Made by a program: the position numbers and the translations under genes
Shown: one piece after another, positions 1-64,000 of the stretch
Layout: the number at the start of each line of letters is the position of its first letter
How positions within the stretch are numbered: the first letter of the stretch is position 1
From: an uncultured Clostridia bacterium
Lineage (GTDB): Bacteria > Bacillota > Clostridia > Christensenellales > CAG-138
Assembly (NCBI GenBank): GCA_947168855.1
Contig: CAMVNO010000004.1
Coordinates: forward strand, 1 to 64,000
Length of the DNA: 64,000 nt
Direction of reading: 5' to 3'
Notes under the pieces: model-generated
Told to the model about the DNA's origin: nothing
Databases searched by the model: none
The model's input: only the letters and a program-made list of their open reading frames with translations

Positions 1-1
1 T

Positions 2-3000
2 CACCGTGTACACCTCTTCGGTGTGCGTCTGGCCGTCGTACGTCCAGCTCTTCGTCGAGGACGTGATCGTCAGCGCGCTGTCATTCGCCGTGATCTTCAG
101 CGTGCCTTCTTCCTTGACGATCGTGTAGTTGGTCTCCTTGAACGCTTCGGTCGGCGTGTAAACGATCGTGTTCGTGACTTCGCCTTCTTCAACCGTCGTG
201 ACGCTGCCGATCGCCTTGACGTCGGTGACTTCGCCGGTTACGAAGCCGGTGTTGTTTTCCGTATCCATCTCCCAGCCGGTAACCGTGGGTCTGGTCAGCG
301 GTGTGCCGTCGTATGGCTTCTCCGCGGTTTCGCTTACGAGCGTGACGGGACGCGGCTTGATTACAATACGACAACCCGTTAGTATAATATTGCCGCTATA
401 GTTGAAATGTCCCTCGCTATCAGCAACACCTACATATGCGCTGAAAACTTTGTTACATACATCTTTTTCATACGGGAACTCGTCTATCATTTCCCAGCCT
501 TCGGGTAGCGGCGCATACGGATTATCTATTACCGCGCTCGATAGTTCAGAATACGTCGCTGTGCCCTCTCCTACCCATTGATAGATAAAGACCTCTGTAT
601 GTAGATCGTCATAGTTTTCTTCCTCAAAATAATGGTAATAGGTAACGTTGCTGACATCAATCGATGCCGTATGCCACTGGCCGTCATAATAACCAACGTA
701 ACGGTTTACTTTAGCACCCCAAGCGATGGAACTTGCTGGGGTTACGATCAGCGTGCCTTCGTCTTCGGCGTCATAGTAGTTCGGGTTGGTCGCCTTGACC
801 TTGTAGGTGATCGTTCCGACGTTGCGGATGCTCGGCGCGGTATCGCTCCAATCGCCCCACGTCTCCGTTTCCGGATCGTAGACGCTGTACCGGTACGTCG
901 TGCCCGCCGGCATGGACGATGCGTTCGCCACGCCGCCGTTGTGATACTTGGCGTCGTAATAATGGTTGTAGTCGATCGCCTCGACCGTCATGGTCGCCGG
1001 AGTGATCTCCAGCGTGCCCGTCGCGCTCGTGTCGATGTTCGCGAACTGATCCGTGACGTCTTCGCCTGCTGCGTTGAAGATCTGGAACGCTATGACCGCG
1101 TTCACCGCCTTCTCGCCTTCGCCCGGCGTGACGTTCGTTACAGTACCGTCTGCCGTCGCCGTCCAGGTGAAGCCTTCCGGTACGCCGGTGACCGTGAAGT
1201 CGTCATGCTCCGTCTTCGTCAGCGGCGTGCCGTCGTACGTCTTGCTGCCGCTGCCCGGTACCACCACGATCTCCACATTCGACGCCGTGATCTTCAGCGT
1301 ACCGAGGTTCTCGCTCAGCGTGTAGTCGCTGCGAATTGCCGTCGCCGTCTCGCTTGCTCCTTCTTCGCCTGCAAAGACCAGCGTGTAGCTGTTCGTCACC
1401 GGTCCGCCTACATTCGTGATCGTTCCCGTGACTTTGAAGTCTGCCGTCTCGCCGTTGACAAAGCCCGTAATGCTACCGTCAGCCGTCAAAGGCGTGCCGT
1501 CGTATTCCTTGCTGTCTGTGCCTGTCGTGATCGTCAGCGTCGCAGGCGTTACGCTCAGCGTACCGACAACGTCTTCGCCCTTCGTGTAGTACGTCGCGTT
1601 CTCAACGTCCCAGGTGAACGCGTTGTTCACCGTCGTCTCGGCTACGTGCGTGATCGTTGCACTCGCCGCAGGCGTGATCGTTACCACGTCGCCCGTCGAC
1701 AGCTCGACCGTACCCGTCGTCTCGTCTTCCGCGATCGTTACCGTGTGCGTCTCGTCGTCGCCGTACGTCACCGTGTATTCGTACTTCGTATGCGCGTTGC
1801 CGTCATACGTCCATGTGTCGCTTGCAGATTCGACCTTCAGCACCTTGCTGCTCGTCGTGATCGTCAGCGTGCCGAGGTTCTCGCTCAGCGTGTAGTCGCT
1901 GCGAATTGCCGTCGCCGTCTCGCTTGCTCCTTCTTCGCCTGCAAAGACCAGCGTGTAGCTGTTCGTCACCGGTCCGCCTACATTCGTGATCGTTCCCGTG
2001 ACTTTGAAGTCTGCCGTCTCGCCGTTGACAAAGCCCGTAATGCTACCGTCAGCCGTCAAAGGCGTGCCGTCGTATTCCTTGCTGTCTGTGCCTGTCGTGA
2101 TCGTCAGCGTCGCAGGCGTGATCTCCTGCCAGCCGTCGGTGTAGACGAAGGTGACGGTTGCGAAGTTCGTGTTCTTGTTCTCGAAGTCGTCTTCGGTGAG
2201 ACCCATCATGGTCTTGCCGGAGTTGTCGCCGTTCTCGACCACGTGCCTACGGGTCGCGGAAGCGGTCTTGCCGTTCACGAGACCGAAGTCGGTCTCCTTA
2301 TACAGCGTCGTGTCGACGCCGTCGATCTGGATGCTGTCGACCGTGTAACCGGTGACCGTATGATCATTGCCGTCGTAGGTCTTGCTGTCGGTGTTGCCGT
2401 GCAGGGTGACCGTGACGTTGATCGGCGTGATGGACAGCGTGCCGAACTCCGTCGTTACGTTCGTATAGAATTCCCCATTGTCGATCGCATACGTGAACTT
2501 ATTGTTATTCGACACGGTGTCGTTGACGTCTCTGACGCCGCCCGCGGTCGACGTGATCGTGAGCTTGTCGCCCGTCGGGAGCGTGAAGACGAGACCGTTC
2601 GAGCCTTCGTCCGCCGTGATCGTCTTCGTTTCCGTGACGTTGCCGTCGTTGTCGAGCACGTCATAAGTGACTGTGTAGACGTCCTCCTTATGGAGCTGTC
2701 CGTCGTACGGCCACTCCTTCGTTGCGGACGTGATCTTGATCGGCAGGTCCGTCGTGTTGATCTTCAGTTCGCCGTCGATGACGTTGAACTGGATCGTGTA
2801 GTTGTTGCCGTACGCCGCCATGAACGCATCGTACTCGAAGCTGCTCTGGGCAAGACCCATCGGATACGTGCCCGGATTCTTCTTCGTGACCTCTGCGGTG
2901 ACGTCGCTCTTCAGACCCAGCGTGAAGCCATCCAGTGCCGTACCGACAACGTTGCCGTTCGCATCATATTCGATTTCGCCGACGAGCTCGTCGCCGTCCT

Positions 3001-6000
3001 CGGTGAACCAGCCGTCGTATTCGACGGTGTAGCCGGAGATGGTCTTTTCTTCGCCGTCGTAATCGTATTCCGCCTTGTTGCCGCGGATGGTGATGATCAG
3101 CGGCTCCTTGGTGATCGTCAGCGTGCCGTTGACGATGGTGACGTCATAGTTCTTGAGATTGTCGCCGCTGATGACCGGGTTGGTCGCGACGATTTCTTCC
3201 GGATATACGCCGACGTCCGTCTGCGAACCGTTCAGCGTAATGCTCGTCAGCGCGTCGGTGCCCTGCAGACCCTCGACCGTGACCTTATCCGCGAAGTTCT
3301 CTGTATAGGTCGCGTTGTCCTCGCCCTGCGGCGTGCCGTTGTAGGTATAGTTCTGGGCGATGACCGTGATGGTCAGCGGCGCCTTGTTGATGGTCAGCTT
3401 GCCGTCCTGCGCGACCACAAACGTCACGTTCGTGAAGTTCGGATCGTTGTAGCTGAAGTTATCCTTGTCGAGACCCATCGGGTAATTGCCGACGTCCTTC
3501 TCGGTGATCGTCGTCGAACCGTTGTAGACGATCTTGCTCGCGTCGAACAGGTTGCTGTTGCCCTGCGCGTCGTAGCCCTCGACCGTGTAGTTCGAGCCGT
3601 TGTAGGTCTCGGTCGCCGTGTGACCGGTGATCGTGATCTCGAGGTTGATCTTTTCGATGATCAGCTTGCCGACGTTGGTGTATACAACGTAGTTGGTGGT
3701 GTTGGACGAGCCGGTCTGGATCGTCGTGTCACCGCTCTTGATGACCAGCGTGCTGACGTCGAAGTTGCCGTTGTTGTATGTGCCCGCGTTCGTGCCGGCG
3801 GCGGGGGTATAGTCGATCGAAAGGGTCTGACCAGAGACAAGACCGTCGATCGTGTATTCGGTAGCCGAACCGGAGACTTCGCCTTCGATGTCGTAGCCGT
3901 ACTGCACGCTGCCGTTGTACGGGAGCGTGCGCTGGTTGACCGTGATCGTCAGCGTTCTCTGGCTGATCATCAGGATGCCGACGTTCGTCATGCCGTTCAC
4001 GGTGAACTGCGCGGTGACGTCGTTGCCGTTCGCGTCCTTGATGACGGGCGTACCCTGGAGCTTATTGAAGTATGTGCCGACGTTGACCTCGACCGGGTTC
4101 GTCGTCGTGACGCCGGTCATGGTGTAGGTAACGCCGTTCACAGCGAACGTGACCGCCGTGCCGGTGCCGCCGTTCTCAACCGCCGCGTCCGCGCCGGTGA
4201 GCTTGAAGCCCGCCGCCGTGTGCTCCTCGCCGTCGTAGACCGTGGTGAAGCCGTTCGGGGTCAGCGTGATCTCGAACTTGTTCGTACGGTCGGTGATGGT
4301 CAGGGTGCCGGGCACGGTGCTGATCGTGTAGTCGTTCGCGTCGGTGCCATCGTTCAGCGTGTAGGTGAACGTGTTCTCGCTGCTGCCGACGATCGTGCGG
4401 GTACCGGTGACGTCATAGGTCGCGCCTTCGCCGGAGACGAAGCCGTCGCCGGTGACCGCGACATTGCTGTTCGTCAGCGCGGTTCCGTCGTATTCCTTGC
4501 TGTCGGTTGCGCTCGTCAGGGTGACGGAGCGCTTCGTGATCTCCTGATAACCGTCGGTGACGTTGAACGTGACCGTACCGAAGTTCGGGTTCGTCGTGGA
4601 GAAGTTTGCGCTCGTAAGACCCATCATGGTCTTGCCGGTCGCGTCGCTGCCCTCGACCACGTGCGTACGCGTTGCGGAGCCGTTGTTGCCGTCGTATACG
4701 ATGTCCGCTTCTTTGAACAGCGGGTTCGAGATTTCGGTGACCTCATAGCCGCTGACCGATTGTTCACTGCCGTTGTACATATCGGAGCTGTTCGCGCCGA
4801 CGATCGTGACGGTGATGTCGATCGGCTTGATCGTGACATAGCCGTCCTCGACGATCTCGAACGTGACGTTCGGGAAGGTCTGCGTATCGGTAACGTGGAA
4901 GTTGCCCGGAACGAGGTTCATATTCGTCGTACCGGCGTCGGTTCTCGAAACGGTGTTTGTGCCATCGAACGTGAAGCTCGCCGCCGTAAACGCCGTGCTG
5001 CCGATGATCTCAACATCGTAGCCGGTCGCCGTATATTTGGTTCCGTCGTAATCATGCGTCACATAATGACCGGTGATCTTGACAGTGATGGCGCCTTCCG
5101 GCGTGATCTCCATGTAACCGTCGGTGACGTTGAACGTTACCGTGAAGTTCGCGTTGTTGTTTGTGAAGTTCGCGCTGGAATCCGTGAACGTGCCTTCCGC
5201 CAGACCCATCGGCGTCTTACCGACGTCGGTACGCGTCGCGCTGATCGTCTGCGCCGGACCGGTGAAGTCCGCCGCGGTATACAGCGTATCGCTGATCGTC
5301 ACGTCGTAGCCGGAGATGCTGTGCGACTGACCGTCGTGCGGTTTCGTATCGTTGTGACCGGTGATCGTGACGGTGACCGCACGCTTGCTGATCGTCATGT
5401 AGCCGTCGGTGACGGAGAACGTGACGTTGTAGTTCGGATCGTTGTTCACGAAGTCAGCCGCGGTGAGCCCCATGTTCGTGGTGCCCACATCGGTGCGCTT
5501 CGCTTCCGCGGTGCTGCCGGACTTCAGTGCGACGTTTGCGGTGTTATAGCCCGCGTCGTTTGCCGTTGCGGTGAAGCCGGTCGCCGTGTGTTCGTCGCCG
5601 TCGTACGTCTTGGTGTCGTTCGCGCCGGTGATGGTAACGGTGACCGCCTTCGGCGTGATCGTGAACGTACCGGGAACGACCGTCACGTCATAGTTCGGGT
5701 TGTCGCCCGGGGTGACGGTGATGGTATAATCGCCGACGTCCTCGCCCGCCTGACGGGAGAGGGTGTAGTTGATCGTGTCGCCTGTCTCGGCGCCGGTGAC
5801 CGTTGCCGTCAGCGCCGGATCCTGATCGCCGTAGACCTTGGTCTTGTCGTCCGCGGTGATCGTGATCGCCTTCTTGGTGATCTCGAAGTCGCCGGTCTGA
5901 TAGACGATCGTGTAGTTGCCCTGCGTGGTCTCGCCGCTCGGCGTGATCACGTAGTGACCGACATTCTCGCCCGCTTGACGTGCGACCGTGTAGGTGATCG

Positions 6001-9000
6001 TGTCATTGCCGACAAGACCGGTGACCGTTGCGTCAAGGGTCGGATCGGCTGCACCGTAGGTCTTGCTCTTGTCGTTCGCCTTGACGGTGACCTGCTTTGC
6101 GGTGATCGTCAAAGTGCCGGTCGTGGCGGTGACATTATAATAGGAAGGAATTCCCGCCGTGGGAGCCGAATAGGTCTGGCTGCCGACGCCCGGACCGATG
6201 GTCAGCGGATCGCCGATCGCCGAGTTGATCGTCGCTTCGTCGCTCGCAAGCGCGCCGGTCACGGTGTAGGAACCGGTAAGCGTGGTGCCGTCGTACGTCT
6301 TCGAAGCCGACGACGCGGTGATGGTCAGCGGCAGGGTGTAGTATACGATAATGACGTTCTCGCCCGCCGCGACCGTGATCGTCTGAGACGGGTTGTAGCT
6401 GTCTGCGGTGAGGTTATAGCCGGAGAAGCCACTGAGGAACGTCGTCGCCGCGTTTGCGGTGTAGCTCGAACCGATGGTCTTGCTTTCCGTTACATCCTCG
6501 GCGACCGGGGTGGTCGTGCCGAGCAGATAGTGGTGCACGGTGATCGGCGCCACGTCAAGCTCCCACACGCCGTACAGCGGAACGACCGCGTCGTCCGTTG
6601 CGGTGAGGTTCTTGACTTCCTGCATGTTGGTATAGACCACACCGCCGTTTGCGGAGGTCGACCAGCCGAGGAACTTATAGTTCGGAACGGTGAACGCGTT
6701 CTCGCTCAGGTTCTGCGCTGTGTCGTAAACAAAGTGCTGATTGTCCATCGAGCCGGAAGCCGACGTGCCCGCGGGCGCGTTTGCGTTGAAGCGCACGTCG
6801 TATTCATGCGGCGCCCAGACCGCGTACAGGTTGTCGTACGGAAGCCATTCGTCCGCCGCGACCTGCGAACAGCCCTGCGTGCATGCTTCGTTGGCATAGT
6901 AGCCGGTGCCGTTATACCAGATGAAGTTCGGCTCGGTGCATGCATACGAGGTCGGAACCTCGCCGCCCATTGCCTGCATTTCTTCTTCGGTGAAGGACTT
7001 CTTGTACCAGCCGAGGAAGTCGTAACCCGTGCGGCTCGGCGCACCGGGGATGTTGACCGCTTCGTTGATCAACAGGTTGTCATCCCGGCGCACGGTGTCG
7101 CCGGAACCGTCGTTTTTATACCAATAGATATGCGTCGGAACGCTTTCTTCATTATCGGCTTTATATTCCGCGCGAAGCTGGATCGTATAGGTCTTGCTGC
7201 CGTCCTGATTCTCGGTGACCTTTGCGTAGGTCTCGTCCGGAACGAACGAGGAGCCGGGGTACGCGAAGTCGGTGGTGTCGACCCACGCGCCGTTCTCCCA
7301 CTTCTGGATGACCCAGCGGGAGAAGACCAGATCCGAATCGTTCGGCGTCGAGCCGGGCTGTGCCCAGACCTCGGAACCGACGGTGTACGGGTTCGGATCG
7401 TTAAAGGTCGTGCCGCCGCCGGTGAAGGTACCGTCGACCGCGTCATAGACGATGCTCAGACCCGAAGCGCCTTCGGTCTTGGGACGCCATGCGGCGTAGA
7501 TCGTAAGGCGGCCGCGGATATACTCGCCCTTGGTCGGATCTTCATTGTTGTTATTGTCGTTGTAGCCGGTGGTATCGCCGGGAACGGTGCCGCTCTTTGC
7601 GTCGCCCTCGAGGTCGCCGTACGTCATATCCATCCCGGTCGTATTTTCATAGATGCCGAGATTGAAGTTGAACGGGATCGTGTGCGCCTCGTCGAGATAC
7701 CAGCCCGCGAGGACCCAGTTGTCCGCCGTTGCCGCGTTGACAGAGTTCGAAACCTGCTCGCCCGCGTTCAGACGGAAGGAGAGCGCCTGGTTGGTATCCG
7801 GATCGCCGTCGAGATCCTGCGGGAACGTGATGTCTGAGCGCGTCAATCCGACGTCCGGACCGCCGGTGATGTCCATAACGATACGGAAGCGCAGCGGGTT
7901 CCACTTGGCGTAGATCACCGTGTTCTGCGCGGGCATCGTGTCGTTTTCCCAGTCGACCGGGTTCTGATACGCGGTATCATAATACCAGCCGGCGAAGTAG
8001 TATTGGTCACCGCCGTCGTTCGGAACGTACTTAACGCCGTTCTTATATTCATACGGCGCAAAATGCTCGTACGTGTTCAGCGTTTCGGTTCTTCTGCCGC
8101 CTGTCGTCTTGGACTCGAAGACGAGACTATAGGAGACGCAGCTTAAGTAGATCCAGATCTTCTTGGTCGAGCTGTTGACCTTGATATAATTCGAAGCGGA
8201 ACCGGTGCCGTAATAAATGGGCAGATCCGTCGTTCTGGATACGAATCCGTTCGTTACGCTGTTTCGACTGAGGTTATAGCCGTAGCAATGGTAGTCGTCC
8301 GCGTTCGTAAACGTGACGGTAACGCCGCTCGGAAGCGAGTACTCCTCCGGCGTGTCCGTCCAGGCGCCGGTATCCGGATTCTGAGAAACGATATAGATCG
8401 TTGCCGTATCCGTCGATACCGTATGCGACCGGATATAGAAGTTGATCGTCGTTGCCGTTACACTGGTTGCGCCGAGCGGCGTATAGAACCGCGGGATCGG
8501 ATAATCCCAGTAATAATCGGAGCTTTCTACGTACCAGACGTAGCCCGTGCCGGGATCCGGCCAGTTGCTCGCATCGAACGGCGCGCCGTACATGCCGGTA
8601 TAAGATGAATACGGTAAAGTGATATTCGCTGTGCCGCTGTTATACCTGCCATTGGTATAGTTAGTTCCATTATACGTATAATAGATATATCTATTGGACG
8701 TTACATTTGTAATTGCAGATGCATTCCATACAGCAGATCCATTGCTGCCGATTCGATGCCAAGAACCGTTGATTTTGATGTAGTAATAACCATAGTAGGA
8801 ATCATACGCAAGCTCGTACCCGCTGATCGTCTTATACGACATATCAGTATCGGTGACGAAGTTATACGTGATCGCCACGCGGTCATAGTAGACGTAGATC
8901 TTCGTGGATCCGTCGCCCTTTACCGTCACCGTCGCGGACGCATCATTCTTCGTGCTGAACGTGTAATATGCGTTTTCCAGACGGGTAAGACCGGCAATGC

Positions 9001-11221
9001 TCGGGATGGTGCCGCCCTCCCGCGCAAGACCGTCGTCGCCCCAGTAGCCATTGCCGCCGCTGCCGCCGGTTGTGGTGTAATAAATCGTGACCTGATCGCC
9101 GGTCTTAACGGTCTGCAGATTGCCGAACGCAGTACCGTTGTCTTCACTGTAGTTATACTTGACCGTTCTTACGATACTGGTATAATACTCGTAAGTCTTC
9201 TGCGCATTGGTTGCGTCAACCGCGTCTGTCGCGCTCTGCACCATAAAGACAACCGTATATTGCGTCTCCGCCGGCGTCCACTTTGCATAGATCGTGGTGT
9301 CCGCGGTCAGCGGGGAGCCCCATGTGAACAGGGTCGTCATGTTCTCGTCCGCATACCAGTTCTCAAACGTGTAACCGGTACGGGTCGGATCGGTCGGCTT
9401 CACGGTGTTTTCGCCGTTCGAATAGAACACAGGTCCGAAATACTCTGCGGAAGTATTATCCTCAAAGCCGAGAACCTGCTGATTCTTTTCGATATTGTTG
9501 TTGTAAACAAGCCAGTAACCGGTACGGATGTACGGATAGAGAACGACGTCGTTCGTCACCGTGAACGTGCCGCTTGCTTCGCCGGGCTTATAGATGACCG
9601 CGCCGGTGGGATAGGTATAGGTATCGCCGCTGACGGTGGGTGCGGAGGTCGTCCAGCCGTCGAACGTCTGCGTGGTCTTTTCCGGGGTATAGGAGGTAGA
9701 AACCGTATAGCTTGCGCTGCCGTCGGTCAACAGAACGATGTCCGTCTTGATCGCCGCGCCGTGCTGATCCAGGTAGGTGACGGTGCGGGATTCGAACGCC
9801 GTTGCGTAGTAGTGCAGCGTTACGCCCATATCGACGAAGTCGTTGGTCGTATCGCCGTCGGTATTCTTTTCGAGCTCCGCGCGGATGTCGTTGCGAACCG
9901 CGTCAAAGGACAGCTTGGTGGTCGTCGTGTTCCAGGACGCGGTCTTCGACCAGCCGTGGAACAGATAGCCTTCCGGCATCGTGCCGGGGCCGGGATCGTA
10001 AACGACCTTCTCGAACATGGCGTCGGTATCCATATCCTTCGGCTTGACGAGGATCTCGACCGCTTCGGTGTCAGTCTCGTTGGAACCGTCCGCCTTCATG
10101 CGGTGGAACAGGACCTTGATGCGCGCGTATTCCGCGTCGCCGCCGGTACCGATGACGATATAGACGGAGAAGGAGGAGGAGTCGAAGCTGACGCCGTAGG
10201 GAGACGCCGTGTCAACCCAGTCGAGGACGCCTTCTCTGATTTCGTGATAGAGCGTGAAGGTGTCGCCCGCCATCTTTCTGCCGGTGTTGATTTCGACATG
10301 GACCTTGTTCTGATCCTTCGGCTCGATCTTCTTGCCGTCGGCGTCATAGAACGTGATGTCGACCGCGACCGCGTCGGTCAGGTTCTTGTCCGCCGGAACG
10401 ACGGTCGACGCAAGCGCGCGCGCTTTCGCATCTGCAACGTCGGTAACGCGCATCGTCGTGCCCGCAGGGAACACGCCCTCCGCAACGGAGGCCTTGACGA
10501 CGACGCCCTTGGTCGTGGTGAACATAAAGTTCTGCGCCGGCATCTCGGCTTCGTCGTCGCCCTCATATTTCGGGCTGACGGTCATAGAACGATTGACGAT
10601 CGTCGTTCTGTACACGGCTCTGCCGTTCTCGTTGACCCAGCCGAGGAAGGTTTTGCCTTCGATCACGGGCGCTTCGGGAAGCTCGCCGATCGCTCTGCCC
10701 GCCAAAACCTGCAATACGACAAGAACATTGCCGTCCTTGTCGAGGAATGTTACGGGGAGATATAAGCCGCCGTCGGGATCAATGATCGGAAAAGTGGGCA
10801 GGATCGGATCCACAGGATCCTCGGGATTCTCGGGATCCTCCGGATTCTCCGGGTTCTCGGGATCCACCGGGTTCTCCGGGTTCGCCGGGTTCTCGGGATC
10901 TGCCGAGGGCTCCGGATCTGCCGGGGGCTCCGGATCTGCCGAGGGCTCGGGGTCCGCCGGGGTCTCCGGATCTGCCGGGGTCTCGGGGTCTGCCGGGGGC
11001 TCCGGATCTGCCGGGGTCTCGGACTCGCCGGGAGTGCCTTCGTCCTCCTTGCCGCCGGATTCGCTGTCGCCGCGTTCCACAATAACAACGTCGCCCTCAG
11101 ACGCGTCCGCTCCTGTGGAATCGGCAATAACTGCCGCCGGCAGCATCTGCAGCACCATGATCAGCGAAATGAGAATCGCCCAGGTACGTCTGCCGAAAAG
11201 GATCTTGGTCAGCTTAGACAT
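2..11221 (-). CDS. Giant secreted surface protein/adhesin, C-terminus beyond window: signal peptide, Pro/Glu-rich (DPExPAD)n spacer, InlB/Listeria-Bacteroides-type repeats, MucBP-like segment, long array of YDG/MBG-type repeats
   Basis: Reading the minus strand from ATG at 11221 (SD GGAGGAAC) gives MSKLTKILFGRRTWAILISLIMVLQMLPAAVIADSTGADASEGD..., then open to the window edge; recurrent K-x-YDGTxLT...YT..x.GTLTIT units; GYTFENWYAD..TIYAKW repeats. Confidence 0.9.
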   Translation of the reverse strand, partial: MSKLTKILFGRRTWAILISLIMVLQMLPAAVIADSTGADASEGDVVIVERGDSESGGKEDEGTPGESETPADPEPPADPETPADPETPADPEPSADPEPPADPEPSADPENPANPENPVDPENPENPEDPENPEDPVDPILPTFPIIDPDGGLYLPVTFLDKDGNVLVVLQVLAGRAIGELPEAPVIEGKTFLGWVNENGRAVYRTTIVNRSMTVSPKYEGDDEAEMPAQNFMFTTTKGVVVKASVAEGVFPAGTTMRVTDVADAKARALASTVVPADKNLTDAVAVDITFYDADGKKIEPKDQNKVHVEINTGRKMAGDTFTLYHEIREGVLDWVDTASPYGVSFDSSSFSVYIVIGTGGDAEYARIKVLFHRMKADGSNETDTEAVEILVKPKDMDTDAMFEKVVYDPGPGTMPEGYLFHGWSKTASWNTTTTKLSFDAVRNDIRAELEKNTDGDTTNDFVDMGVTLHYYATAFESRTVTYLDQHGAAIKTDIVLLTDGSASYTVSTSYTPEKTTQTFDGWTTSAPTVSGDTYTYPTGAVIYKPGEASGTFTVTNDVVLYPYIRTGYWLVYNNNIEKNQQVLGFEDNTSAEYFGPVFYSNGENTVKPTDPTRTGYTFENWYADENMTTLFTWGSPLTADTTIYAKWTPAETQYTVVFMVQSATDAVDATNAQKTYEYYTSIVRTVKYNYSEDNGTAFGNLQTVKTGDQVTIYYTTTGGSGGNGYWGDDGLAREGGTIPSIAGLTRLENAYYTFSTKNDASATVTVKGDGSTKIYVYYDRVAITYNFVTDTDMSYKTISGYELAYDSYYGYYYIKINGSWHRIGSNGSAVWNASAITNVTSNRYIYYTYNGTNYTNGRYNSGTANITLPYSSYTGMYGAPFDASNWPDPGTGYVWYVESSDYYWDYPIPRFYTPLGATSVTATTINFYIRSHTVSTDTATIYIVSQNPDTGAWTDTPEEYSLPSGVTVTFTNADDYHCYGYNLSRNSVTNGFVSRTTDLPIYYGTGSASNYIKVNSSTKKIWIYLSCVSYSLVFESKTTGGRRTETLNTYEHFAPYEYKNGVKYVPNDGGDQYYFAGWYYDTAYQNPVDWENDTMPAQNTVIYAKWNPLRFRIVMDITGGPDVGLTRSDITFPQDLDGDPDTNQALSFRLNAGEQVSNSVNAATADNWVLAGWYLDEAHTIPFNFNLGIYENTTGMDMTYGDLEGDAKSGTVPGDTTGYNDNNNNEDPTKGEYIRGRLTIYAAWRPKTEGASGLSIVYDAVDGTFTGGGTTFNDPNPYTVGSEVWAQPGSTPNDSDLVFSRWVIQKWENGAWVDTTDFAYPGSSFVPDETYAKVTENQDGSKTYTIQLRAEYKADNEESVPTHIYWYKNDGSGDTVRRDDNLLINEAVNIPGAPSRTGYDFLGWYKKSFTEEEMQAMGGEVPTSYACTEPNFIWYNGTGYYANEACTQGCSQVAADEWLPYDNLYAVWAPHEYDVRFNANAPAGTSASGSMDNQHFVYDTAQNLSENAFTVPNYKFLGWSTSANGGVVYTNMQEVKNLTATDDAVVPLYGVWELDVAPITVHHYLLGTTTPVAEDVTESKTIGSSYTANAATTFLSGFSGYNLTADSYNPSQTITVAAGENVIIVYYTLPLTITASSASKTYDGTTLTGSYTVTGALASDEATINSAIGDPLTIGPGVGSQTYSAPTAGIPSYYNVTATTGTLTITAKQVTVKANDKSKTYGAADPTLDATVTGLVGNDTITYTVARQAGENVGHYVITPSGETTQGNYTIVYQTGDFEITKKAITITADDKTKVYGDQDPALTATVTGAETGDTINYTLSRQAGEDVGDYTITVTPGDNPNYDVTVVPGTFTITPKAVTVTITGANDTKTYDGDEHTATGFTATANDAGYNTANVALKSGSTAEAKRTDVGTTNMGLTAADFVNNDPNYNVTFSVTDGYMTISKRAVTVTITGHNDTKPHDGQSHSISGYDVTISDTLYTAADFTGPAQTISATRTDVGKTPMGLAEGTFTDSSANFTNNNANFTVTFNVTDGYMEITPEGAITVKITGHYVTHDYDGTKYTATGYDVEIIGSTAFTAASFTFDGTNTVSRTDAGTTNMNLVPGNFHVTDTQTFPNVTFEIVEDGYVTIKPIDITVTIVGANSSDMYNGSEQSVSGYEVTEISNPLFKEADIVYDGNNGSATRTHVVEGSDATGKTMMGLTSANFSTTNPNFGTVTFNVTDGYQEITKRSVTLTSATDSKEYDGTALTNSNVAVTGDGFVSGEGATYDVTGTRTIVGSSENTFTYTLNDGTDANDYTISTVPGTLTITDRTNKFEITLTPNGFTTVYDGEEHTAAGFKLTGADAAVENGGTGTAVTFAVNGVTYTMTGVTTTNPVEVNVGTYFNKLQGTPVIKDANGNDVTAQFTVNGMTNVGILMISQRTLTITVNQRTLPYNGSVQYGYDIEGEVSGSATEYTIDGLVSGQTLSIDYTPAAGTNAGTYNNGNFDVSTLVIKSGDTTIQTGSSNTTNYVVYTNVGKLIIEKINLEITITGHTATETYNGSNYTVEGYDAQGNSNLFDASKIVYNGSTTITEKDVGNYPMGLDKDNFSYNDPNFTNVTFVVAQDGKLTINKAPLTITVIAQNYTYNGTPQGEDNATYTENFADKVTVEGLQGTDALTSITLNGSQTDVGVYPEEIVATNPVISGDNLKNYDVTIVNGTLTITKEPLIITIRGNKAEYDYDGEEKTISGYTVEYDGWFTEDGDELVGEIEYDANGNVVGTALDGFTLGLKSDVTAEVTKKNPGTYPMGLAQSSFEYDAFMAAYGNNYTIQFNVIDGELKINTTDLPIKITSATKEWPYDGQLHKEDVYTVTYDVLDNDGNVTETKTITADEGSNGLVFTLPTGDKLTITSTAGGVRDVNDTVSNNNKFTYAIDNGEFYTNVTTEFGTLSITPINVTVTLHGNTDSKTYDGNDHTVTGYTVDSIQIDGVDTTLYKETDFGLVNGKTASATRRHVVENGDNSGKTMMGLTEDDFENKNTNFATVTFVYTDGWQEITPATLTITTGTDSKEYDGTPLTADGSITGFVNGETADFKVTGTITNVGGPVTNSYTLVFAGEEGASETATAIRSDYTLSENLGTLTITTSSKVLKVESASDTWTYDGNAHTKYEYTVTYGDDETHTVTIAEDETTGTVELSTGDVVTITPAASATITHVAETTVNNAFTWDVENATYYTKGEDVVGTLSVTPATLTITTGTDSKEYDGTPLTADGSITGFVNGETADFKVTGTITNVGGPVTNSYTLVFAGEEGASETATAIRSDYTLSENLGTLKITASNVEIVVVPGSGSKTYDGTPLTKTEHDDFTVTGVPEGFTWTATADGTVTNVTPGEGEKAVNAVIAFQIFNAAGEDVTDQFANIDTSATGTLEITPATMTVEAIDYNHYYDAKYHNGGVANASSMPAGTTYRYSVYDPETETWGDWSDTAPSIRNVGTITYKVKATNPNYYDAEDEGTLIVTPASSIAWGAKVNRYVGYYDGQWHTASIDVSNVTYYHYFEEENYDDLHTEVFIYQWVGEGTATYSELSSAVIDNPYAPLPEGWEMIDEFPYEKDVCNKVFSAYVGVADSEGHFNYSGNIILTGCRIVIKPRPVTLVSETAEKPYDGTPLTRPTVTGWEMDTENNTGFVTGEVTDVKAIGSVTTVEEGEVTNTIVYTPTEAFKETNYTIVKEEGTLKITANDSALTITSSTKSWTYDGQTHTEEVYTV
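1302..1549. repeat. 248-bp exact direct repeat inside adhesin gene, copy 1
   Basis: Identical to 1872..2119 by line-by-line comparison; offset 570 bp (190 codons, in frame). Confidence 0.9.
1872..2119. repeat. 248-bp exact direct repeat inside adhesin gene, copy 2
   Basis: Identical to 1302..1549. Confidence 0.9.
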
Positions 11222-11533
11222 GTTTTGTTCCTCCGTTTAGTCCATCTTTACATAGGAAAGTTGTATCGTTTTTTCCCGGTTTTCAGCCGGGACCGCAGAC
11301 TATGCCATATATCATCCTATGGTATAATCCTACGTTATTTTAGCAGAAACTTAGGTCCAATGCAAGCGGTATTGGGCATAATAAAAGATATATTTTCAAA
11401 TTTTTGTGTACAAATTGTGAATTCGTACTATATCTTGTGGTCGGCTGGAAATCAGTGACATTTCCGTATACATTTGTTCAAAATTCTGTTGCACCATTTC
11501 AACCGGGTCTCATGCGGATCCCTGTTTGCACAA

Positions 11534-11563
11534 AAGAAAAAAGGAACGGTATTCCGCTCCTTT
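11534..11563 (-). terminator. Rho-independent terminator downstream of parB
   Basis: Minus strand GGAGCGG AATA CCGTTCC followed by TTTTTTCTTTT. Confidence 0.7.
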
Positions 11564-11580
11564 ATGATTACTATATTCGG

Positions 11581-12435
11581 TTATTCGTTTCCTACGATCG
11601 TGCGATAAATGCGATCGAGATCCTCGCGTGAGTAGTAATGGATAATGAGTTTCCCTTTGTCCTCACTGCCCTGCACGGAGACCTTGGTGCCCAGCTCGGC
11701 GCGCATACGGTGCATGGCGTTGCGGAATTCCGGCGTCGGTTCCGGCTTTTCCTTATGACGGCGCTTCGGCATTTCGGCAAAGCGCAGCTCGTCCTCAAGA
11801 CGGCGCACCGACCAGTCGCCTTCCACGCATTTTTCAGCCATTTCCATCTGAATGCGCGGATCGCCGACGCCCGCGAGCATCTTACCGTGTCCCGCGGACA
11901 GCCTGCCGTCCTTGATCAGCTTCTGCACCGATTTTGCGAGCGTCAGAAGGCGCAGCGCGTTCGCGATCGCGGGACGGCTCTTGCCGACGCGCTCCGAAAC
12001 CTCTTCCTGCGTCAGATCGTGCTGCTGCATCAGCAGCTTCAGCGCCGCGGCTTCTTCGATCGGGTTCAGGTTCTCACGCTGGATGTTTTCGACCAGCGAG
12101 ATCTCCATGACCGCGTCTTCGTCAATATCCGTCAGCACAACGGGCACGGTCATCAATCCGGCTTGCCGCGCCGCGCGGTAACGACGCTCACCTGCAACGA
12201 TGGTGTAGCGTGCGCCGTTCTTTTTGACAAGGATCGGCTGCACGACGCCGTGACGCTTGATCGACTGCGCCAGCTCGGAAAGCTTGTCCGGATCGAACGT
12301 TTTGCGCGGCTGATTGGGGTTTGTGTCCAAATCATAGAGATCGACCTCGAATGTGCCGTTTTGAGGCTGTTCCGGCGCGTCGAGCTCATCCAGAAGCGCG
12401 TCCAGTCCGCGCCCTAATCCTTTATTCTTTGCCAT
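11581..12435 (-). CDS. parB: Chromosome partitioning protein ParB
   Basis: [51 protein letters not shown]. Confidence 0.96.
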
Positions 12436-13201
12436 TTGCTTCCTCCTGTTTGATGAATTCTTCCGCTAAATTGATATACGCCTTGGCGCCGATGTTACGC
12501 GCATCGTACAGCGTGATCGGCAGACCGTGGCTCGGCGCTTCGCTCATCCGGACCGAACGCGGAATGATCGTGTTATACACCTTTTCCCGGAAATACTTTT
12601 TTACCTCTTCCACGACCTGTACGCACAGGTTCAGCCGTGAGGAGAACATCGTCAGTACAACGCCCTCGATGTCCAGCTTGGCGTTCAGATTGCGCCTTAC
12701 GAGCTTCACCGTGTTCATCAGCTGTGACAGACCCTCAAGTGCGTAGTATTCGCACTGGATCGGTACGAGCAGAGAATCCGAAGCCGTCAACGCGTTCAGC
12801 GTCAAAAGACCGAGGGACGGGGGACAGTCGATGAAAATGTAGTCGTAACGGTCCGCAATCGGCGAGAGCGCCTGTTTCAGCCTCTGTTCACGCGCGATCA
12901 TCGTTACCAGTTCGACCTCCGCGCCCGCAAGCTCGATCCTTGACGGCAGGACGTCCAGCGTTTCGATCATCGTTTGGCGGATCGCTTCCTCTGCGGGAAC
13001 GTCGTCGATCAGCACGTCATAGCTTGAGGGAAATTCCTTTTTCTTCGTCACGCCGAGACCGCTCGTGCTGTTGCCCTGCGGATCCAGGTCGACAAGCAAT
13101 ACACGTCTGCCCGTCTGCGCGACGCAGGCGCTCAGATTGATCGCCGTCGTCGTTTTGCCTACGCCGCCTTTTTGATTTGTAATAGAAATAATCTTGCCCA
13201 T
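12422..13201 (-). CDS. parA: ParA/Soj family chromosome partitioning ATPase
   Basis: [28 protein letters not shown] deviant Walker A; overlaps parB by 14 nt; ORF-track start extended 12 codons too far. Confidence 0.96.
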
Positions 13202-13272
13202 ATTCGCTCCTTTTCCGGTTCCATTATAACGCGTCATATCCGCATTTGCAAGACCGTATCGTCACATTTCAT

Positions 13273-13288
13273 TGTTTCACGGAAAACA
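13273..13288. promoter_or_regulatory. Degenerate parS-like site (TGTTTCACGGAAAACA)
   Basis: 2 mismatches to the 16-bp parS consensus; 38 bp from the perfect site. Confidence 0.5.
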
Positions 13289-13310
13289 TTTTTGTGCACG
13301 CCCAATACTG

Positions 13311-13326
13311 TGTTTCACGTGAAACA
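13311..13326. promoter_or_regulatory. parS centromere site (TGTTTCACGTGAAACA)
   Basis: Perfect match to conserved 16-bp palindromic parS, next to parAB. Confidence 0.95.
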
Positions 13327-13352
13327 CAAAAAGCCGCTCAAATGAGCGGCTC
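13327..13352 (-). terminator. Terminator downstream of glgA
   Basis: AGCCGCTCA AA TGAGCGGCT with T-run on the minus strand. Confidence 0.7.
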
Positions 13353-13369
13353 TGATAGAACATGTGTCT

Positions 13370-14956
13370 TTATTCGGGTTTCTTGGTCTTTGTTGTGGTG
13401 GACTTCTTTGCAGTTGACGCCGTCTTCTTCGCGGCAGGTTTCTTTTCCGTTGTCTTGTCTGCCGCGGGTTTGACCGTGCGCGTCACGCGACGGCGTACCG
13501 GCTTCGGCGGTTCTTCATCCGGCAGCCCGAGCAGATTGCGATAGAGCTCCATATATTTACGCGCGGAAACAGCCCAGGAGAAATCCGTCTTCATGGCGCG
13601 CTTCATCAACCGCTTCCACATCTCGCGATCGTCGTACCAATAACCGACCGCGTGCTCCAGCACGTGCAGCATGTCATGCGCGTTATAGTCGTGGAAGCTG
13701 AAGCCGTTTCCGTCGTCCGTATACCAGTTGTACGGCAGAACGCTGTCCCGAAGTCCGCCGGTTTCGCGAACGAGCGGAATGGAACCGTACCGCATGGCGA
13801 TCATCTGACTGAGACCGCAGGGCTCAAATTGCGACGGCATCAGATAAATATCGCTCGCCGCGTACACACGCCGTGCGATCTGCTCGTCGTGACGGAGGCA
13901 GCAGACGAATCTGCCGGGGAAGCGGTACTGCGCTTCGCGGAACGCGTTCTCAAAATACGCATCGCCGGTGCCGACAACGACCAACTGAATGTCCATGCGC
14001 ATAATGTCGTTCAGAACACAGGTAACAAGATCCAGACCTTTCTGCGCAGTCAGTCGCGTGACCATTGCAACAAGCGGCACGTCACGCTTCTGCAAGCCGA
14101 GCTCTTCCTGCAGCGCAGCCTTGTCGAGCTTCTTCCCAGACGGATCCGCCGCGTTATAATGAACGGGAATATGCATATCTGTGCTCGGATCAAACGATAT
14201 TCCGTCTATTCCGTTCAGGATGCCCGACAGGACGTTTTGCCTTGCGCGCAGCAAACCGTCCAGCCGCTCGCCGTAGTAACCGGTTCGGATCTCCTCGGCG
14301 TAGGTCGGGCTGACCGTGGTGATGCGGTTGGCAAACACGAGACCCGCCTTCATAAACGACAGCAGCCCATAGAATTCGAGGTTGTTCGGGGAGAAATAGC
14401 CCTCGTTGAGCCCGAGCACGCTGTTGATCCGATGCCAGTCGAAGATGCCCTGGAATTTCAGGTTGTGGATCGTGAACACGGTGTGCACATCGCGATACTC
14501 GGCAATCATGCGATATTGGTCGTTAAGCAGCACGGGAATAAGACCGGTCTGCCAGTCGTTGCAATGGATCACGTCGGGATAGTAGTTCATATGCTTGAAC
14601 GACTCGAGCACGGCGCGGCAGAAGAACGCAAAGCGGAAGCCTTCCTGTTCGTCGCCCGTGTAGATCTTATCGCCGCCGAACATCGCAAGATTGTCGACAA
14701 AGTAGAATTTGACGCCGTCCTGCTCGAGCATGTCGATCCCGCAGAACACGGAATAGCTGCCCAGCTGCAGATTGAAATGGCAGATATGCTGCATCTTGTA
14801 GATGTAATAATCGCCGATCTGCGTGTATTTCGGGATCATGACCGCGACTTCGGCGCCCTGACGGACGAGCTCCTTCGGGAGCGAGCCCACGACGTCGGCA
14901 AGACCGCCGGTCTTGATGAACGGGAAGCATTCGCTTGCCGTAAACAGTATTTTCAT
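13370..14956 (-). CDS. glgA: Glycogen synthase with Lys/Thr-rich C-terminal tail
   Basis: MKILFTASECFPFIKTGGLADVVGSLPKEL; last gene of glg operon. Confidence 0.96.
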   Translation of the reverse strand: MKILFTASECFPFIKTGGLADVVGSLPKELVRQGAEVAVMIPKYTQIGDYYIYKMQHICHFNLQLGSYSVFCGIDMLEQDGVKFYFVDNLAMFGGDKIYTGDEQEGFRFAFFCRAVLESFKHMNYYPDVIHCNDWQTGLIPVLLNDQYRMIAEYRDVHTVFTIHNLKFQGIFDWHRINSVLGLNEGYFSPNNLEFYGLLSFMKAGLVFANRITTVSPTYAEEIRTGYYGERLDGLLRARQNVLSGILNGIDGISFDPSTDMHIPVHYNAADPSGKKLDKAALQEELGLQKRDVPLVAMVTRLTAQKGLDLVTCVLNDIMRMDIQLVVVGTGDAYFENAFREAQYRFPGRFVCCLRHDEQIARRVYAASDIYLMPSQFEPCGLSQMIAMRYGSIPLVRETGGLRDSVLPYNWYTDDGNGFSFHDYNAHDMLHVLEHAVGYWYDDREMWKRLMKRAMKTDFSWAVSARKYMELYRNLLGLPDEEPPKPVRRRVTRTVKPAADKTTEKKPAAKKTASTAKKSTTTKTKKPE

Positions 14957-14979
14957 GATGATTCTCCTTTCAAAGCATG

Positions 14980-16107
14980 TCAGACGGTCAGATTCTTGCG
15001 GAAGACGAGCGGAATGCCCTCGTACCCCGTGAGCTGCCGTCCGGCGTTGACGGTCACGTTCTTGTCAAGGATGACATGATCGAGCACCGCGCCCTTTCGT
15101 ACGGTGACGCCCTGCATCAGGATCGAGTTCTTGACGATCGCGCCGCGCTCCACGGTGACGCCGCGGAACAGGATGGAATCCTCAACGGTGCCGTCGATCA
15201 TACAGCCGTCCGCCATGACCACGTTGTGCACGTCCGCCCAGTCGCCGTACCGGGTCGCGATCTCGTCCTTGACCTTGGTGTAGATCGGATGCCGCATGTT
15301 ATAAAGATCCCTTGCAGCGCCGGCGTTCAAAAGCTCCATGTTGTGCATGAAATAGGTGTTGATCGAATCGATTCTGCCGACATAGCCGTCGTACCGCCAG
15401 CCCATGATCTTGAGATCCCTGACCCGCGGAAGCAGGACCTCGCGCACGAAATCCACCGCACCGCGCGAATAGGATTCCTCGACCAGATCCTCGAAAAGAT
15501 CCTTGTCGATGATCATGACCTCGCAGGAGCGGAAATTCGAGCCCGGGTTTCTGGGATTCCATTCGAGGCGCTTGACCGTCATCCCGTCGTCGTCCAGCAG
15601 CAGCCGCAGATCGCGGTTCTGCTCCTCGGGGAAGAAGCGGGGATCCTCGTTGTACATGATGGTGATATCCGCGCCGGTATCGCGATGCTGCCTGAGGATC
15701 GCGTCGAACGTCGTATTGAATACGATATGGCTGCCGCAGAGAATCAGATATCTCTGGTTCGAACGGCGAATGTACTGCATGATGGAGTGGAACGCGTCGA
15801 TGTCGCCGCGATACACGCCGGTGTTGTCCTTTGTGGAGAACGGGGGGAGGAGGAACAGACCGTCGCGCTTGCGGTTCAGGTCCCATTCCTTGCCGGTCCC
15901 GAGGTGGTCCATCATGGAATGATAGTTCTTCTGCACGATGAGACCGACGTTGCGGATGCCGGTGTTGACAAGATCGGACAGAACGAAGTCGATGACGCGA
16001 TAGCGTCCGCCGAACGGCACTGCGGCAACCGCGCGGGAAAGAACGAGATCGCGCATATAAGGATTGTGTTCGCCCGTAAAGATCAGACCGAATGCTTCCT
16101 GATTCAT
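14980..16107 (-). CDS. glgD: Glucose-1-phosphate adenylyltransferase subunit GlgD
   Basis: [55 protein letters not shown]; 4-nt overlap with glgC. Confidence 0.93.
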
Positions 16108-17342
16108 GCTTTCATTCCTCCGTTCGTAAACTGTCCGAGCGTTTCGGCGGTCACGACCGCGCCGCGCGGGATGACGGTATCCGCGGGGATCGTCACGTCA
16201 TTGCCGATCAGCACGATATCGCCGGTCAGGTGATTGTCGACCGTTTCTCCGTCCTTCGGCGGCACACCGATCTGCACGCGTTCGCCGATGACTGCGTTTT
16301 CGCCGACGATCGCCTTGTTCACAACACAGCTCTCGCCGATGACGGCGTTCGGGAATATGACCGAATCGACCACCTCCGTGCGGGCTTCCGCCTTCGCGCC
16401 GCAGAACAGCACGCTGTGTCTGACGCTGCCGCGCACCACGCAGCCCTCCGCTACGAGACTGTTTTTAACGTCCGCGTTATGATCGGTGTAGTGCGGCGGC
16501 ATGACCGGGTTGCGCGTGTAGATGCGCCATGCCGGATCGTTCAGATCGAGCACGGGCGTTTCGCCCAGAAGGTCCATGTTCGCTTCCCAAAGGCTCTGGA
16601 TCGTTCCGACGTCCTTCCAATAGCCCTCGAACGGATAGGCGACCATCTTTTCGCCGGCGTTCAGCATATTCGGAATGATGTTCTTGCCAAAATCGTTTTC
16701 GCTCGAAGGATCGGCGTCGTCGCGCTCCATGTAATCGCGCAGGAGCTTCCAATTGAAGATATAGATGCCCATCGAGGCGTTGTTGCTCTTCGGAATCTTC
16801 GGCTTTTCCTCAAACGAAACGATCCTGCCGGCTTCGTCCGTGTTCATGATGCCGAAGCGGTGCGCCTCTTCCATCGGAACCCGAAGCACCGCGATCGTCG
16901 CCGCCGCGTTGTTGGCCACGTGGAATTTGAGCATCTTTGTGTAGTCCATCTTATAGATGTGATCTCCCGAAAGGATCAGCACGTAATCGGGATCGTACTG
17001 ATCGAGGAAGGAGCGGTTCTGCCAGATCGCGTTCGCCGTTCCGGAATACCACCGCCCGTCATGCTCTGTCATATACGGCGGAAGCACAAATACGCCGCCG
17101 TTTGTGCGGTCGAGGTCCCAGTGCTGACCGGTGCCGAGGTACGCGTTCAACGCCAGCGGACGATACTGCGTGAGAACGCCGACGGTGTCGATGTCGGAGT
17201 TCACGCAGTTACTGAGCGGAAAGTCGATGATGCGGTACTTTCCGCCGAAGGGGACCGCAGGCTTTGCCATGCTGGAGGTCAGAACGCCCAAACGGCTGCC
17301 CTGTCCGCCGGCAAGCAGCATGCAGACGATTTTCTTTTTCAT
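16104..17342 (-). CDS. glgC: Glucose-1-phosphate adenylyltransferase
   Basis: [39 protein letters not shown]. Confidence 0.96.
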
Positions 17343-19225
17343 TCCTTTGCTCCTTTCGGATCTTTTTTATCGGGTGTGAAGCGGAAGAATACCGCGCCGT
17401 AGGCGGGCAGCTTCACATGCAGACGGTGACGGAACTTGCCGAACGGCTCCTCGACGGTCTTGACCGGTTCGTTGAACGACAGACCGCCGCCGCCGAAATA
17501 CGGAGCATCGGTCGAGAAGATCTCGGAATACGTGCCGGCATTTTCGCTGCCGAGGCAATAATCGTCCCAGGGAACGGGTGTGAAATTGAATACGCACAGG
17601 ATCGGATTCCCGTCGGCGTCCTTTCGCACGAATGCCGCAATCGAATGCACGGCGTCGTCCACCGCGATCCAGTCAAAGCCCTTCCAATCGTCGTCGCACT
17701 GATAGAGCGCGGGCGTGCGGCGATAGAACTTGTTCATCTCGCGCACATAGCACTGCATTTCCGCATGCTTCGGATAGTCCAGAAGCATCCAGTCGAGCGA
17801 ATCGTCGAACCGCCACTCGATGAACTGACCGAACTCCATACCCATAAACGTCAGCTTCTTGCCCGGATGCGACATCTGGTAGGCGTACAGAAGCCTCAGC
17901 TGCGCAAATTTCTGCCAGTAATCGCCCGGCATCTTGTTCAGCATGGACAGCTTTCCGTGCACTACCTCATCGTGCGAGAACGCCAGGATATAATTCTCCG
18001 AGAACGCATACATCAGGGAGAACGTCAGCTTATCGTGATGCCATTTCCGGTAGAGCGAATCCATCTGCATATAGCGCAGCATGTCGTTCATCCAGCCCAT
18101 ATTCCACTTGTAGTCAAAGCCCAGGCTGTCCTCGTGCTTGTTCGTCACGCGCGGGAACGCCGTGCTCTCCTCGGCGATCAGGATCTTGTTGCCGGGGATC
18201 TCCCTGACCGCCGCGGCGATCTTGTGGAACAGGTTGATCGCGTCGAGGTTTTCCTTGCCGCCGTACTGGTTCGGATACCATTCGCCGTCGTTTCTGCCGT
18301 AATCGAGATACAGCATGCAGCTCACGGCGTCGACGCGCAGACCGTCGATGTGGAACTCCTTGAGCCAGTAGCACGCGTTGGATACGAGGAAGCTCTGCAC
18401 CTGCGTTCTGCCGTAGTCGAACAGCAGCGTGCCCCACTGCTTCATTTCGGAACGCCGCCAGTCGGGATGCTCGTACGTCGGCGTGCCGTCAAAGTACGCA
18501 AGCCCGTAGCTGTCGCGCGTGAAATGCGCCGGTACCCAGTCCATGATCACGCCGAGTCCCTTTGCATGCGCGCGGTCGACAAAATAGCGGAAATCGTCCG
18601 GCGTGCCGTAACGCGTCGTCGGCGCATAGTAGCCGGTGACCTGATAGCCCCAGCTCGGATTGAACGGATACGCCATCAGCGGCATGCATTCGATGTGCGT
18701 GTAGCCCATGTCGGCGCAGTAATCGACCAGCTCCGTCGCAAGCTCGCGATATCCGAGCCCCTTGCGCCACGAGCCCAGATGCACCTCATAGATGTTCATC
18801 GGCTCGCTGTGCCGCTTCGAGCAGTGCGCAAGATACGCTTCGTCCGTCCACGGGAATTCGCCCGCTTCCCAGACCATCGACGCCGTTCCGGCGACCTCGC
18901 AGCGCTGCGCGTACGGGTCCGCCTTCATCGAGACGTTGCCGTCCGGTCCCTGTACCGCGTATTTATAGAGCTGTCCCTCGTGCGCGATGCCTATGAGGAC
19001 CTCCCATACGCCGGTTGAACCGACCGGATGCATCGGATCAGCATTCGGGTTCCAGCCGTTCCAGTCGCCCGCGACTGCAACGCTTCTTGCATTCGGCGCC
19101 CATACGGAAAACCGCCAGACCCATTCGCCATTATTTTCCACCCTGTGGCAGCCGAGCGAACGGTAAGCGGTTTTCGTTGTACCTTCGTTAAAATAATACA
19201 ATTCTTCATCCGTTAAATGCGACAT
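17339..19225 (-). CDS. glgB: 1,4-alpha-glucan branching enzyme
   Basis: [46 protein letters not shown]. Confidence 0.96.
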
Positions 19226-19424
19226 ACTTACACCTCATCCCCGGGTCTGCGGGTAAAAATCCCGCGCCCGCTATTTATACGTTTATATAATATCATATCT
19301 TTCGAATAATGGAAAGTGTTTCCTTCGGTGAATTTATTGCGAAAACGTGAAATTTTATCGGAATCGTTTCATTTTTCGCAGAAAATGTGGTATACTGCAC
19401 CAAAAAGAGAAAGGAGCGGCGCAT

Positions 19425-20591
19425 ATGAAGGATACGGCAAAGCGATGGATCCTGATCGGAAGCTTTGCGCTCATTCTGGCGGCGCTTGCGATCCTGCTGC
19501 CGCTGCTTGCTTCCCGAACCCGTCCTGCCTCCGCTTTCTCGGAGCCGCTCACAATCATCACTCCCGAACCGGAAACCGGAGAGGACGCAATCGCCGTCCG
19601 CACGCCCGCGCCGACGCCCACGCCCGTGATCACCACGCCGCGTCCGGTTTATCCCGAAAAGGCCGTCAATCTCCTGGTCAACGGCACGCCGCTGTTCGCG
19701 GTTGCAAACCGGGAGGTCGCGGAGCAGCTTGTCCGCATCTTTTTGGATGAATGCGCGTACGAGAATCTCAGCGGAAACGCGATCCTTCTGACGGCGTCGA
19801 TCGACGCGCAGCTTGCGACCGTCCCCGCAGACGGCAGCGTGGAATACCTCGAATTCGACGTCGCGCTGAACCTTCTCCGAAAGGACCGCTCGCTGATCCC
19901 CGTGCGGCGCACCGCGGAACGCGTGGAGATCCGAACGGAGATCGCCAAGCCGAAGACCGGCCGCACGCCGCTGCTGCCGAAGGGCTCGCGGATCTTCCGA
20001 AAGCTCGGTTCGCCCTCGCGCACGCTGATCTATACCGAAACGCTCTATAAGGAAGGGCTTCCCGTTTCCGAAGCCGAAACGCTCAACACCCCGGTGCAGA
20101 GCGGAAGCGCGCGCAGCGAGCTTGTCGGCACCTATGCGCTGCCCGCCGGTTCGGTCTATGATCCGGAAGCGCCGAACCTTTCCGAGGGGAAGGCGGGGCC
20201 AAAGCCCGCGTCTCTGTCCTTTGTTGCGCCGATCCGCGGAAAGCTTACCGCATACTACGGTCTTCAGACCGGCGAAATGCATTACGGCGTCGACTACACC
20301 GCCGCGCCCGAAACGCGCGTGGTCGCGCCGGAATCCGGCACGGTCGTCTTCCTCGGGGAACGTCCCGGGCTCGGTTTTGTCATCGACATCCGCCACGACG
20401 AGGGCTTTGTTTCCCGCATTGCCGTCGGCGCGAACACCGCCGTCCCCGGGCTGCTGCTCGAAAAGCATGTGAACAAGGGCGATGTGATCGCGCATCTCCC
20501 GGCAACGGAGGGCGCGAAGGTGTCCGTTCTGCATTATGAGCTTTTGCACGACGGCGTGCCGTATAATCCGCTGTTCTATCTGCCCTCCTGA
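19425..20591 (+). CDS. Membrane-anchored M23/LytM-family protein with G5-like segment; HxH motif degenerate
   Basis: TM at N-term; TP-rich linker; HYGVDYTAAPETRVVAPESGTVVFLG; C-terminal motif is VLHYEL instead of HLHFE. Confidence 0.82.
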   Translation: MKDTAKRWILIGSFALILAALAILLPLLASRTRPASAFSEPLTIITPEPETGEDAIAVRTPAPTPTPVITTPRPVYPEKAVNLLVNGTPLFAVANREVAEQLVRIFLDECAYENLSGNAILLTASIDAQLATVPADGSVEYLEFDVALNLLRKDRSLIPVRRTAERVEIRTEIAKPKTGRTPLLPKGSRIFRKLGSPSRTLIYTETLYKEGLPVSEAETLNTPVQSGSARSELVGTYALPAGSVYDPEAPNLSEGKAGPKPASLSFVAPIRGKLTAYYGLQTGEMHYGVDYTAAPETRVVAPESGTVVFLGERPGLGFVIDIRHDEGFVSRIAVGANTAVPGLLLEKHVNKGDVIAHLPATEGAKVSVLHYELLHDGVPYNPLFYLPS

Positions 20592-20599
20592 TCACGAAA

Positions 20600-20649
20600 G
20601 TCACAAAGACCGTTCAAAGCCGGATCCGGTTTGAACGGTCTCTTTTTTG
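20600..20649 (+). terminator. Rho-independent terminator
   Basis: AGACCGTTCAAA GCCGGATCCGG TTTGAACGGTCT CTTTTTT. Confidence 0.75.
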
Positions 20650-20768
20650 TGTTCCGCAAATGAAATGCCGACGCCGTATCCGCGCATTCCGCCTTGCCCG
20701 AAAATTTTGGCAATCGGATCGGTATACATTTTTTCACACGCGTCCATACTACAGCCGAGGTGATAAAA

Positions 20769-21524
20769 ATGGAAGAATCGAACAAAACAACAAATGATCG
20801 TATGGAACGCTTCCGCTTATTCCTGCGGAACAACGGATTCTACATCGCGCTGGTCGTGTGTCTCATCGTGATCGGCGGCGCGATCCTGCTGCTGGCGCTG
20901 GACAAGCCGGAGGAGGAGCAGGCGGAGGGACTGCCCTCCGAGCCGATCGTCATCGTCGGACAGTCGGAGGACGAGCGATTGAACGAGGTCGTATCCGCGC
21001 CGACGCTCCTGCCGTTCGCCCCTGCGAAAACGCCGACGCCCTTAACGACGCCGACGCCGATTCCGCTGCCCACCGCAACGCCGGAGCCCACGAAAAAGCC
21101 CGCGAGCGCGCCGAGTAAAGCGGCGCCGCCCGTTGAGGGCGAAATCATCTTCGGCTACGCGGTCGACAAGCTCCTGTACTCGGTGACGCTCGATCAATGG
21201 ACGACGCACGCCGCCGTGGACATCAAAGCCGACGCGGGCACGCCGGTCAAGTGCGTGTTTGCCGGCACGGTCGAACGCGTCCATCAGGACGACGCGCTGG
21301 GTTATACCGTCACCGTCAGCCACGCAAACGGCAGAACCACGCTCTACGCAAATCTCGGCGAGGATATCCGCGTCAAGGTCGGCGACCGTCTGAACGCCGG
21401 CGACGTGCTCGGCACCGTCGGCACAAGCGCCATCTCCGAATGCGCGCTGCCGCCGCATCTGCACTTTGCGATCACCGTCGACGGCGCAGTGAAGGACCCC
21501 GCAAAATATGTGCGGCTGGGCTGA
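20769..21524 (+). CDS. spoIIQ: SpoIIQ-like M23 family metallopeptidase
   Basis: Single TM; YSVTLDQWTTHAAVDIKADAGTPVKCVFAGTVERV; HLHFAITVDG (HxxxD and HxH retained). Confidence 0.75.
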   Translation: MEESNKTTNDRMERFRLFLRNNGFYIALVVCLIVIGGAILLLALDKPEEEQAEGLPSEPIVIVGQSEDERLNEVVSAPTLLPFAPAKTPTPLTTPTPIPLPTATPEPTKKPASAPSKAAPPVEGEIIFGYAVDKLLYSVTLDQWTTHAAVDIKADAGTPVKCVFAGTVERVHQDDALGYTVTVSHANGRTTLYANLGEDIRVKVGDRLNAGDVLGTVGTSAISECALPPHLHFAITVDGAVKDPAKYVRLG

Positions 21525-21578
21525 ACTCCATGAACGCAAAAGCGGTGGATCAAGCGATCCGCCGCCTGTTTCTGCTAT

Positions 21579-21980
21579 TCAGCGATACAGCGCCGCAAGT
21601 CCGCCGTCCGCAAACGGCTTCATCCCGCAGGCGCGATAAAAACCAAACGCCTCCGATCCGTCGTCCGTCACGACAAACACCTGCCGCACGCCGGCAAACC
21701 GGTCGAACACCGCCTGCATCAGCGCTTTGCCGACGCCCCTGCCGCGGTACGCTTCCGAAACAAGCAGGTCCTGTACCAGCACCGTGTGCGCGCCGTCGCC
21801 GACGCAGCGCACGAAACCGATCAGCGCCTCCCCGTCAAACGCGCCGCGCGTATACAGCGAATGTTCCCACGCGCGGGACAGCCGTTCATCGTCGGTCAGA
21901 TACGCGGTCCAGCCGTTTTCCGCATAAAGGTTCTTCACGTTCTCAAGTTCCGCCGCCGCAAGCTCCCGATATGCAATCAT
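21579..21980 (-). CDS. GNAT family N-acetyltransferase
   Basis: LVSEAYRGRGVGKALMQAVFDRF...GFYRACGMKP. Confidence 0.88.
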   Translation of the reverse strand: MIAYRELAAAELENVKNLYAENGWTAYLTDDERLSRAWEHSLYTRGAFDGEALIGFVRCVGDGAHTVLVQDLLVSEAYRGRGVGKALMQAVFDRFAGVRQVFVVTDDGSEAFGFYRACGMKPFADGGLAALYR

Positions 21981-22008
21981 CGTTTCTCCCTTTCTTTTCT
22001 TTGTTTTG

Positions 22009-22947
22009 TTATTTTTCTTCGCCGGACGCTTCCTCCGCCGCGTCTTCGGGTTTCTCCGCCGCTTCCGCGCATTCTTCGGCTTTCTCTTCCGCTTCCGCGC
22101 ATTCTTCCGGCTCCGGCACGGTCAGATCGTCTTCGTGAAACACCTTAAAGGGCTCGCCCTTTTTCCAGCGGCGCGAAAGGATCAGAATCACGACGCCCGC
22201 GATCAGGATGGCAATGCTGATCCATTGCGAGGTGTAGAGCGGTCCGTACTTGCCGCGCGCCGCGTCGCCGCGGAACATCTCGATGACAAACCGCCAGATC
22301 GCGTACAGGATGAGATACCAGCCGGTCACGGTGCCGAGGTGCTTTTCCTTGCGGAAGATGAGCACGAGCACAACGCACAGAAGCAGCAGGAAGATCGTTT
22401 CCAGAAGCGGCGCAGGCAGGCGCATGGTGCCGTCGAGGTATTTCACCGCGCAGACGCCGTTGTAGGTGCACAGCCCGAACTGCGTCGTTTCGCCGGTCGC
22501 AACGCCGTAGCAGCAGCCGACCAGCAGACAGCCGATCCGCCCGAACGCATGCGCCACGCAGAAGCACGGCGCCATGAGGTCCGTGAATTCGAAGAAATTC
22601 TTTTTCTTCTTCCGCGCAACGAGAACGATGCCCAAAAGCCCGCCGATCAGTCCGCCGTAGAAGACCATGCCCGACATCAGAAGCTCCAGAAGCCCCTTGA
22701 AGAAGCCGTTTGAAAACGCATCCTTAAACACGCCCGGCGTAACGATCCAGTAGAGGATCTTCATCCCGACAAAGCCCAGAAGCACCGCCGAAATGATCGC
22801 GTCGACGAATTCGCCGTTCCAGTCGAGCGCGGAACGCTTGCGCAAAAACCAGCTTAACAGCACGGCAAGGATCGCGCCGACGAGCACGCAAAAGCCCATC
22901 GCCGGCACGCCGAAGCTGCCGATGCGGAATAAATATGTACCGATCAT
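22009..22947 (-). CDS. lgt: Prolipoprotein diacylglyceryl transferase with acidic C-terminal extension
   Basis: GMVFYGGLIGGLLGIVL; HAFGRIGCLLVGCCYG; multi-TM. Confidence 0.92.
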   Translation of the reverse strand: MIGTYLFRIGSFGVPAMGFCVLVGAILAVLLSWFLRKRSALDWNGEFVDAIISAVLLGFVGMKILYWIVTPGVFKDAFSNGFFKGLLELLMSGMVFYGGLIGGLLGIVLVARKKKKNFFEFTDLMAPCFCVAHAFGRIGCLLVGCCYGVATGETTQFGLCTYNGVCAVKYLDGTMRLPAPLLETIFLLLLCVVLVLIFRKEKHLGTVTGWYLILYAIWRFVIEMFRGDAARGKYGPLYTSQWISIAILIAGVVILILSRRWKKGEPFKVFHEDDLTVPEPEECAEAEEKAEECAEAAEKPEDAAEEASGEEK

Positions 22948-22998
22948 AGGAACACTCCTTTCTGAATTGCCAGTTTATCATATCTTCTGCGGCTTGTC

Positions 22999-23045
22999 AA
23001 AAGGGGCTGTTCAAAAGCTGAACAGCCCCCATGAATTCTCGCCTG
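22999..23045 (-). repeat. Remnant of the multi-hairpin intergenic element (terminal hairpin + GAGAATTCATG box)
   Basis: AAAAGGGGCTGTTCA AAAGC TGAACAGCCCCCATGAATTCTCGC matches the outer end of the 55691-55959 element; also serves as terminator of the surface gene. Confidence 0.75.
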
Positions 23046-23050
23046 TGATG

Positions 23051-26000
23051 TTACTTGACCGTAAGTTTCACGGCCTTGCTGTTGACGCTGCCGATGTCGT
23101 TCTTCACAACGCAGCGATACTGCCAGCCGTTGTTCTTCTTCGCAGCCTTCAGAGACAGCGTTGCGCTCGTCTTGTCGCTCAGGTCCGTCCACGTCTTGCC
23201 GTCGTTCTTCGAGTACTGCCACTGGTACTTGAGTCCCACGCCCGCCGCGACGACTGTGAACTTGACCGTCTTGCCGCTCTTGACGGTTACCGCCTTCGGC
23301 TGGGTCAGGATCCTCGGCTTCACGCCGGAAACCGTCATCTTCACGGCGCTTGACGTGACGCTGCCCTTGGTGTTTTTGACCACGCAGCGGTACATCGTGC
23401 CGTTGTTCTTAGCGCTTGCCGTTACCTTGACGCTCGCCTTTGTCTTGCCGCTCCATTTGACCCATTTCGCGCCGTTGTCCTTCGAGTAATACCACTGGTA
23501 CTTGAGTCCGGTGCCCGCGGCGACCACCTTGAACGTTGCCGTCTCGCCGACCGCGACCGTCGTCTTCTTCGGCTGCGCCGTGATCCGCGGCTTCACGCCG
23601 GAGACCGTCAGCTTCGCGCTGTCCGACATGCTGCTGTAATCGCCCTTTGTGATCTCGCATCGGTACAGGTTGCCGTTGGTCTTGGCGCTGCCCGTAACGC
23701 TCACGCTCGCGCTCGTTTTGTCGCTCCATTCCTTCCACGACGCGCCGTTGTTCGTCGAATAATACCACTGGTATTCAACGCCCTCTCCGAGCGCGGCAAC
23801 GGTGAATTTCGCCGTCTTGCCGTTTGCGACTGTCTGCGCCTTCGGCTGCGTCTTGATCTCCGTCGGAGACCATATCTCGAAGAATTTGCTGCACGTTCCG
23901 GCATATTCGCCCTTGAACGTCACGGTCACATAGGCGATGCCTACATTGATGTTGTCTTTGTATTCATAATCGTAATTCGCCGGATTGATGACGCTGCCGT
24001 CCGCACTGTTCTTGACCGTGAACCGCGGCGTCTTTGCCGCACCGTCCGCAATCACATACGCCGTGCCGTCCTTAAACTGCACATCCTCCGCGTTCCATTC
24101 GATCGTGCCGTTGATGCTGAGAACCGCTTTCCAATGCGCATACAGCGTATGGTCCGACGCAATCTCTACAAGGGAATCCTCCGTGATTTGGGATCCGCCG
24201 TTAATCGCAGTAAACCATCCGATAAACAAGTAGCCGTCCCGCACCGCCGTAGGAAGCACGCCATCGAGACGATATAAGGTCCCGTATTGTCTTTCCACCG
24301 TAACTGTATCGCCGTTGTAGTTTGCGATCCTTCCGCCGTTCGGATCATATGTGATATTATACCAGTTCGCGTACCAATGCGCGTACAGCGCATGATCGTT
24401 CGGATTGCTTACAATCGTCGATTCTGAAACATAATTGCCCGCGTCCGGGTCAGTATACCATCCCGTAAAGCTATAGCCGGCGCGCGTCGGCGTCGGAAGA
24501 TCGTCGTACGTGCTGCCGTAATAAACCGTCTTGCTGCCCTGCGATACGCTGCCGCCGTTGGCGTTGAAGGTTACGGTATAGCTCTTTGCGCTCCAATGCG
24601 CATACAGCGTATGATTCGACGCGGTTGAGACCGTCGTTGAGGACGTGACTTTTGAGCCGCCGCTCGCAGCGGTATACCATCCGACAAACGTATAGCCCGT
24701 GCGCGTCGGCGTCGGAAGATCGTCGTACGTGCTGCCGTAATAAACCGTCTTGCTGCCCTGCGATACGCTGCCGCCGTTGGCGTTGAAGGTTACGGTATAG
24801 CTCTTTGCGCTCCAATGCGCATACAGCGTATGATTCGACGCGGTTGAGACCGTCGTTGAGGACGTGACTTTTGAGCCGCCGCTCGCAGCGGTATACCATC
24901 CGACAAACGTATAGCCCGTGCGCGTCGGCGTCGGAAGATCGCCGTAGGTGCCGCCGACGGTAACCGTTTTGCTGCTTGTAGAAACGGAACCGCCGTTGGC
25001 GTTGAAGGTTACTGTTACCGTTGCAGAGGAGCTTGAGGTGACCGTAAACGAGTTTGAGTGGAACAAATATTCAGAACTCGTGGCAGACGAAAGATTGCTT
25101 CCGTCGTTGGAGTAATAATACAGGCACTTTGCTTTTAATGCGTACGTATAGCTCCCTGCCGAAAGATTATTGAACTTAAGATTATTATCCAAAGTAGAGC
25201 TCTTGAGGCTGTAAGACTTTGTCGATAATCCCGTATGCGAGCTCGAGATCGAAGGTGTACCGCTTGTTGCGGAACCGGGATAACAATACGCATACAAAGC
25301 CGTCATTGTATTGTAGGTGCTGGATACGGTTCCCTTGATGCTGAAAGCGTTTCCCTGTGATATTTGAGAAGGGTTGGTCGCGCCGGAAAGCGTAATATCC
25401 GATCCTTTCCAACCGTTCCATGAAGTATTGCCGGAATATAAATAGCATTCTTGGCCGTTATACGTCGTTTTATACCAATAATTGCCTGCCGTGTTCTTAT
25501 AGAGTGCAATGGCGTCAATCGTTGTTCCTGTTGATAGCGTTGCGATATCTGTGGAATACGAAGACGTTGACTTCGAACACGGTAAAGATTTCAACGTAGT
25601 TGAAGCAGTAGTCTTGACCGTGCCGTACGTGGGGGATACTGTGCACTGGGCAAGGTATTCATCTTCTGGAGATGCGACATAATTCTTTGCTCGGCTAATT
25701 GTGACATAGGTATAGCTACTGTATGAGATTGTATGTGTTGTTACTTTCCTAGCTGTCCAATTGCAATCGATAACCTCTACAGTATCCTGATTTACCTGTA
25801 TAACCACAGCAGAATGAAACTTGCTAACACCATCCACAATCTTTCCTAGCCTAATTATGTCCCCAACTTTAGCCATCTGCATTGTATCATGGTTAAAACT
25901 ACCTTTTACAAGTTGATCATAGTCTACTGTATCATTCGCAGCATTTGCGAAAATGAACCATCCCGCATAGTTAGCAAATCCCGCGCAAGTGTATCCTCCA

Positions 26001-26515
26001 TATAGTTTTTTATCATAATACCAGTGATATGCTGACCAACTGCTTATGTTTGAAGGAATAAGTAGACCATATTGAGATGCTTTTTCTCTAAACCATTCAG
26101 TTTGAATAACATTTATCATCTTACATTTATCACACGCACTATCTGAACAGCCACAGTGTGCCTGTGTAGTTGTAAAATACTGATTATTAAGAGCATTTTG
26201 CAGTTTTTTGATGCGTTCTTCCACAGTTTTTTGAGAAACTGTGGTCATACCCTTAGTAGAATTCTCGGCTTTTTCAATTGAATCAATTCCCACTAGACCG
26301 TCTTGTTCATCATCTGTATCTCCAACAGTCTCGACCGTCTCAATCTCTGCACGATCGATCTCTGAGGGCTCGGTCGGTTCTTCTTCAGATACGGCAACGA
26401 TCTCCTCCGTTTCTTCCGACGGCTGTTCCGAATCGGTCGCTTCCTCCGCCATGACGGACGGCAGCAGCGCCATGCACATCAACAGCGCAAGGAGCAGGGA
26501 CAGCAGTTTTTTCAT
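23051..26515 (-). CDS. Secreted surface protein: NlpC/P60-CHAP-like cysteine peptidase/amidase domain, SH3-like segment, InlB/Flg_new repeats, three C-terminal Ig-like domains
   Basis: Signal [35 protein letters not shown]...[10 protein letters not shown]...EVIDCNW; repeated [35 protein letters not shown]; repeated [23 protein letters not shown]. Confidence 0.88.
24482..24937. repeat. Two perfect tandem 219-bp units plus ~19 bp of a third, in the InlB-type repeat region
   Basis: Unit GCGCGTCGGCGTCGGAAGATCGTCGTACG... recurs at 24482 and 24701 without differences; diverges after 24937. Confidence 0.9.
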
Positions 26516-26550
26516 AATCATCCTCCCAAACAACAAAAATCAAATGTATC

Positions 26551-26588
26551 GTAACACATTGTTACGTTTATAATATAACAAAATGTTA
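26551..26588. promoter_or_regulatory. Candidate operator between divergent surface-protein and XRE genes: GTAAC-N5-GTTAC and TAACA-N3-TGTTA
   Basis: Two inverted repeats ~24 bp centre to centre; second lies between -35 and -10 of the minus-strand promoter. Confidence 0.6.
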
Positions 26589-26600
26589 CAATTCTGTCAA
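26572..26600 (-). promoter_or_regulatory. SigA-type promoter for the surface protein gene (TTGACA-N17-TATATT)
   Basis: Reverse complement of TGTCAA (26595-26600) and AATATA (26572-26577), 17-nt spacer. Confidence 0.65.
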
Positions 26601-26601
26601 T

Positions 26602-26802
26602 ATGAAGGGATTACGGGACATACGGAAACGGCGCGGATTAAGCCAGCAAAAGGTGGCTTTAGACCTGCATATCACGCGGGAGGCGCTGTCCTACTATGAG
26701 ACCGGAAAACGGGAGCCGTCGTTCGAGTTATTGAACCGCATGTCGGTATATTTTCACGTCTCAATCGATTATCTCATCAACGGAAAAGAATTTGAAGAAT
26801 AA
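26602..26802 (+). CDS. XRE-family HTH regulator (66 aa)
   Basis: LRDIRKRRGLSQQKVALDLHITREALSYYETGKREPSFELLNRMSVYF. Confidence 0.9.
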   Translation: MKGLRDIRKRRGLSQQKVALDLHITREALSYYETGKREPSFELLNRMSVYFHVSIDYLINGKEFEE

Positions 26803-26904
26803 CACAGAGGGATATTTGCCGTAGGGGAAGATACCATTTTCCCGTTCCGCTTTTGCATGCGGGAGGTCGGGGTCGACCTCCCCTGCAACAGTACAACATC
26901 CAAA

Positions 26905-26952
26905 ACCTGTCATTCTGAGGAACGTAGTGACGAAGAATCTTTATGATCCTTC
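26905..26952. repeat. Dispersed CTGTCATTCTGAG repeat (half element)
   Basis: CCTGTCATTCTGAGGAACGTAGTGACGAAGAATCTTTATGATCC; shared core with 32674, 33504, 42061 and 44089 loci. Confidence 0.7.
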
Positions 26953-27122
26953 GCGGACACTCAATTCAAAATGTGGATGTTACAACGTACTACGCGCCGT
27001 GCATTGCGCTTGCGCGGCATGCAATCTGATCCGAAGGCGATTTTGCGGAAAGCAGTTGACAAACGCCATGGAAAAGTTATATCCTATTATATCTATCGGG
27101 CAACCGGTGAAAGGAGCATTTC

Positions 27123-29528
27123 ATGGCAGATTTTTACGATTTCAACGCCGTTGAAAAAAAGTGGCAGGCGTACTGGGACGCGCACCGCTGCTTTGAGGCG
27201 GAAAAGGATCATACAAAACCGAAATTCTACGCGCTCGTGGAGTTTCCGTACCCGTCCGGCGCAGGCATGCACGTCGGGCACATCAAGGCGTATACGAGCC
27301 TTGAGGTGCTTTCCAGAAAGCGCCGCATGCAGGGCTATAACGTGCTGTTCCCGATGGGCTTCGACTCGTTCGGTCTGCCCGCCGAGAACTACGCGATCAA
27401 GACCAACACGCACCCGCACGACATCACGACCGCGAACATCGAGCATTTCAAGGATCAGATGAAGCGCGTCGGCTATTCGTTCGACTGGACGCGCGAGATC
27501 GCCACGTCCCTGCCCGACTACTACAAGTGGACGCAGTGGATCTTCCGGAAGCTGTTCGACCACGGACTGGTGTTCCGCGCAAAGACGCTGGTCAACTACT
27601 GCCCGAACTGCAAGGTTGTCCTTTCGAACGAGGATTCGCAGGGCGGCAAGTGCGACGTATGCCACAGCGACGTCGTACAGCTCAGTAAAGACGTCTGGTA
27701 CCTGAAGATCACGGCGTACGCCGATAAGCTTCTGGAAGGGCTCAGGGACGTTGATTATCCCGACTCGATCAAGCAGCAGGAAATCGACTGGATCGGCAAA
27801 TCCGTCGGCGCGTTCGTGAATTTCCAAGTCAAGGACGTGCCCGAAGCGCTCGAGATCTACACGACCCGCTGCGACACGCTGTTCGGCGTCACGTTCATGG
27901 TCGTCGCGCCCGAGCATCCGATGCTCGACAAGTACAAGGACCGCATCAAAAACTGGGACGAGGTCGAGGCGTACCGCGCGGCTTGCGCGAAGAAGACCGA
28001 GTTCGAGCGCACGCAGCTCAGTAAAGAAAAGACCGGCGTGAAGCTTTCTGGCTTTACGGCGATCAATCCGGTGAGCGGCAGAGAGATCCCGGTGTTCATC
28101 GCGGACTACGTCATGATGGGCTACGGCACCGGCGCGATCATGGCGGTCCCGGCGCACGATCAGCGCGACTGGGAGTTTGCGCATAAATTCGGCGTCGAGA
28201 TCATTCCGGTCATCGAAGGCGGCGACATCGAAAAGGAAGCGTACACCGGCGACGGCAGGATGATCAATTCCGATTTCCTGAACGCGTACGACAACAAAAA
28301 GGACTCGATCGCAGCGATGCTCGACTACCTCGGTGCGCACAAGCTCGGCAGAAAGGGCATCCAGTACAAGATGAAGGACTGGGCGTTCAACCGTCAGCGC
28401 TACTGGGGCGAGCCGATCCCGCTCATTCACTGCGAAAAGTGCGGCACGGTGGGCGTGCCGTACGAGGAGCTGCCGCTCCGCCTTCCGGACGTCGAGAACT
28501 TTGCGCCGGGCACCGACGGACAGAGCCCGCTTGCCAGGATCGAATCGTTTGTGAACTGCACCTGCCCGCAGTGCGGCGGACCCGCAAAACGCGAGACCGA
28601 CACCATGCCGCAGTGGGCAGGATCTTCCTGGTACTATCTCCGCTTCATTGATCCCAAAAACGACAAGGTCTTCTGCGATCCGGAGGAGATGAAATACTGG
28701 ATGCCGGTCGACTGGTACAACGGCGGCATGGAGCACGTCACGCGGCATTTGCTGTATTCGCGCTTCTGGCATCACTTCCTGTATGACATCGGCGAGGTCA
28801 ACACGCCCGAGCCGTACGCAAAGCGCACCTATCAGGGACTGATCCTCGGACCCGATGGCGACAAGATGAGCAAGTCGAAGGGCAACGTGGTCGACCCGAT
28901 CAACGTCATCGAACGCCTCGGCGCGGACACGCTGCGCGTCTACGTCATGTTCATGGGCGACTACATGGCGGCAACGCCGTGGAGCGAGGAGTCCGCCAAC
29001 GGCTGCAAGCGCTTCCTCGACCGTATCTGGCGCATGCAGGATATGGTAAAGGGCGAGGGCTGGACCGACGACGAGCTGCGTACGAAGGTCAACGCCTGCA
29101 TCAAGAAGGTGGGCGAAGACTACGAGCGCATGAAATTCAACACCGCGATCGCCGCGATGATGTCGCTCGTCAACGATTTCTACGCCAGGGGCACGCTCAC
29201 AAAGGACGAGTTCCGCGCGCTGCTTTTGCTGCTGTATCCGGTTGCGCCGCACATCAGTGAGGAGCTCAATGAAAAGCTCGGCTTTGCGCCGCTGCACCAC
29301 GCCGCATGGCCCCAGTACGATCCGGACGCGCTCGTGGAAAACACGATCGAATACGGCGTGCAGGTCAACGGCAAGATCCGCGCGCGGGTCAAGCTCCCGG
29401 TCGGCATGGAAAACGCCGCGATCGTCGAAGCCGCGCTGGCGCTCGACGACGTCAGGCCTTTTACGGAAGGCAAGACGATCCGCAAGACGATCGTCGTCAA
29501 AAACATCATCAACCTCGTGGTCGGCTGA
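27123..29528 (+). CDS. leuS: Leucyl-tRNA synthetase
   Basis: FPYPSGAGMHVGHIKAYT; GADTLRVYVMFMGD; DGDKMSKSKGNVVDP. Confidence 0.97.
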   Translation: MADFYDFNAVEKKWQAYWDAHRCFEAEKDHTKPKFYALVEFPYPSGAGMHVGHIKAYTSLEVLSRKRRMQGYNVLFPMGFDSFGLPAENYAIKTNTHPHDITTANIEHFKDQMKRVGYSFDWTREIATSLPDYYKWTQWIFRKLFDHGLVFRAKTLVNYCPNCKVVLSNEDSQGGKCDVCHSDVVQLSKDVWYLKITAYADKLLEGLRDVDYPDSIKQQEIDWIGKSVGAFVNFQVKDVPEALEIYTTRCDTLFGVTFMVVAPEHPMLDKYKDRIKNWDEVEAYRAACAKKTEFERTQLSKEKTGVKLSGFTAINPVSGREIPVFIADYVMMGYGTGAIMAVPAHDQRDWEFAHKFGVEIIPVIEGGDIEKEAYTGDGRMINSDFLNAYDNKKDSIAAMLDYLGAHKLGRKGIQYKMKDWAFNRQRYWGEPIPLIHCEKCGTVGVPYEELPLRLPDVENFAPGTDGQSPLARIESFVNCTCPQCGGPAKRETDTMPQWAGSSWYYLRFIDPKNDKVFCDPEEMKYWMPVDWYNGGMEHVTRHLLYSRFWHHFLYDIGEVNTPEPYAKRTYQGLILGPDGDKMSKSKGNVVDPINVIERLGADTLRVYVMFMGDYMAATPWSEESANGCKRFLDRIWRMQDMVKGEGWTDDELRTKVNACIKKVGEDYERMKFNTAIAAMMSLVNDFYARGTLTKDEFRALLLLLYPVAPHISEELNEKLGFAPLHHAAWPQYDPDALVENTIEYGVQVNGKIRARVKLPVGMENAAIVEAALALDDVRPFTEGKTIRKTIVVKNIINLVVG

Positions 29529-29542
29529 GACACGATCCGCAG

Positions 29543-29570
29543 ACTGCCGCAGCAATGCGGCAGTTTTGTT
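29543..29570 (+). terminator. Terminator downstream of leuS
   Basis: CTGCCGCA GCAA TGCGGCAG TTTTGTT. Confidence 0.7.
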
Positions 29571-29653
29571 ATCCCGAAAACACATCCGTAAAAGGATTGA
29601 CAGCGTCCCTTCCGCAATGATATATTATATTTAGGCCGTTATGAGAGGGTGCT

Positions 29654-30877
29654 ATGCAGGAAGTTGACAATCGCGCACCGGAGTTTGCGCCGATGCACGA
29701 GCCTGTTCGGGGCGTAAAACACAAAAAGGGGCTGTTCGGAACAGCAGCGCCGTTTATCGCGGCTGCTGTGGCAGGCGGCGCCCTTTTGTCGTCTTATTTC
29801 GCTCCGCTCGCAACGACGCCCGCGCCGTCCGACCCTCCGTCCGCCGTGGCAGAGGCCGCGAAAACGCCATCTCCGTCGCCGAAGCTGACGTTCTCCCCGA
29901 CGCCTTCCGAAGCGCCGACCGAACCGCCGACCGATGCGCCGACCGAAGCGCCTTCCGATGCGCCGACCGAAGCGCCTTCCGATGCGCCGACCGATGCGCC
30001 TTCCGAAGCGCCGACCGACGCGCCCACCCCAACGCCGTCGCCCAAACCGACGCGCAAACCGACGCCCACACCGACGCGCAAACCGACGCCCAAACCGACG
30101 CCCAAACCGACGCCGACACCGACGCCCACACCGACACCCACGCCCACGCCGACGCCGACACCCACGCCCACGCCGACACCCACGCCCACGCCGACGCCCG
30201 TTCCGCATAGCAACCCGGAGATCGTGGAGTGGTATGCTGTGCCGTGGATGGACGACTTCCCGACGAGCGGCGAATTCCGCATCGGCTTCCAGATGGATCT
30301 GAACGAGCTCAAGGGCGGAACGGCAACCGCAACGCTTTACAGCAACGAAAGCGGCAGCTTTGCTTCCACGGGACTGTCGACGACCTACGTCGATACCGGC
30401 GACGACACATGGATGTACGACGAATTTGATTATACCCTCAACCGCGGCGGAGCGCCCGGCAAGACGGCGAAGGTCAAGATCGTGATCAATTACACCTATC
30501 CGGACGGAATCTCCGAAACACTCGAATCGCCAGAAATGTTCGTTTATGCCGGGACCTTCGTCACACCGAAGTCCGCGTCCGTCAGCGGTCCCGCCGGGTC
30601 GCAGACGCTGACCGTCGAGTTCAAGGTGGACAGCGGCATGGTCAACATATCGCAGATTGATCTGGGCGACGCATATTACAACATGGTCCGCGTGATCGAC
30701 GACGACAATACGGAATACGTCCCGCTGTCGACGCCGGATATGTCGTGGAACGGGGACGTCGTTCGCATGGTCTTCAGCATGACAGATACGCTCATGCCGG
30801 GACAGTATCGGTTTGATTTTTCCTTGTATTATAACGATTGGGAGGGCAATTCCAATGAAACATTCAACGTCGACTAA
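29654..30877 (+). CDS. Membrane-anchored exported protein with long Pro/Thr/Ala linker and C-terminal beta-rich domain
   Basis: N-terminal TM APFIAAAVAGGALLSSYFAPLA; (APTEAPSD)n and (PT)n repeats at about 29900-30205. Confidence 0.8.
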   Translation: MQEVDNRAPEFAPMHEPVRGVKHKKGLFGTAAPFIAAAVAGGALLSSYFAPLATTPAPSDPPSAVAEAAKTPSPSPKLTFSPTPSEAPTEPPTDAPTEAPSDAPTEAPSDAPTDAPSEAPTDAPTPTPSPKPTRKPTPTPTRKPTPKPTPKPTPTPTPTPTPTPTPTPTPTPTPTPTPTPTPVPHSNPEIVEWYAVPWMDDFPTSGEFRIGFQMDLNELKGGTATATLYSNESGSFASTGLSTTYVDTGDDTWMYDEFDYTLNRGGAPGKTAKVKIVINYTYPDGISETLESPEMFVYAGTFVTPKSASVSGPAGSQTLTVEFKVDSGMVNISQIDLGDAYYNMVRVIDDDNTEYVPLSTPDMSWNGDVVRMVFSMTDTLMPGQYRFDFSLYYNDWEGNSNETFNVD

Positions 30878-31805
30878 GAAAAAGAACCGCAGGGGCATCG
30901 GAACATTGATCGGCGCGATCGTCGCGATCGTCCTCATCGTCCTTTTGCTGAACCCGCAATGGATCCTCAATTCAAATGCCGCCAAGGAAATGCAGGAAAT
31001 CACAAAAGAGCATTTCCTGATTAACGGTGACTTCAAGGTCTCGGCAACGCGGCTTCTGAACGTTCTCCTTGCGGTCTGCATCATATGGCTCGTTTATATC
31101 ATTCTGCGCTGGATTCTCGGTCTGTTCGCCAAGCGGAACAACCGCGCCGCTTCCATCGCAACGCTGTTTCGCGGGATTCTGAAGTATATCGCCGTAATCG
31201 TCGGAATCATCTGGGGGCTTGGGATTCTCGGCGTTAACATGACTGCGGTGTTCGCAGGCGTCGGGATTGTCGGTCTCGCGCTCGGCTTCGGTGCGCAAAG
31301 CCTGATTGAGGATATCATCACCGGCTTCTTCATCATTTTTGAGGGACAGTACGGCATCGGCGACATCATCGTGCTCGACGATTTCCGCGGCGTCGTCCGC
31401 AGCATCGGCGTGCGCACCACGGTCATTGAGGACACGGGCGGCAATCTGAAGATCGTCAACAACTCCGACATCCGAAATCTCCAGAACCGTTCCCGCAACT
31501 CGTCGCTGGCGATCGTCGACGTCGACGTCGCGTACGAGACCGATCTCAAGGCGATCGAGACGATGCTCCCGTCCGAGCTTGTGCGGATGTATGAGGAGAA
31601 CCGCGGGCTGTATCTTTCTGTGCCGCAATACATGGGCGTCGAAGATCTCGGCGACAGCGGCATGACGCTGCGGTTCTGCGTTTCCGTCAAAGAGGAGAAT
31701 TTCTTTGCCGGCAAACGCCGTCTTGCGCGCGATCTCCGCGTCCTGTTTGCCGAAAAGGGCGTTGAGATTCCGTTCCCTCAGATCGTCGTGCATCAGGGCG
31801 ACTGA
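30855..31805 (+). CDS. MscS-family mechanosensitive ion channel
   Basis: GVGIVGLALGFGAQSLIEDIITGFFIIFEGQYGIGDIIVLDDFRGVVRSIGVRTTVIEDTGGNLKIVNNSDI; ATG at 30855 overlaps previous CDS by 23 nt. Confidence 0.93.
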   Translation: MKHSTSTKKKNRRGIGTLIGAIVAIVLIVLLLNPQWILNSNAAKEMQEITKEHFLINGDFKVSATRLLNVLLAVCIIWLVYIILRWILGLFAKRNNRAASIATLFRGILKYIAVIVGIIWGLGILGVNMTAVFAGVGIVGLALGFGAQSLIEDIITGFFIIFEGQYGIGDIIVLDDFRGVVRSIGVRTTVIEDTGGNLKIVNNSDIRNLQNRSRNSSLAIVDVDVAYETDLKAIETMLPSELVRMYEENRGLYLSVPQYMGVEDLGDSGMTLRFCVSVKEENFFAGKRRLARDLRVLFAEKGVEIPFPQIVVHQGD

Positions 31806-31879
31806 CAGCGTTCCGCAATCGAAATCACTTCCTTCCCGGTCGGATATCCGTCCGGGGATTTATATGCAAAGGGGATCTT

Positions 31880-32638
31880 ATGGAAAAATACTTCAACATC
31901 AACGACGCGGGCTTCAGCATTCGCTGCAAGCTCTATGCAAAGGATCCGAACGACGTCAAAACGCTCGTTCTGTGCGGGCACGGCTTCGGCAGCGACAAGG
32001 ACAACAAATCGGCGGCGCGCCTTGCAAAGCACCTGCTCGACAAGAACCGCGGCGCCGCCGTTCTGACCTTCAACTGGCCGTGCCACGGCGACGACGCCCG
32101 GAAAACGCTGCGGCTTTCGGACTGCGACGCGTACCTGTCCGCGGTGCTTTCGTGGATCAAAGCGCGTTATCCCGCCGCTGTGCTGTTCGGTCACGCGACA
32201 AGTTTCGGCGCGTATCTCTTTTTGAAGTACCTCTCCGAGCACGGCGATCCGTTCGAGAAGATCGCGCTGCGCTGTCCCGCCGTCGTGCTGTACGACGTGT
32301 TTACAAAGGCGATCATGACGGAGACCGATCTCGAACGGATCAGAAAGGGCAAGCCCGTGCCCGTCGGGTTCGACCGCAAGGTCGAGATCGACAAGGTGTT
32401 TCTGGACAGTGTCAAAGAAGCGGACCTACAGCATCGGGATTTTCTTCCGTACGCGGACGAGCTTTTCATCGTGCACGGCACGAAGGACGAGATCGTCCCG
32501 TTCGACGCGGTCAAGGCGTTTGCGGAGAACAACGTGATCGACTTCGAGCCGGTCGAAAACGCCGACCACCGCTTCCAGTCGCCCGAGAAGATGGATTTCG
32601 CGATCGCAAAGATCTGCGCGTTCTTCGGGCTGAAATAA
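31880..32638 (+). CDS. Alpha/beta hydrolase
   Basis: VLCGHGFGSDKDN..., LFGHATSFGAYLF, VHGTKDEIVPFD, DHRFQSPEKM. Confidence 0.87.
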   Translation: MEKYFNINDAGFSIRCKLYAKDPNDVKTLVLCGHGFGSDKDNKSAARLAKHLLDKNRGAAVLTFNWPCHGDDARKTLRLSDCDAYLSAVLSWIKARYPAAVLFGHATSFGAYLFLKYLSEHGDPFEKIALRCPAVVLYDVFTKAIMTETDLERIRKGKPVPVGFDRKVEIDKVFLDSVKEADLQHRDFLPYADELFIVHGTKDEIVPFDAVKAFAENNVIDFEPVENADHRFQSPEKMDFAIAKICAFFGLK

Positions 32639-32673
32639 GCGGATGGCAGGATCTTCCGCCTCGCATGGTTCTT

Positions 32674-32814
32674 ATGTCATCCTGAGCGAAGCGAAGGATC
32701 TTGCGAAGCGAAGGATCTTGCGAAGCATCATAAAGATTCTTCGTCGCCGTCCGCTCCGCTGCACTTCATTACAAGGGTACCGTTGCGCGACGCCGCGGCT
32801 CCTCAGAATGACAG
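32674..32814. repeat. Dispersed CTGTCATTCTGAG-type inverted repeat element
   Basis: TGTCATCCTGAGCGAAGCGAAGGATCTT...CTCCTCAGAATGACAGG ends; internal duplication GCGAAGGATCTTGCGAA. Confidence 0.75.
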
Positions 32815-32858
32815 GAGCCGGGTAATCTGAAAAGGAAGAACAAACAAGGAGGGATCTT

Positions 32859-33479
32859 ATGGACCTGATCATCCGCAATGAAACCGAACGGGACTTCCGC
32901 GCGGTCGAGAACCTCGTGCGCGAAGCGTTCTGGAACGTGTACCGCCCGGGCTGTCTCGAGCATTACGTGCTCCACGTCCTGCGCGACGATCCGGCGTTCG
33001 TCAAAGAGCTCGATTTTGTCATGGAGCGGAACGGCGAACTGATCGGACAGAACATATTCGTGAAGACGCACATCGACGCCGACGACGGAAGGCGCGTCGA
33101 GGTCCTCACGATGGGACCGATCGGCATTACGCCTGCGCTCAAGCGGCAGGGCTACGGCAAGAAGCTGCTCGATTATTCGCTCGAAAAGGCAAGGGAGATG
33201 GGCTTTTGCGCCGTGCTGTTCGAGGGCAATATCGGCTTTTACGGCAAGAGCGGCTTCGATTACGCGCGAAACTTCGGCATCCGCTACCACGACCTCGAAG
33301 CGGGCGAGGACGATTCGTTCTTCCTCTGCAAAGAGCTGATCCCGGGCGCGCTTTCGGACGTCACCGGCGTGTATCAGACGCCCGCGGGCTATTACGTGGA
33401 CCCGGACGATGCGGAACTGTTCGACGCGACCTTCCCGAAAAAGGAGAAGCTGAAGCTGCCGGGACAGCTGTTCGACTGA
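32859..33479 (+). CDS. GNAT family N-acetyltransferase
   Basis: MDLIIRNETERDFRAVENLVREAFWNVY...GPIGITPALKRQGYGKKLLDYSLEKAREMGFCAVLFEGNIGFYGKSGF. Confidence 0.92.
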   Translation: MDLIIRNETERDFRAVENLVREAFWNVYRPGCLEHYVLHVLRDDPAFVKELDFVMERNGELIGQNIFVKTHIDADDGRRVEVLTMGPIGITPALKRQGYGKKLLDYSLEKAREMGFCAVLFEGNIGFYGKSGFDYARNFGIRYHDLEAGEDDSFFLCKELIPGALSDVTGVYQTPAGYYVDPDDAELFDATFPKKEKLKLPGQLFD

Positions 33480-33488
33480 CGGAAAGGA

Positions 33489-33624
33489 GCTGTTAAGAAA
33501 GCCCTGTCATTCTGAGCCGCAGGCGAAGAATCTTATCAAAAGCATAGATCGTATCTGCGTTTTTCAAAAGATCCTTCGTCGCCAAGGCTCCTCAGGATGA
33601 CATGTTTCGGACAATCTTAACAGC
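33489..33624. repeat. Composite inverted repeat: GCTGTTAAGA...TCTTAACAGC stem enclosing a CTGTCATTCTGAG/CTCAGGATGACAT element
   Basis: Outer arms 33489-33498 / 33615-33624; inner arms about 33504-33516 / 33591-33603. Confidence 0.75.
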
Positions 33625-33695
33625 CGCTTCGTTTTTGGACGGATTGATTAAAAGAGGCGAAGCCAAATGGCTTCGCCCCTGTGTTTGTTCATGCG

Positions 33696-36600
33696 TTAAT
33701 CCGCGTTTAAATAACTGTACGCCGCGGACGCATAGCCGAGCATCGCCGACGCCGCGTTGCGCACAGGCGCCGTTTCGTTTGCATTGAACAGCAGCTTCAT
33801 GTAGGACAGCGCGGACGTCGTGATCGTCGCCGTGCCGCCTTCCGTCGTGACCGTGATCGTGTAAACCTTTGAAAGCTCATGCGCCGCAAGGTTCGGGATC
33901 TCGACGATATACCGGTTTCCGGACTTGCTCACCGTTGCTTCCTTGCCCTGATCCGCCTCCGCCGCAAACGTGCCGGTGTAGCCGCTCGTCGGCGTGATCG
34001 GCAGACGGATCGTCGTTGCGCTGTCCAGCACGGTCGCAAACGACAGCTTTGTAATATCCGCGCCGTCGTTCACGCATGTGAATCCGTATTCGTTGAGCCC
34101 GGTCTCCGTATCGTTGTAATTGTACGCTTCGGTGTAGAACTTGTCCATCTCGTAATAAGCGCCGTTCTCGCCGAGCGCCCAGCCCTTTACATCGGCAAGG
34201 TATGCCTGCACATAGTGACCGTAGTCCGCCGTCGATTCGATCAGCTTCTGCGTATTTGGGTCAAACAAATCCTTGTTCTCATCATATGAAAGGAAGTAGT
34301 CCTTGATCGCGTAGGTCTTTTCGACCGTCTTTTCTTCCTCGCCCTCCGTCCAATGGAACGTCGCCGTGATCGGCTCCGCCATCTGAATCGTCGCGACATA
34401 GCACACGAACGGCTTTGTTCCGCTGCTTCTCATTTGCGAATCCGTATAGTCCGCGCGTTCGGTGCAGGTCCCGTGCGGGATCGTGAACGTCATATAGCTG
34501 TTCTCCCAGTTGACGCCCTCGATGTCCGGCAGGTCCATATTGAAGCTCAGACCGATCTGTCCCGACAGGATCAGCGACTGCGTCGTAAACGTCGGCGTCG
34601 GCTTGAAGACGATCTCGCCGTTTTTCACCGTAACGTCGTTTTCATACGCGACGAGCACGGGTTTTTCCCACGCCGCGTAGGTGTGTCCGCCGAGGTCGAT
34701 GACGACGGTCTTACGCTGATTCGGATCGAACACCAGCGCCGGACCCTCCTGATCGTCAAAGAGCGTGATCGTTGCGCTTTGCACCTCATCGGCGCTCGTG
34801 ACGCCGTCACGCCCGGTGATCTTATCGATCGCCGCGGCAAGCGATGTGCAGCGGTAGGTCTTTTCATCGTCGTTGATCGTCATCTCGGCGCAGAACGCCA
34901 TGCCCTCCGGCAGCGTGACGTCGACGTTTTCGTCGCAGTCCAGAAGTCCGAAGTTTGTATTGCCGGCAAGGTCCAGCGCCGCGATCTGGTTGTGCTCGCA
35001 GTTCAGCTCCTTCAGCGCCGCAAGTCCCGCGAGGTCGAGCGATTCGATCTGATTGTCCTCGCACTCGATGCGCGCAAGCTGATTGCTCTGTGCGCGAAGA
35101 AGCGGGTACACATGCACGCCGGGCAGCGTCAGCACGGTTGCATTGTTTCCGCCGCACCACAGCACCGCAAGGTTGGCGTTTTGCGAGACGTCGATCACAT
35201 TAAGCCGGTTGTTTCTGCAGTTCAGCCACTGCAGGCGCGAAAGTCCGGAAACGTCGAGCGAGGTCAGCCGATTGTTGTTCAGATGCACCTCGGCAAGGTT
35301 CGGATTTTGACTCAGATCCACCTCGGTCAGATAATTGCTGTGCCATACCCAGTCGCCGTCTTCGTCCTGCCGGTACCCGTCGCCCAGAAACAGTCCGAAT
35401 GCGTTCGGGAAGTATTCAAGTCCTTCGATCGAAGCGATCTCCATACCGGTCAGATCGAAATAGTACGCGTCGTATCGTGTCTCGGTCAGATACTGTCTGC
35501 CGAATTCGTCCTCCGTATAGTACGGCGTCAACGATTTCAGGATCCAGTTCCGGAAATTGTCGTCCGGGAAGTGTTCCCTATCGATCAGGATCGCGCCGTC
35601 CGGCAGCGGGGGCATCTCGACATTCAGCGTGACCGTGACGGGCATCGAAAGCGTCACCCCTTGATCATCCGACGCGTTGAACGCATAGCTGATCGTGTCC
35701 GCCGCCTCCGCAAACGTCGCAATGCCCGTCTGCGGATCGAACGAGGACGCGCCGCTGACGGAGAGAATGCGGTCAAGATTCTCCGCCGATACAAGATTGT
35801 GCATATCGAATGTGAAGCCGTCGCCGTCAGGCTCCATCCCCGCTGCGCAGACCGCGGTCTGACCCTGTCCGTAGAACTCTCCGCCGTATTCCTGGGTTCC
35901 TGGAACCAGTATGAAATTCAGTTCCTTGAGATGATTATAGGAACAGTTCAGGATCGTGATATTGCGGTTCAGTGACAGATTGAGCCGGTACAGGCTGCAG
36001 TTGTCGCAGTACAGCTCCTTGAGTTCGCGGAGATCCGACAGGTCCAGCGACGTGAACTGCTCATTTCCGCCGCAGTCTAAAATCTCCAGATTCGGGATAT
36101 TGTTGGGGATTTCCGAAAGTCCGCAGTTCCGGCAGCGGAGCTCGCGCAGCGCGTAGTTGTCGTGGATCTCGCATTCCGTCGGATCCAGGCTCGTGCAGCC
36201 GTTGATGTTCAGCGTTTCGAGCGTATCGATGTTGTGACAGCGAACCGACGTCATTTCGGAACGACCGGAAAGGTCGACCTCGACGAGTCTTGTAAAGCCG
36301 CAGCGCAGGATGCGAAGATTCGGCATCTCCGGCGCCGTAAACGACGCAATGTCGTTGACCTCGAAGCTCAGCTCTTCGATCTTGTTGTTGTTCGACAGAT
36401 CGAGCGCCGTCAGCGCGTTATGGAACAGGCTGAGATGCGTCAGCTCCGGGTTAAGCGAAAGGTCGATCGCGGTCAGCCTGCAGTAGCTCGCGTACAGCCG
36501 CGTGAGCTTCGGATTGCCGGAAAGATCGAGCGTCTCGATCGGGTTCGAGGCGTAGAGGAAGAACGCGTATTCCGGCACATACTCGGTCAGCACGCGTCCG

Positions 36601-38723
36601 CAGTACAGCCATTCAAGATTCGGGAAGTATTCAATGCCCGCAAGGCTTTGGATATGCCGTCCGCGGCAGTCGATCACCGTCACGTTCCAGCGCTGTTCGC
36701 CGGTCAGCAGATACGTTTCCTCCCCGGTCTCCCCGTCCGTGACGGTCTCATGGTCGAGCTTTCTCAGGATCCATTCGCGGAAGTTTGCATCCGGGAAGTG
36801 CTCCTCGTCGATCGGGATCCCGTCAAGCGATCCGTCATACGCGGGCGCAGTCGGCCACTGATCCGGCACCGTTCCGTCCTCGCCGCCGGAGTTGTACTCG
36901 GTGGAGGGATCGATCCCCTCGTCCGAAACGTACGGATAGTCGGGATCGTCCGGGTCCTGCGGATCGTCGGGGTTGTACGGATCGCCGCCGACAAAGTCGA
37001 TGTTCAGCCAAAGATCCTCCGTAGATTGCCAGTCCTCGCCCTCGAACACGACCGTTTCCTTCACGCAGAACTGCTCCCAGTCCGGCACATACGCAAAGGT
37101 CACGACGCCGGTTTCCGTGTTCAGTGACTTGCTCTCGTCCCATTCGGACGTGTCGATCGATTCAAACGAATATGCCGTCGGATCAAGCAGCGTCGAAAGG
37201 TCGAACGAATAAGTGCCGTTTCCGTTGTCCGTGGGTTCGACCTCGCAGATTCCCAGCCAGCCGCAGACCTTATGATCCGGCAGCGTCAGCGACGTGATCG
37301 GATTGTCGGCGCATTCCAGCCGTTTAAGGTCCGCAAAACCGGACGCATCGAGCGCAGTCAGCAGGTTGCCGTTGACGTTCAGCTCCTTCAGGTTCGGCAC
37401 GCCGGACAGATCGAGCGCGGTCAGCAGGTTGCCGTTGACGTTCAGCTCCTTCAGATTCGGCACGCCGGACAAATCCAGCTCGGAAAGCCGGTTTTTCTTC
37501 GATCCCCATTCGTCGTTGCCCTCATACCATCCGCAATCGCCCGCGTTCAGGTATTCAAGATGCGGGAGATCGCCGAGCGTCAGGCTCGTCATACCGTTGC
37601 CGGCGCACCACAGGCGTTCCAGGTTCGTCAGCGGCGAAACGTCCAGCTCCGTCACGTCGGAAAGCGTAACGGAAAGCTCGACAAGGTTCGGCGCAAGCGC
37701 GGGGTCGAACGACGTCAGCGCGTTCGATCCGGCAAGTACCCAGTCGCCGTTTTCGTTCTCTTCATAGCGCTCTCCGGCGATCAGATACCGGAGGTTCGGG
37801 AAATACTGAATGCCGGTCAGGTCCGCAATCCCCTGCCCGGAGCAATCGATAAACTCGTTTTCGCGCGCGCCGCCGCTCAAATAGGTGACGCCGTCCTCCG
37901 CTTCGGTCCAGCCGTCCTGCGCCAGAATCCATGCGCGGAAGTTCGCGTCCGGAAAGTTCTCCTCCGTCAGCGGCACGCGCTCATATTCCTCGCCGGGATC
38001 GTCCGGTTGCACGACCACCGGCTCCTCCGGCTCGTCGTCCGTCAGCTCCCACGTTACCGCCGGGTTTTCAACGTTCAGGTCCAGCGTGATGCGGTAGACG
38101 CCGTCCTCTTCGATCACGCAGTTTTCGTCGTCCGCCGCGCCGTAGTTCCATTCCCAGTCGAAGTTGCAGCGCACCCTGAATTCCCAGTCCGCTTCCATCG
38201 TCCACGGACCGGCCTGCCACACGCCGGCTTCGATCTCGGTCATCTGATAATCGGTATCCCAATTGCTCCCGAAGATCGAGCCGATCACGGTCCAGACGTC
38301 GCTGCCCGGTTCTTCCTGCTCGATCTGCGGCAGGACCGTTTCGCCGTCGCAGGTGAGCGCAATGGTCGTCGGCTCCCCGAGAGACAGCGTTACGACGTAC
38401 GTGCCGTCCGCCGGGATGACCAGATTCCTGCCGCCCTGACAGCAAATGACCGGTTCGTTTCCGTCCCAGTTGAAGTCGATGCCGTAGTTCATGTCCCAGC
38501 TGCCGTTGAGCCGGACCTTCAGCATTTCGCCCGCATGCAGCTCCAGTTCATCGGACTTCCAGATGTTCGGTTCGATCTCCGTCATCGGAAAATCCGTGTC
38601 CCAGTTCGTTCCGCAGATGTTTCCGATGACGCCCCATGCATCCTGCTCAGCAACGGCAACTGCCGGAAAGAGACAAAGCAGCATCAAAATGCTCAGTACC
38701 AAAGAAAAAATACGTTTACGCAT
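33696..38723 (-). CDS. Giant secreted leucine-rich-repeat surface protein (1675 aa)
   Basis: Signal MRKRIFSLVLSILMLLCLFPAVAVA; many LDLSGxPNLKELxVNGN LRR units; three recurring EHFPDANFRxWIL block starts. Confidence 0.9.
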   Translation of the reverse strand: MRKRIFSLVLSILMLLCLFPAVAVAEQDAWGVIGNICGTNWDTDFPMTEIEPNIWKSDELELHAGEMLKVRLNGSWDMNYGIDFNWDGNEPVICCQGGRNLVIPADGTYVVTLSLGEPTTIALTCDGETVLPQIEQEEPGSDVWTVIGSIFGSNWDTDYQMTEIEAGVWQAGPWTMEADWEFRVRCNFDWEWNYGAADDENCVIEEDGVYRITLDLNVENPAVTWELTDDEPEEPVVVQPDDPGEEYERVPLTEENFPDANFRAWILAQDGWTEAEDGVTYLSGGARENEFIDCSGQGIADLTGIQYFPNLRYLIAGERYEENENGDWVLAGSNALTSFDPALAPNLVELSVTLSDVTELDVSPLTNLERLWCAGNGMTSLTLGDLPHLEYLNAGDCGWYEGNDEWGSKKNRLSELDLSGVPNLKELNVNGNLLTALDLSGVPNLKELNVNGNLLTALDASGFADLKRLECADNPITSLTLPDHKVCGWLGICEVEPTDNGNGTYSFDLSTLLDPTAYSFESIDTSEWDESKSLNTETGVVTFAYVPDWEQFCVKETVVFEGEDWQSTEDLWLNIDFVGGDPYNPDDPQDPDDPDYPYVSDEGIDPSTEYNSGGEDGTVPDQWPTAPAYDGSLDGIPIDEEHFPDANFREWILRKLDHETVTDGETGEETYLLTGEQRWNVTVIDCRGRHIQSLAGIEYFPNLEWLYCGRVLTEYVPEYAFFLYASNPIETLDLSGNPKLTRLYASYCRLTAIDLSLNPELTHLSLFHNALTALDLSNNNKIEELSFEVNDIASFTAPEMPNLRILRCGFTRLVEVDLSGRSEMTSVRCHNIDTLETLNINGCTSLDPTECEIHDNYALRELRCRNCGLSEIPNNIPNLEILDCGGNEQFTSLDLSDLRELKELYCDNCSLYRLNLSLNRNITILNCSYNHLKELNFILVPGTQEYGGEFYGQGQTAVCAAGMEPDGDGFTFDMHNLVSAENLDRILSVSGASSFDPQTGIATFAEAADTISYAFNASDDQGVTLSMPVTVTLNVEMPPLPDGAILIDREHFPDDNFRNWILKSLTPYYTEDEFGRQYLTETRYDAYYFDLTGMEIASIEGLEYFPNAFGLFLGDGYRQDEDGDWVWHSNYLTEVDLSQNPNLAEVHLNNNRLTSLDVSGLSRLQWLNCRNNRLNVIDVSQNANLAVLWCGGNNATVLTLPGVHVYPLLRAQSNQLARIECEDNQIESLDLAGLAALKELNCEHNQIAALDLAGNTNFGLLDCDENVDVTLPEGMAFCAEMTINDDEKTYRCTSLAAAIDKITGRDGVTSADEVQSATITLFDDQEGPALVFDPNQRKTVVIDLGGHTYAAWEKPVLVAYENDVTVKNGEIVFKPTPTFTTQSLILSGQIGLSFNMDLPDIEGVNWENSYMTFTIPHGTCTERADYTDSQMRSSGTKPFVCYVATIQMAEPITATFHWTEGEEEKTVEKTYAIKDYFLSYDENKDLFDPNTQKLIESTADYGHYVQAYLADVKGWALGENGAYYEMDKFYTEAYNYNDTETGLNEYGFTCVNDGADITKLSFATVLDSATTIRLPITPTSGYTGTFAAEADQGKEATVSKSGNRYIVEIPNLAAHELSKVYTITVTTEGGTATITTSALSYMKLLFNANETAPVRNAASAMLGYASAAYSYLNAD
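37348..37473. repeat. Near-exact 63-bp tandem LRR duplication
   Basis: TCGAGCGCRGTCAGCAGGTTGCCGTTGACGTTCAGCTCCTTCAGRTTCGGCACGCCGGACA repeated at +63 bp (21 aa). Confidence 0.85.
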
Positions 38724-38750
38724 ATGTCCTCCTTTTTTGATCCAATCGGT

Positions 38751-38987
38751 TCAATATGATCGTTCCGTATACGCGGCGTCCGGGTTGCCGGTGAGAAAGT
38801 CCTTCACGCTGACGCCGAACAGCTCGCTTGCGGTCAGCACCTCGTCATAATCCGGCAGATGCAGTCCGCGTTCCCAGCGGGATACCGTCTTGTTCGAGAC
38901 GCCGAGCACGCTCGCAAGCTCCGTCTGCGTCATGCCCAATCGTTTCCGATGCGCCGCGATGAACTGCCCGATCCTGATTTTATCCAT
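38751..38987 (-). CDS. XRE-family HTH regulator
   Basis: MDKIRIGQFIAAHRKRLGMTQTELASVLGVSNKTVSRWERGLHLPDYDEVL. Confidence 0.88.
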   Translation of the reverse strand: MDKIRIGQFIAAHRKRLGMTQTELASVLGVSNKTVSRWERGLHLPDYDEVLTASELFGVSVKDFLTGNPDAAYTERSY

Positions 38988-39042
38988 TGTGTCATTCTCC
39001 CCGATTTCGCATAGTTTCTCATATTCAATATAAAAGAAGCGA

Positions 39043-39069
39043 TTGAAAAGTAAAGGACACAAAGTGCGA
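39043..39069 (-). promoter_or_regulatory. Duplicated upstream (promoter-like) element, copy A
   Basis: TTGAAAAGTAAAGGACACAAAGTGCGA, 26/27 identical to 39491-39517; minus strand contains TTTACT...AT-rich -10-like spacing. Confidence 0.6.
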
Positions 39070-39180
39070 TTTTTGGAAACATTTTATATTTTTCCGTCAG
39101 GGCCCGAAACGGTGATCGGGCAGAACAAAACCCGCAGTACGGCTGAAGTTTTCCGTACTGCGGGTAAAAAGGAAATTGTA

Positions 39181-39438
39181 TTATTCGGTCTCGGAAGGCT
39201 GACCGGCTTTTGAATCGCTGTGCGAAGCCGCAAGGTCTCCTTTCATGAAATCCCGGACGTCGACCTCAAAGAGATTGCTCAACGTAAGCACCTGATCATA
39301 GTCGGGCAGATTGATCCCGCGCTCCCAGCGGGAGATCGTTTTATTGGATACATCCAGCGTTTCCGCAAGCTGAGCCTGCGTCAGCCCCTTTCTTTTTCGT
39401 TGTTCTGCAATAAATCTTCCGATTTTGATTCTGTCCAC
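39181..39438 (-). CDS. XRE-family HTH regulator, probable GTG start
   Basis: (V)DRIKIGRFIAEQRKRKGLTQAQLAETLDVSNKTISRWERGINLPDYDQVL; aligned to paralogue at 38751. Confidence 0.85.
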   Translation of the reverse strand: MDRIKIGRFIAEQRKRKGLTQAQLAETLDVSNKTISRWERGINLPDYDQVLTLSNLFEVDVRDFMKGDLAASHSDSKAGQPSETE

Positions 39439-39490
39439 TGCTTTTCTTGTCCCGATCTGTTTTTTCTGTAAAATATGATAACATTCCGAC

Positions 39491-39517
39491 TTGAAAAGTA
39501 AAGGACACAGAGTGCGA
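39491..39517 (-). promoter_or_regulatory. Duplicated upstream (promoter-like) element, copy B
   Basis: TTGAAAAGTAAAGGACACAGAGTGCGA; equivalent distance to start of its HTH gene as copy A. Confidence 0.6.
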
Positions 39518-39615
39518 ATCTGCCGCCTAAGGCAGACGGATCGCGGGAAATCGCGGACGGAAAACGACAAAACCCGCACCCCTTTTCGGATGCGGGCTTT
39601 AAAACAAGATCGGGA

Positions 39616-40701
39616 TCATCGCGGGACTTCGGCCGCTTCCATGCTCTCGCTCAGATGCTTGACCGTTTCGTCCTCATAGAACGCGACATACTGCTCGAGG
39701 TTGTCGATCCGGTGGATCGGCATCAGGTATTCTCTGTGCGTCGCGTTGAATTCGTCCAGGATCGGGTACAGCTCGGAAAGCTCGCCGACCGTCACACACT
39801 CCAGCACGCCGTGGAAGCTGCCATGCGGGGTGAACGCCGCGGGCTGAAACACAAACCAGCCCCCGCTGTACGGCACGCCGATGCACATGATGTTGAAGCA
39901 GTTGTTACCGTTTACATAGAGTACGCACAGCCCCGGATAATTGTCCTGGATCAGCCACGCGCAGGGTGTCGCGATGTTGTCCGCGGCAAAGAACCGGTTC
40001 TTGATCTGCATCTGCGGCAGGTCATACGAATAGAGATTCGTGCCCGGCTCATTGTTCACAAAGGAATCCCTGATCTCCTGCTCCGTTACGTTGAACCACG
40101 CAAGCATATCGGCAACCGTCGAAATGCGCTCCCTGAGAACGGATGGCGGCGCGTCCTTGAGCGCGATCAGCTCGTCGTCGGACAAACGCCGTTCGGCAAG
40201 TGCCGCGGGCAGATCCGCCGCCTTATACTTTGCCTTCCATACACGCGCCGATGCCGTCGCCGAAGCGGTCGGTTCCGGCGTCGTTTCCGTCGGTTCCGGC
40301 GTCGTTTCCGCAACGGACGCCGCGGTCGGCTTTTTGCACCGGTCTGACAGCAGCAAGGCAAAAAGCACGCAGCTTGTCACGATTCCGCAGACTGCGACGA
40401 TCCATCCTGCGCGCAGCAGACCTTTTACATGGCGCTGCGGCGCAGCGATCTGCGGGTTTGGAACGATCGGCCGCCCGTCTGACGGTTCGCTTCGCTTTGC
40501 GGCCAGGACTTCCTCTATCCGCACGGAAAACAGATCGCAGAGCATTTGCATCTGTTCGTAATCGGGCAGCGTTTGTCCGGTCTCCCATCGGGACACGGTC
40601 TTTCCGGAAACCGCCAGTTTTTCGGCAAGCTCCGCCTGCGTTAAACCGCGTTCCCGCCGCAGCTCTGCCAGAAAATTCCCTGTTTGCAATCGGTCGATCA
40701 T
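39616..40701 (-). CDS. Membrane-bound XRE regulator with extracytoplasmic domain
   Basis: N-term HTH LAELRRERGLTQAELAEKLAVSGKTVSRWETGQTLPDYEQM; TM AGWIVAVCGIVTSCVLFALLLS; TPEPTETTPEPT linker; ~200-aa ectodomain. Confidence 0.82.
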   Translation of the reverse strand: MIDRLQTGNFLAELRRERGLTQAELAEKLAVSGKTVSRWETGQTLPDYEQMQMLCDLFSVRIEEVLAAKRSEPSDGRPIVPNPQIAAPQRHVKGLLRAGWIVAVCGIVTSCVLFALLLSDRCKKPTAASVAETTPEPTETTPEPTASATASARVWKAKYKAADLPAALAERRLSDDELIALKDAPPSVLRERISTVADMLAWFNVTEQEIRDSFVNNEPGTNLYSYDLPQMQIKNRFFAADNIATPCAWLIQDNYPGLCVLYVNGNNCFNIMCIGVPYSGGWFVFQPAAFTPHGSFHGVLECVTVGELSELYPILDEFNATHREYLMPIHRIDNLEQYVAFYEDETVKHLSESMEAAEVPR

Positions 40702-40895
40702 GCTTCGTTCTCCCTTGCAATTTCACTTTTGCACGTCGTTTTCGTTATGGTAGCATATTCTTTTTGAAGCGTCAAGAAATGATCATATGCCCGCGGGTCC
40801 GATCCGGATGCAGCGAAAAAGCACAGCCGTTTCCGAAAACGACCGTGCTTTGACGCTCTTGAAAGACCGCATGAAGGTCCTTCTTCTGTATTTCC

Positions 40896-41930
40896 TTACT
40901 TCCGCTTTGCGATCAGGGTTTTGAGCCGCTCGATCTCGCGGAGGTTTTCGTCGACGCTCTCGCCGTCGGTGCAATCGTAGTCGGTGCGAAGGCAATCGAT
41001 GATGCGCTTGCGGTCCTCGATCGCGCCTGCATAGTCGCCGATCTCCTCGTGCACCTGCGCTCTTGCGAACAGCCCGTCGGTGTAGCGCGGGGCGGTCTGC
41101 ATGGTGAAGCTCTTCTCGAACGCGTCCAGCGCTTCCTCATACATGCCCAGCGCAAGGTATCCCTCGCCCAAAGCGTCGGTCGCCTGCCAGCGGTTCGGAT
41201 AGTCCGCCGCAGCCTTTTTCCAGAGCTTCAGCGCCTCCTCGCAGTCGCCCTTCAGGAATGCCAGCTTTGCGCTGTAATTAAGGTACGCGTCGTCCTTCTT
41301 CATCTGCGCGATCGCCGCTTCCGCTTCGTCGAGTCGGTGATCCGCAAGCAGGTTTTCCGCAAGGATGATCTTTGCGTAGCGGTCGTCCGGGTTCTTTTCG
41401 AGGAACGCGCGGATAAAGCGGATCGCGGAGAAGTGGTTGTCGAACCAGTTGTCGCCGCACGGTGCGTTGTTCGCCTCGAGGTACGCCGCCCATGCGTTGC
41501 TCTCGTCCGCCGGATCGGCGTCGAGCGCGCGCTCCGCATAGTAGGACGCGTTCTCGTGATCGCTGTGGGCGCGGTGGTTATAAAGCTCGGCAAGCATGGT
41601 AAGCGCTTCCGCGTCCTTCGGATCCTCCTTGAGGATGCCTTCGAGATACGCGACGGTGCGGTCGAAGGTCTCCGGGTTGATCCGGCGCTCGTCCCAGATC
41701 ATGTTCTGGATGCGCTCCATCTTTTCCGAGCGCGGCACCTCAAAGAGCTCGTCGATGCTGACGCCGAAATAGTTCGCAAGCTTCGGCAGAAGCGCGATGT
41801 CCGGATCGCTTGCGCCGGTTTCCCACTTGCTGACTGCCTGTGCGGATACGCCGATCGCGTCCGCCAGGGTGTCCTGCTTGATATGCTTATCCTGTCTCAG
41901 TTGTTTGATGTTCATGCCGATCATGGTCAT
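40896..41930 (-). CDS. XRE-family HTH regulator with C-terminal TPR-like domain
   Basis: IKQLRQDKHIKQDTLADAIGVSAQAVSKWETGASDPDIALLPKLANYF; helical repeat C-terminus. Confidence 0.88.
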   Translation of the reverse strand: MTMIGMNIKQLRQDKHIKQDTLADAIGVSAQAVSKWETGASDPDIALLPKLANYFGVSIDELFEVPRSEKMERIQNMIWDERRINPETFDRTVAYLEGILKEDPKDAEALTMLAELYNHRAHSDHENASYYAERALDADPADESNAWAAYLEANNAPCGDNWFDNHFSAIRFIRAFLEKNPDDRYAKIILAENLLADHRLDEAEAAIAQMKKDDAYLNYSAKLAFLKGDCEEALKLWKKAAADYPNRWQATDALGEGYLALGMYEEALDAFEKSFTMQTAPRYTDGLFARAQVHEEIGDYAGAIEDRKRIIDCLRTDYDCTDGESVDENLREIERLKTLIAKRK

Positions 41931-42060
41931 ATCCTCCTAAACCGTTGTTTGTTTGCTGTTTTGTTCAGATCGATCTTATGCCTTTATTATACCTGGCTTT
42001 TTTGAAAAAACAAGCGAGGCGAATTCTTTTTCGCTCTACCGCCGGTTGATTGCGCCCGCC

Positions 42061-42150
42061 AGAGGATCCTTCGGCGCATGCGCCTCAGGATGACAGGGCG
42101 CCGCGCACGCCCTCTCCGGATCGTCATCCTGAAAAACGAAGTGGCGAAGG
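42061..42150. repeat. Dispersed CTGTCATTCTGAG-family repeat, rearranged
   Basis: GAGGATCCTTCGGCGCATGCGCCTCAGGATGACAGGG ... GTCATCCTGAAAAACGAAGTGGCGAAGG. Confidence 0.65.
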
Positions 42151-42207
42151 GGCTTTTCTCGCACGAATTGTGATGCAATTTTGTCGATTGTGTTTCCTTT
42201 GTGACGT

Positions 42208-42234
42208 TTAGCACTCTCCTATTGACAGTGCTAA
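42208..42234. promoter_or_regulatory. CIRCE element (HrcA operator)
   Basis: TTAGCACTC-N9-CAGTGCTAA, one mismatch to TTAGCACTC-N9-GAGTGCTAA. Confidence 0.92.
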
Positions 42235-42249
42235 AACCTTGACTATAAT
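42222..42249 (+). promoter_or_regulatory. SigA promoter TTGACA-N16-TATAAT for hsp20
   Basis: Perfect -35 (42222-42227) within CIRCE and perfect -10 (42244-42249). Confidence 0.85.
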
Positions 42250-42400
42250 GGGTATTGAACAAAGAAAGAAGGGCATCCTAAAGGAAATGAAGGAATGAAG
42301 AATGAAGAAATGAAGAAATTCGGGATTCGTTCTTCACGACGGAACCCGAGGATGTCCGAGGGCACAAGGGATTGTGACAAAAAGAAAGGAAGTGTGACCT

Positions 42401-42838
42401 ATGCTGCCCAGTATCTGGAGTAATAATTGGTTTGACGACCTGTTTGACAGGAGCTTTACGATGACGCCCTGGCCGGAAGAGCGCGAGCTTTACGGCAAGC
42501 ATGCGAGGAACCTGATGAAGACCGACGTGCACGAGACCGAGGACGGCTATGAGATGAACGTGGATCTGCCGGGCTTTAAGAAGGAAGACATCCATGTGGA
42601 CCTCAAGGAAGGCTATCTGACGCTGCGCGCCGAGAAGAACCTTGAGAAGGAAGAGAAGAAGGAAAAGAAGATCATCCGCAGCGAGCGTTACGTCGGCTCG
42701 ATGAGCCGCAGCTTCTATGTGGGCGATGTGCGTCCCGAATCGATCAAGTGCAAGTACGAGAACGGCGTTCTGACCCTCGAATTCCCGAAGGCGGAGCAGC
42801 CGAAACTCCCCGAATCGCACAGCATCACGATCGAATAA
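42401..42838 (+). CDS. Hsp20/alpha-crystallin small heat shock protein
   Basis: MKTDVHETEDGYEMNVDLPGFKKEDIHVDLKEGYLTLRAEK...ENGVLTLEFPK. Confidence 0.95.
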   Translation: MLPSIWSNNWFDDLFDRSFTMTPWPEERELYGKHARNLMKTDVHETEDGYEMNVDLPGFKKEDIHVDLKEGYLTLRAEKNLEKEEKKEKKIIRSERYVGSMSRSFYVGDVRPESIKCKYENGVLTLEFPKAEQPKLPESHSITIE

Positions 42839-42856
42839 CCCGAAAGAACTGAATCG

Positions 42857-43121
42857 GGGGATGTTAAGAAAGCGTCTTGCATTTCTTAACATCCCCTATG
42901 AATTGCAGCACGGCTGCATGAATTGCCTGACGGCATGAATCGACTTCGCCGTGAATTGACAACTTTGTTGTCATTTATGAAGGTTTTCCGTTCGGAAAAC
43001 CGACCTTCATGACGGCATTGCCGTCAATTCATGTCCAAAGGACAATTCACGGAGCGAAGCGAGAATTCACGAAGAGGGTGTTCGGAAACAGTTCTATGTT
43101 TCTGAACACCCTCTTTTTTTT
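42857..43121 (+). repeat. Multi-hairpin intergenic element, full copy 1 (between hsp20 and spo0A)
   Basis: GGGGATGTTAAGAAA...TTTCTTAACATCCCC hairpin, serial short palindromes separated by ATGAATTG/CAATTCATG, central TTTTCCGTTCGGAAAA hairpin, final GAGGGTGTTC..GAACACCCTC-T8 terminator. Confidence 0.85.
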
Positions 43122-43170
43122 GTACACTCCCTTCCGACAAAAACGCCGCCGCTTGCGTTGCCGGGTCCGC

Positions 43171-43177
43171 TTCGACA
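43171..43177 (-). promoter_or_regulatory. Candidate Spo0A box (TGTCGAA on minus strand) upstream of spo0A
   Basis: TTCGACA, perfect complement of core 0A box, 120 nt upstream of the ATG. Confidence 0.45.
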
Positions 43178-43296
43178 AAGTTTGTGAAAAAAGTGACACA
43201 AACAACGAGGCGCGCACGCTATATTCTTTCGTCGCCGTATCGTACAATACAGGTAATCAAGAACGCGCGCCGAAAATGGTGCGAAGGGAGGACGGC

Positions 43297-44076
43297 ATGA
43301 CGAAACTGCGGATTCTGCTGGTGGACGACGATACGCGCTTCACCGATATGATGAAAGGCTATCTTTTGACGGAGGAACGCGTCGGCGAGGTCGACACGGC
43401 GCAGGACGGGCGCGAGGCGCTGGAGCGTTTGAAGGACAAGCATTACGATCTCATGACGCTCGACCTCATCATGCCGAATACGGACGGGTTGACGGTCCTT
43501 GAGCAGATCCCCGCGGTCTGCGGCGCGGCGGCGCCGGCAGTGATCGTCATCTCCGCGCTGCGCAACGAAACGATGGTGCGCCGCTGCTGCACGCTGGGCG
43601 CGCGCTATTTCATGGTAAAGCCGATCGAGCCGGAAACGCTTCTGAAACGCGCGCTCGATACGCTCGAAAACGACCGCGCAAAGGGCGGCGTGCTTTCCTA
43701 TCAGCAGGCGCCGAAATCGTTTGACGAAAAGGTCACGGCGATCTTCCTGGTCGCCGGCATCCCCGCCCATATCAAGGGCTATCACTACCTGCGCGAAGGC
43801 ATCCGCATGGTCTATGAGGACCAGAGCCTGATCAACCGCATCACCAAGGAGCTGTACCCCGGCATCGCGAAGAAGTTCAACACCTCCGCGAGCAAGGTGG
43901 AGCGCGCGATCCGCCACTCGATCGAGGTCGCCTGGACCCGCGGCAAGATCGAAAACCTCAATGCGCTCTTCGGCTACAACATCTACGGCAAGAACGACAA
44001 GCCGACGAACGGCGAGTTCATCGCGCTCGTCGCGGACAAGCTCCTCATGGAGGAGCAGAGCAAGAAAGCCGGATGA
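43297..44076 (+). CDS. spo0A: Sporulation master regulator Spo0A
   Basis: Receiver domain ILLVDDD...LDLIMPNTDG; effector GIPAHIKGYHYLREGIRMV..LYPGIAKKFNTSASKVERAIRHSIEVAWTRG; SD GGGAGG before ATG 43297. Confidence 0.95.
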   Translation: MTKLRILLVDDDTRFTDMMKGYLLTEERVGEVDTAQDGREALERLKDKHYDLMTLDLIMPNTDGLTVLEQIPAVCGAAAPAVIVISALRNETMVRRCCTLGARYFMVKPIEPETLLKRALDTLENDRAKGGVLSYQQAPKSFDEKVTAIFLVAGIPAHIKGYHYLREGIRMVYEDQSLINRITKELYPGIAKKFNTSASKVERAIRHSIEVAWTRGKIENLNALFGYNIYGKNDKPTNGEFIALVADKLLMEEQSKKAG

Positions 44077-44088
44077 AGCCCGCCTCGG

Positions 44089-44124
44089 CTGTCATTTTGA
44101 GCCGCGGGCGAAAAATCTTTTGAG
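44089..44124. repeat. Dispersed CTGTCATTCTGAG repeat (half element)
   Basis: GCTGTCATTTTGAGCCGCGGGCGAAAAATCTTTTGAG. Confidence 0.6.
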
Positions 44125-44263
44125 AAAACGGGTCGTCCGCCCGATTTCATACCCTTGCCGGGAGAAGCCCCGTCTCCTTGCAGGAATGCCCCAACCTCAT
44201 AATCCGTGAAGGACCGTCGTTTGAAATACCGCAAGGGATCAAGCGGCGGTTCTTCACGTCGGA

Positions 44264-44351
44264 TTATCCACATACATATGGTGCGAAACCCCCCTGTAAA
44301 TACAAGGATTGTGGATAAATCGGTGGATAAGGTGGAAAAGGAGCGTGGATA
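44264..44351. promoter_or_regulatory. DnaA-box cluster
   Basis: TTATCCACA (44264-44272) and TGTGGATAA (44310-44318) perfect; GGTGGATAA (44322-44330) one mismatch; CGTGGATAG (about 44344) two mismatches. Confidence 0.7.
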
Positions 44352-44463
44352 GTGTGTCCGAATTGTGAACGCGGCACGGCGCGTTCCGGTTCCTGTTTTT
44401 TCCTTGACAGGCAGCGGCTCTGCCCGTTACAATATAATCAGACAACTGCGCGGGAGGTGCGAT

Positions 44464-45576
44464 ATGGAACGGTTTTCGGATCTTTTGAAGGGCAAGCTTG
44501 CGTTCGGATGCATGCGCATGCAGCTGGACGCGAACGGCGAGGTGGACCTCGATAATTTCCGTGCGATGGTGGACTGCTACCTTCAGGCGGGATTCAACTA
44601 TTTCGACACGGCGCACGTCTATTACGACGGCAAGAGCGAACGCGCGCTCAGGGAAGCGCTTACGAGCCGCTATCCGCGCGAAAGCTATGTGCTCACGAAC
44701 AAGCTGACCTCAAGCTGCTTCGAGACCGAAGCGGACATCCTGCCGCTGTTTCAGACGCAGCTGGACCTGTGCGGCGTGGAGTATTTCGACTTTTATCTGA
44801 TCCATTCGGTGCTCGAAGGGAACTATCAAAAGTACACGGACTGTCACGCGTTCGAGATCGCGCAGGAGCTCAAAAAGCAGGGGAAGGTGAAACACGTCGG
44901 CATGTCGTTCCATGATTCGCCGGAATTTCTGGACCGTGTGCTCACCGAGCATCCGGAGCTCGAGGTTGTGCAGATCCAGTACAACTGGCTCGACCTCGAC
45001 GATCCGAACGTGCAGTCGCAGGCGTGCATGGACGTATGCAAAAAGCACGATAAGCCGGTGCTCGTCATGGAGCCGATCAAGGGCGGCGGTCTGGTGTTCC
45101 TGCCGGACGCGGCGCAGAGCAGGCTTTCCGCGCTGAACGAGGGCTCGCCCGCGGAGATCGCTCTGCGGTTTGTTGCGGAGCAGGAGCAGGTCGTGATGAT
45201 CCTTTCCGGCATGAACAATGTGGAGCAAATGCAGGAGAACATCACCTTCATGAAGGACCCGAAGCCGCTGTCCGAAGCGGCGCACCGGGCGATCGACGAG
45301 GTCCGCGGAATGATGCGCGCGCTGCCGCTCGTTGCCTGCACCGGCTGCCGCTACTGCACGGACGGCTGCCCGATGAACATCAATATCCCCGGCGTGTTCC
45401 GCTGCATCAACGACAGGATCAAGTTCCCGAATAAGCCCGGCAGCTCCTATGGCTGGTTGACCGGCAAGGGCGGCAAGGCGTCCGACTGCATCGAATGCGG
45501 TCAATGCGAGGATATCTGCCCGCAGCACCTTCCGATCCGCGATCTCTTAAAGCAGGCGGCGGAGCAGTTCGAGTAA
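44464..45576 (+). CDS. Aldo/keto reductase with C-terminal 4Fe-4S domain
   Basis: FGCMRMQLD...FDTAHVYYDGKSE; CTGCRYCTDGCP ... CIECGQCEDICPQHLP. Confidence 0.93.
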   Translation: MERFSDLLKGKLAFGCMRMQLDANGEVDLDNFRAMVDCYLQAGFNYFDTAHVYYDGKSERALREALTSRYPRESYVLTNKLTSSCFETEADILPLFQTQLDLCGVEYFDFYLIHSVLEGNYQKYTDCHAFEIAQELKKQGKVKHVGMSFHDSPEFLDRVLTEHPELEVVQIQYNWLDLDDPNVQSQACMDVCKKHDKPVLVMEPIKGGGLVFLPDAAQSRLSALNEGSPAEIALRFVAEQEQVVMILSGMNNVEQMQENITFMKDPKPLSEAAHRAIDEVRGMMRALPLVACTGCRYCTDGCPMNINIPGVFRCINDRIKFPNKPGSSYGWLTGKGGKASDCIECGQCEDICPQHLPIRDLLKQAAEQFE

Positions 45577-45580
45577 ACGA

Positions 45581-45608
45581 AAAAGAGCCTCCGGGGAGGC
45601 TCTTTTTT
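45581..45608. terminator. Bidirectional Rho-independent terminator
   Basis: AAAAGAGCCTCC GG GGAGGCTCTTTTTT. Confidence 0.85.
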
Positions 45609-45617
45609 GATGCGTTG

Positions 45618-46325
45618 TTATCTTCTGCGCGCGCGTCCCGCGAGCGACAGGAGCCGCAGCACGGTCACGAACGAGCCGAGCGCGGCAAGCACATAGGTCA
45701 TGGCTGCGGCGCGCAGCATCTTCTTTGCGCCGGGCAGTTCGTCATCCGCAAGATACCCGCCGTCCAGAAGCATATCGAGTCCGCGCTTCGACGCGTTAAA
45801 CTCGACCGGCAGGGTGATGAGCTGGAACAGCAGCACCATCACGTACAGCGCCACGCCGACGATCGCGATGTAATAGCCGATGTTGCCGGCGTTTTGTGCG
45901 ATCAGCGAAAGCAGCAGTCCGCCGATGACCATGATCGGTCCGAGCCGGCTGCCGATGTTTGCCGCGGGCAGGATCACGCTGCGGAAGCGCATGGGACCGT
46001 AATCCTCATTGTACTGCAGCACGTGCCCGATCTCGTGCGCGGCGACGGCGAGCGCGGAGACCGAGCTCGATCCGTAAACCGCCTCGGACAGCCCCACGAC
46101 CTGATTCTTCGGATCGAAATGGTCGGTCAGGCTTCCCGAAACCTGCTCGACCGGAAGACTGAGCCCGTTCCGGTACAAAAGCTCCTGCGCCAGCCCGGCG
46201 CCGGTCACGCCCTTTCTTGCGGGAACCTGCGCGTACTTTCTGAATACGCTGCTCACGCGTCCCTGCGCGATCAGCGAAAGCAGCATGACGGCGATCGCCA
46301 AAAAATAATACAAATAACCTTCCAT
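45618..46325 (-). CDS. YugP-like neutral zinc metallopeptidase
   Basis: MEGYLYYFLAIAVMLLSLIAQ; SALAVAAHEIGHVLQYNEDY; multi-TM. Confidence 0.9.
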   Translation of the reverse strand: MEGYLYYFLAIAVMLLSLIAQGRVSSVFRKYAQVPARKGVTGAGLAQELLYRNGLSLPVEQVSGSLTDHFDPKNQVVGLSEAVYGSSSVSALAVAAHEIGHVLQYNEDYGPMRFRSVILPAANIGSRLGPIMVIGGLLLSLIAQNAGNIGYYIAIVGVALYVMVLLFQLITLPVEFNASKRGLDMLLDGGYLADDELPGAKKMLRAAAMTYVLAALGSFVTVLRLLSLAGRARRR

Positions 46326-46449
46326 ATTTTTATTATAGCGCATCGGGTCCGAAAAAACCATCGCCAATCGTGAAAAAACTGTAAGCTTTCTGCAAAAAAC
46401 CGCCGGGAAACAACTTGTTCCCCGGCGGTCCGATTCCCCCCGAAACGGT

Positions 46450-48228
46450 TTATCTTGCAAACAGAACGGTGCTCAGCTTGCCGTAGTACTGCGTCGTCTG
46501 CGTGATGTTGTCCTGACCCGTTTGGTTAATGTATTGCCGTCTCCAATACGCGACAAAATCGCAAACGTAGTTATAGATCTCTTCGAGCGTTGCCTTGGAA
46601 TTGCCATCGGTATCCGCCGACATGCCGCCTTCGACGTACGATCCGCTCGGATATTCGCAGCCCATGCCTTCCACAATGCCCGCCGTAAACACGCCGAAGG
46701 ACAGACCGCTCGTAAAGGAGAGCGACGACGACGTCTGATCGTATCTGGCGGCGGTCAGGACCGTGAACTTGCTCTGCGCCAGTTCGCCCAGCTTCTGCGT
46801 TGCCGAGAACTCCGCTTCCGATTCGTCCGTAAACGTGTAACCGGTGAACGCGTCGACCACGCTCTGATTGAACTGATCCAGCGCTTCTTCGTCGTTTGCC
46901 GCATCGCCGTTCTTATGGATCGACGCGCCGGAGAAGCAGCTGTCCAGCATTACGACAACCTTGCCCTTGAACGCGGACAGCGCGGTCGCAAGCTCATCCG
47001 TCCGGATATAGTTTTTGTCTATCGTGCAGAGCGCGCCCTGATATGAGCCCATATAGTTGTTCGCGCCGTGTCCGGAATAGTAGAAATACAGTACGTCATA
47101 GCTCTTCGAGCTCTTGGCATAGGCGGCGATCGCCTTGGTGATATCGCTCTTTGTCGCGTCCGGCAGCTTCTTGATCTTATACTTGGAGCGAAGTCCGCCC
47201 AGCATGCCCGCCATTGCCTTCATGTCGTTCAGGCAGCCGGACAGCGTTCCGTCGCTGTAGTTTTCCTCGCCGACCAGGATCGCAAAATACTGCGGAACGG
47301 TCAGCTTGGCGGAAGAGGTCTTGACGCTGCCCTGCGCGTTCTTCACCACGCAGCGATACAGTCTGCCGTCCATGGCGCGGGTCGTCTTGATCGAAAACGT
47401 CGCCTTGTTGTATCCCGTCTCGGTGCATTTCACCCAGGTCTTGCCTGCGTCGTCGCTGTACTGCCACTGGTACTTCATGCCGGTGCCGCACGCTTCCACC
47501 GTGAACTTCGCCTTCAGCCCGACTGCCGCTTTCTTGGCCGCGGGCTGCGCGACGATCGCGGGCTTGACGCCGGAAACGGTCAGTCTCGCGCCCTTCGACT
47601 TGGTGCTGCCGACGGAGTTCTTCACAACGCAACGGTACAGGCTGCCGTTGTTCTTTTCGCTGCCCTTGACCTTCAGGCTTGCGCTCGTCTTATCCTTGAT
47701 ATTCTTCCAGGTCTCGCCGTTGTCGTTCGAGATCTGCCATTGATAGCTCTTTCCGGTTCCGCCCGCAGCGACCTTGAATGTGACCGACTTGCCGGCGGCG
47801 ACCTTCTGCGCCGAAGGCTGCGTCAGGATCCTCGGCTTCACGCCGGAGACCGTCAGCCGGACCTTCTTGGAGGTGACGCTGCTGCTGCCGCTCTTCACGA
47901 TGCAGCGATACAGATTGCCGTTGTTCTTCGCGGTTGCCTCGACCTTGGCGCTCGCGCTCGTCATGCCGCTCCAGTTCTTCCACGTCTTGCCGTTATCCTT
48001 GCTGTACTGCCACTGATAGGCGCTTGCGCCGCTCGCGGTTACACGGAACGTTGCGGTCTTGCCAACGGCAACCGTCACGTTGGTCGGCTGCTTGGTGATG
48101 GTCGGCGCAGAATACACCGTTCCCGTAAGGGCGGTGTGTACATCCGCGTCCGCAGACTGCATGCCGAACGGCAGCAGCGCAAGGCACATGCACAGCGCAA
48201 AGATAAATGCCAATGCCCGTTTTTTCAT
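46450..48228 (-). CDS. Secreted caspase-like (peptidase C14) protein with three N-terminal Ig-like domains
   Basis: Signal MKKRALAFIFALCMCLALLPFGMQSADA; YFAILVGEENY...LNDMKAM; DVLYFYYSGHGAN; VVVMLDSCFSGASIH. Confidence 0.9.
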   Translation of the reverse strand: MKKRALAFIFALCMCLALLPFGMQSADADVHTALTGTVYSAPTITKQPTNVTVAVGKTATFRVTASGASAYQWQYSKDNGKTWKNWSGMTSASAKVEATAKNNGNLYRCIVKSGSSSVTSKKVRLTVSGVKPRILTQPSAQKVAAGKSVTFKVAAGGTGKSYQWQISNDNGETWKNIKDKTSASLKVKGSEKNNGSLYRCVVKNSVGSTKSKGARLTVSGVKPAIVAQPAAKKAAVGLKAKFTVEACGTGMKYQWQYSDDAGKTWVKCTETGYNKATFSIKTTRAMDGRLYRCVVKNAQGSVKTSSAKLTVPQYFAILVGEENYSDGTLSGCLNDMKAMAGMLGGLRSKYKIKKLPDATKSDITKAIAAYAKSSKSYDVLYFYYSGHGANNYMGSYQGALCTIDKNYIRTDELATALSAFKGKVVVMLDSCFSGASIHKNGDAANDEEALDQFNQSVVDAFTGYTFTDESEAEFSATQKLGELAQSKFTVLTAARYDQTSSSLSFTSGLSFGVFTAGIVEGMGCEYPSGSYVEGGMSADTDGNSKATLEEIYNYVCDFVAYWRRQYINQTGQDNITQTTQYYGKLSTVLFAR

Positions 48229-48494
48229 GATAAGTCCTCCCCTCAATCATTATGGATCCGATCCGGACTGGGCGACGCCGTCGTGACAGGTCGGCGTTTT
48301 CCCCCGTGCGTTTTCCAATATCTTCTACTATTATACGTACCCCCCTTGGGAAAGTCAAGAATCGATCGGCATTTTATCCGATATCCGGCGCGGCAAATTC
48401 CTTGCTTTTCCCGATCAAAATCCCGTTGCAAATCACGGAAAATATGGTATAATGCTCTTTACAATACGGAAAAGACCTTTCGGGAGGCAGATAT

Positions 48495-49877
48495 ATGCAG
48501 TATTTGAAGCTCAGGGATATTCAAAAGGCGCCGGAACAATACGTCGGCGCGATCACCGTGTGCGGCTGGGTCCGCACCGTGCGCGAAGGCAAGGCGTTCG
48601 GCTTTATCGAGCTGAACGACGGCACCTCGTTCCGCCCCGTGCAGATCGTGTACCCGAACGACGAGCGCAAGCTCGGCAAGGGACTCACCACCGGCTGCGC
48701 GATCGTCGTCGACGGCGAACTTCTTCTGACGCCGGACGCGCCGCAGCCGTTCGAGATCCACGCAAGCGCGATCGTGATCGAGGGCGAATGCCCGCCGGAC
48801 TATCCGATGCAGAAAAAGCGCCACACGCTGGAGTACCTTCGCACCATGCAGACGCTGCGTCCGCGCACCAATACGTTCCTTGCGACGTTCCGCGTACGCT
48901 CGGTCGTTGCGGCGGCGATCCACGAATTCTTCCAGGACCGCGGCTTCGTGTATGTGCACACGCCGATTTTGACCAACGCGGACTGCGAGGGCCGCGGCGA
49001 GATGTTCCAGGTCACAACGCTCGACCTTGAAAACCTGCCCCGCACCGAGGACGGCAAGGTCGACTATTCGCAGGACTTTTTCAAAAAGCCCGTGCATCTA
49101 AGTGGTTCCGGTCAGCTCTACGGCGAGGCGTTCGCGCTGGCGTTCCGCGACATCTACACCTTCGGACCGACGTTCCGCGCGGAATACTCCTTCACCGCCC
49201 GCCACGCGAGCGAGTTCTGGATGATCGAGCCGGAGATGGCGTTCTGCGATCTCGAGGGCGATATGGACGTCGCCGAAGCGATGGTCAAGTACATCATTCA
49301 GACGGTGCTCGACCGCTGCCCCGCGGAGATGGAATTCTTCAACAAGTTCGTGGACAAGGGGCTTCTTTCGCGGCTTGACAACGTGCTGAACAACGAGTTC
49401 AAGCGCCTTTCCTACACCGAAGCGATCGAGATCCTCAAAAACTCCGGCGAGCACTTTGAGTACCCGGTCGAGTGGGGCGTCGATCTGCAGAGCGAGCACG
49501 AGCGCTACATCACCGAGAAGGTCTTCGGAAAGCCGGTGTTTTTGACCGACTACCCGAAGGAGATCAAGAGCTTCTATATGCGCCAGAACGACGACGGCAA
49601 GACCGTCGCGGCGGCGGATCTGCTGGTTCCGGGCGTCGGCGAGATCATCGGCGGCAGTCAGCGCGAGGAGCGCTATGACGTGCTCGACGCGCGCTGCAAG
49701 GAGCTCGGCATGGACATGAGCGAGTACCAGTGGTTCCTCGATCTACGGAAGTACGGCGGCGTCAAGCACGCGGGCTTCGGGCTCGGCTTCGAGCGCATGG
49801 TCATGTACCTCACGGGCATGCAGAACATCCGCGACGTACTGCCCTTCCCGCGCACCGCGGCGAATCTGGAAATGTAA
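48495..49877 (+). CDS. asnS: Asparaginyl-tRNA synthetase
   Basis: [82 protein letters not shown]. Confidence 0.95.
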
Positions 49878-49890
49878 AACAGCATACGGC

Positions 49891-49917
49891 AAAACCGCCC
49901 TTTCCGGGCGGTTTTTT
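49891..49917. terminator. Rho-independent terminator
   Basis: AAAACCGCCC TTTCC GGGCGGTTTTTT. Confidence 0.85.
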
Positions 49918-49927
49918 GTGTGCTTTG

Positions 49928-51832
49928 TTATGCGTTCTTCTGCTGTTCTTCGAGGCGCTGACGCTCCCTTTCGAACTGCAGCGTGTAGAGCGAATAGTAT
50001 CTGCCCTTCTTTGCGAGCAGCGCCTGATGCGTGCCCTGCTCGATGATCTCGCCGCGCCGCAGAACGATGATGTTGTCCGCGTGCTGGATCGTCGACAACC
50101 GGTGCGCCACGATCAGCATGGTGCCGATGTTCATCATCTTCTCCAGCGAATCCTGAATGAGGACCTCGGTTTCGGTGTCGATGTTCGCGGTCGCCTCGTC
50201 GAGGATCATCACCGCGGGCTTATGGATGATGGTCCGCGCAAAGCTCAGAAGCTGCCGCTGTCCCGCCGAGAAGTTGTTGCCGCGCTCGCGCACGACCTCG
50301 TCGAGCCCGTTTTCGAGCCGGTCGATGAAATGATCCGCGTTGACGTAGCGGCACGCTTCCCTGATCTCGTCGTCGTCTATGCCTTCAAGCCCTAAAAGGA
50401 TGTTGCTGCGGATCGTGCCGGAGAACAGGAACACGTCCTGCAGCATCTGTCCGAAATGCTTCCTGAGCGAAGCCGTTTTGATCCTGCGGATGTCGACGCC
50501 GTCGATCAGGATCTCGCCCTTCTGGAACTCGTAGTTGCGGCAGATCAGCGACAGGATCGTCGTCTTGCCGGAGCCGGTCGCGCCGACGAACGCCACGGTC
50601 TCGTTCGGATTGACATGGAACGAGACGTCCTTCAGCACCCATTCGTCCGGGATATAGCTGAACCAGACATGCCGGAATTCGATCTCACCGCGGACCTCGT
50701 TAAGCTCGATCGCGTCCGGCGCGTCCTGAAGCTTCGGTTCGATGTCCATGATCGTGAAGACCTTTTCGGCGCTTGCGAACGCGGACTGCAGCCAGTTGAA
50801 CTGCTCGGCGAGGTTCTGGATCGGGTTATAGAACTTGTTGATGTACATATAGAAGCTGACGATCGTGCCGACCTCCAGCGTCTGTCCGAGGAACGATGTG
50901 CCGTCGAGATACCCCTTGCCGCCGAGGAAGAACAGACACAGCACGGAGCTGATATAGAGCATGTACACGAGCGGGCGGAAGATGCCGAAGACCAGGATCT
51001 GTTCGCGCTTTGCCTTGCCGAGCCCGTTGCTCTTCTCCGTAAAATCGCGCAGCTTTTCGTGTTCGCGATTGAAGATCTGCGTGATCTTGATGCCGGAAAG
51101 ATTCTCGGAAAGATACGTATTGATGTCCGTCGTGCGGTCCTTGACGCGGCGGTAGGCGCGGCGGGCGAACTTCCGGAAGATCACCGTGAACAGCACGATG
51201 AACGGCACGAAGCACAATACCATCAGCGTCAGCTCGTAGTTCAGCGCAACCATCGCGGCGAACACGCCGACGATCACAAACAGGTTCTTCACAAGGTTGA
51301 CGAGCAGGGATGTGAACATCAGCGAGATCGCGTTCGTGTCGTTGGTCACGCGCGTGACGAGCTTGCCGACCGGCATGGCGTTCATCTGCTCATGCGAGAG
51401 CGACTCGATGTGCGTGAACAGGTCCTCACGCATGACGGAGATGATCCTTTGTCCCACCTTCTGCAGCACGATCGCCTGCACATAGGTGCAGACCATCGAC
51501 ACGATCAGAATGCCCGCATAGACCGCGACGAGCACGAAAAGCTCCTTCAGCGCAAAGTCCGCGCGGATCAGTCCCGTGATCCTGCCGACCAGCAGCGGGG
51601 AAACGATGTCGTAGGCGATGCCGACGAGCACGATGAACCCGACGAAAATAAACTTGCCCGCGTACGGCCTGGCGTAGCGCATGAGGCGTTTGACGATCTC
51701 GCTGTCCTTCATGTGCCGGTCAAAGCCGATCGCCTGTTTTTTGTCCTTGATCATGGCGAACGCAACGATCAGAATGACGGAGATCAGGCCGATGATGCCG
51801 CCGACCAGAAGCAGAGGATAGTATTCGTGCAT
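49928..51832 (-). CDS. ABC transporter, fused permease/ATPase
   Basis: VAFVGATGSGKTTILSLICR; FSAGQRQLLSFARTIIHKPAVMILDEATANID. Confidence 0.94.
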   Translation of the reverse strand: MHEYYPLLLVGGIIGLISVILIVAFAMIKDKKQAIGFDRHMKDSEIVKRLMRYARPYAGKFIFVGFIVLVGIAYDIVSPLLVGRITGLIRADFALKELFVLVAVYAGILIVSMVCTYVQAIVLQKVGQRIISVMREDLFTHIESLSHEQMNAMPVGKLVTRVTNDTNAISLMFTSLLVNLVKNLFVIVGVFAAMVALNYELTLMVLCFVPFIVLFTVIFRKFARRAYRRVKDRTTDINTYLSENLSGIKITQIFNREHEKLRDFTEKSNGLGKAKREQILVFGIFRPLVYMLYISSVLCLFFLGGKGYLDGTSFLGQTLEVGTIVSFYMYINKFYNPIQNLAEQFNWLQSAFASAEKVFTIMDIEPKLQDAPDAIELNEVRGEIEFRHVWFSYIPDEWVLKDVSFHVNPNETVAFVGATGSGKTTILSLICRNYEFQKGEILIDGVDIRRIKTASLRKHFGQMLQDVFLFSGTIRSNILLGLEGIDDDEIREACRYVNADHFIDRLENGLDEVVRERGNNFSAGQRQLLSFARTIIHKPAVMILDEATANIDTETEVLIQDSLEKMMNIGTMLIVAHRLSTIQHADNIIVLRRGEIIEQGTHQALLAKKGRYYSLYTLQFERERQRLEEQQKNA

Positions 51833-51845
51833 GTCCGTCACCTCC

Positions 51846-53618
51846 TTACGCGTTCGCGGCTTCTTCGAGCCGCTGCAGTTCGACCATGTGCGCGTACGCG
51901 GGGCAGGTCTCCATGAGCTCGTCATGGCTGCCGACCGCCTTTACACGTCCGTCGTCGATAAAGATCAGCTTGTCAAGATCGCGGACCGTGGAGATGCGGT
52001 GCGCGATCAGGATCGTCGTTCTGCCCTTGCGGCTTTCCCTGAGGTTCTTCAGAATGACCTTTTCGGTGTCGGTGTCGACCGCGGAAACGGAGTCGTCGAG
52101 GATCAGGATCGGCGCGTTCTTCATCAGCGCCCGCGCAATCGAGATACGCTGCTTCTGCCCGCCGGAAACCGTAACGCCGCGTTCGCCGAGGACCGTCGTA
52201 TATCCGTCGCGGAAATCGACGATGTTCGAATGCACGTCGGAAAGCTGCGCCGCAAGCTCCACCGCTTCCTCGTTCAGCTCGTCGTATGCAAAATTGATGT
52301 TGTTCGCAATCGTGTCGGAGAACAGGAAATTATCCTGCGGAACGTACGCGCACGCCTCGCGCACCGAGCGGATCGACACGTCGGTGACGTCGTGCCCGTC
52401 GATGAACAGCGTCCCTTTCGGCACGTTGTAGGTGCGCAGAATGAGATCGACCAGCGTCGTTTTGCCCGCGCCGGTCTTGCCGATCAGACCCACGCTTTCG
52501 CCCGGCTCGATCCTGAACGACACGTCCTCCAGCGCGTTGAACTCGCCGTCCGGGTAGCGGAAGGACAGATGCTTAAACTCGATCCCGCCCCGAATGCCGG
52601 AAAGCTCCTCCGCATTCGGTTCGTCGTGCACCGTGATCTCCGCCTCCAGAAGCTCGGAAACGCGCTTCATCGACGCCTTGCCGCGCGCGCTCTTTTCGAT
52701 CAGCATCGACACCGCCATGACCGGCCATACGACCGAGGTGAAGTACGCGATATATTCCACGAGCTGTCCGGCGTTGAACCGCTTCTCATAAACGAGCCAG
52801 CCGCCGTAGCCGAGGATCACGCAGATGACCGTCTCGACCAGCAGCACGATAAAGACGTGCATCAGCGTTGAAATGCGGGTGTAATCGACGTTCGTGTCCT
52901 CGTTTTCAACGTTGAGCTTTCGGAACGACATGAGCTCATGCAGCTCCTTCACGAACGCCTTGATCACCGCAAAGCCGGAAAAGCTCTCCTGCGCAAAATC
53001 GCTCAGGTTCGAGAACGCGCGCTGACGGACCTCCCATTTTTTCATCATCGCCTTGCCCATGAATACGCCGATCAGCAGGAGCAGGCCGAGCGGGATCAGC
53101 GTCAGAAGCGTCAGCCGGATGTCCATGCGCCACATCTTCACGAACGCCAACACGCCCAGAAACGCCGCGTCGAAGAACATCAGCAGTCCGTCGCCGAAGC
53201 ACTCCTGGATCGTGTCGAGGTCGTTGGTAAAGAGGCTCATCAGGTTGCCGACCTTGTTGACCTGGTAGTATTCGCGCGAAAGGTCCTTGCAGTGGTCGAA
53301 CATCCTGATGCGCAGATCCGTCTCGACGCGGATCGCCGAACCGAAGAAGCAGACGCGCCACAAAAAGCGCCCGACGACCATCACCGCGACGATCCAGACG
53401 ACCGGCAGACAGATGCGATCCAGCAGAAAGTCCGTGTTGAACGGAACCATGCCGCCGCGATAGAGTACCTGCCCCTCGTTGAGCCCGTTGATCAGCATCC
53501 GATACAGCTCCGGGATGATCAGCTGCACGTAATCGACCAGGATCAGCGCGATCGCGCCCAGGAGCAGTCTCGGCGCGTATTTCAGATAATATCGATTGAT
53601 GTGTTTTCCGAATATCAA
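51846..53618 (-). CDS. ABC transporter, fused permease/ATPase (probable heterodimer partner)
   Basis: VGLIGKTGAGKTTLVDLILR; VSGGQKQRISIARALMKNAPILILDDSVSAVD. Confidence 0.94.
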   Translation of the reverse strand: MIFGKHINRYYLKYAPRLLLGAIALILVDYVQLIIPELYRMLINGLNEGQVLYRGGMVPFNTDFLLDRICLPVVWIVAVMVVGRFLWRVCFFGSAIRVETDLRIRMFDHCKDLSREYYQVNKVGNLMSLFTNDLDTIQECFGDGLLMFFDAAFLGVLAFVKMWRMDIRLTLLTLIPLGLLLLIGVFMGKAMMKKWEVRQRAFSNLSDFAQESFSGFAVIKAFVKELHELMSFRKLNVENEDTNVDYTRISTLMHVFIVLLVETVICVILGYGGWLVYEKRFNAGQLVEYIAYFTSVVWPVMAVSMLIEKSARGKASMKRVSELLEAEITVHDEPNAEELSGIRGGIEFKHLSFRYPDGEFNALEDVSFRIEPGESVGLIGKTGAGKTTLVDLILRTYNVPKGTLFIDGHDVTDVSIRSVREACAYVPQDNFLFSDTIANNINFAYDELNEEAVELAAQLSDVHSNIVDFRDGYTTVLGERGVTVSGGQKQRISIARALMKNAPILILDDSVSAVDTDTEKVILKNLRESRKGRTTILIAHRISTVRDLDKLIFIDDGRVKAVGSHDELMETCPAYAHMVELQRLEEAANA

Positions 53619-53729
53619 GGTCCCGTACCTCTTTTTTCTTGTCCTGTATCCTCATTATAAAGGAGTGCCGCGCAAAAAGCAACCGGTTTTTGTATCCACT
53701 GGAAACAATATCCGGCTCCGCGCGAAAAA

Positions 53730-53751
53730 GCGGAAGCCCTTCGGCTTCCGC
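53730..53751 (-). terminator. Terminator downstream of pepF
   Basis: GCGGAAGCC CTTC GGCTTCCGC with T-run on the minus strand. Confidence 0.7.
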
Positions 53752-53766
53752 TCGGCTTTGCGTTCG

Positions 53767-55578
53767 TCAAAGACGGATCCCGTCGATCTCCTCGGTCAGC
53801 CGGATGATCTCTTCGATCAGCGAGCCGATGTAGTCCACGGTCGCGTTCAGCGGACCGTCTGTGCCGATGTCGACGCCCGCGAGCTTCGCCAGCTCCAGCG
53901 GCGTTTTCGAGCCGCCCGCGGCAAGGAAGCGCTTCCAGTCCGCAACGGCGGGCTCGCCCTCTTCGCGGATGCGCAGCATCGCCTGCGTGGCGACCGTGAG
54001 TCCCGCGCTGTACGTATAGGGATACAGCCCCATGTAGTAATGCGGCTGCCGCATCCAGGTCAGCTCCGCGCCCTCCGGGATCTCGACCGCGTCGCCCCAG
54101 AACAGTTCGAGGTTTTTGCGGAAGATGTCCGAAAGGATATCCGCGTTCACGCTGCCGCCCGCGTCGATGATCCTGTACACCTCGCGCTGATACCACGCTT
54201 CCCGGAGGTGCGTGACAAAGTTGTGATAATACGTGTTCGAGATCAGACTGGACAGCACCCAGCGGCGGAAGCGTTTGTCCCCGTTCGTCTTCAGCAGGTA
54301 GTTTGCAAGCAGCAGCTCGTTCATCGTCGACGGCGCTTCTACAAGGTACATGGTCGGGCTGCAGTCGTAATAGGACTGCGCCGCGTCGCCGTACATGCTC
54401 TGTCCGGCGTGTCCGAGCTCGTGCGCGACGGTGAACACGTCCGACATGCGGTCGTTCCAGTTGAGCAGGATGAACGAATTCTGCCGGTAGATGCCCGAGC
54501 AGAAGCCGCCGGTGGACTTGCCGATGTTCTTCGCAAAGTCGATCCAGCGCTCGCGGTACGCGCGATCGACCATCTCCGTATAATCCCCGCCGAGGATCGA
54601 AAGCGCGTCATGCACATAGCGCTGCGATTCTTTGATCGTGACCCGCGGATCGTATTCCGGATCCACCGCGATCTTCAGATCGGCGAACGTCATTTTGTCG
54701 AGCCCGTGCTTCTTCTGCAGCAGCTTTGCGTAGCGGCGCATATGCGGCGCAAGGCGCTCGGTGATCACGTCGATCTGACGGTCGTACATCTCGCGCGTGA
54801 CCTTCTGCTCAAACAGAAGATAGTCGAACACGTCCTTGTGCCCGCGCAGCTCGGACATGACCTTTTCCTCTGTCACGCAGGCGTTGTACGCCGTCGCGGT
54901 CGTGTTTTCGTATTTTTTCAGCGTATCGTAGAACCGCCGGAACGCGGCGCGGCGCACGGCGGGATCCGCTTCGAGCTCGTAATCGTCCTCATAGAGCGAA
55001 TAGCCCATTGGATATTCCTTTCCGTCGACCGTGATCGGATTGAACGCAATATCCGCCAGCTTCAGCGTATTGTAGACCTCATACGGCACGTCGAATGTCC
55101 TGCCGAGCGCGGCGAGCACCTTTTCCGTTTCGGGAGAAAGCATGTGCTCCTTCTTTGCAAGCAGGTTCTCGAGGTATACGCGACAGCCCTTCGCAAGCTT
55201 CACCGCCGCCTGCAGCTCTTCCGCCGGCGCCAAAAGGATCTCGCTGTCGACAAACGCCAGCTCCTTATACAGGCGCGTCATCTCGTCGCCGATCTTTTCG
55301 TTGCGTTCGCGGAGCGCGTTGTCGGTATAGTCCGCTTCCACCGCAAGCCCGGAATACGACCAGATATTGCCCATCGTCGGAAGGAACGCTTCCTGCTCAT
55401 CGAGACAGGCGACGATCTGTTCCGCGGTCGTGAGCTTTCCCGCGTATGTATCGACAAAGGTCCTGACCTGCTTTTTCAGCGCGTCGAGCGCTTCCCACAT
55501 CTGCGATTCCTCCGCAAAGATCAGCGAAAGATCCCATGTTTCCTGTACAGGAACGTCCTTGCGTGCACACAGTGCCAT
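53767..55578 (-). CDS. pepF: Oligoendopeptidase F
   Basis: VFTVAHELGHAGQSMYGDAAQSYYDC; M3 family layout. Confidence 0.95.
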   Translation of the reverse strand: MALCARKDVPVQETWDLSLIFAEESQMWEALDALKKQVRTFVDTYAGKLTTAEQIVACLDEQEAFLPTMGNIWSYSGLAVEADYTDNALRERNEKIGDEMTRLYKELAFVDSEILLAPAEELQAAVKLAKGCRVYLENLLAKKEHMLSPETEKVLAALGRTFDVPYEVYNTLKLADIAFNPITVDGKEYPMGYSLYEDDYELEADPAVRRAAFRRFYDTLKKYENTTATAYNACVTEEKVMSELRGHKDVFDYLLFEQKVTREMYDRQIDVITERLAPHMRRYAKLLQKKHGLDKMTFADLKIAVDPEYDPRVTIKESQRYVHDALSILGGDYTEMVDRAYRERWIDFAKNIGKSTGGFCSGIYRQNSFILLNWNDRMSDVFTVAHELGHAGQSMYGDAAQSYYDCSPTMYLVEAPSTMNELLLANYLLKTNGDKRFRRWVLSSLISNTYYHNFVTHLREAWYQREVYRIIDAGGSVNADILSDIFRKNLELFWGDAVEIPEGAELTWMRQPHYYMGLYPYTYSAGLTVATQAMLRIREEGEPAVADWKRFLAAGGSKTPLELAKLAGVDIGTDGPLNATVDYIGSLIEEIIRLTEEIDGIRL

Positions 55579-55690
55579 ATCAATTCCTCTTTCCGCCGTT
55601 TCGGCTGTTGTTTTCCGGACGCAGACCGGTCCGTCTGATCCATATTAACACAGAATCCCCGCGGATGCAACGGATCCGCGAAACCAAAAA

Positions 55691-55959
55691 GGGGCTGTTC
55701 AAAAACGCTTTGAACAGCCCCAATGCATTCTCGCTTCGCTCCGTGAATTGTCCAAAGGACATGAATTGTGCCTTGCGGCACATGAATTGACGCCGAACGG
55801 CGTCATGCAGGAAGATTTTCCGTACGGAAAATCAACATTCATGTGACCTTTGGTCACAATTCATGCCGAAGGCAATTCATGGCGCAGCCAATTCATGCGG
55901 CAACGCCGCAATTCATCGGGGATGTTAAGAACTGCCGATCAGAGTTTCTTAACATCCCC
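55691..55959 (-). repeat. Multi-hairpin intergenic element, full copy 2 (between pckA and pepF)
   Basis: On the minus strand same module order as 42857-43121; GGGGATGTTAAGAA hairpin at the pckA side, GGGGCTGTTCAAA hairpin-T5 at the pepF side. Confidence 0.85.
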
Positions 55960-55975
55960 GTATTGTCGGTTTGAT

Positions 55976-57574
55976 TTATGCCTTCGGACCGGCGTTCTTG
56001 ATCGCCTCGGGCATGTCGGGGTACTTCTCGGTGAAGTTCTTCTGGAACATACCGGCAAGCTTCTTCGCCTGCGCGTCGTAGGCGTCCTTGTCCGCCCAGA
56101 GGTTTCTGGGATCCATGATCTCTGCGGGCACGTCCGCGCCGGGCACGAACGCCGGCACGTCGAGGTTGAACACGTCGTTGTGCGTGAACGGGACGTTCTC
56201 CTTTGCGTACGCGTCGTTCAGCGCGGCGGTGATCATCGCGCGGGTGTAGCGCAGCTTCATGCGCGGGTTCTTTGTGCCGTCCGGATTGACCGCGGGACCG
56301 GAGACCCAGCCGGTGTTCACAAGGTAGACCTTGGTGTTGTACTTTTCGATGCGCTCGCCGAGCATGCCCGCGTAGACCGATGCGCGCAGCGGCATAAACG
56401 GCTCGCCGAACAGCGTGGAGAACGTCGGGACCGGCTCGTTGATGCCGATCTCGGTTCCGGCGACCTTGGAGGTGAAGCCGGTGACGAACTGGTACATCGC
56501 CGCTTCCTTCGAAAGCAGGGAGATCGGCGGAAGCACGCCGAACGAGTCGCAGGTCAGGAAGATGACGACCTTCGGAATGCCGCCGATGCCGGGGATCGCG
56601 GCGTTCGGAATGAATTCGACCGGATAGCCCACGCGGCTGTTGATCGCAAGGCTCGGATCGGAATAGTCCGGATGACGCTTGTCGTCGACCACGACGTTCT
56701 CGACCAGCGCGCCGAAGCGGATCGCGCGGTAAATCTCCGGCTGCTCCTCCTCGACGAGGTCGATGCACTTGGCGTAGCAGCCGCCCTCGATGTTGAAGAT
56801 GCCCTCGTCGTCCCAGCCGTGCTCGTCGTCGCCGATCAGCATGCGGTTCGGGTCGGCGGACAGCGTCGTCTTGCCGGTGCCGGAAAGTCCGAAGAAGACC
56901 GCGGTCTCTTTCGTTTCGGGGTCCATGTTTGCCGAGCAGTGCATCGGCAGCGTGCCCTCCTGCGGGAGGATGAAGTTCATAGTGGAGAAGACGGACTTTT
57001 TGATCTCGCCCGCGTACTGGCTGCCGGCAACGAGGATCATGTGCGCTTCATAGTCGATCATGATCGCGGCTTCGGAGCGGGTGCCGTCGATCTCCGGGCT
57101 GCACTTGAAGCCCGGGCAGGCGATCAGCGTGTAATCCGGCTCGCCGAAGGAAGCCAATTCTTCCTCGGTCGGACGAACGAGCAGGTCGCGGATGAACAGC
57201 GCTTCGCTTGCGTACTCGCAGATCACGCGGAATTTCTTCGCGTATTTCTTGTCCGCGCCGGCAAAGCCGTCGAACACGAACACCTCGCGTCCCTGCAGGT
57301 AGGCGACCATCTTGGACTTGATGGCGTTGAACTTTTCGCGCTTGACGGGCACGTTGACCTTGCCCCATGCGATCAGGTCGTGAACGCCTTCGGAATCCAC
57401 GATAAACTTGTCCTGCGCGCTTCTGCCGGTGTACTTGCCGGTCTTGACGAGCAGCGCGCCGTTGTCCATGATGACGCCCTCTTTGCGCTCCAGCGCATGC
57501 TCATAGAGCTCCGGGACCGTCAGGTTGCGGTAGACCGCTTTGGGACGAATGATGCCGAGATGTTCGAGATTCAT
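55976..57574 (-). CDS. pckA: Phosphoenolpyruvate carboxykinase (ATP)
   Basis: GALLVKTGKYTGRSAQDKFIVD; FFGLSGTGKTTLSADPNR; IGDDEHGWDDEGIFNIEGGCYAK. Confidence 0.97.
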   Translation of the reverse strand: MNLEHLGIIRPKAVYRNLTVPELYEHALERKEGVIMDNGALLVKTGKYTGRSAQDKFIVDSEGVHDLIAWGKVNVPVKREKFNAIKSKMVAYLQGREVFVFDGFAGADKKYAKKFRVICEYASEALFIRDLLVRPTEEELASFGEPDYTLIACPGFKCSPEIDGTRSEAAIMIDYEAHMILVAGSQYAGEIKKSVFSTMNFILPQEGTLPMHCSANMDPETKETAVFFGLSGTGKTTLSADPNRMLIGDDEHGWDDEGIFNIEGGCYAKCIDLVEEEQPEIYRAIRFGALVENVVVDDKRHPDYSDPSLAINSRVGYPVEFIPNAAIPGIGGIPKVVIFLTCDSFGVLPPISLLSKEAAMYQFVTGFTSKVAGTEIGINEPVPTFSTLFGEPFMPLRASVYAGMLGERIEKYNTKVYLVNTGWVSGPAVNPDGTKNPRMKLRYTRAMITAALNDAYAKENVPFTHNDVFNLDVPAFVPGADVPAEIMDPRNLWADKDAYDAQAKKLAGMFQKNFTEKYPDMPEAIKNAGPKA

Positions 57575-57697
57575 ATCGTTTTCTCCTTATACATGATAAT
57601 CTTTGGAAAGCGGCGTGTTCCCATACCGCCCCATCTTAGTTTCAGTATACCGCAACGCGCGCGCGAATGCAACAAAAAAAGATGCGCTTTGCGCGCA

Positions 57698-58591
57698 TCA
57701 TTCCTGCGAGATCTCGTGCTTTAAGCACTCCTTCATATAGAGAATGCAGTATTCCTCGAAGGTCTCTTCGCTTTCGCCGCTGTTCAGGAGCGTACGCAAA
57801 AGCTGATAGGGGATCACGATATTGCCGGTCGTATCCTGCTTGCTGCGGATCGCCGCGATATGCAGGATGACCTCCCGCATGTTTCCCGCGCCGTATGCTT
57901 CCAGGTATTGCTTCCGCGCCGCCCGGCGATAGCGCGCAACGCTGCGGTTGTGCAGGATGCGCAGCGCCGTGGCGATCCCGAAGGTCAGCGGCAGAAATGC
58001 GGACATCGAGATCCACGGCGGGATCCGCGTGAGGAATCCGTAGAAATCGTTCCAGCCGCCGCGCTCCTCGCCCACGACCGCCACCATCATATAATAGATG
58101 CAGGCATAGATGAACACCGGGATCAGAGAAAGGAACGTCGACGCAAACGAAAGACGCAGATCCTTCAGAACGAGACAGAACACGACGATCGCAAGGATCG
58201 GACAAAGCCCGTGCAGAAAGAAGCGCGAGCCGGTGAAGATCAGCACAAAGCCCTTGACCGGCGCAAGGATGAAGAGCGAAACGAGAAACGTCAGCGAAAG
58301 CGCGGTCGTCGAAACGAACAGCAGCCGCACCAGCCAGTCCGGCAGCCGGAAATACCCGTTTCGAAGCCCGTCGACGGTGTACGGCAGCGTCAGAAACATC
58401 GCGATGCCCATGAAGATGTTTGAATTGACGGTGAACATGCAGAACGTCGAGATCCCCATGTGGTCGAAATTCTCATCCTCGAGCGTCGTGAGGTTCATGA
58501 CCACGCCGACGCACACGCAGATCACCACCGCCGCGGAAAACAGCAGCGTCAGAAGACATTTCCCCCGATTGGTATCCCGTATCCCTTTCAT
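57698..58591 (-). CDS. Polytopic membrane protein (Pr6Pr-like by eye)
   Basis: Multiple TM segments; FTVNSNIFMGIAMFLTLPY, FFLHGLCPILAIVVF, PVFIYACIYYM. Confidence 0.75.
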   Translation of the reverse strand: MKGIRDTNRGKCLLTLLFSAAVVICVCVGVVMNLTTLEDENFDHMGISTFCMFTVNSNIFMGIAMFLTLPYTVDGLRNGYFRLPDWLVRLLFVSTTALSLTFLVSLFILAPVKGFVLIFTGSRFFLHGLCPILAIVVFCLVLKDLRLSFASTFLSLIPVFIYACIYYMMVAVVGEERGGWNDFYGFLTRIPPWISMSAFLPLTFGIATALRILHNRSVARYRRAARKQYLEAYGAGNMREVILHIAAIRSKQDTTGNIVIPYQLLRTLLNSGESEETFEEYCILYMKECLKHEISQE

Positions 58592-58728
58592 TGCCCGTTC
58601 CCCCTTTGTCTCTCGGCAACAGCATACCGAAACAGCCGCCCGCTGTCAAGCGAGAGGACGCGTAACATCCTTGTAAAATCGGGGAACTCGGACTGGTAAA
58701 AGCGGAAAAGCTATGATATAATGATATT

Positions 58729-59985
58729 ATGAAGAAGTTTTTGTGTCTTTTTCTGATCGCGATCCTGATGACGGGCTGCACAGGGACGCCGGACGCGCCG
58801 ATCGGGGTGCTGACGCCCGCGCCGCAGAACACGCCGGTCGCCGTCGAAGCGACCGCGGTCCCGGAAACGCCGGCTGCAACGCCTGCGCCCACCGCCTCGC
58901 CCGAGCCGACGCCGGAGCCGACGCTTTCGCCCGAAGAACGTCTGTTCGCCTGCATCGACGGCATGACGACCGAGGAAAAGATCGGCCAGCTGTGCATGTT
59001 CGGTTTTTCCGGCACCGCGGCAATCAGCACGGAGTTCCGGAAGATCCTCAGGGAGTATCACATCGGCGGCGTGATGCTGTACGGGCAGACGAACACGGTG
59101 CGCTCGAACAGCGACGGCGGCTTTTCGCAGTGCAGAGCGCTCACGGAAAGCATCCGGAACGCGAACAAAAGCGAGATCCCGCTTCTGATCGGCATCGACG
59201 TCGAGGGCGGCAGGGTCACACGGTTCCGATGGAAAAAGACGCTGTTAAGCGCGCAGTCGCTCGGCAAAAAGGACGACGCAGACCGCGCGCGCGACCAGTT
59301 CCGCTATATTGCGGAGGGACTTACGGACGTCGGAATCAACATGGACCTTGCGCCGTGTCTGGACATTGCGCGGGATCCGGCGGAAACGTTCCTCGGTTCG
59401 CGGATCATTTCCTCCGACGAAACGATCGCGTCGCGGATCGGACGCGCCTGCATCGAAGGACTGCACGACGGCGGATGCCTGTCCGTTGTCAAGCATTTTC
59501 CGGGGCACGGTGCGACGACCGCCGATTCGCACGCATACACGCCGGTCGTGAAAAGATCGCTTGACGCGCTGGAGACCTACGAGCTTGTGCCGTTTCAGGC
59601 GGCGCTTTCGCTTGCGGACGGCGTGATGATCGCGCATATTTCGTACCCGAAGATCGACGACGCGCACATCGCAAGCCAGTCCGAGGTTTTCATCACGGAC
59701 CTTCTGCGCGAAGAATTCGGCTTCGAAGGCATCGTCATGAGCGACGATTTCCGGATGGCGGGGCTCAGAACGCAGACGTCGCCTGCGGACGGCGCGGTGC
59801 AGTTCATTCTTGCCGGCGGGGATCTGATCCTCTGCGGCGCGAATCACACCTATCAGCGGCAGATCCTGAAGGGGCTGTATGCCGCAGTCGAGGACGGCAC
59901 GATCGACGAACAGCGCCTGAATGAAAGCGTATATCGGATCCTTACGGCAAAGATGCGCGTTACCGGCTGGGACCCGTTTGAATGA
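58729..59985 (+). CDS. Glycoside hydrolase family 3 lipoprotein (beta-N-acetylhexosaminidase, NagZ-like)
   Basis: Lipobox LMTGC; GVMLYGQT, LLIGIDVEGGRVTR, VVKHFPGHGATTADSH, GIVMSDDFRMAGL. Confidence 0.92.
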   Translation: MKKFLCLFLIAILMTGCTGTPDAPIGVLTPAPQNTPVAVEATAVPETPAATPAPTASPEPTPEPTLSPEERLFACIDGMTTEEKIGQLCMFGFSGTAAISTEFRKILREYHIGGVMLYGQTNTVRSNSDGGFSQCRALTESIRNANKSEIPLLIGIDVEGGRVTRFRWKKTLLSAQSLGKKDDADRARDQFRYIAEGLTDVGINMDLAPCLDIARDPAETFLGSRIISSDETIASRIGRACIEGLHDGGCLSVVKHFPGHGATTADSHAYTPVVKRSLDALETYELVPFQAALSLADGVMIAHISYPKIDDAHIASQSEVFITDLLREEFGFEGIVMSDDFRMAGLRTQTSPADGAVQFILAGGDLILCGANHTYQRQILKGLYAAVEDGTIDEQRLNESVYRILTAKMRVTGWDPFE

Positions 59986-60014
59986 TCGAATTATGAGGAA
60001 TAAGGGGAAGGATT

Positions 60015-61502
60015 ATGGCAAAGATCGGATTTGACAACGAAAAGTACATTTCGATGCAGTCGCAGAAGATCCTGGAACGCATCGCGTCGTTCGGGGACAA
60101 GCTGTATCTGGAGTTCGGCGGCAAGCTGTTCGACGACTACCACGCGGCGCGCGTGCTGCCGGGCTTTGCGCCGGACAGCAAGATCCGCATGCTGGAGCAG
60201 CTCAGGGATTCCGCCGAGATCATCATCGCGATCCATGCGGGCGACATTGAGCAGAACAAGGTGCGAAACGATCTCGACATCGCCTACGACCGCGAGGTTT
60301 TGAGGCTGACCGACGCGTTCCGCAAGAAGGGACTGCTCGTGTCCGGCGTGGTCATCACGCGATATGCGGGACAGCCTGCGGTCGACGCGTTTGCGGACAA
60401 GCTGCGCCGCCTCGGCGTCAAGGTCTATCTGCACTATCCGATCGCGGGCTATCCGCAGAATCCGTCCTTGATCCTGAGCCCGGACGGCTTCGGCAGGAAC
60501 CAGTTTGTGGAAACAACGCGTCCGCTGGTCGTCGTCACCGCGCCCGGTCCCGGCAGCGGCAAGCTTGCCGTGTGCCTGTCGCAGGTCTATCAGGAATATG
60601 CGCGCGGCGTGCGCGCGGGCTACGCAAAGTTCGAGACGTTCCCGATCTGGAACCTGCCCGTGTCGCATCCGGTCAACCTCGCCTATGAAGCGGCGACGAC
60701 CGATCTCGACGACGTCAATCTCATCGACCCGTTCCACCTCGAGGCGTACGGCAAGACGACGACGAACTATAACCGCGACGTCGAATCCTTCCCGGTGCTG
60801 AACGCCATGTTCGAGCACATCTACGGCACCTCACCCTATCATTCGCCGACGGATATGGGCGTCAACATGGTCGGCTTCTGCATCACCGACGACGACGCCG
60901 TGCGAAAGGCCGCCTGTCAGGAGATCATCCGCCGCTACTATCATGCCGCATGCGCCTGCAAGCGCGGACTCATCGACCGCGAACAGGTCGACAAGGCGGA
61001 ATATCTGATGACCCGCGCGGGCGTGACCGTGGCGGACCGCCCGGTCGTTGCCGCGGCGCTTGCGCGCGATCGGCAGACCGGCGGCGCGGCGATGGCGATC
61101 GAGCTTCCCGACGGAAGCATGGTCACCGGCAAGAACGGCACCATGATGGGCGCCGCGGCGGGCGCGTTGATGAACGCCATGAAGGCGGTCGCCGGCATCC
61201 AGCCGGACATCGACCTGATCGCGCCGATCGTGCTCGAGCCGATCCGCGAGCTCAAAACGAACCATTTCGGCAGCGAAAACCCGCGTCTGCACAGCGACGA
61301 GCTTCTGTATGCGCTCAGTATCTGCGCAACGATGAACCCGACGGCGGCGCGCGCCCTGAAGGCGCTCGGCAGTCTCAAGGGACTCGAAGCGCATTCGACC
61401 GTGATGCTCTCACGCGTCGACCTCGAGGTCTATCGCCGGCTCGGCATCAACCTGACCTGCGAGCCGCAGCGCAAGACCAACCGCCTCTTTGAGAAGAATT
61501 GA
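60015..61502 (+). CDS. DUF1846 domain-containing protein
   Basis: IGFDNEKYISMQSQKILERI...LYLEFGGKLFDDYHAARVLPGF; TTRPLVVVTAPGPGSGKLAVCLSQVYQEY. Confidence 0.93.
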   Translation: MAKIGFDNEKYISMQSQKILERIASFGDKLYLEFGGKLFDDYHAARVLPGFAPDSKIRMLEQLRDSAEIIIAIHAGDIEQNKVRNDLDIAYDREVLRLTDAFRKKGLLVSGVVITRYAGQPAVDAFADKLRRLGVKVYLHYPIAGYPQNPSLILSPDGFGRNQFVETTRPLVVVTAPGPGSGKLAVCLSQVYQEYARGVRAGYAKFETFPIWNLPVSHPVNLAYEAATTDLDDVNLIDPFHLEAYGKTTTNYNRDVESFPVLNAMFEHIYGTSPYHSPTDMGVNMVGFCITDDDAVRKAACQEIIRRYYHAACACKRGLIDREQVDKAEYLMTRAGVTVADRPVVAAALARDRQTGGAAMAIELPDGSMVTGKNGTMMGAAAGALMNAMKAVAGIQPDIDLIAPIVLEPIRELKTNHFGSENPRLHSDELLYALSICATMNPTAARALKALGSLKGLEAHSTVMLSRVDLEVYRRLGINLTCEPQRKTNRLFEKN

Positions 61503-61505
61503 TCC

Positions 61506-62537
61506 ATGAAACGCTTCCTTTTGCTTCTGCTCGCGCTGCTGTTTGCGGCATGCGCCGGGCAGACGGTCTCCGAGCCGATCGTCGAAGCGACGCCCGCGCC
61601 CGCAATCGAGGACGCGATCGTGTTCGTTACGCCTGCGCCGACGCAGGCGCCCACCGCTTCGCCCGAGCCGACGCCGGAGCCGACCGCGATCCCGACGCCG
61701 GAGCCGACGCCCGAACCGACGCCGGAGCCGGAGCCGTTTGCACCGCGGATGCTGCCGGACGGGATGCGCGTGCGCAGCGGATACACCGGATCGAGCTTTA
61801 CCGGCATCGTGCGGCGCAATTCGGACGGCGCGTATTTCGCGTACGGCACGGTCGGCGAAACGGAGCCGTGCTTCTATCCGTGCGATGAAACAGGCGCGGT
61901 CGCCCTCGGCGCGGATCCCGTTCCGGGCGATCTCATCGTGCCCGCCTATACGCCGACGGACCCGCCCAAGAAGGACGGCGAAAGGCTGCTGGTCGTGTAT
62001 CTCGGCTCGCAGAGCGTCGTGGGCTACGAGGGCAGGGACGGCGACTGGGAAGAGCTGCACGTCATGATCTGCTCGTCCGGACGGAAGAACCACGATACGC
62101 CGACAGGGCCCTATAAGATCACCGACCGCTACCCTTATCATCCGCTCGGAACGGGTGACACGAGCTGCTACGGGCTGTGGGCATGTCGCTTCAAACCGCA
62201 TTATCTGTTCCATTCGGTTCCGATCAGCGTCAAGGCAGAGGACGCTGAAACGGGTCACCGCATGTGCGATATGCACAAATTTGAAAAGCTCGGCACGGTC
62301 GCATCGGACGGGTGCGTACGCGTGACGGTTGCGGACGCAAAGTGGATCTATGATTTTTCGGAAAACGACATGGTCAACGTGCGCGTCGTAAAAAGCAGCG
62401 GTCCGACGCCGCCGAAGCCCCCCGCGGTCATCTGGGAGGAGCCGTACACCGACAAGAACGGCTACGGCTGGGACCCGACCGACCCGCACCCGCAGAATCC
62501 GTATCGGCTGCTTTCCGGCGATCCCGAAACCCCGTAA
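61506..62537 (+). CDS. L,D-transpeptidase (YkuD) lipoprotein
   Basis: Lipobox LLFAAC; LVVYLGSQSVVGYEG; FHSVPIS...LGTVASDGCVRVTVADAKWIYD. Confidence 0.86.
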   Translation: MKRFLLLLLALLFAACAGQTVSEPIVEATPAPAIEDAIVFVTPAPTQAPTASPEPTPEPTAIPTPEPTPEPTPEPEPFAPRMLPDGMRVRSGYTGSSFTGIVRRNSDGAYFAYGTVGETEPCFYPCDETGAVALGADPVPGDLIVPAYTPTDPPKKDGERLLVVYLGSQSVVGYEGRDGDWEELHVMICSSGRKNHDTPTGPYKITDRYPYHPLGTGDTSCYGLWACRFKPHYLFHSVPISVKAEDAETGHRMCDMHKFEKLGTVASDGCVRVTVADAKWIYDFSENDMVNVRVVKSSGPTPPKPPAVIWEEPYTDKNGYGWDPTDPHPQNPYRLLSGDPETP

Positions 62538-62546
62538 ACAATAAAG

Positions 62547-62583
62547 AGGGACTGTTCAGAACTATCTGAACAGTCCCTTTCTT
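62547..62583. terminator. Bidirectional terminator hairpin
   Basis: AGAGGGACTGTTCAGA ACTAT CTGAACAGTCCCTTTCTT. Confidence 0.75.
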
Positions 62584-62598
62584 CTTGTTCGCAATCGG

Positions 62599-63378
62599 TT
62601 ATTCCGGCTGCTCCGTCGGTTCCGGCGTCGGCTGCTCGTCCAGGATCAGGGTGATCCTACCCATGACCTCGGTGATCTCGCCGAGGCGCCCGGTCACCGT
62701 CAGTCCGAAGGTCAGCTGCTCCATATCCACGGCGCGGTCGGCACGGCAAAGGATATAGTTGCCGTCCTCCTCGATCAGCGCAAGGTATCCGTTCTTCTGC
62801 GCAAAATCGGAAAATACGGACGTATGCGTGTCAAAACGGAACCAGCCGACCTTGGCATACGTGTCCTCGTTCACGCCGTAATGATACGTATACAGGAGGT
62901 CCGGTTCGTCGTCCAGATCCAGATCGGTCACATAGTAGTCCAGAAGGCCCTTTCCGTCCTCGCCTTCGCCGAGACGGTAATACTGCCCGTCCTGCACCAG
63001 ATACGAGCAGCCGAGCACGACGCTGCGGATGATGCGGAAGCCCTCCGTGTCGTCCTTTGTCATGTCGAGCCAGTTTTCCGCAAGCGCAAGGTCCCCGGCG
63101 TACTCCGTAACGTGCCCTTCGTTCAGATCCAGAAGCTCCAGCGGCGGCGCTTCCTCCATTTTCTTTACATAATAGCTGTGACCCGGCACCGGCGTGGGCT
63201 CCGGCGTCGGCGTTGCTTCCGCGGCGTATCCGCCGCCGGACGTGCAGCCGCGGCGTACGCGAAGCGTAATGAGGACGGCGGCGCCCATCAGCAGCACGGA
63301 AATCACGATGCAGCTGACGGCAAACGCGCCCTTACCGAGCAATTTTTTCCATTTCGGGTTGTTGTTTTCTTCCATCAA
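62599..63378 (-). CDS. Membrane-anchored protein of unknown function
   Basis: N-terminal TM GAFAVSCIVISVLLMGAAVLITL; ATPTPEPTPVPG linker; overlaps next gene by 4 nt. Confidence 0.75.
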   Translation of the reverse strand: MMEENNNPKWKKLLGKGAFAVSCIVISVLLMGAAVLITLRVRRGCTSGGGYAAEATPTPEPTPVPGHSYYVKKMEEAPPLELLDLNEGHVTEYAGDLALAENWLDMTKDDTEGFRIIRSVVLGCSYLVQDGQYYRLGEGEDGKGLLDYYVTDLDLDDEPDLLYTYHYGVNEDTYAKVGWFRFDTHTSVFSDFAQKNGYLALIEEDGNYILCRADRAVDMEQLTFGLTVTGRLGEITEVMGRITLILDEQPTPEPTEQPE

Positions 63379-64000
63379 AGCGCCTCCAATGCATGTATTG
63401 CCCCGTTGAGCGCGTCATACAGCCGTTTGAGATGGATCCCGTCGATCAGACGGTGATTGACCTGCACGGTGTAGGAAAGCGTTTTTCTGCCCGTCTCATT
63501 CGTATCGAAGCGCCCCCACAGGATGCGGGGCGTGCTGTCCGTGCTGTCGAGCGGAAACTCCTGCGCGATGTGCGTGTAGTCGATCCACGGCAGCGACGAG
63601 ATGTACACGTTGTGCCCGGCTTCATCCGCTTCGGCGGTCGGGACGGGGGACGGGTTTGCTTCCTCCGCCGCCTTCATCCGTGCCGCAAACGCGACCGGAT
63701 CCTCGCCGTCGATCCACGGGATCCCGCAGATGCCAAACAGCTCGCCGTCCCACGGATAGGTATAGGACGGATCGCGGTGATCGAGGAGCCATACCTCGTC
63801 GCCGCGCAGTTCATATCGGAACGCCTCGACGCCGTTGACCGCCTGCATCGTCGCCCAGATCATCACCGCATAGAACGAAACGCCGCGCCGCTTTGCAAAC
63901 GACGCCGCTTCGGTAACGTCCAGCCGCCAGCTGATGCTGTAAAAGGGCACCTCGAGCCGCGCGAACAGCCGGTCATGCGCGTCCCGGTTCCAGGTATTGC
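63375..64000 (-). CDS. Chloramphenicol acetyltransferase-like (CAT family) protein, N-terminus beyond window
   Basis: Frame stays open past the ORF-track start (63950): ...NTWNRDAHDRLFARLEVPFYSISWRLDVTEAASFAKRRGVSFYAVMIWATMQAVNG; VQVNHRLIDGIHLKRLYDALN. Confidence 0.88.
   Translation of the reverse strand, partial: NTWNRDAHDRLFARLEVPFYSISWRLDVTEAASFAKRRGVSFYAVMIWATMQAVNGVEAFRYELRGDEVWLLDHRDPSYTYPWDGELFGICGIPWIDGEDPVAFAARMKAAEEANPSPVPTAEADEAGHNVYISSLPWIDYTHIAQEFPLDSTDSTPRILWGRFDTNETGRKTLSYTVQVNHRLIDGIHLKRLYDALNGAIHALEAL

Follow-up and report, generated by a model that had tools for sequence, protein, structure and literature searches.

The IVS elements of 23S rRNA can carry an open reading frame for the IVP/S23p protein (PF05635, TIGR02436). 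To our knowledge, neither a function nor a mechanism of mobility is known for these elements and their protein, no catalytic activity is known for IVP, and proteins annotated as 'four helix bundle protein' are a widespread orphan group. IVS elements are reported to have replaced tetraloops, and their ORF has been proposed to serve mobility (PMC4990558). IVP resembles Avd of the diversity-generating retroelements (PMC10053308). Among other small palindromic repeats, REP sequences are recognized by a conserved tag, GTAG or CGTC, that adjoins the palindrome (PMC3733652).

Here we analyzed a string of hairpins in a 64,000-nt stretch of DNA from an uncultured Clostridia bacterium (the window), which an earlier note made from the letters alone had singled out. 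We consider it probable, at roughly 60%, that this feature is a gene-less, non-autonomous mobile DNA element of an IVP-linked family that is exchanged for terminator hairpins.

Results

Anatomy of the element

Positions 42857-43121 are a string of hairpins that fills the intergene separating hsp20 from the gene for a spo0A-like response regulator, and the hairpins described in the earlier note are present in the sequence, starting 18 nt 3' of the hsp20 stop. RNA folding of this segment, a check proposed in that note, gave a compact string of hairpins at -129.3 kcal/mol, compared to a mean of -70.6 (sd 5.1) for shuffled sequences (z = -11.6); 0 of 200 shuffles reached the native energy.

On the plus strand, the element begins with a terminator-like hairpin, GGGGATGTTAAGAAA-loop-TTTCTTAACATCCCC (42857-42896), bounded by the limit of identity among seven 269-bp copies. 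The left half-array (42898-42972) follows, with the linker RTGAATT and the arms GCAGCACGGCTGC, GCCTGACGGC, CGACTTCGCCG and GACAACTTTGTTGTC (covariation helices 1-4), and then a central hairpin, ATGAAGGTTTTCC-GTTC-GGAAAACCGACCTTCAT (42977-43010; helices 5-6 of alignment A1). In the right half-array (43011-43049) the linker is AATTCAY and the arms are GACGGCATTGCCGTC and GTCCAAAGGAC (helices 7 and 9 of A1); the arm GCGCC..GGCGC, found in most copies in A1, is missing from this one. The unit CGGAGCGAAGCGAG-AATTCA (43050-43069), which contains GCGAAGC, is (nearly) invariant across 28 aligned copies. The right terminal hairpin, GAGGGTGTTC..GAACACCCTC plus a T-run (43074-43121), is the terminator of the hsp20 transcript, and a plain terminator lies at the orthologous position in the relatives G004 and G008. 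The element ends GGGGATGTTAAGAAA and GAGGGTGTTCAGAAA match at 12 of 15 positions, and each end is itself a hairpin.

Two details of the earlier description changed. While the string of hairpins stood, CGGAGCGAAGCGAG is not a hairpin over its full length, as only the internal GCGAAGC forms a minihairpin. The box shared between hairpins is a real recurrent motif, but ATGAATTG gives its last G, and CATGAATTG its C, to the closing pairs of the arms, so the linker is best read as the 7-nt RTGAATT. As the right-half arms carry the reverse-complement linker AATTCAY, the element as a whole forms an inverted double array flanked by two terminator-like hairpins.

Copies, layout and covariation

The genome that contains the window (G000; 2.42 Mb, 16 contigs) has about 27 double elements in addition to some 11 simple arrays, and the box-arm-box pattern TGAATYG-N5..24-TGAATYG matches it 175 times versus 0 for a reversed control. 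The second copy reported for the window is real, a 269-bp element on the minus strand at 55691-55959, 3' of pckA. It belongs to a subtype of seven 269-bp copies, five of them identical, that differ pairwise at 0-2 positions and lie at unrelated loci; by this comparison, therefore, the double element has been recently mobile and multiplies within the genome. In the relative G021, a separate set of near-identical copies combines end hairpins and cores as mosaics. The copy search in the host genome and its relatives that the earlier note had called for thus found further copies in both, and of the natures it had offered, a multi-arm mobile repeat is the one that agrees with the copy number, the near-identical recent copies and the lack of an Rfam match at gathering level. 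One copy in G000 (C7:54170-56022) is interrupted by about 1.85 kb within the loop of arm GCGCCTTCCGGCGC; the insert was considered as an autonomous version and rejected, as it has two small lipoprotein-like ORFs and no transposase.

Across 28 aligned elements from three genomes the order of parts is a left terminator-like hairpin, four palindromic arms with RTGAATT, a central hairpin built around TTTTCC-NNNN-GGAAAA, two to four AATTCAY arms, the conserved unit GGAGCGAAGCGAG and a right terminator-like hairpin. In the 46-pair structure, 97.0% of cells are paired and 15 pairs show changes on both sides, with 70 doubly changed cells observed versus 16.5 in shuffled data, a signal abolished when partners are slid by 1-3 columns. 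The arms covary and the linkers do not, consistent with arms that keep pairing through sequence turnover. Double elements in G006 and G003 (L334-L337) have an extra compound insert of 60-150 nt, CCACTTCG..ATCGCGCG..CATGCTTCG, in the left half-array.

Simple arrays of RTGAATT units occupy other intergenic places, some upstream of genes, and are absent in some relatives. At the site C1:15980 and its ortholog in G021 (L509), the array position and the last arm were retained while the remaining arms were swapped for different palindromes. Arm sequence thus appears to change fast, with palindromy and linker persisting. A second linker family, ATATCG/CGATAT, was seen in G004 (L512) and in the L039/L031 neighbourhood of G000, with arrays where G000 has RTGAATT arrays.

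Sites of the element in relatives

To read the sites, flanks from the element's own genome were joined and searched in four relatives. At all seven readable sites, including hsp20-spo0A (12 ortholog comparisons), relatives without the element have a 25-40 bp terminator hairpin with A- and T-tracts, which folded in all 12 comparisons. In the element's own genome the flanking tracts are mostly retained and the terminator hairpin is gone, with the element in its place. No direct repeat flanks the seven near-identical copies, nor do the compared sites show a target duplication. By these comparisons, the element occupies, at the checked sites, the precise position of the intrinsic-terminator hairpin of relatives, and termination now falls to its end hairpin together with the host T-run. 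The element may instead have inserted beside the old terminator, which was then lost, but such a loss would have had to occur cleanly at every site.

Neighbouring genes could be called for 25 double elements. The flanking pair is convergent in 14 cases, tandem in 11 and divergent in 0, compared to a background of 163, 623 and 168, respectively (convergent excess, p = 2e-5). One end of the element is typically 10-20 nt 3' of a stop codon. At two further loci in G000 (L037, C5:116868; L038, C6:81911) the right-end hairpin is found alone, without an array, in the role of a plain terminator.

Loop statistics suggest single-stranded DNA

Loops were surveyed in 218 distinct arms, drawn from G000 and from other genomes. 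Read on the AATTCA strand, GNA accounts for 56 of 130 three-base loops versus 4 for TNC, its counterpart from the opposite strand, and GNNA for 44 of 88 four-base loops versus 1 for TNNC. GNRA makes up 24 of the 44 GNNA loops, so there is no GNRA bias or purine preference. Wobbles as the single mismatch number 22 on the AATTCA strand and 6 on the other (p = 0.004). C-GNA-G and C-GNNA-G are extra-stable DNA minihairpin loops, while RNA would favour GNRA. Given such loops on one strand without a GNRA bias, the arms may be used or made as single-stranded DNA, not RNA. Since the halves are inverted, no more than half of the arms could have the favoured sense on a single transcript. Oriented GC skew gave no significant replication-strand bias for simple arrays (23 versus 15 of 38, p = 0.32).

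IVP genes and distribution of the arrays

Among 127 genes beside 75 genuine array loci, the sole clearly recurrent family is PF05635 (23S_rRNA_IVP), with five members. At L438 and L371 the double array encloses the IVP gene, at L415 and L434 the two lie side by side, and at L519, L523 and L541 a related double array is adjacent to the gene. IVP genes in relatives have inverted double arrays of the same layout with other linkers (GTTATAT, ATGATG, GTGATG, ACGATAT and TGAAAT), mostly directly 5' of the gene and often beside a tRNA gene and its terminator. An automatic test found inverted double arrays at 9 of 30 IVP loci (p = 1.5e-6 versus 0 of 89 control loci in the same genomes); inspection by eye gave about 16 of the 30. 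Mapped on the IVP tree, the linker changes 7 times, near the minimum of 6 and versus 14.3 when shuffled, the one extra change being L527, where the automatic test missed the array. Because linker dialect follows the IVP tree and arrays adjoin IVP genes, the linker resembles in its behaviour a code by which the IVP clade would recognize its arrays. Based on these genomic comparisons, the array family belongs with the 23S_rRNA_IVP (four-helix-bundle, Avd-like) genes, each IVP clade apparently having its own linker. IVP is present in 27 of 30 array-rich genomes versus 80 of 367 others (p = 6e-14, ignoring kinship, with 13 of 26 array-rich genomes in one family).

No intact IVP of the RTGAATT type was found in the element's own genome (97% complete). 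Its only PF05635 match is a decayed IVP gene (L537, C1:1-300) that follows a tRNA gene and its terminator, and an ATGATG-type array survives there as remnants. No IVP was found in G021 despite its near-identical recent element copies, all RTGAATT-clade IVP genes of this analysis come from other clostridial genomes, and within the genus the number of IVP genes shows no correlation with that of arrays. Either the cognate IVP is unassembled or lost in these two genomes, or IVP is not the mobiliser.

The window element itself has sequence matches within its genus only. RTGAATT arrays are patchy across one clostridial order, with about 26 array-rich genomes of the palindromic type in ten families among 397 genomes scanned. 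In GTDB contigs, genuine palindromic arms occur in gut Clostridia MAGs and in one MAG labelled Synergistes (L374), where genuine arrays outside the Clostridia may reflect lateral transfer or a misbinned contig. Eight viral-labelled IMG/VR contigs (L459, L467, L472-L474, L479, L480 and L484) also have genuine palindromic RTGAATT arrays, by phage carriage or as misclassified host DNA. Other pattern matches outside the Clostridia (Tychonema, Bacteroidetes, Rhodococcus and others) were rejected as tandem repeats without palindromic arms, as were those in some f4 genomes. Three IVP-bearing genomes, G130 (C18:43058-43436), G409 and G311, have tandem TGAATTG/TGAATTA repeats that are not palindromic; those of G130 lie 44 bp from an IVP gene.

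Discussion

Comparison of copies and sites shows mobility and replacement of terminators; the enzymology, with IVP acting in trans, is our inference. The arms would act as single-stranded DNA hairpins, as their one-strand C-GNA-G and C-GNNA-G loops suggest. The cognate IVP would bind hairpin plus linker and, together with host nucleases or a polymerase/reverse transcriptase, would swap the element for a terminator hairpin, in parallel with the rRNA IVS elements said to have replaced tetraloops. Given the resemblance of IVP to Avd, a reverse transcriptase or a host nuclease is a possible partner of IVP. A more general scheme, which we put forward tentatively as somewhat less than an even chance, is a transposase-less two-component system in which each IVP clade reads its own 7-nt linker in single-stranded hairpin arrays and exchanges the array element for other hairpins (terminators or, in the classical IVS, rRNA tetraloops), with gene-less arrays spread in trans.

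It is also conceivable, but unlikely, that the element is a strong bidirectional terminator that spreads when A-tract/T-tract hairpins undergo gene conversion or illegitimate recombination with one another, with IVP a passenger of the same hairpin-rich hot spots. Every full copy does have terminator-like end hairpins, such hairpins also stand alone (L037, L038), G021 shuffles end hairpins and cores, and the element's own genome lacks an intact cognate IVP. However, hitch-hiking does not explain why linker dialect tracks IVP phylogeny or why the layout of array and IVP is near-constant across several dialects. The reading as a structured 3'UTR RNA or as a processing or decay element, both raised in the earlier note, appears slightly less likely still; here an RNA-binding protein would occupy the arms and linkers in the mRNA tail. 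Its appeal is a position 10-20 nt past stop codons, a terminator at the end and a very stable RNA fold. Yet the element occurs in both orientations, a copy between convergent genes is common to both of them, simple arrays are found 5' of genes as well, the favoured hairpin strand is on opposite DNA strands in the two halves, the tetraloops are GNNA without a purine preference, and relatives with plain terminators manage without the element. On this evidence neither is supported as the element's primary nature.

Least likely, at perhaps one chance in ten, is a REP/BIME-like element mobilized by a Y1 HUH transposase (TnpA_REP/RAYT) that recognizes hairpin and flanking motif. A conserved motif does flank hairpins with DNA-type loops, and the element's own genome has one weak Y1_Tnp/RAYT-like gene (C4:245329-245616). 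However, the motif is RTGAATT, not GTAG or CGTC, arm sequences vary inside one array, Y1_Tnp is missing from G051 (100% complete, 26-30 array matches), G012, G013 and other array-rich members of the genus, and no inverted double array lies close to any of the 29 Y1_Tnp loci. The Y1_Tnp/RAYT-like gene (L132; 181 aa, slightly under the Pfam cut-off) has REP sequences of the GTAGGGACGGGC..GCCCGTCCC type nearby, a separate REP system.

Returning to the IVP-linked element, the two-component reading would, if true, give the 23S rRNA IVS protein a function, and the clade-by-clade link of IVP to a hairpin-array repeat code is a question open to a simple binding and swap experiment. The element also shows one way for a selfish sequence to overwrite many terminators of one genome, and it represents an abundant repeat class of uncultured gut Clostridia that annotation overlooks.

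Comparison with known systems

In line with the earlier note, which did not recognize a named ncRNA, REP or MITE family in it, the element matched none of the families it was compared with here. Rfam 15 gave 0 matches in the window at the gathering score, and a permissive scan gave sub-threshold chance matches only (best RAGATH-32, 17.6 bits versus 41.8). In open-access journal papers we found no description of the box sequences, of clostridial palindromic arrays or of IVP with hairpins. CRISPR arrays have long repeats and unique non-palindromic spacers, whereas here a 7-nt linker separates palindromic arms. Like an intrinsic (Rho-independent) terminator, the element has end hairpins with A/T tracts in terminator position, but about 190 bp of conserved double array lies between them. 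It is small, gene-less, multi-copy and has inverted ends like a MITE, but no target-site duplication and no matching transposase were found for it, and it takes the place of its target hairpin without interrupting it. With REP/BIME/REPIN sequences and TnpA_REP (REPtrons) it shares short palindromes with a constant flanking motif, an intergenic place 3' of genes, an inverted arrangement and a motif that covaries with the protein clade, yet it has no GTAG/CGTC tag (its linker being RTGAATT), free arm sequence and no Y1 transposase association, and is a fixed-layout unit of about 270 bp in place of terminators.

The closest likeness is to the IVS elements, as the same protein family lies beside or inside autonomous-looking arrays, distribution is patchy and a hairpin is replaced, an rRNA tetraloop for IVS and, analogously, a terminator hairpin here (7 of 7 sites in relatives). 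However, these copies lie between protein genes instead of in rRNA, many per genome, and each end consists of 3-4 palindromic arms joined by a 7-nt linker specific to the clade, where an IVS has one long stem; the window copies have no IVP/S23p ORF. With the gene and the rRNA location absent, they are not IVS by definition. The element is new among small palindromic mobile elements, and its link to IVP proteins is unexpected.

Follow-up and report, generated by a model that had tools for sequence, protein, structure and literature searches.

A modular palindromic repeat, probably taking the place of intrinsic terminators, at gene 3' ends in an uncultured Clostridia bacterium

The element behind pckA and its genomic copies

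Between pckA, the identity of which was confirmed, and pepF (oligoendopeptidase F), on the minus strand of the window (the whole 64,000-nt stretch of DNA analysed), lies one copy of a repeat ~270 nt in length, at positions 55691-55959 (Table 1). All of the modules that a previous reading of the letters alone (the sequence-only reading) had listed there are present as it described them, and the start of the copy is, as it also noted, 16 nt past the pckA stop codon. The 5' half of the element consists of ATGAATTG boxes with short hairpins between them, and the 3' half of an inverted CAATTCAT array. Each end is formed by a strong hairpin with an outward T-tract on its own strand (T/A tracts); each of the terminal inverted repeats, GGGG(A/C)TGTT ... 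AACA(G/C)CCC(C/T), is itself a hairpin. In form, i.e. a GC-rich hairpin followed by a T-tract at a gene 3' end, the element qualifies as an intrinsic terminator; with its upstream A-tract, the outer 5' hairpin is predicted to be one that would stop bottom-strand transcripts.

Table 1. Features of the studied copy, its neighbouring genes and the second copy within the window
Feature	Coordinates	Strand	Remarks
pckA	55976..57574	-	gene upstream of studied copy
Outer 5' hairpin GGGGATGTTAAGAA...TTCTTAACATCCCC	55918..55959	-	A-tract upstream
Unit 1 GCGGC-GTT-GCCGC	55897..55909	-	flanked by ATGAATTG boxes
Unit 2 GGC-TGC-GCC	55881..55889	-	
Unit 3 GCC-TTC-GGC	55865..55873	-	
Unit 4 GTGACC-AAA-GGTCAC	55843..55857	-	
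Core hairpin GATTTTCC-GTAC-GGAAAATC	55814..55833	-	helix 1 of covariation structure
Unit 5 GACGCC-GTTC-GGCGTC	55789..55804	-	helix 2 of covariation structure
Unit 6 GTGCC-GCAA-GGCAC	55768..55781	-	helix 3 of covariation structure; flanked by CAATTCAT boxes
Unit 7 GTCC-TTT-GGAC	55750..55760	-	helix 4 of covariation structure
Fixed module CGGAGCGAAGCGAGAAT	55727..55743	-	mini-hairpin GC-GAA-GC with GA/GA flanks
Outer 3' hairpin GGGGCTGTTC...GAACAGCCCC + T5	55686..55721	-	intrinsic-terminator-like
pepF	53767..55578	-	gene downstream of studied copy
Copy 1, same family	42857..43116	+	18 nt past HSP20 gene, upstream of spo0A

The window contains two of the ~28 copies in the 2.42-Mb host genome (G000), i.e. 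the studied copy and copy 1. The module order of the two, previously described as the same, is conserved only in part: copy 1 has CC-TGAC-GG followed by (C)GAC-TTC-GCC(G) where the studied copy has GGC-TGC-GCC followed by CC-TTC-GG (units 2 and 3 being swapped), lacks the GTGCC/GGCAC unit and has a broken base in one stem. Eight of the genomic copies are 96-100% identical and have unrelated flanks, and a further ~20 are diverged (71-84% identity). The fixed module gives 30 genomic matches at up to 2 mismatches, compared with 0 for the reversed pattern, and the core of the outer 5' hairpin, GGNTGTTNAGAAA, gives 54, all but a few of which lie inside elements. The end hairpins are thus not the general terminator type of this genome, which also rules out solo ancestral terminators as the repeating unit; the few solo hairpins (L267, L268 and L271) look like remnants of deletions.

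Several other arrangements were observed. One copy (L259, C7:54.1-56.1 kb) is split within a hairpin unit by ~1.9 kb with two lipoprotein-like frames; it was considered as an autonomous copy with an internal gene and rejected, since inspection of the insert by eye revealed no transposase. Short TGAATTG hairpin arrays without outer terminators, some directly 5' of start codons, are present at L261-L266, L269 and L270. A near-same element copy lies behind different, non-orthologous genes in G000 (L015) and in a second species, G002 (L068), a likeness that suggests transfer between species (or bin contamination). Elsewhere in the window, repeats of 12- and 9-nt period occur within likely coding sequence (29877-30207 and 10784-11035).

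Placement at gene 3' ends and comparison with relatives

All 28 of the censused copies adjoin a gene 3' end, which is far from the random placement that would have told against the sequence-only reading. With genes called by a simple codon-usage caller, 16 of the 28 lie between convergent genes, 12 between co-directional genes and 0 between divergent genes; the convergent proportion exceeds that of the gaps in the window (6 of 31; P about 1e-5). The element usually starts 7-21 nt past the stop codon, as do the terminators of relatives. The constant orientation relative to transcription proposed earlier applies to both copies in the window, but is not a rule, there being 8 copies with and 4 against transcription between co-directional genes, in addition to the 16 in convergent gaps.

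For 20 copies besides that at pckA, we compared the ends of orthologous genes, 49 in all, in the related species G022, G002 and G015. None carries the element; 38 of the 49 have one ordinary intrinsic terminator, mostly 10-20 nt past the stop codon. A search of the G000 element flanks for the hairpin arms of these terminators gave a single find, a 7-mer. The pckA orthologues in the genus are mostly 88-96% identical, and the element is absent behind all of those for which the downstream region was read. Four metagenome pckA loci likewise have ordinary terminators, and a metagenome search for a strain of the same species with an empty pckA site returned only other species with ordinary terminators. 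At the orthologous site behind pckA in G022 (L137), the ordinary terminator appears to have been split by a different palindromic repeat, one of the CCCTCAGTCACC...GGGGAGCC type.

At loci syntenic on both sides (e.g. L003, L017, L022 and L029), the element lies at the position of the relatives' hairpin; at L003 the T-tracts of the element and of the relatives' terminator align, and at L017 a GGGACCC hairpin common to three relatives is gone in G000. Terminators also vary among the relatives themselves, and part of the apparent replacement could be ordinary turnover; this is disfavoured at L011, L016, L017, L018, L022 and L029, where a similar hairpin is common to at least 2 relatives.

An alternative is a classic MITE, i.e. 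a non-autonomous element moved by cut-and-paste through a transposase supplied in trans and acting on the outer hairpins, with terminators as landing sites because insertion there is tolerated. The eight near-identical copies with unrelated flanks, the inverted GGGG...CCCC ends and the patchy distribution in the genus (motif in 7 of 23 genomes) are as expected of such an element, but it has no target site duplication, with adjacent direct repeats of only 0-2 nt in 23 copies, and the native terminator hairpin is lost rather than interrupted. Neither a transposase linked to the element nor a match in phage or plasmid records was found, and carriage by either was set aside. The one Y1/RAYT transposase match in G000 is marginal (E 7e-4, below cut-off) and hairpin arrays are absent beside the Y1 genes of relatives, so mobilisation of the Y1 type is unlikely. 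Overall, we regard a MITE origin as improbable. The position in the slot, the loss of the native hairpin and the lack of duplication argue that the element occupies the place of the terminator, taken either in a single step or by insertion followed by loss of the hairpin.

Recombination, stem pairing and loop polarity

In G022, two subfamilies (A and B) could be typed over ten segments; among the 12 loci typed, 7 are pure (one partial) and 5 are mosaic. At L107 the crossover lies within unit 1, placing an A arm opposite a B arm in a mismatched stem. In G000, L008 is a chimera, its young body being joined to an old-copy 5' hairpin such as that of L015. Judged from these mosaics and the chimera, conversion takes place between copies, which recombine with one another.

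The studied element is predicted to fold far more stably than shuffled sequences, both as RNA (-132.5 versus -81.0 +/- 4.7 kcal/mol; z -10.9) and as DNA (z -10.8). In a structure written from the sequence and applied to 24 copies representing several congeneric species, 96.8% of stem cells are paired, compared with 35-50% when the structure is slid by 1-3 columns. Fifteen pairs are altered on both sides, and the number of doubly changed cells is 54 versus 16.4 +/- 2.7 in shuffles that keep relatedness among the copies (0 of 500 as high), a strong signal but one that does not amount to a phylogenetic test. Among all loci fetched, 344 of 373 TGAATTG units contain a stem that pairs perfectly over 3 bp or more, and 57 different stems are represented. 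The compensatory stem differences noted between the two window copies thus extend to the wider set, and the description of variable but paired stems on a fixed scaffold is borne out by the pairing and perfect-stem counts.

As causes, the sequence-only reading had offered selection on structure or stem-swapping by recombination. Swapping is evident in the mosaic copies; selection is not separable here from a process in which imperfect palindromes are corrected against a template as the DNA replicates (templated correction), and which could generate compensatory changes unaided. Small stems with short loops are a known substrate of such correction, and the mismatched stem of the L107 recombinant implies that broken intermediates exist. 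Templated correction as the whole explanation is nevertheless unlikely in our view; it leaves unexplained the fixed boxes and the strand specificity of the loops.

The loops have a near-perfect polarity. Of 211 triloops read on the CAATTCA strand, 132 fit GNA and 4 fit TNC, and GNNA accounts for 76 of 86 tetraloops and TNNC for 0; in the TGAAAT arrays typical of Gut-1 (see below), GNA triloops number 61 and the reverse 0 (n=76), and 15 of 16 tetraloops are GNNA. The G...A polarity tracks the orientation of the boxes, not the direction of transcription. Tetraloop position 3 is often a pyrimidine (GNYA in 31 of 76 in TGAATTG arrays and 10 of 15 in TGAAAT arrays). Both d(GNA) and d(GNNA) are known stable DNA hairpin loops, whereas the counterpart rule for RNA is GNRA; given the pyrimidines at position 3, the observed loops fit the DNA rule better. 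The pattern hints, short of proof, at selection on folded DNA, and its occurrence in two box families provides a sharp handle for distinguishing selection on DNA folding from that on RNA folding.

Relationship to Gut-1 RNA and interpretation

A three-box TGAATTG array pattern is present in 20 of 246 genomes of the class, in 16 genera, with 0 control matches. Many of the class arrays have a conserved unit order, CC-TTC-GG, AAATC-GATTT and AGCC-GGCT, followed by an inverted ACAAC/GGC/TTGC array. In layout they recall Gut-1 RNA (Rfam RF01706), which Weinberg et al. 2010 (PMC2864571) described as non-coding and as confined to sequences from the human gut. Gut-1 has three hairpins separated by (G)UGAAAU, and the element likewise has short tandem hairpins between fixed boxes, here RTGAATTG. 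The window contains no match to the RF01706 covariance model at the gathering score (50 bits), nor does L001 at E<=1; the best TGAATTG arrays score 25.4-29.9 bits, below gathering, one class-level array at 25.4 bits aligning over the full length of the model. The element also differs in its palindromic layout, in the terminator at each of its ends and in the lack of a linked tRNA; the Gut-1 entry, filed as a single ncRNA, covers one half only.

Matches to Gut-1 were found in 19 of 19 array genomes tested and in 0 of 5 array-free genomes; they exceed the cut-off in 12 of the 24, with up to 47 in one genome. Every match inspected is one half of a palindrome behind a terminator, and in G183, 9 of 14 Gut-1 elements lie directly behind a tRNA gene, with 2 more doing so via a tandem copy. 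Gut-1 thus seems to be a component of an interspersed repeat linked to terminators, which would give this orphan 'RNA', on record since 2010, a different identity, namely one half of a multicopy palindrome similar to the present element and often directly behind tRNA genes. By its architecture, the element is a member of a wide and little-described group, Gut-1 among them; we found no published description of these boxes in the literature.

That the element is instead a functional RNA, i.e. a transcribed 3' UTR or small RNA that selection retains for what it does as RNA, in line with the Rfam classification of Gut-1, would accord with the stem covariation, the RNA fold (z -10.9), the architecture in common with Gut-1 and the fact that several class-level copies have a TATAAT-like sequence at their 5' end, but is decidedly unlikely given tens of copies behind unrelated genes, a motif in only 7 of 23 genus genomes, and G...A loops that permit a pyrimidine at position 3, depart from GNRA and follow the boxes rather than transcription. 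A kink-turn reading of CGGAGCGAAGCGAG, which can be fitted on paper to the consensus (AATTC-ACG-GA-GC...GC-GA-GAATT), is not claimed; at the corresponding position, Gut-1 units alternate with ordinary base-paired stems, and RNAalifold pairs CGGAGCGAAGCGAG differently.

Among described repeats, BOX of Streptococcus pneumoniae (PMC3049150) is similarly a modular mosaic with variable internal modules, a resemblance of plan only, and SPRITE, from the same source, resembles a terminator and is found close to gene 3' ends and in convergent gaps. No sequence in common with the element was recognised in either. The element has 7-8 distinct covarying hairpin units and strand-specific loops, and its probable replacement of native terminators has no counterpart in the passages of PMC3049150 consulted. 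REP/REPIN/BIME sequences with RAYT (e.g. PMC3116915) are also extragenic, mosaic palindromes of high copy number, but the element has no associated RAYT and its boxes and loops differ.

With moderate confidence, we favour an interspersed repeat of modular, palindromic build which sits behind genes in the slot of the intrinsic terminator and is itself probably a terminator working in both directions; it is best read as mosaic, terminator-replacing and probably mobile. The outer hairpins with their outward T-tracts would terminate transcription in both directions, and the element would have replaced the host terminator, spreading by being copied into terminator-like hairpins or older copies. The route may be copy-in recombination between hairpins flanked by A-/T-tracts, or between copies, possibly via single-stranded folded DNA, with stem pairing presumably maintained by selection on folding. 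The element suggests that interspersed repeats can colonise bacterial transcription terminators and take their place, a seldom considered way for gene 3' ends to evolve.

More tentatively, 'self-spreading terminators' may exist across the class, in which box-hairpin palindromes (TGAATTG, TGAAAT/Gut-1 and perhaps TGATATT) propagate by displacing the host's intrinsic terminators downstream of protein-coding and tRNA genes via strand-specific, G...A-looped hairpins, Gut-1 RNA then being one half of such a palindrome and not an RNA gene.

Other arrays in the class display further variety. Arrays with mixed ATTTCAC and AATTCAC boxes occur at L105 and L127. At L294-L318 (G064, G220, G183 and others), the Gut-1 palindromes start with a terminator, often right behind the CCA end of a tRNA, and shuffling among loci extends to the terminators and the arrays. 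Boxes of a third type (GTGATATT/AATATCAC) occur in G183 (L319-L325), in a hairpin array that follows protein genes and opens with a GCCGAGTGTCC hairpin resembling a terminator.
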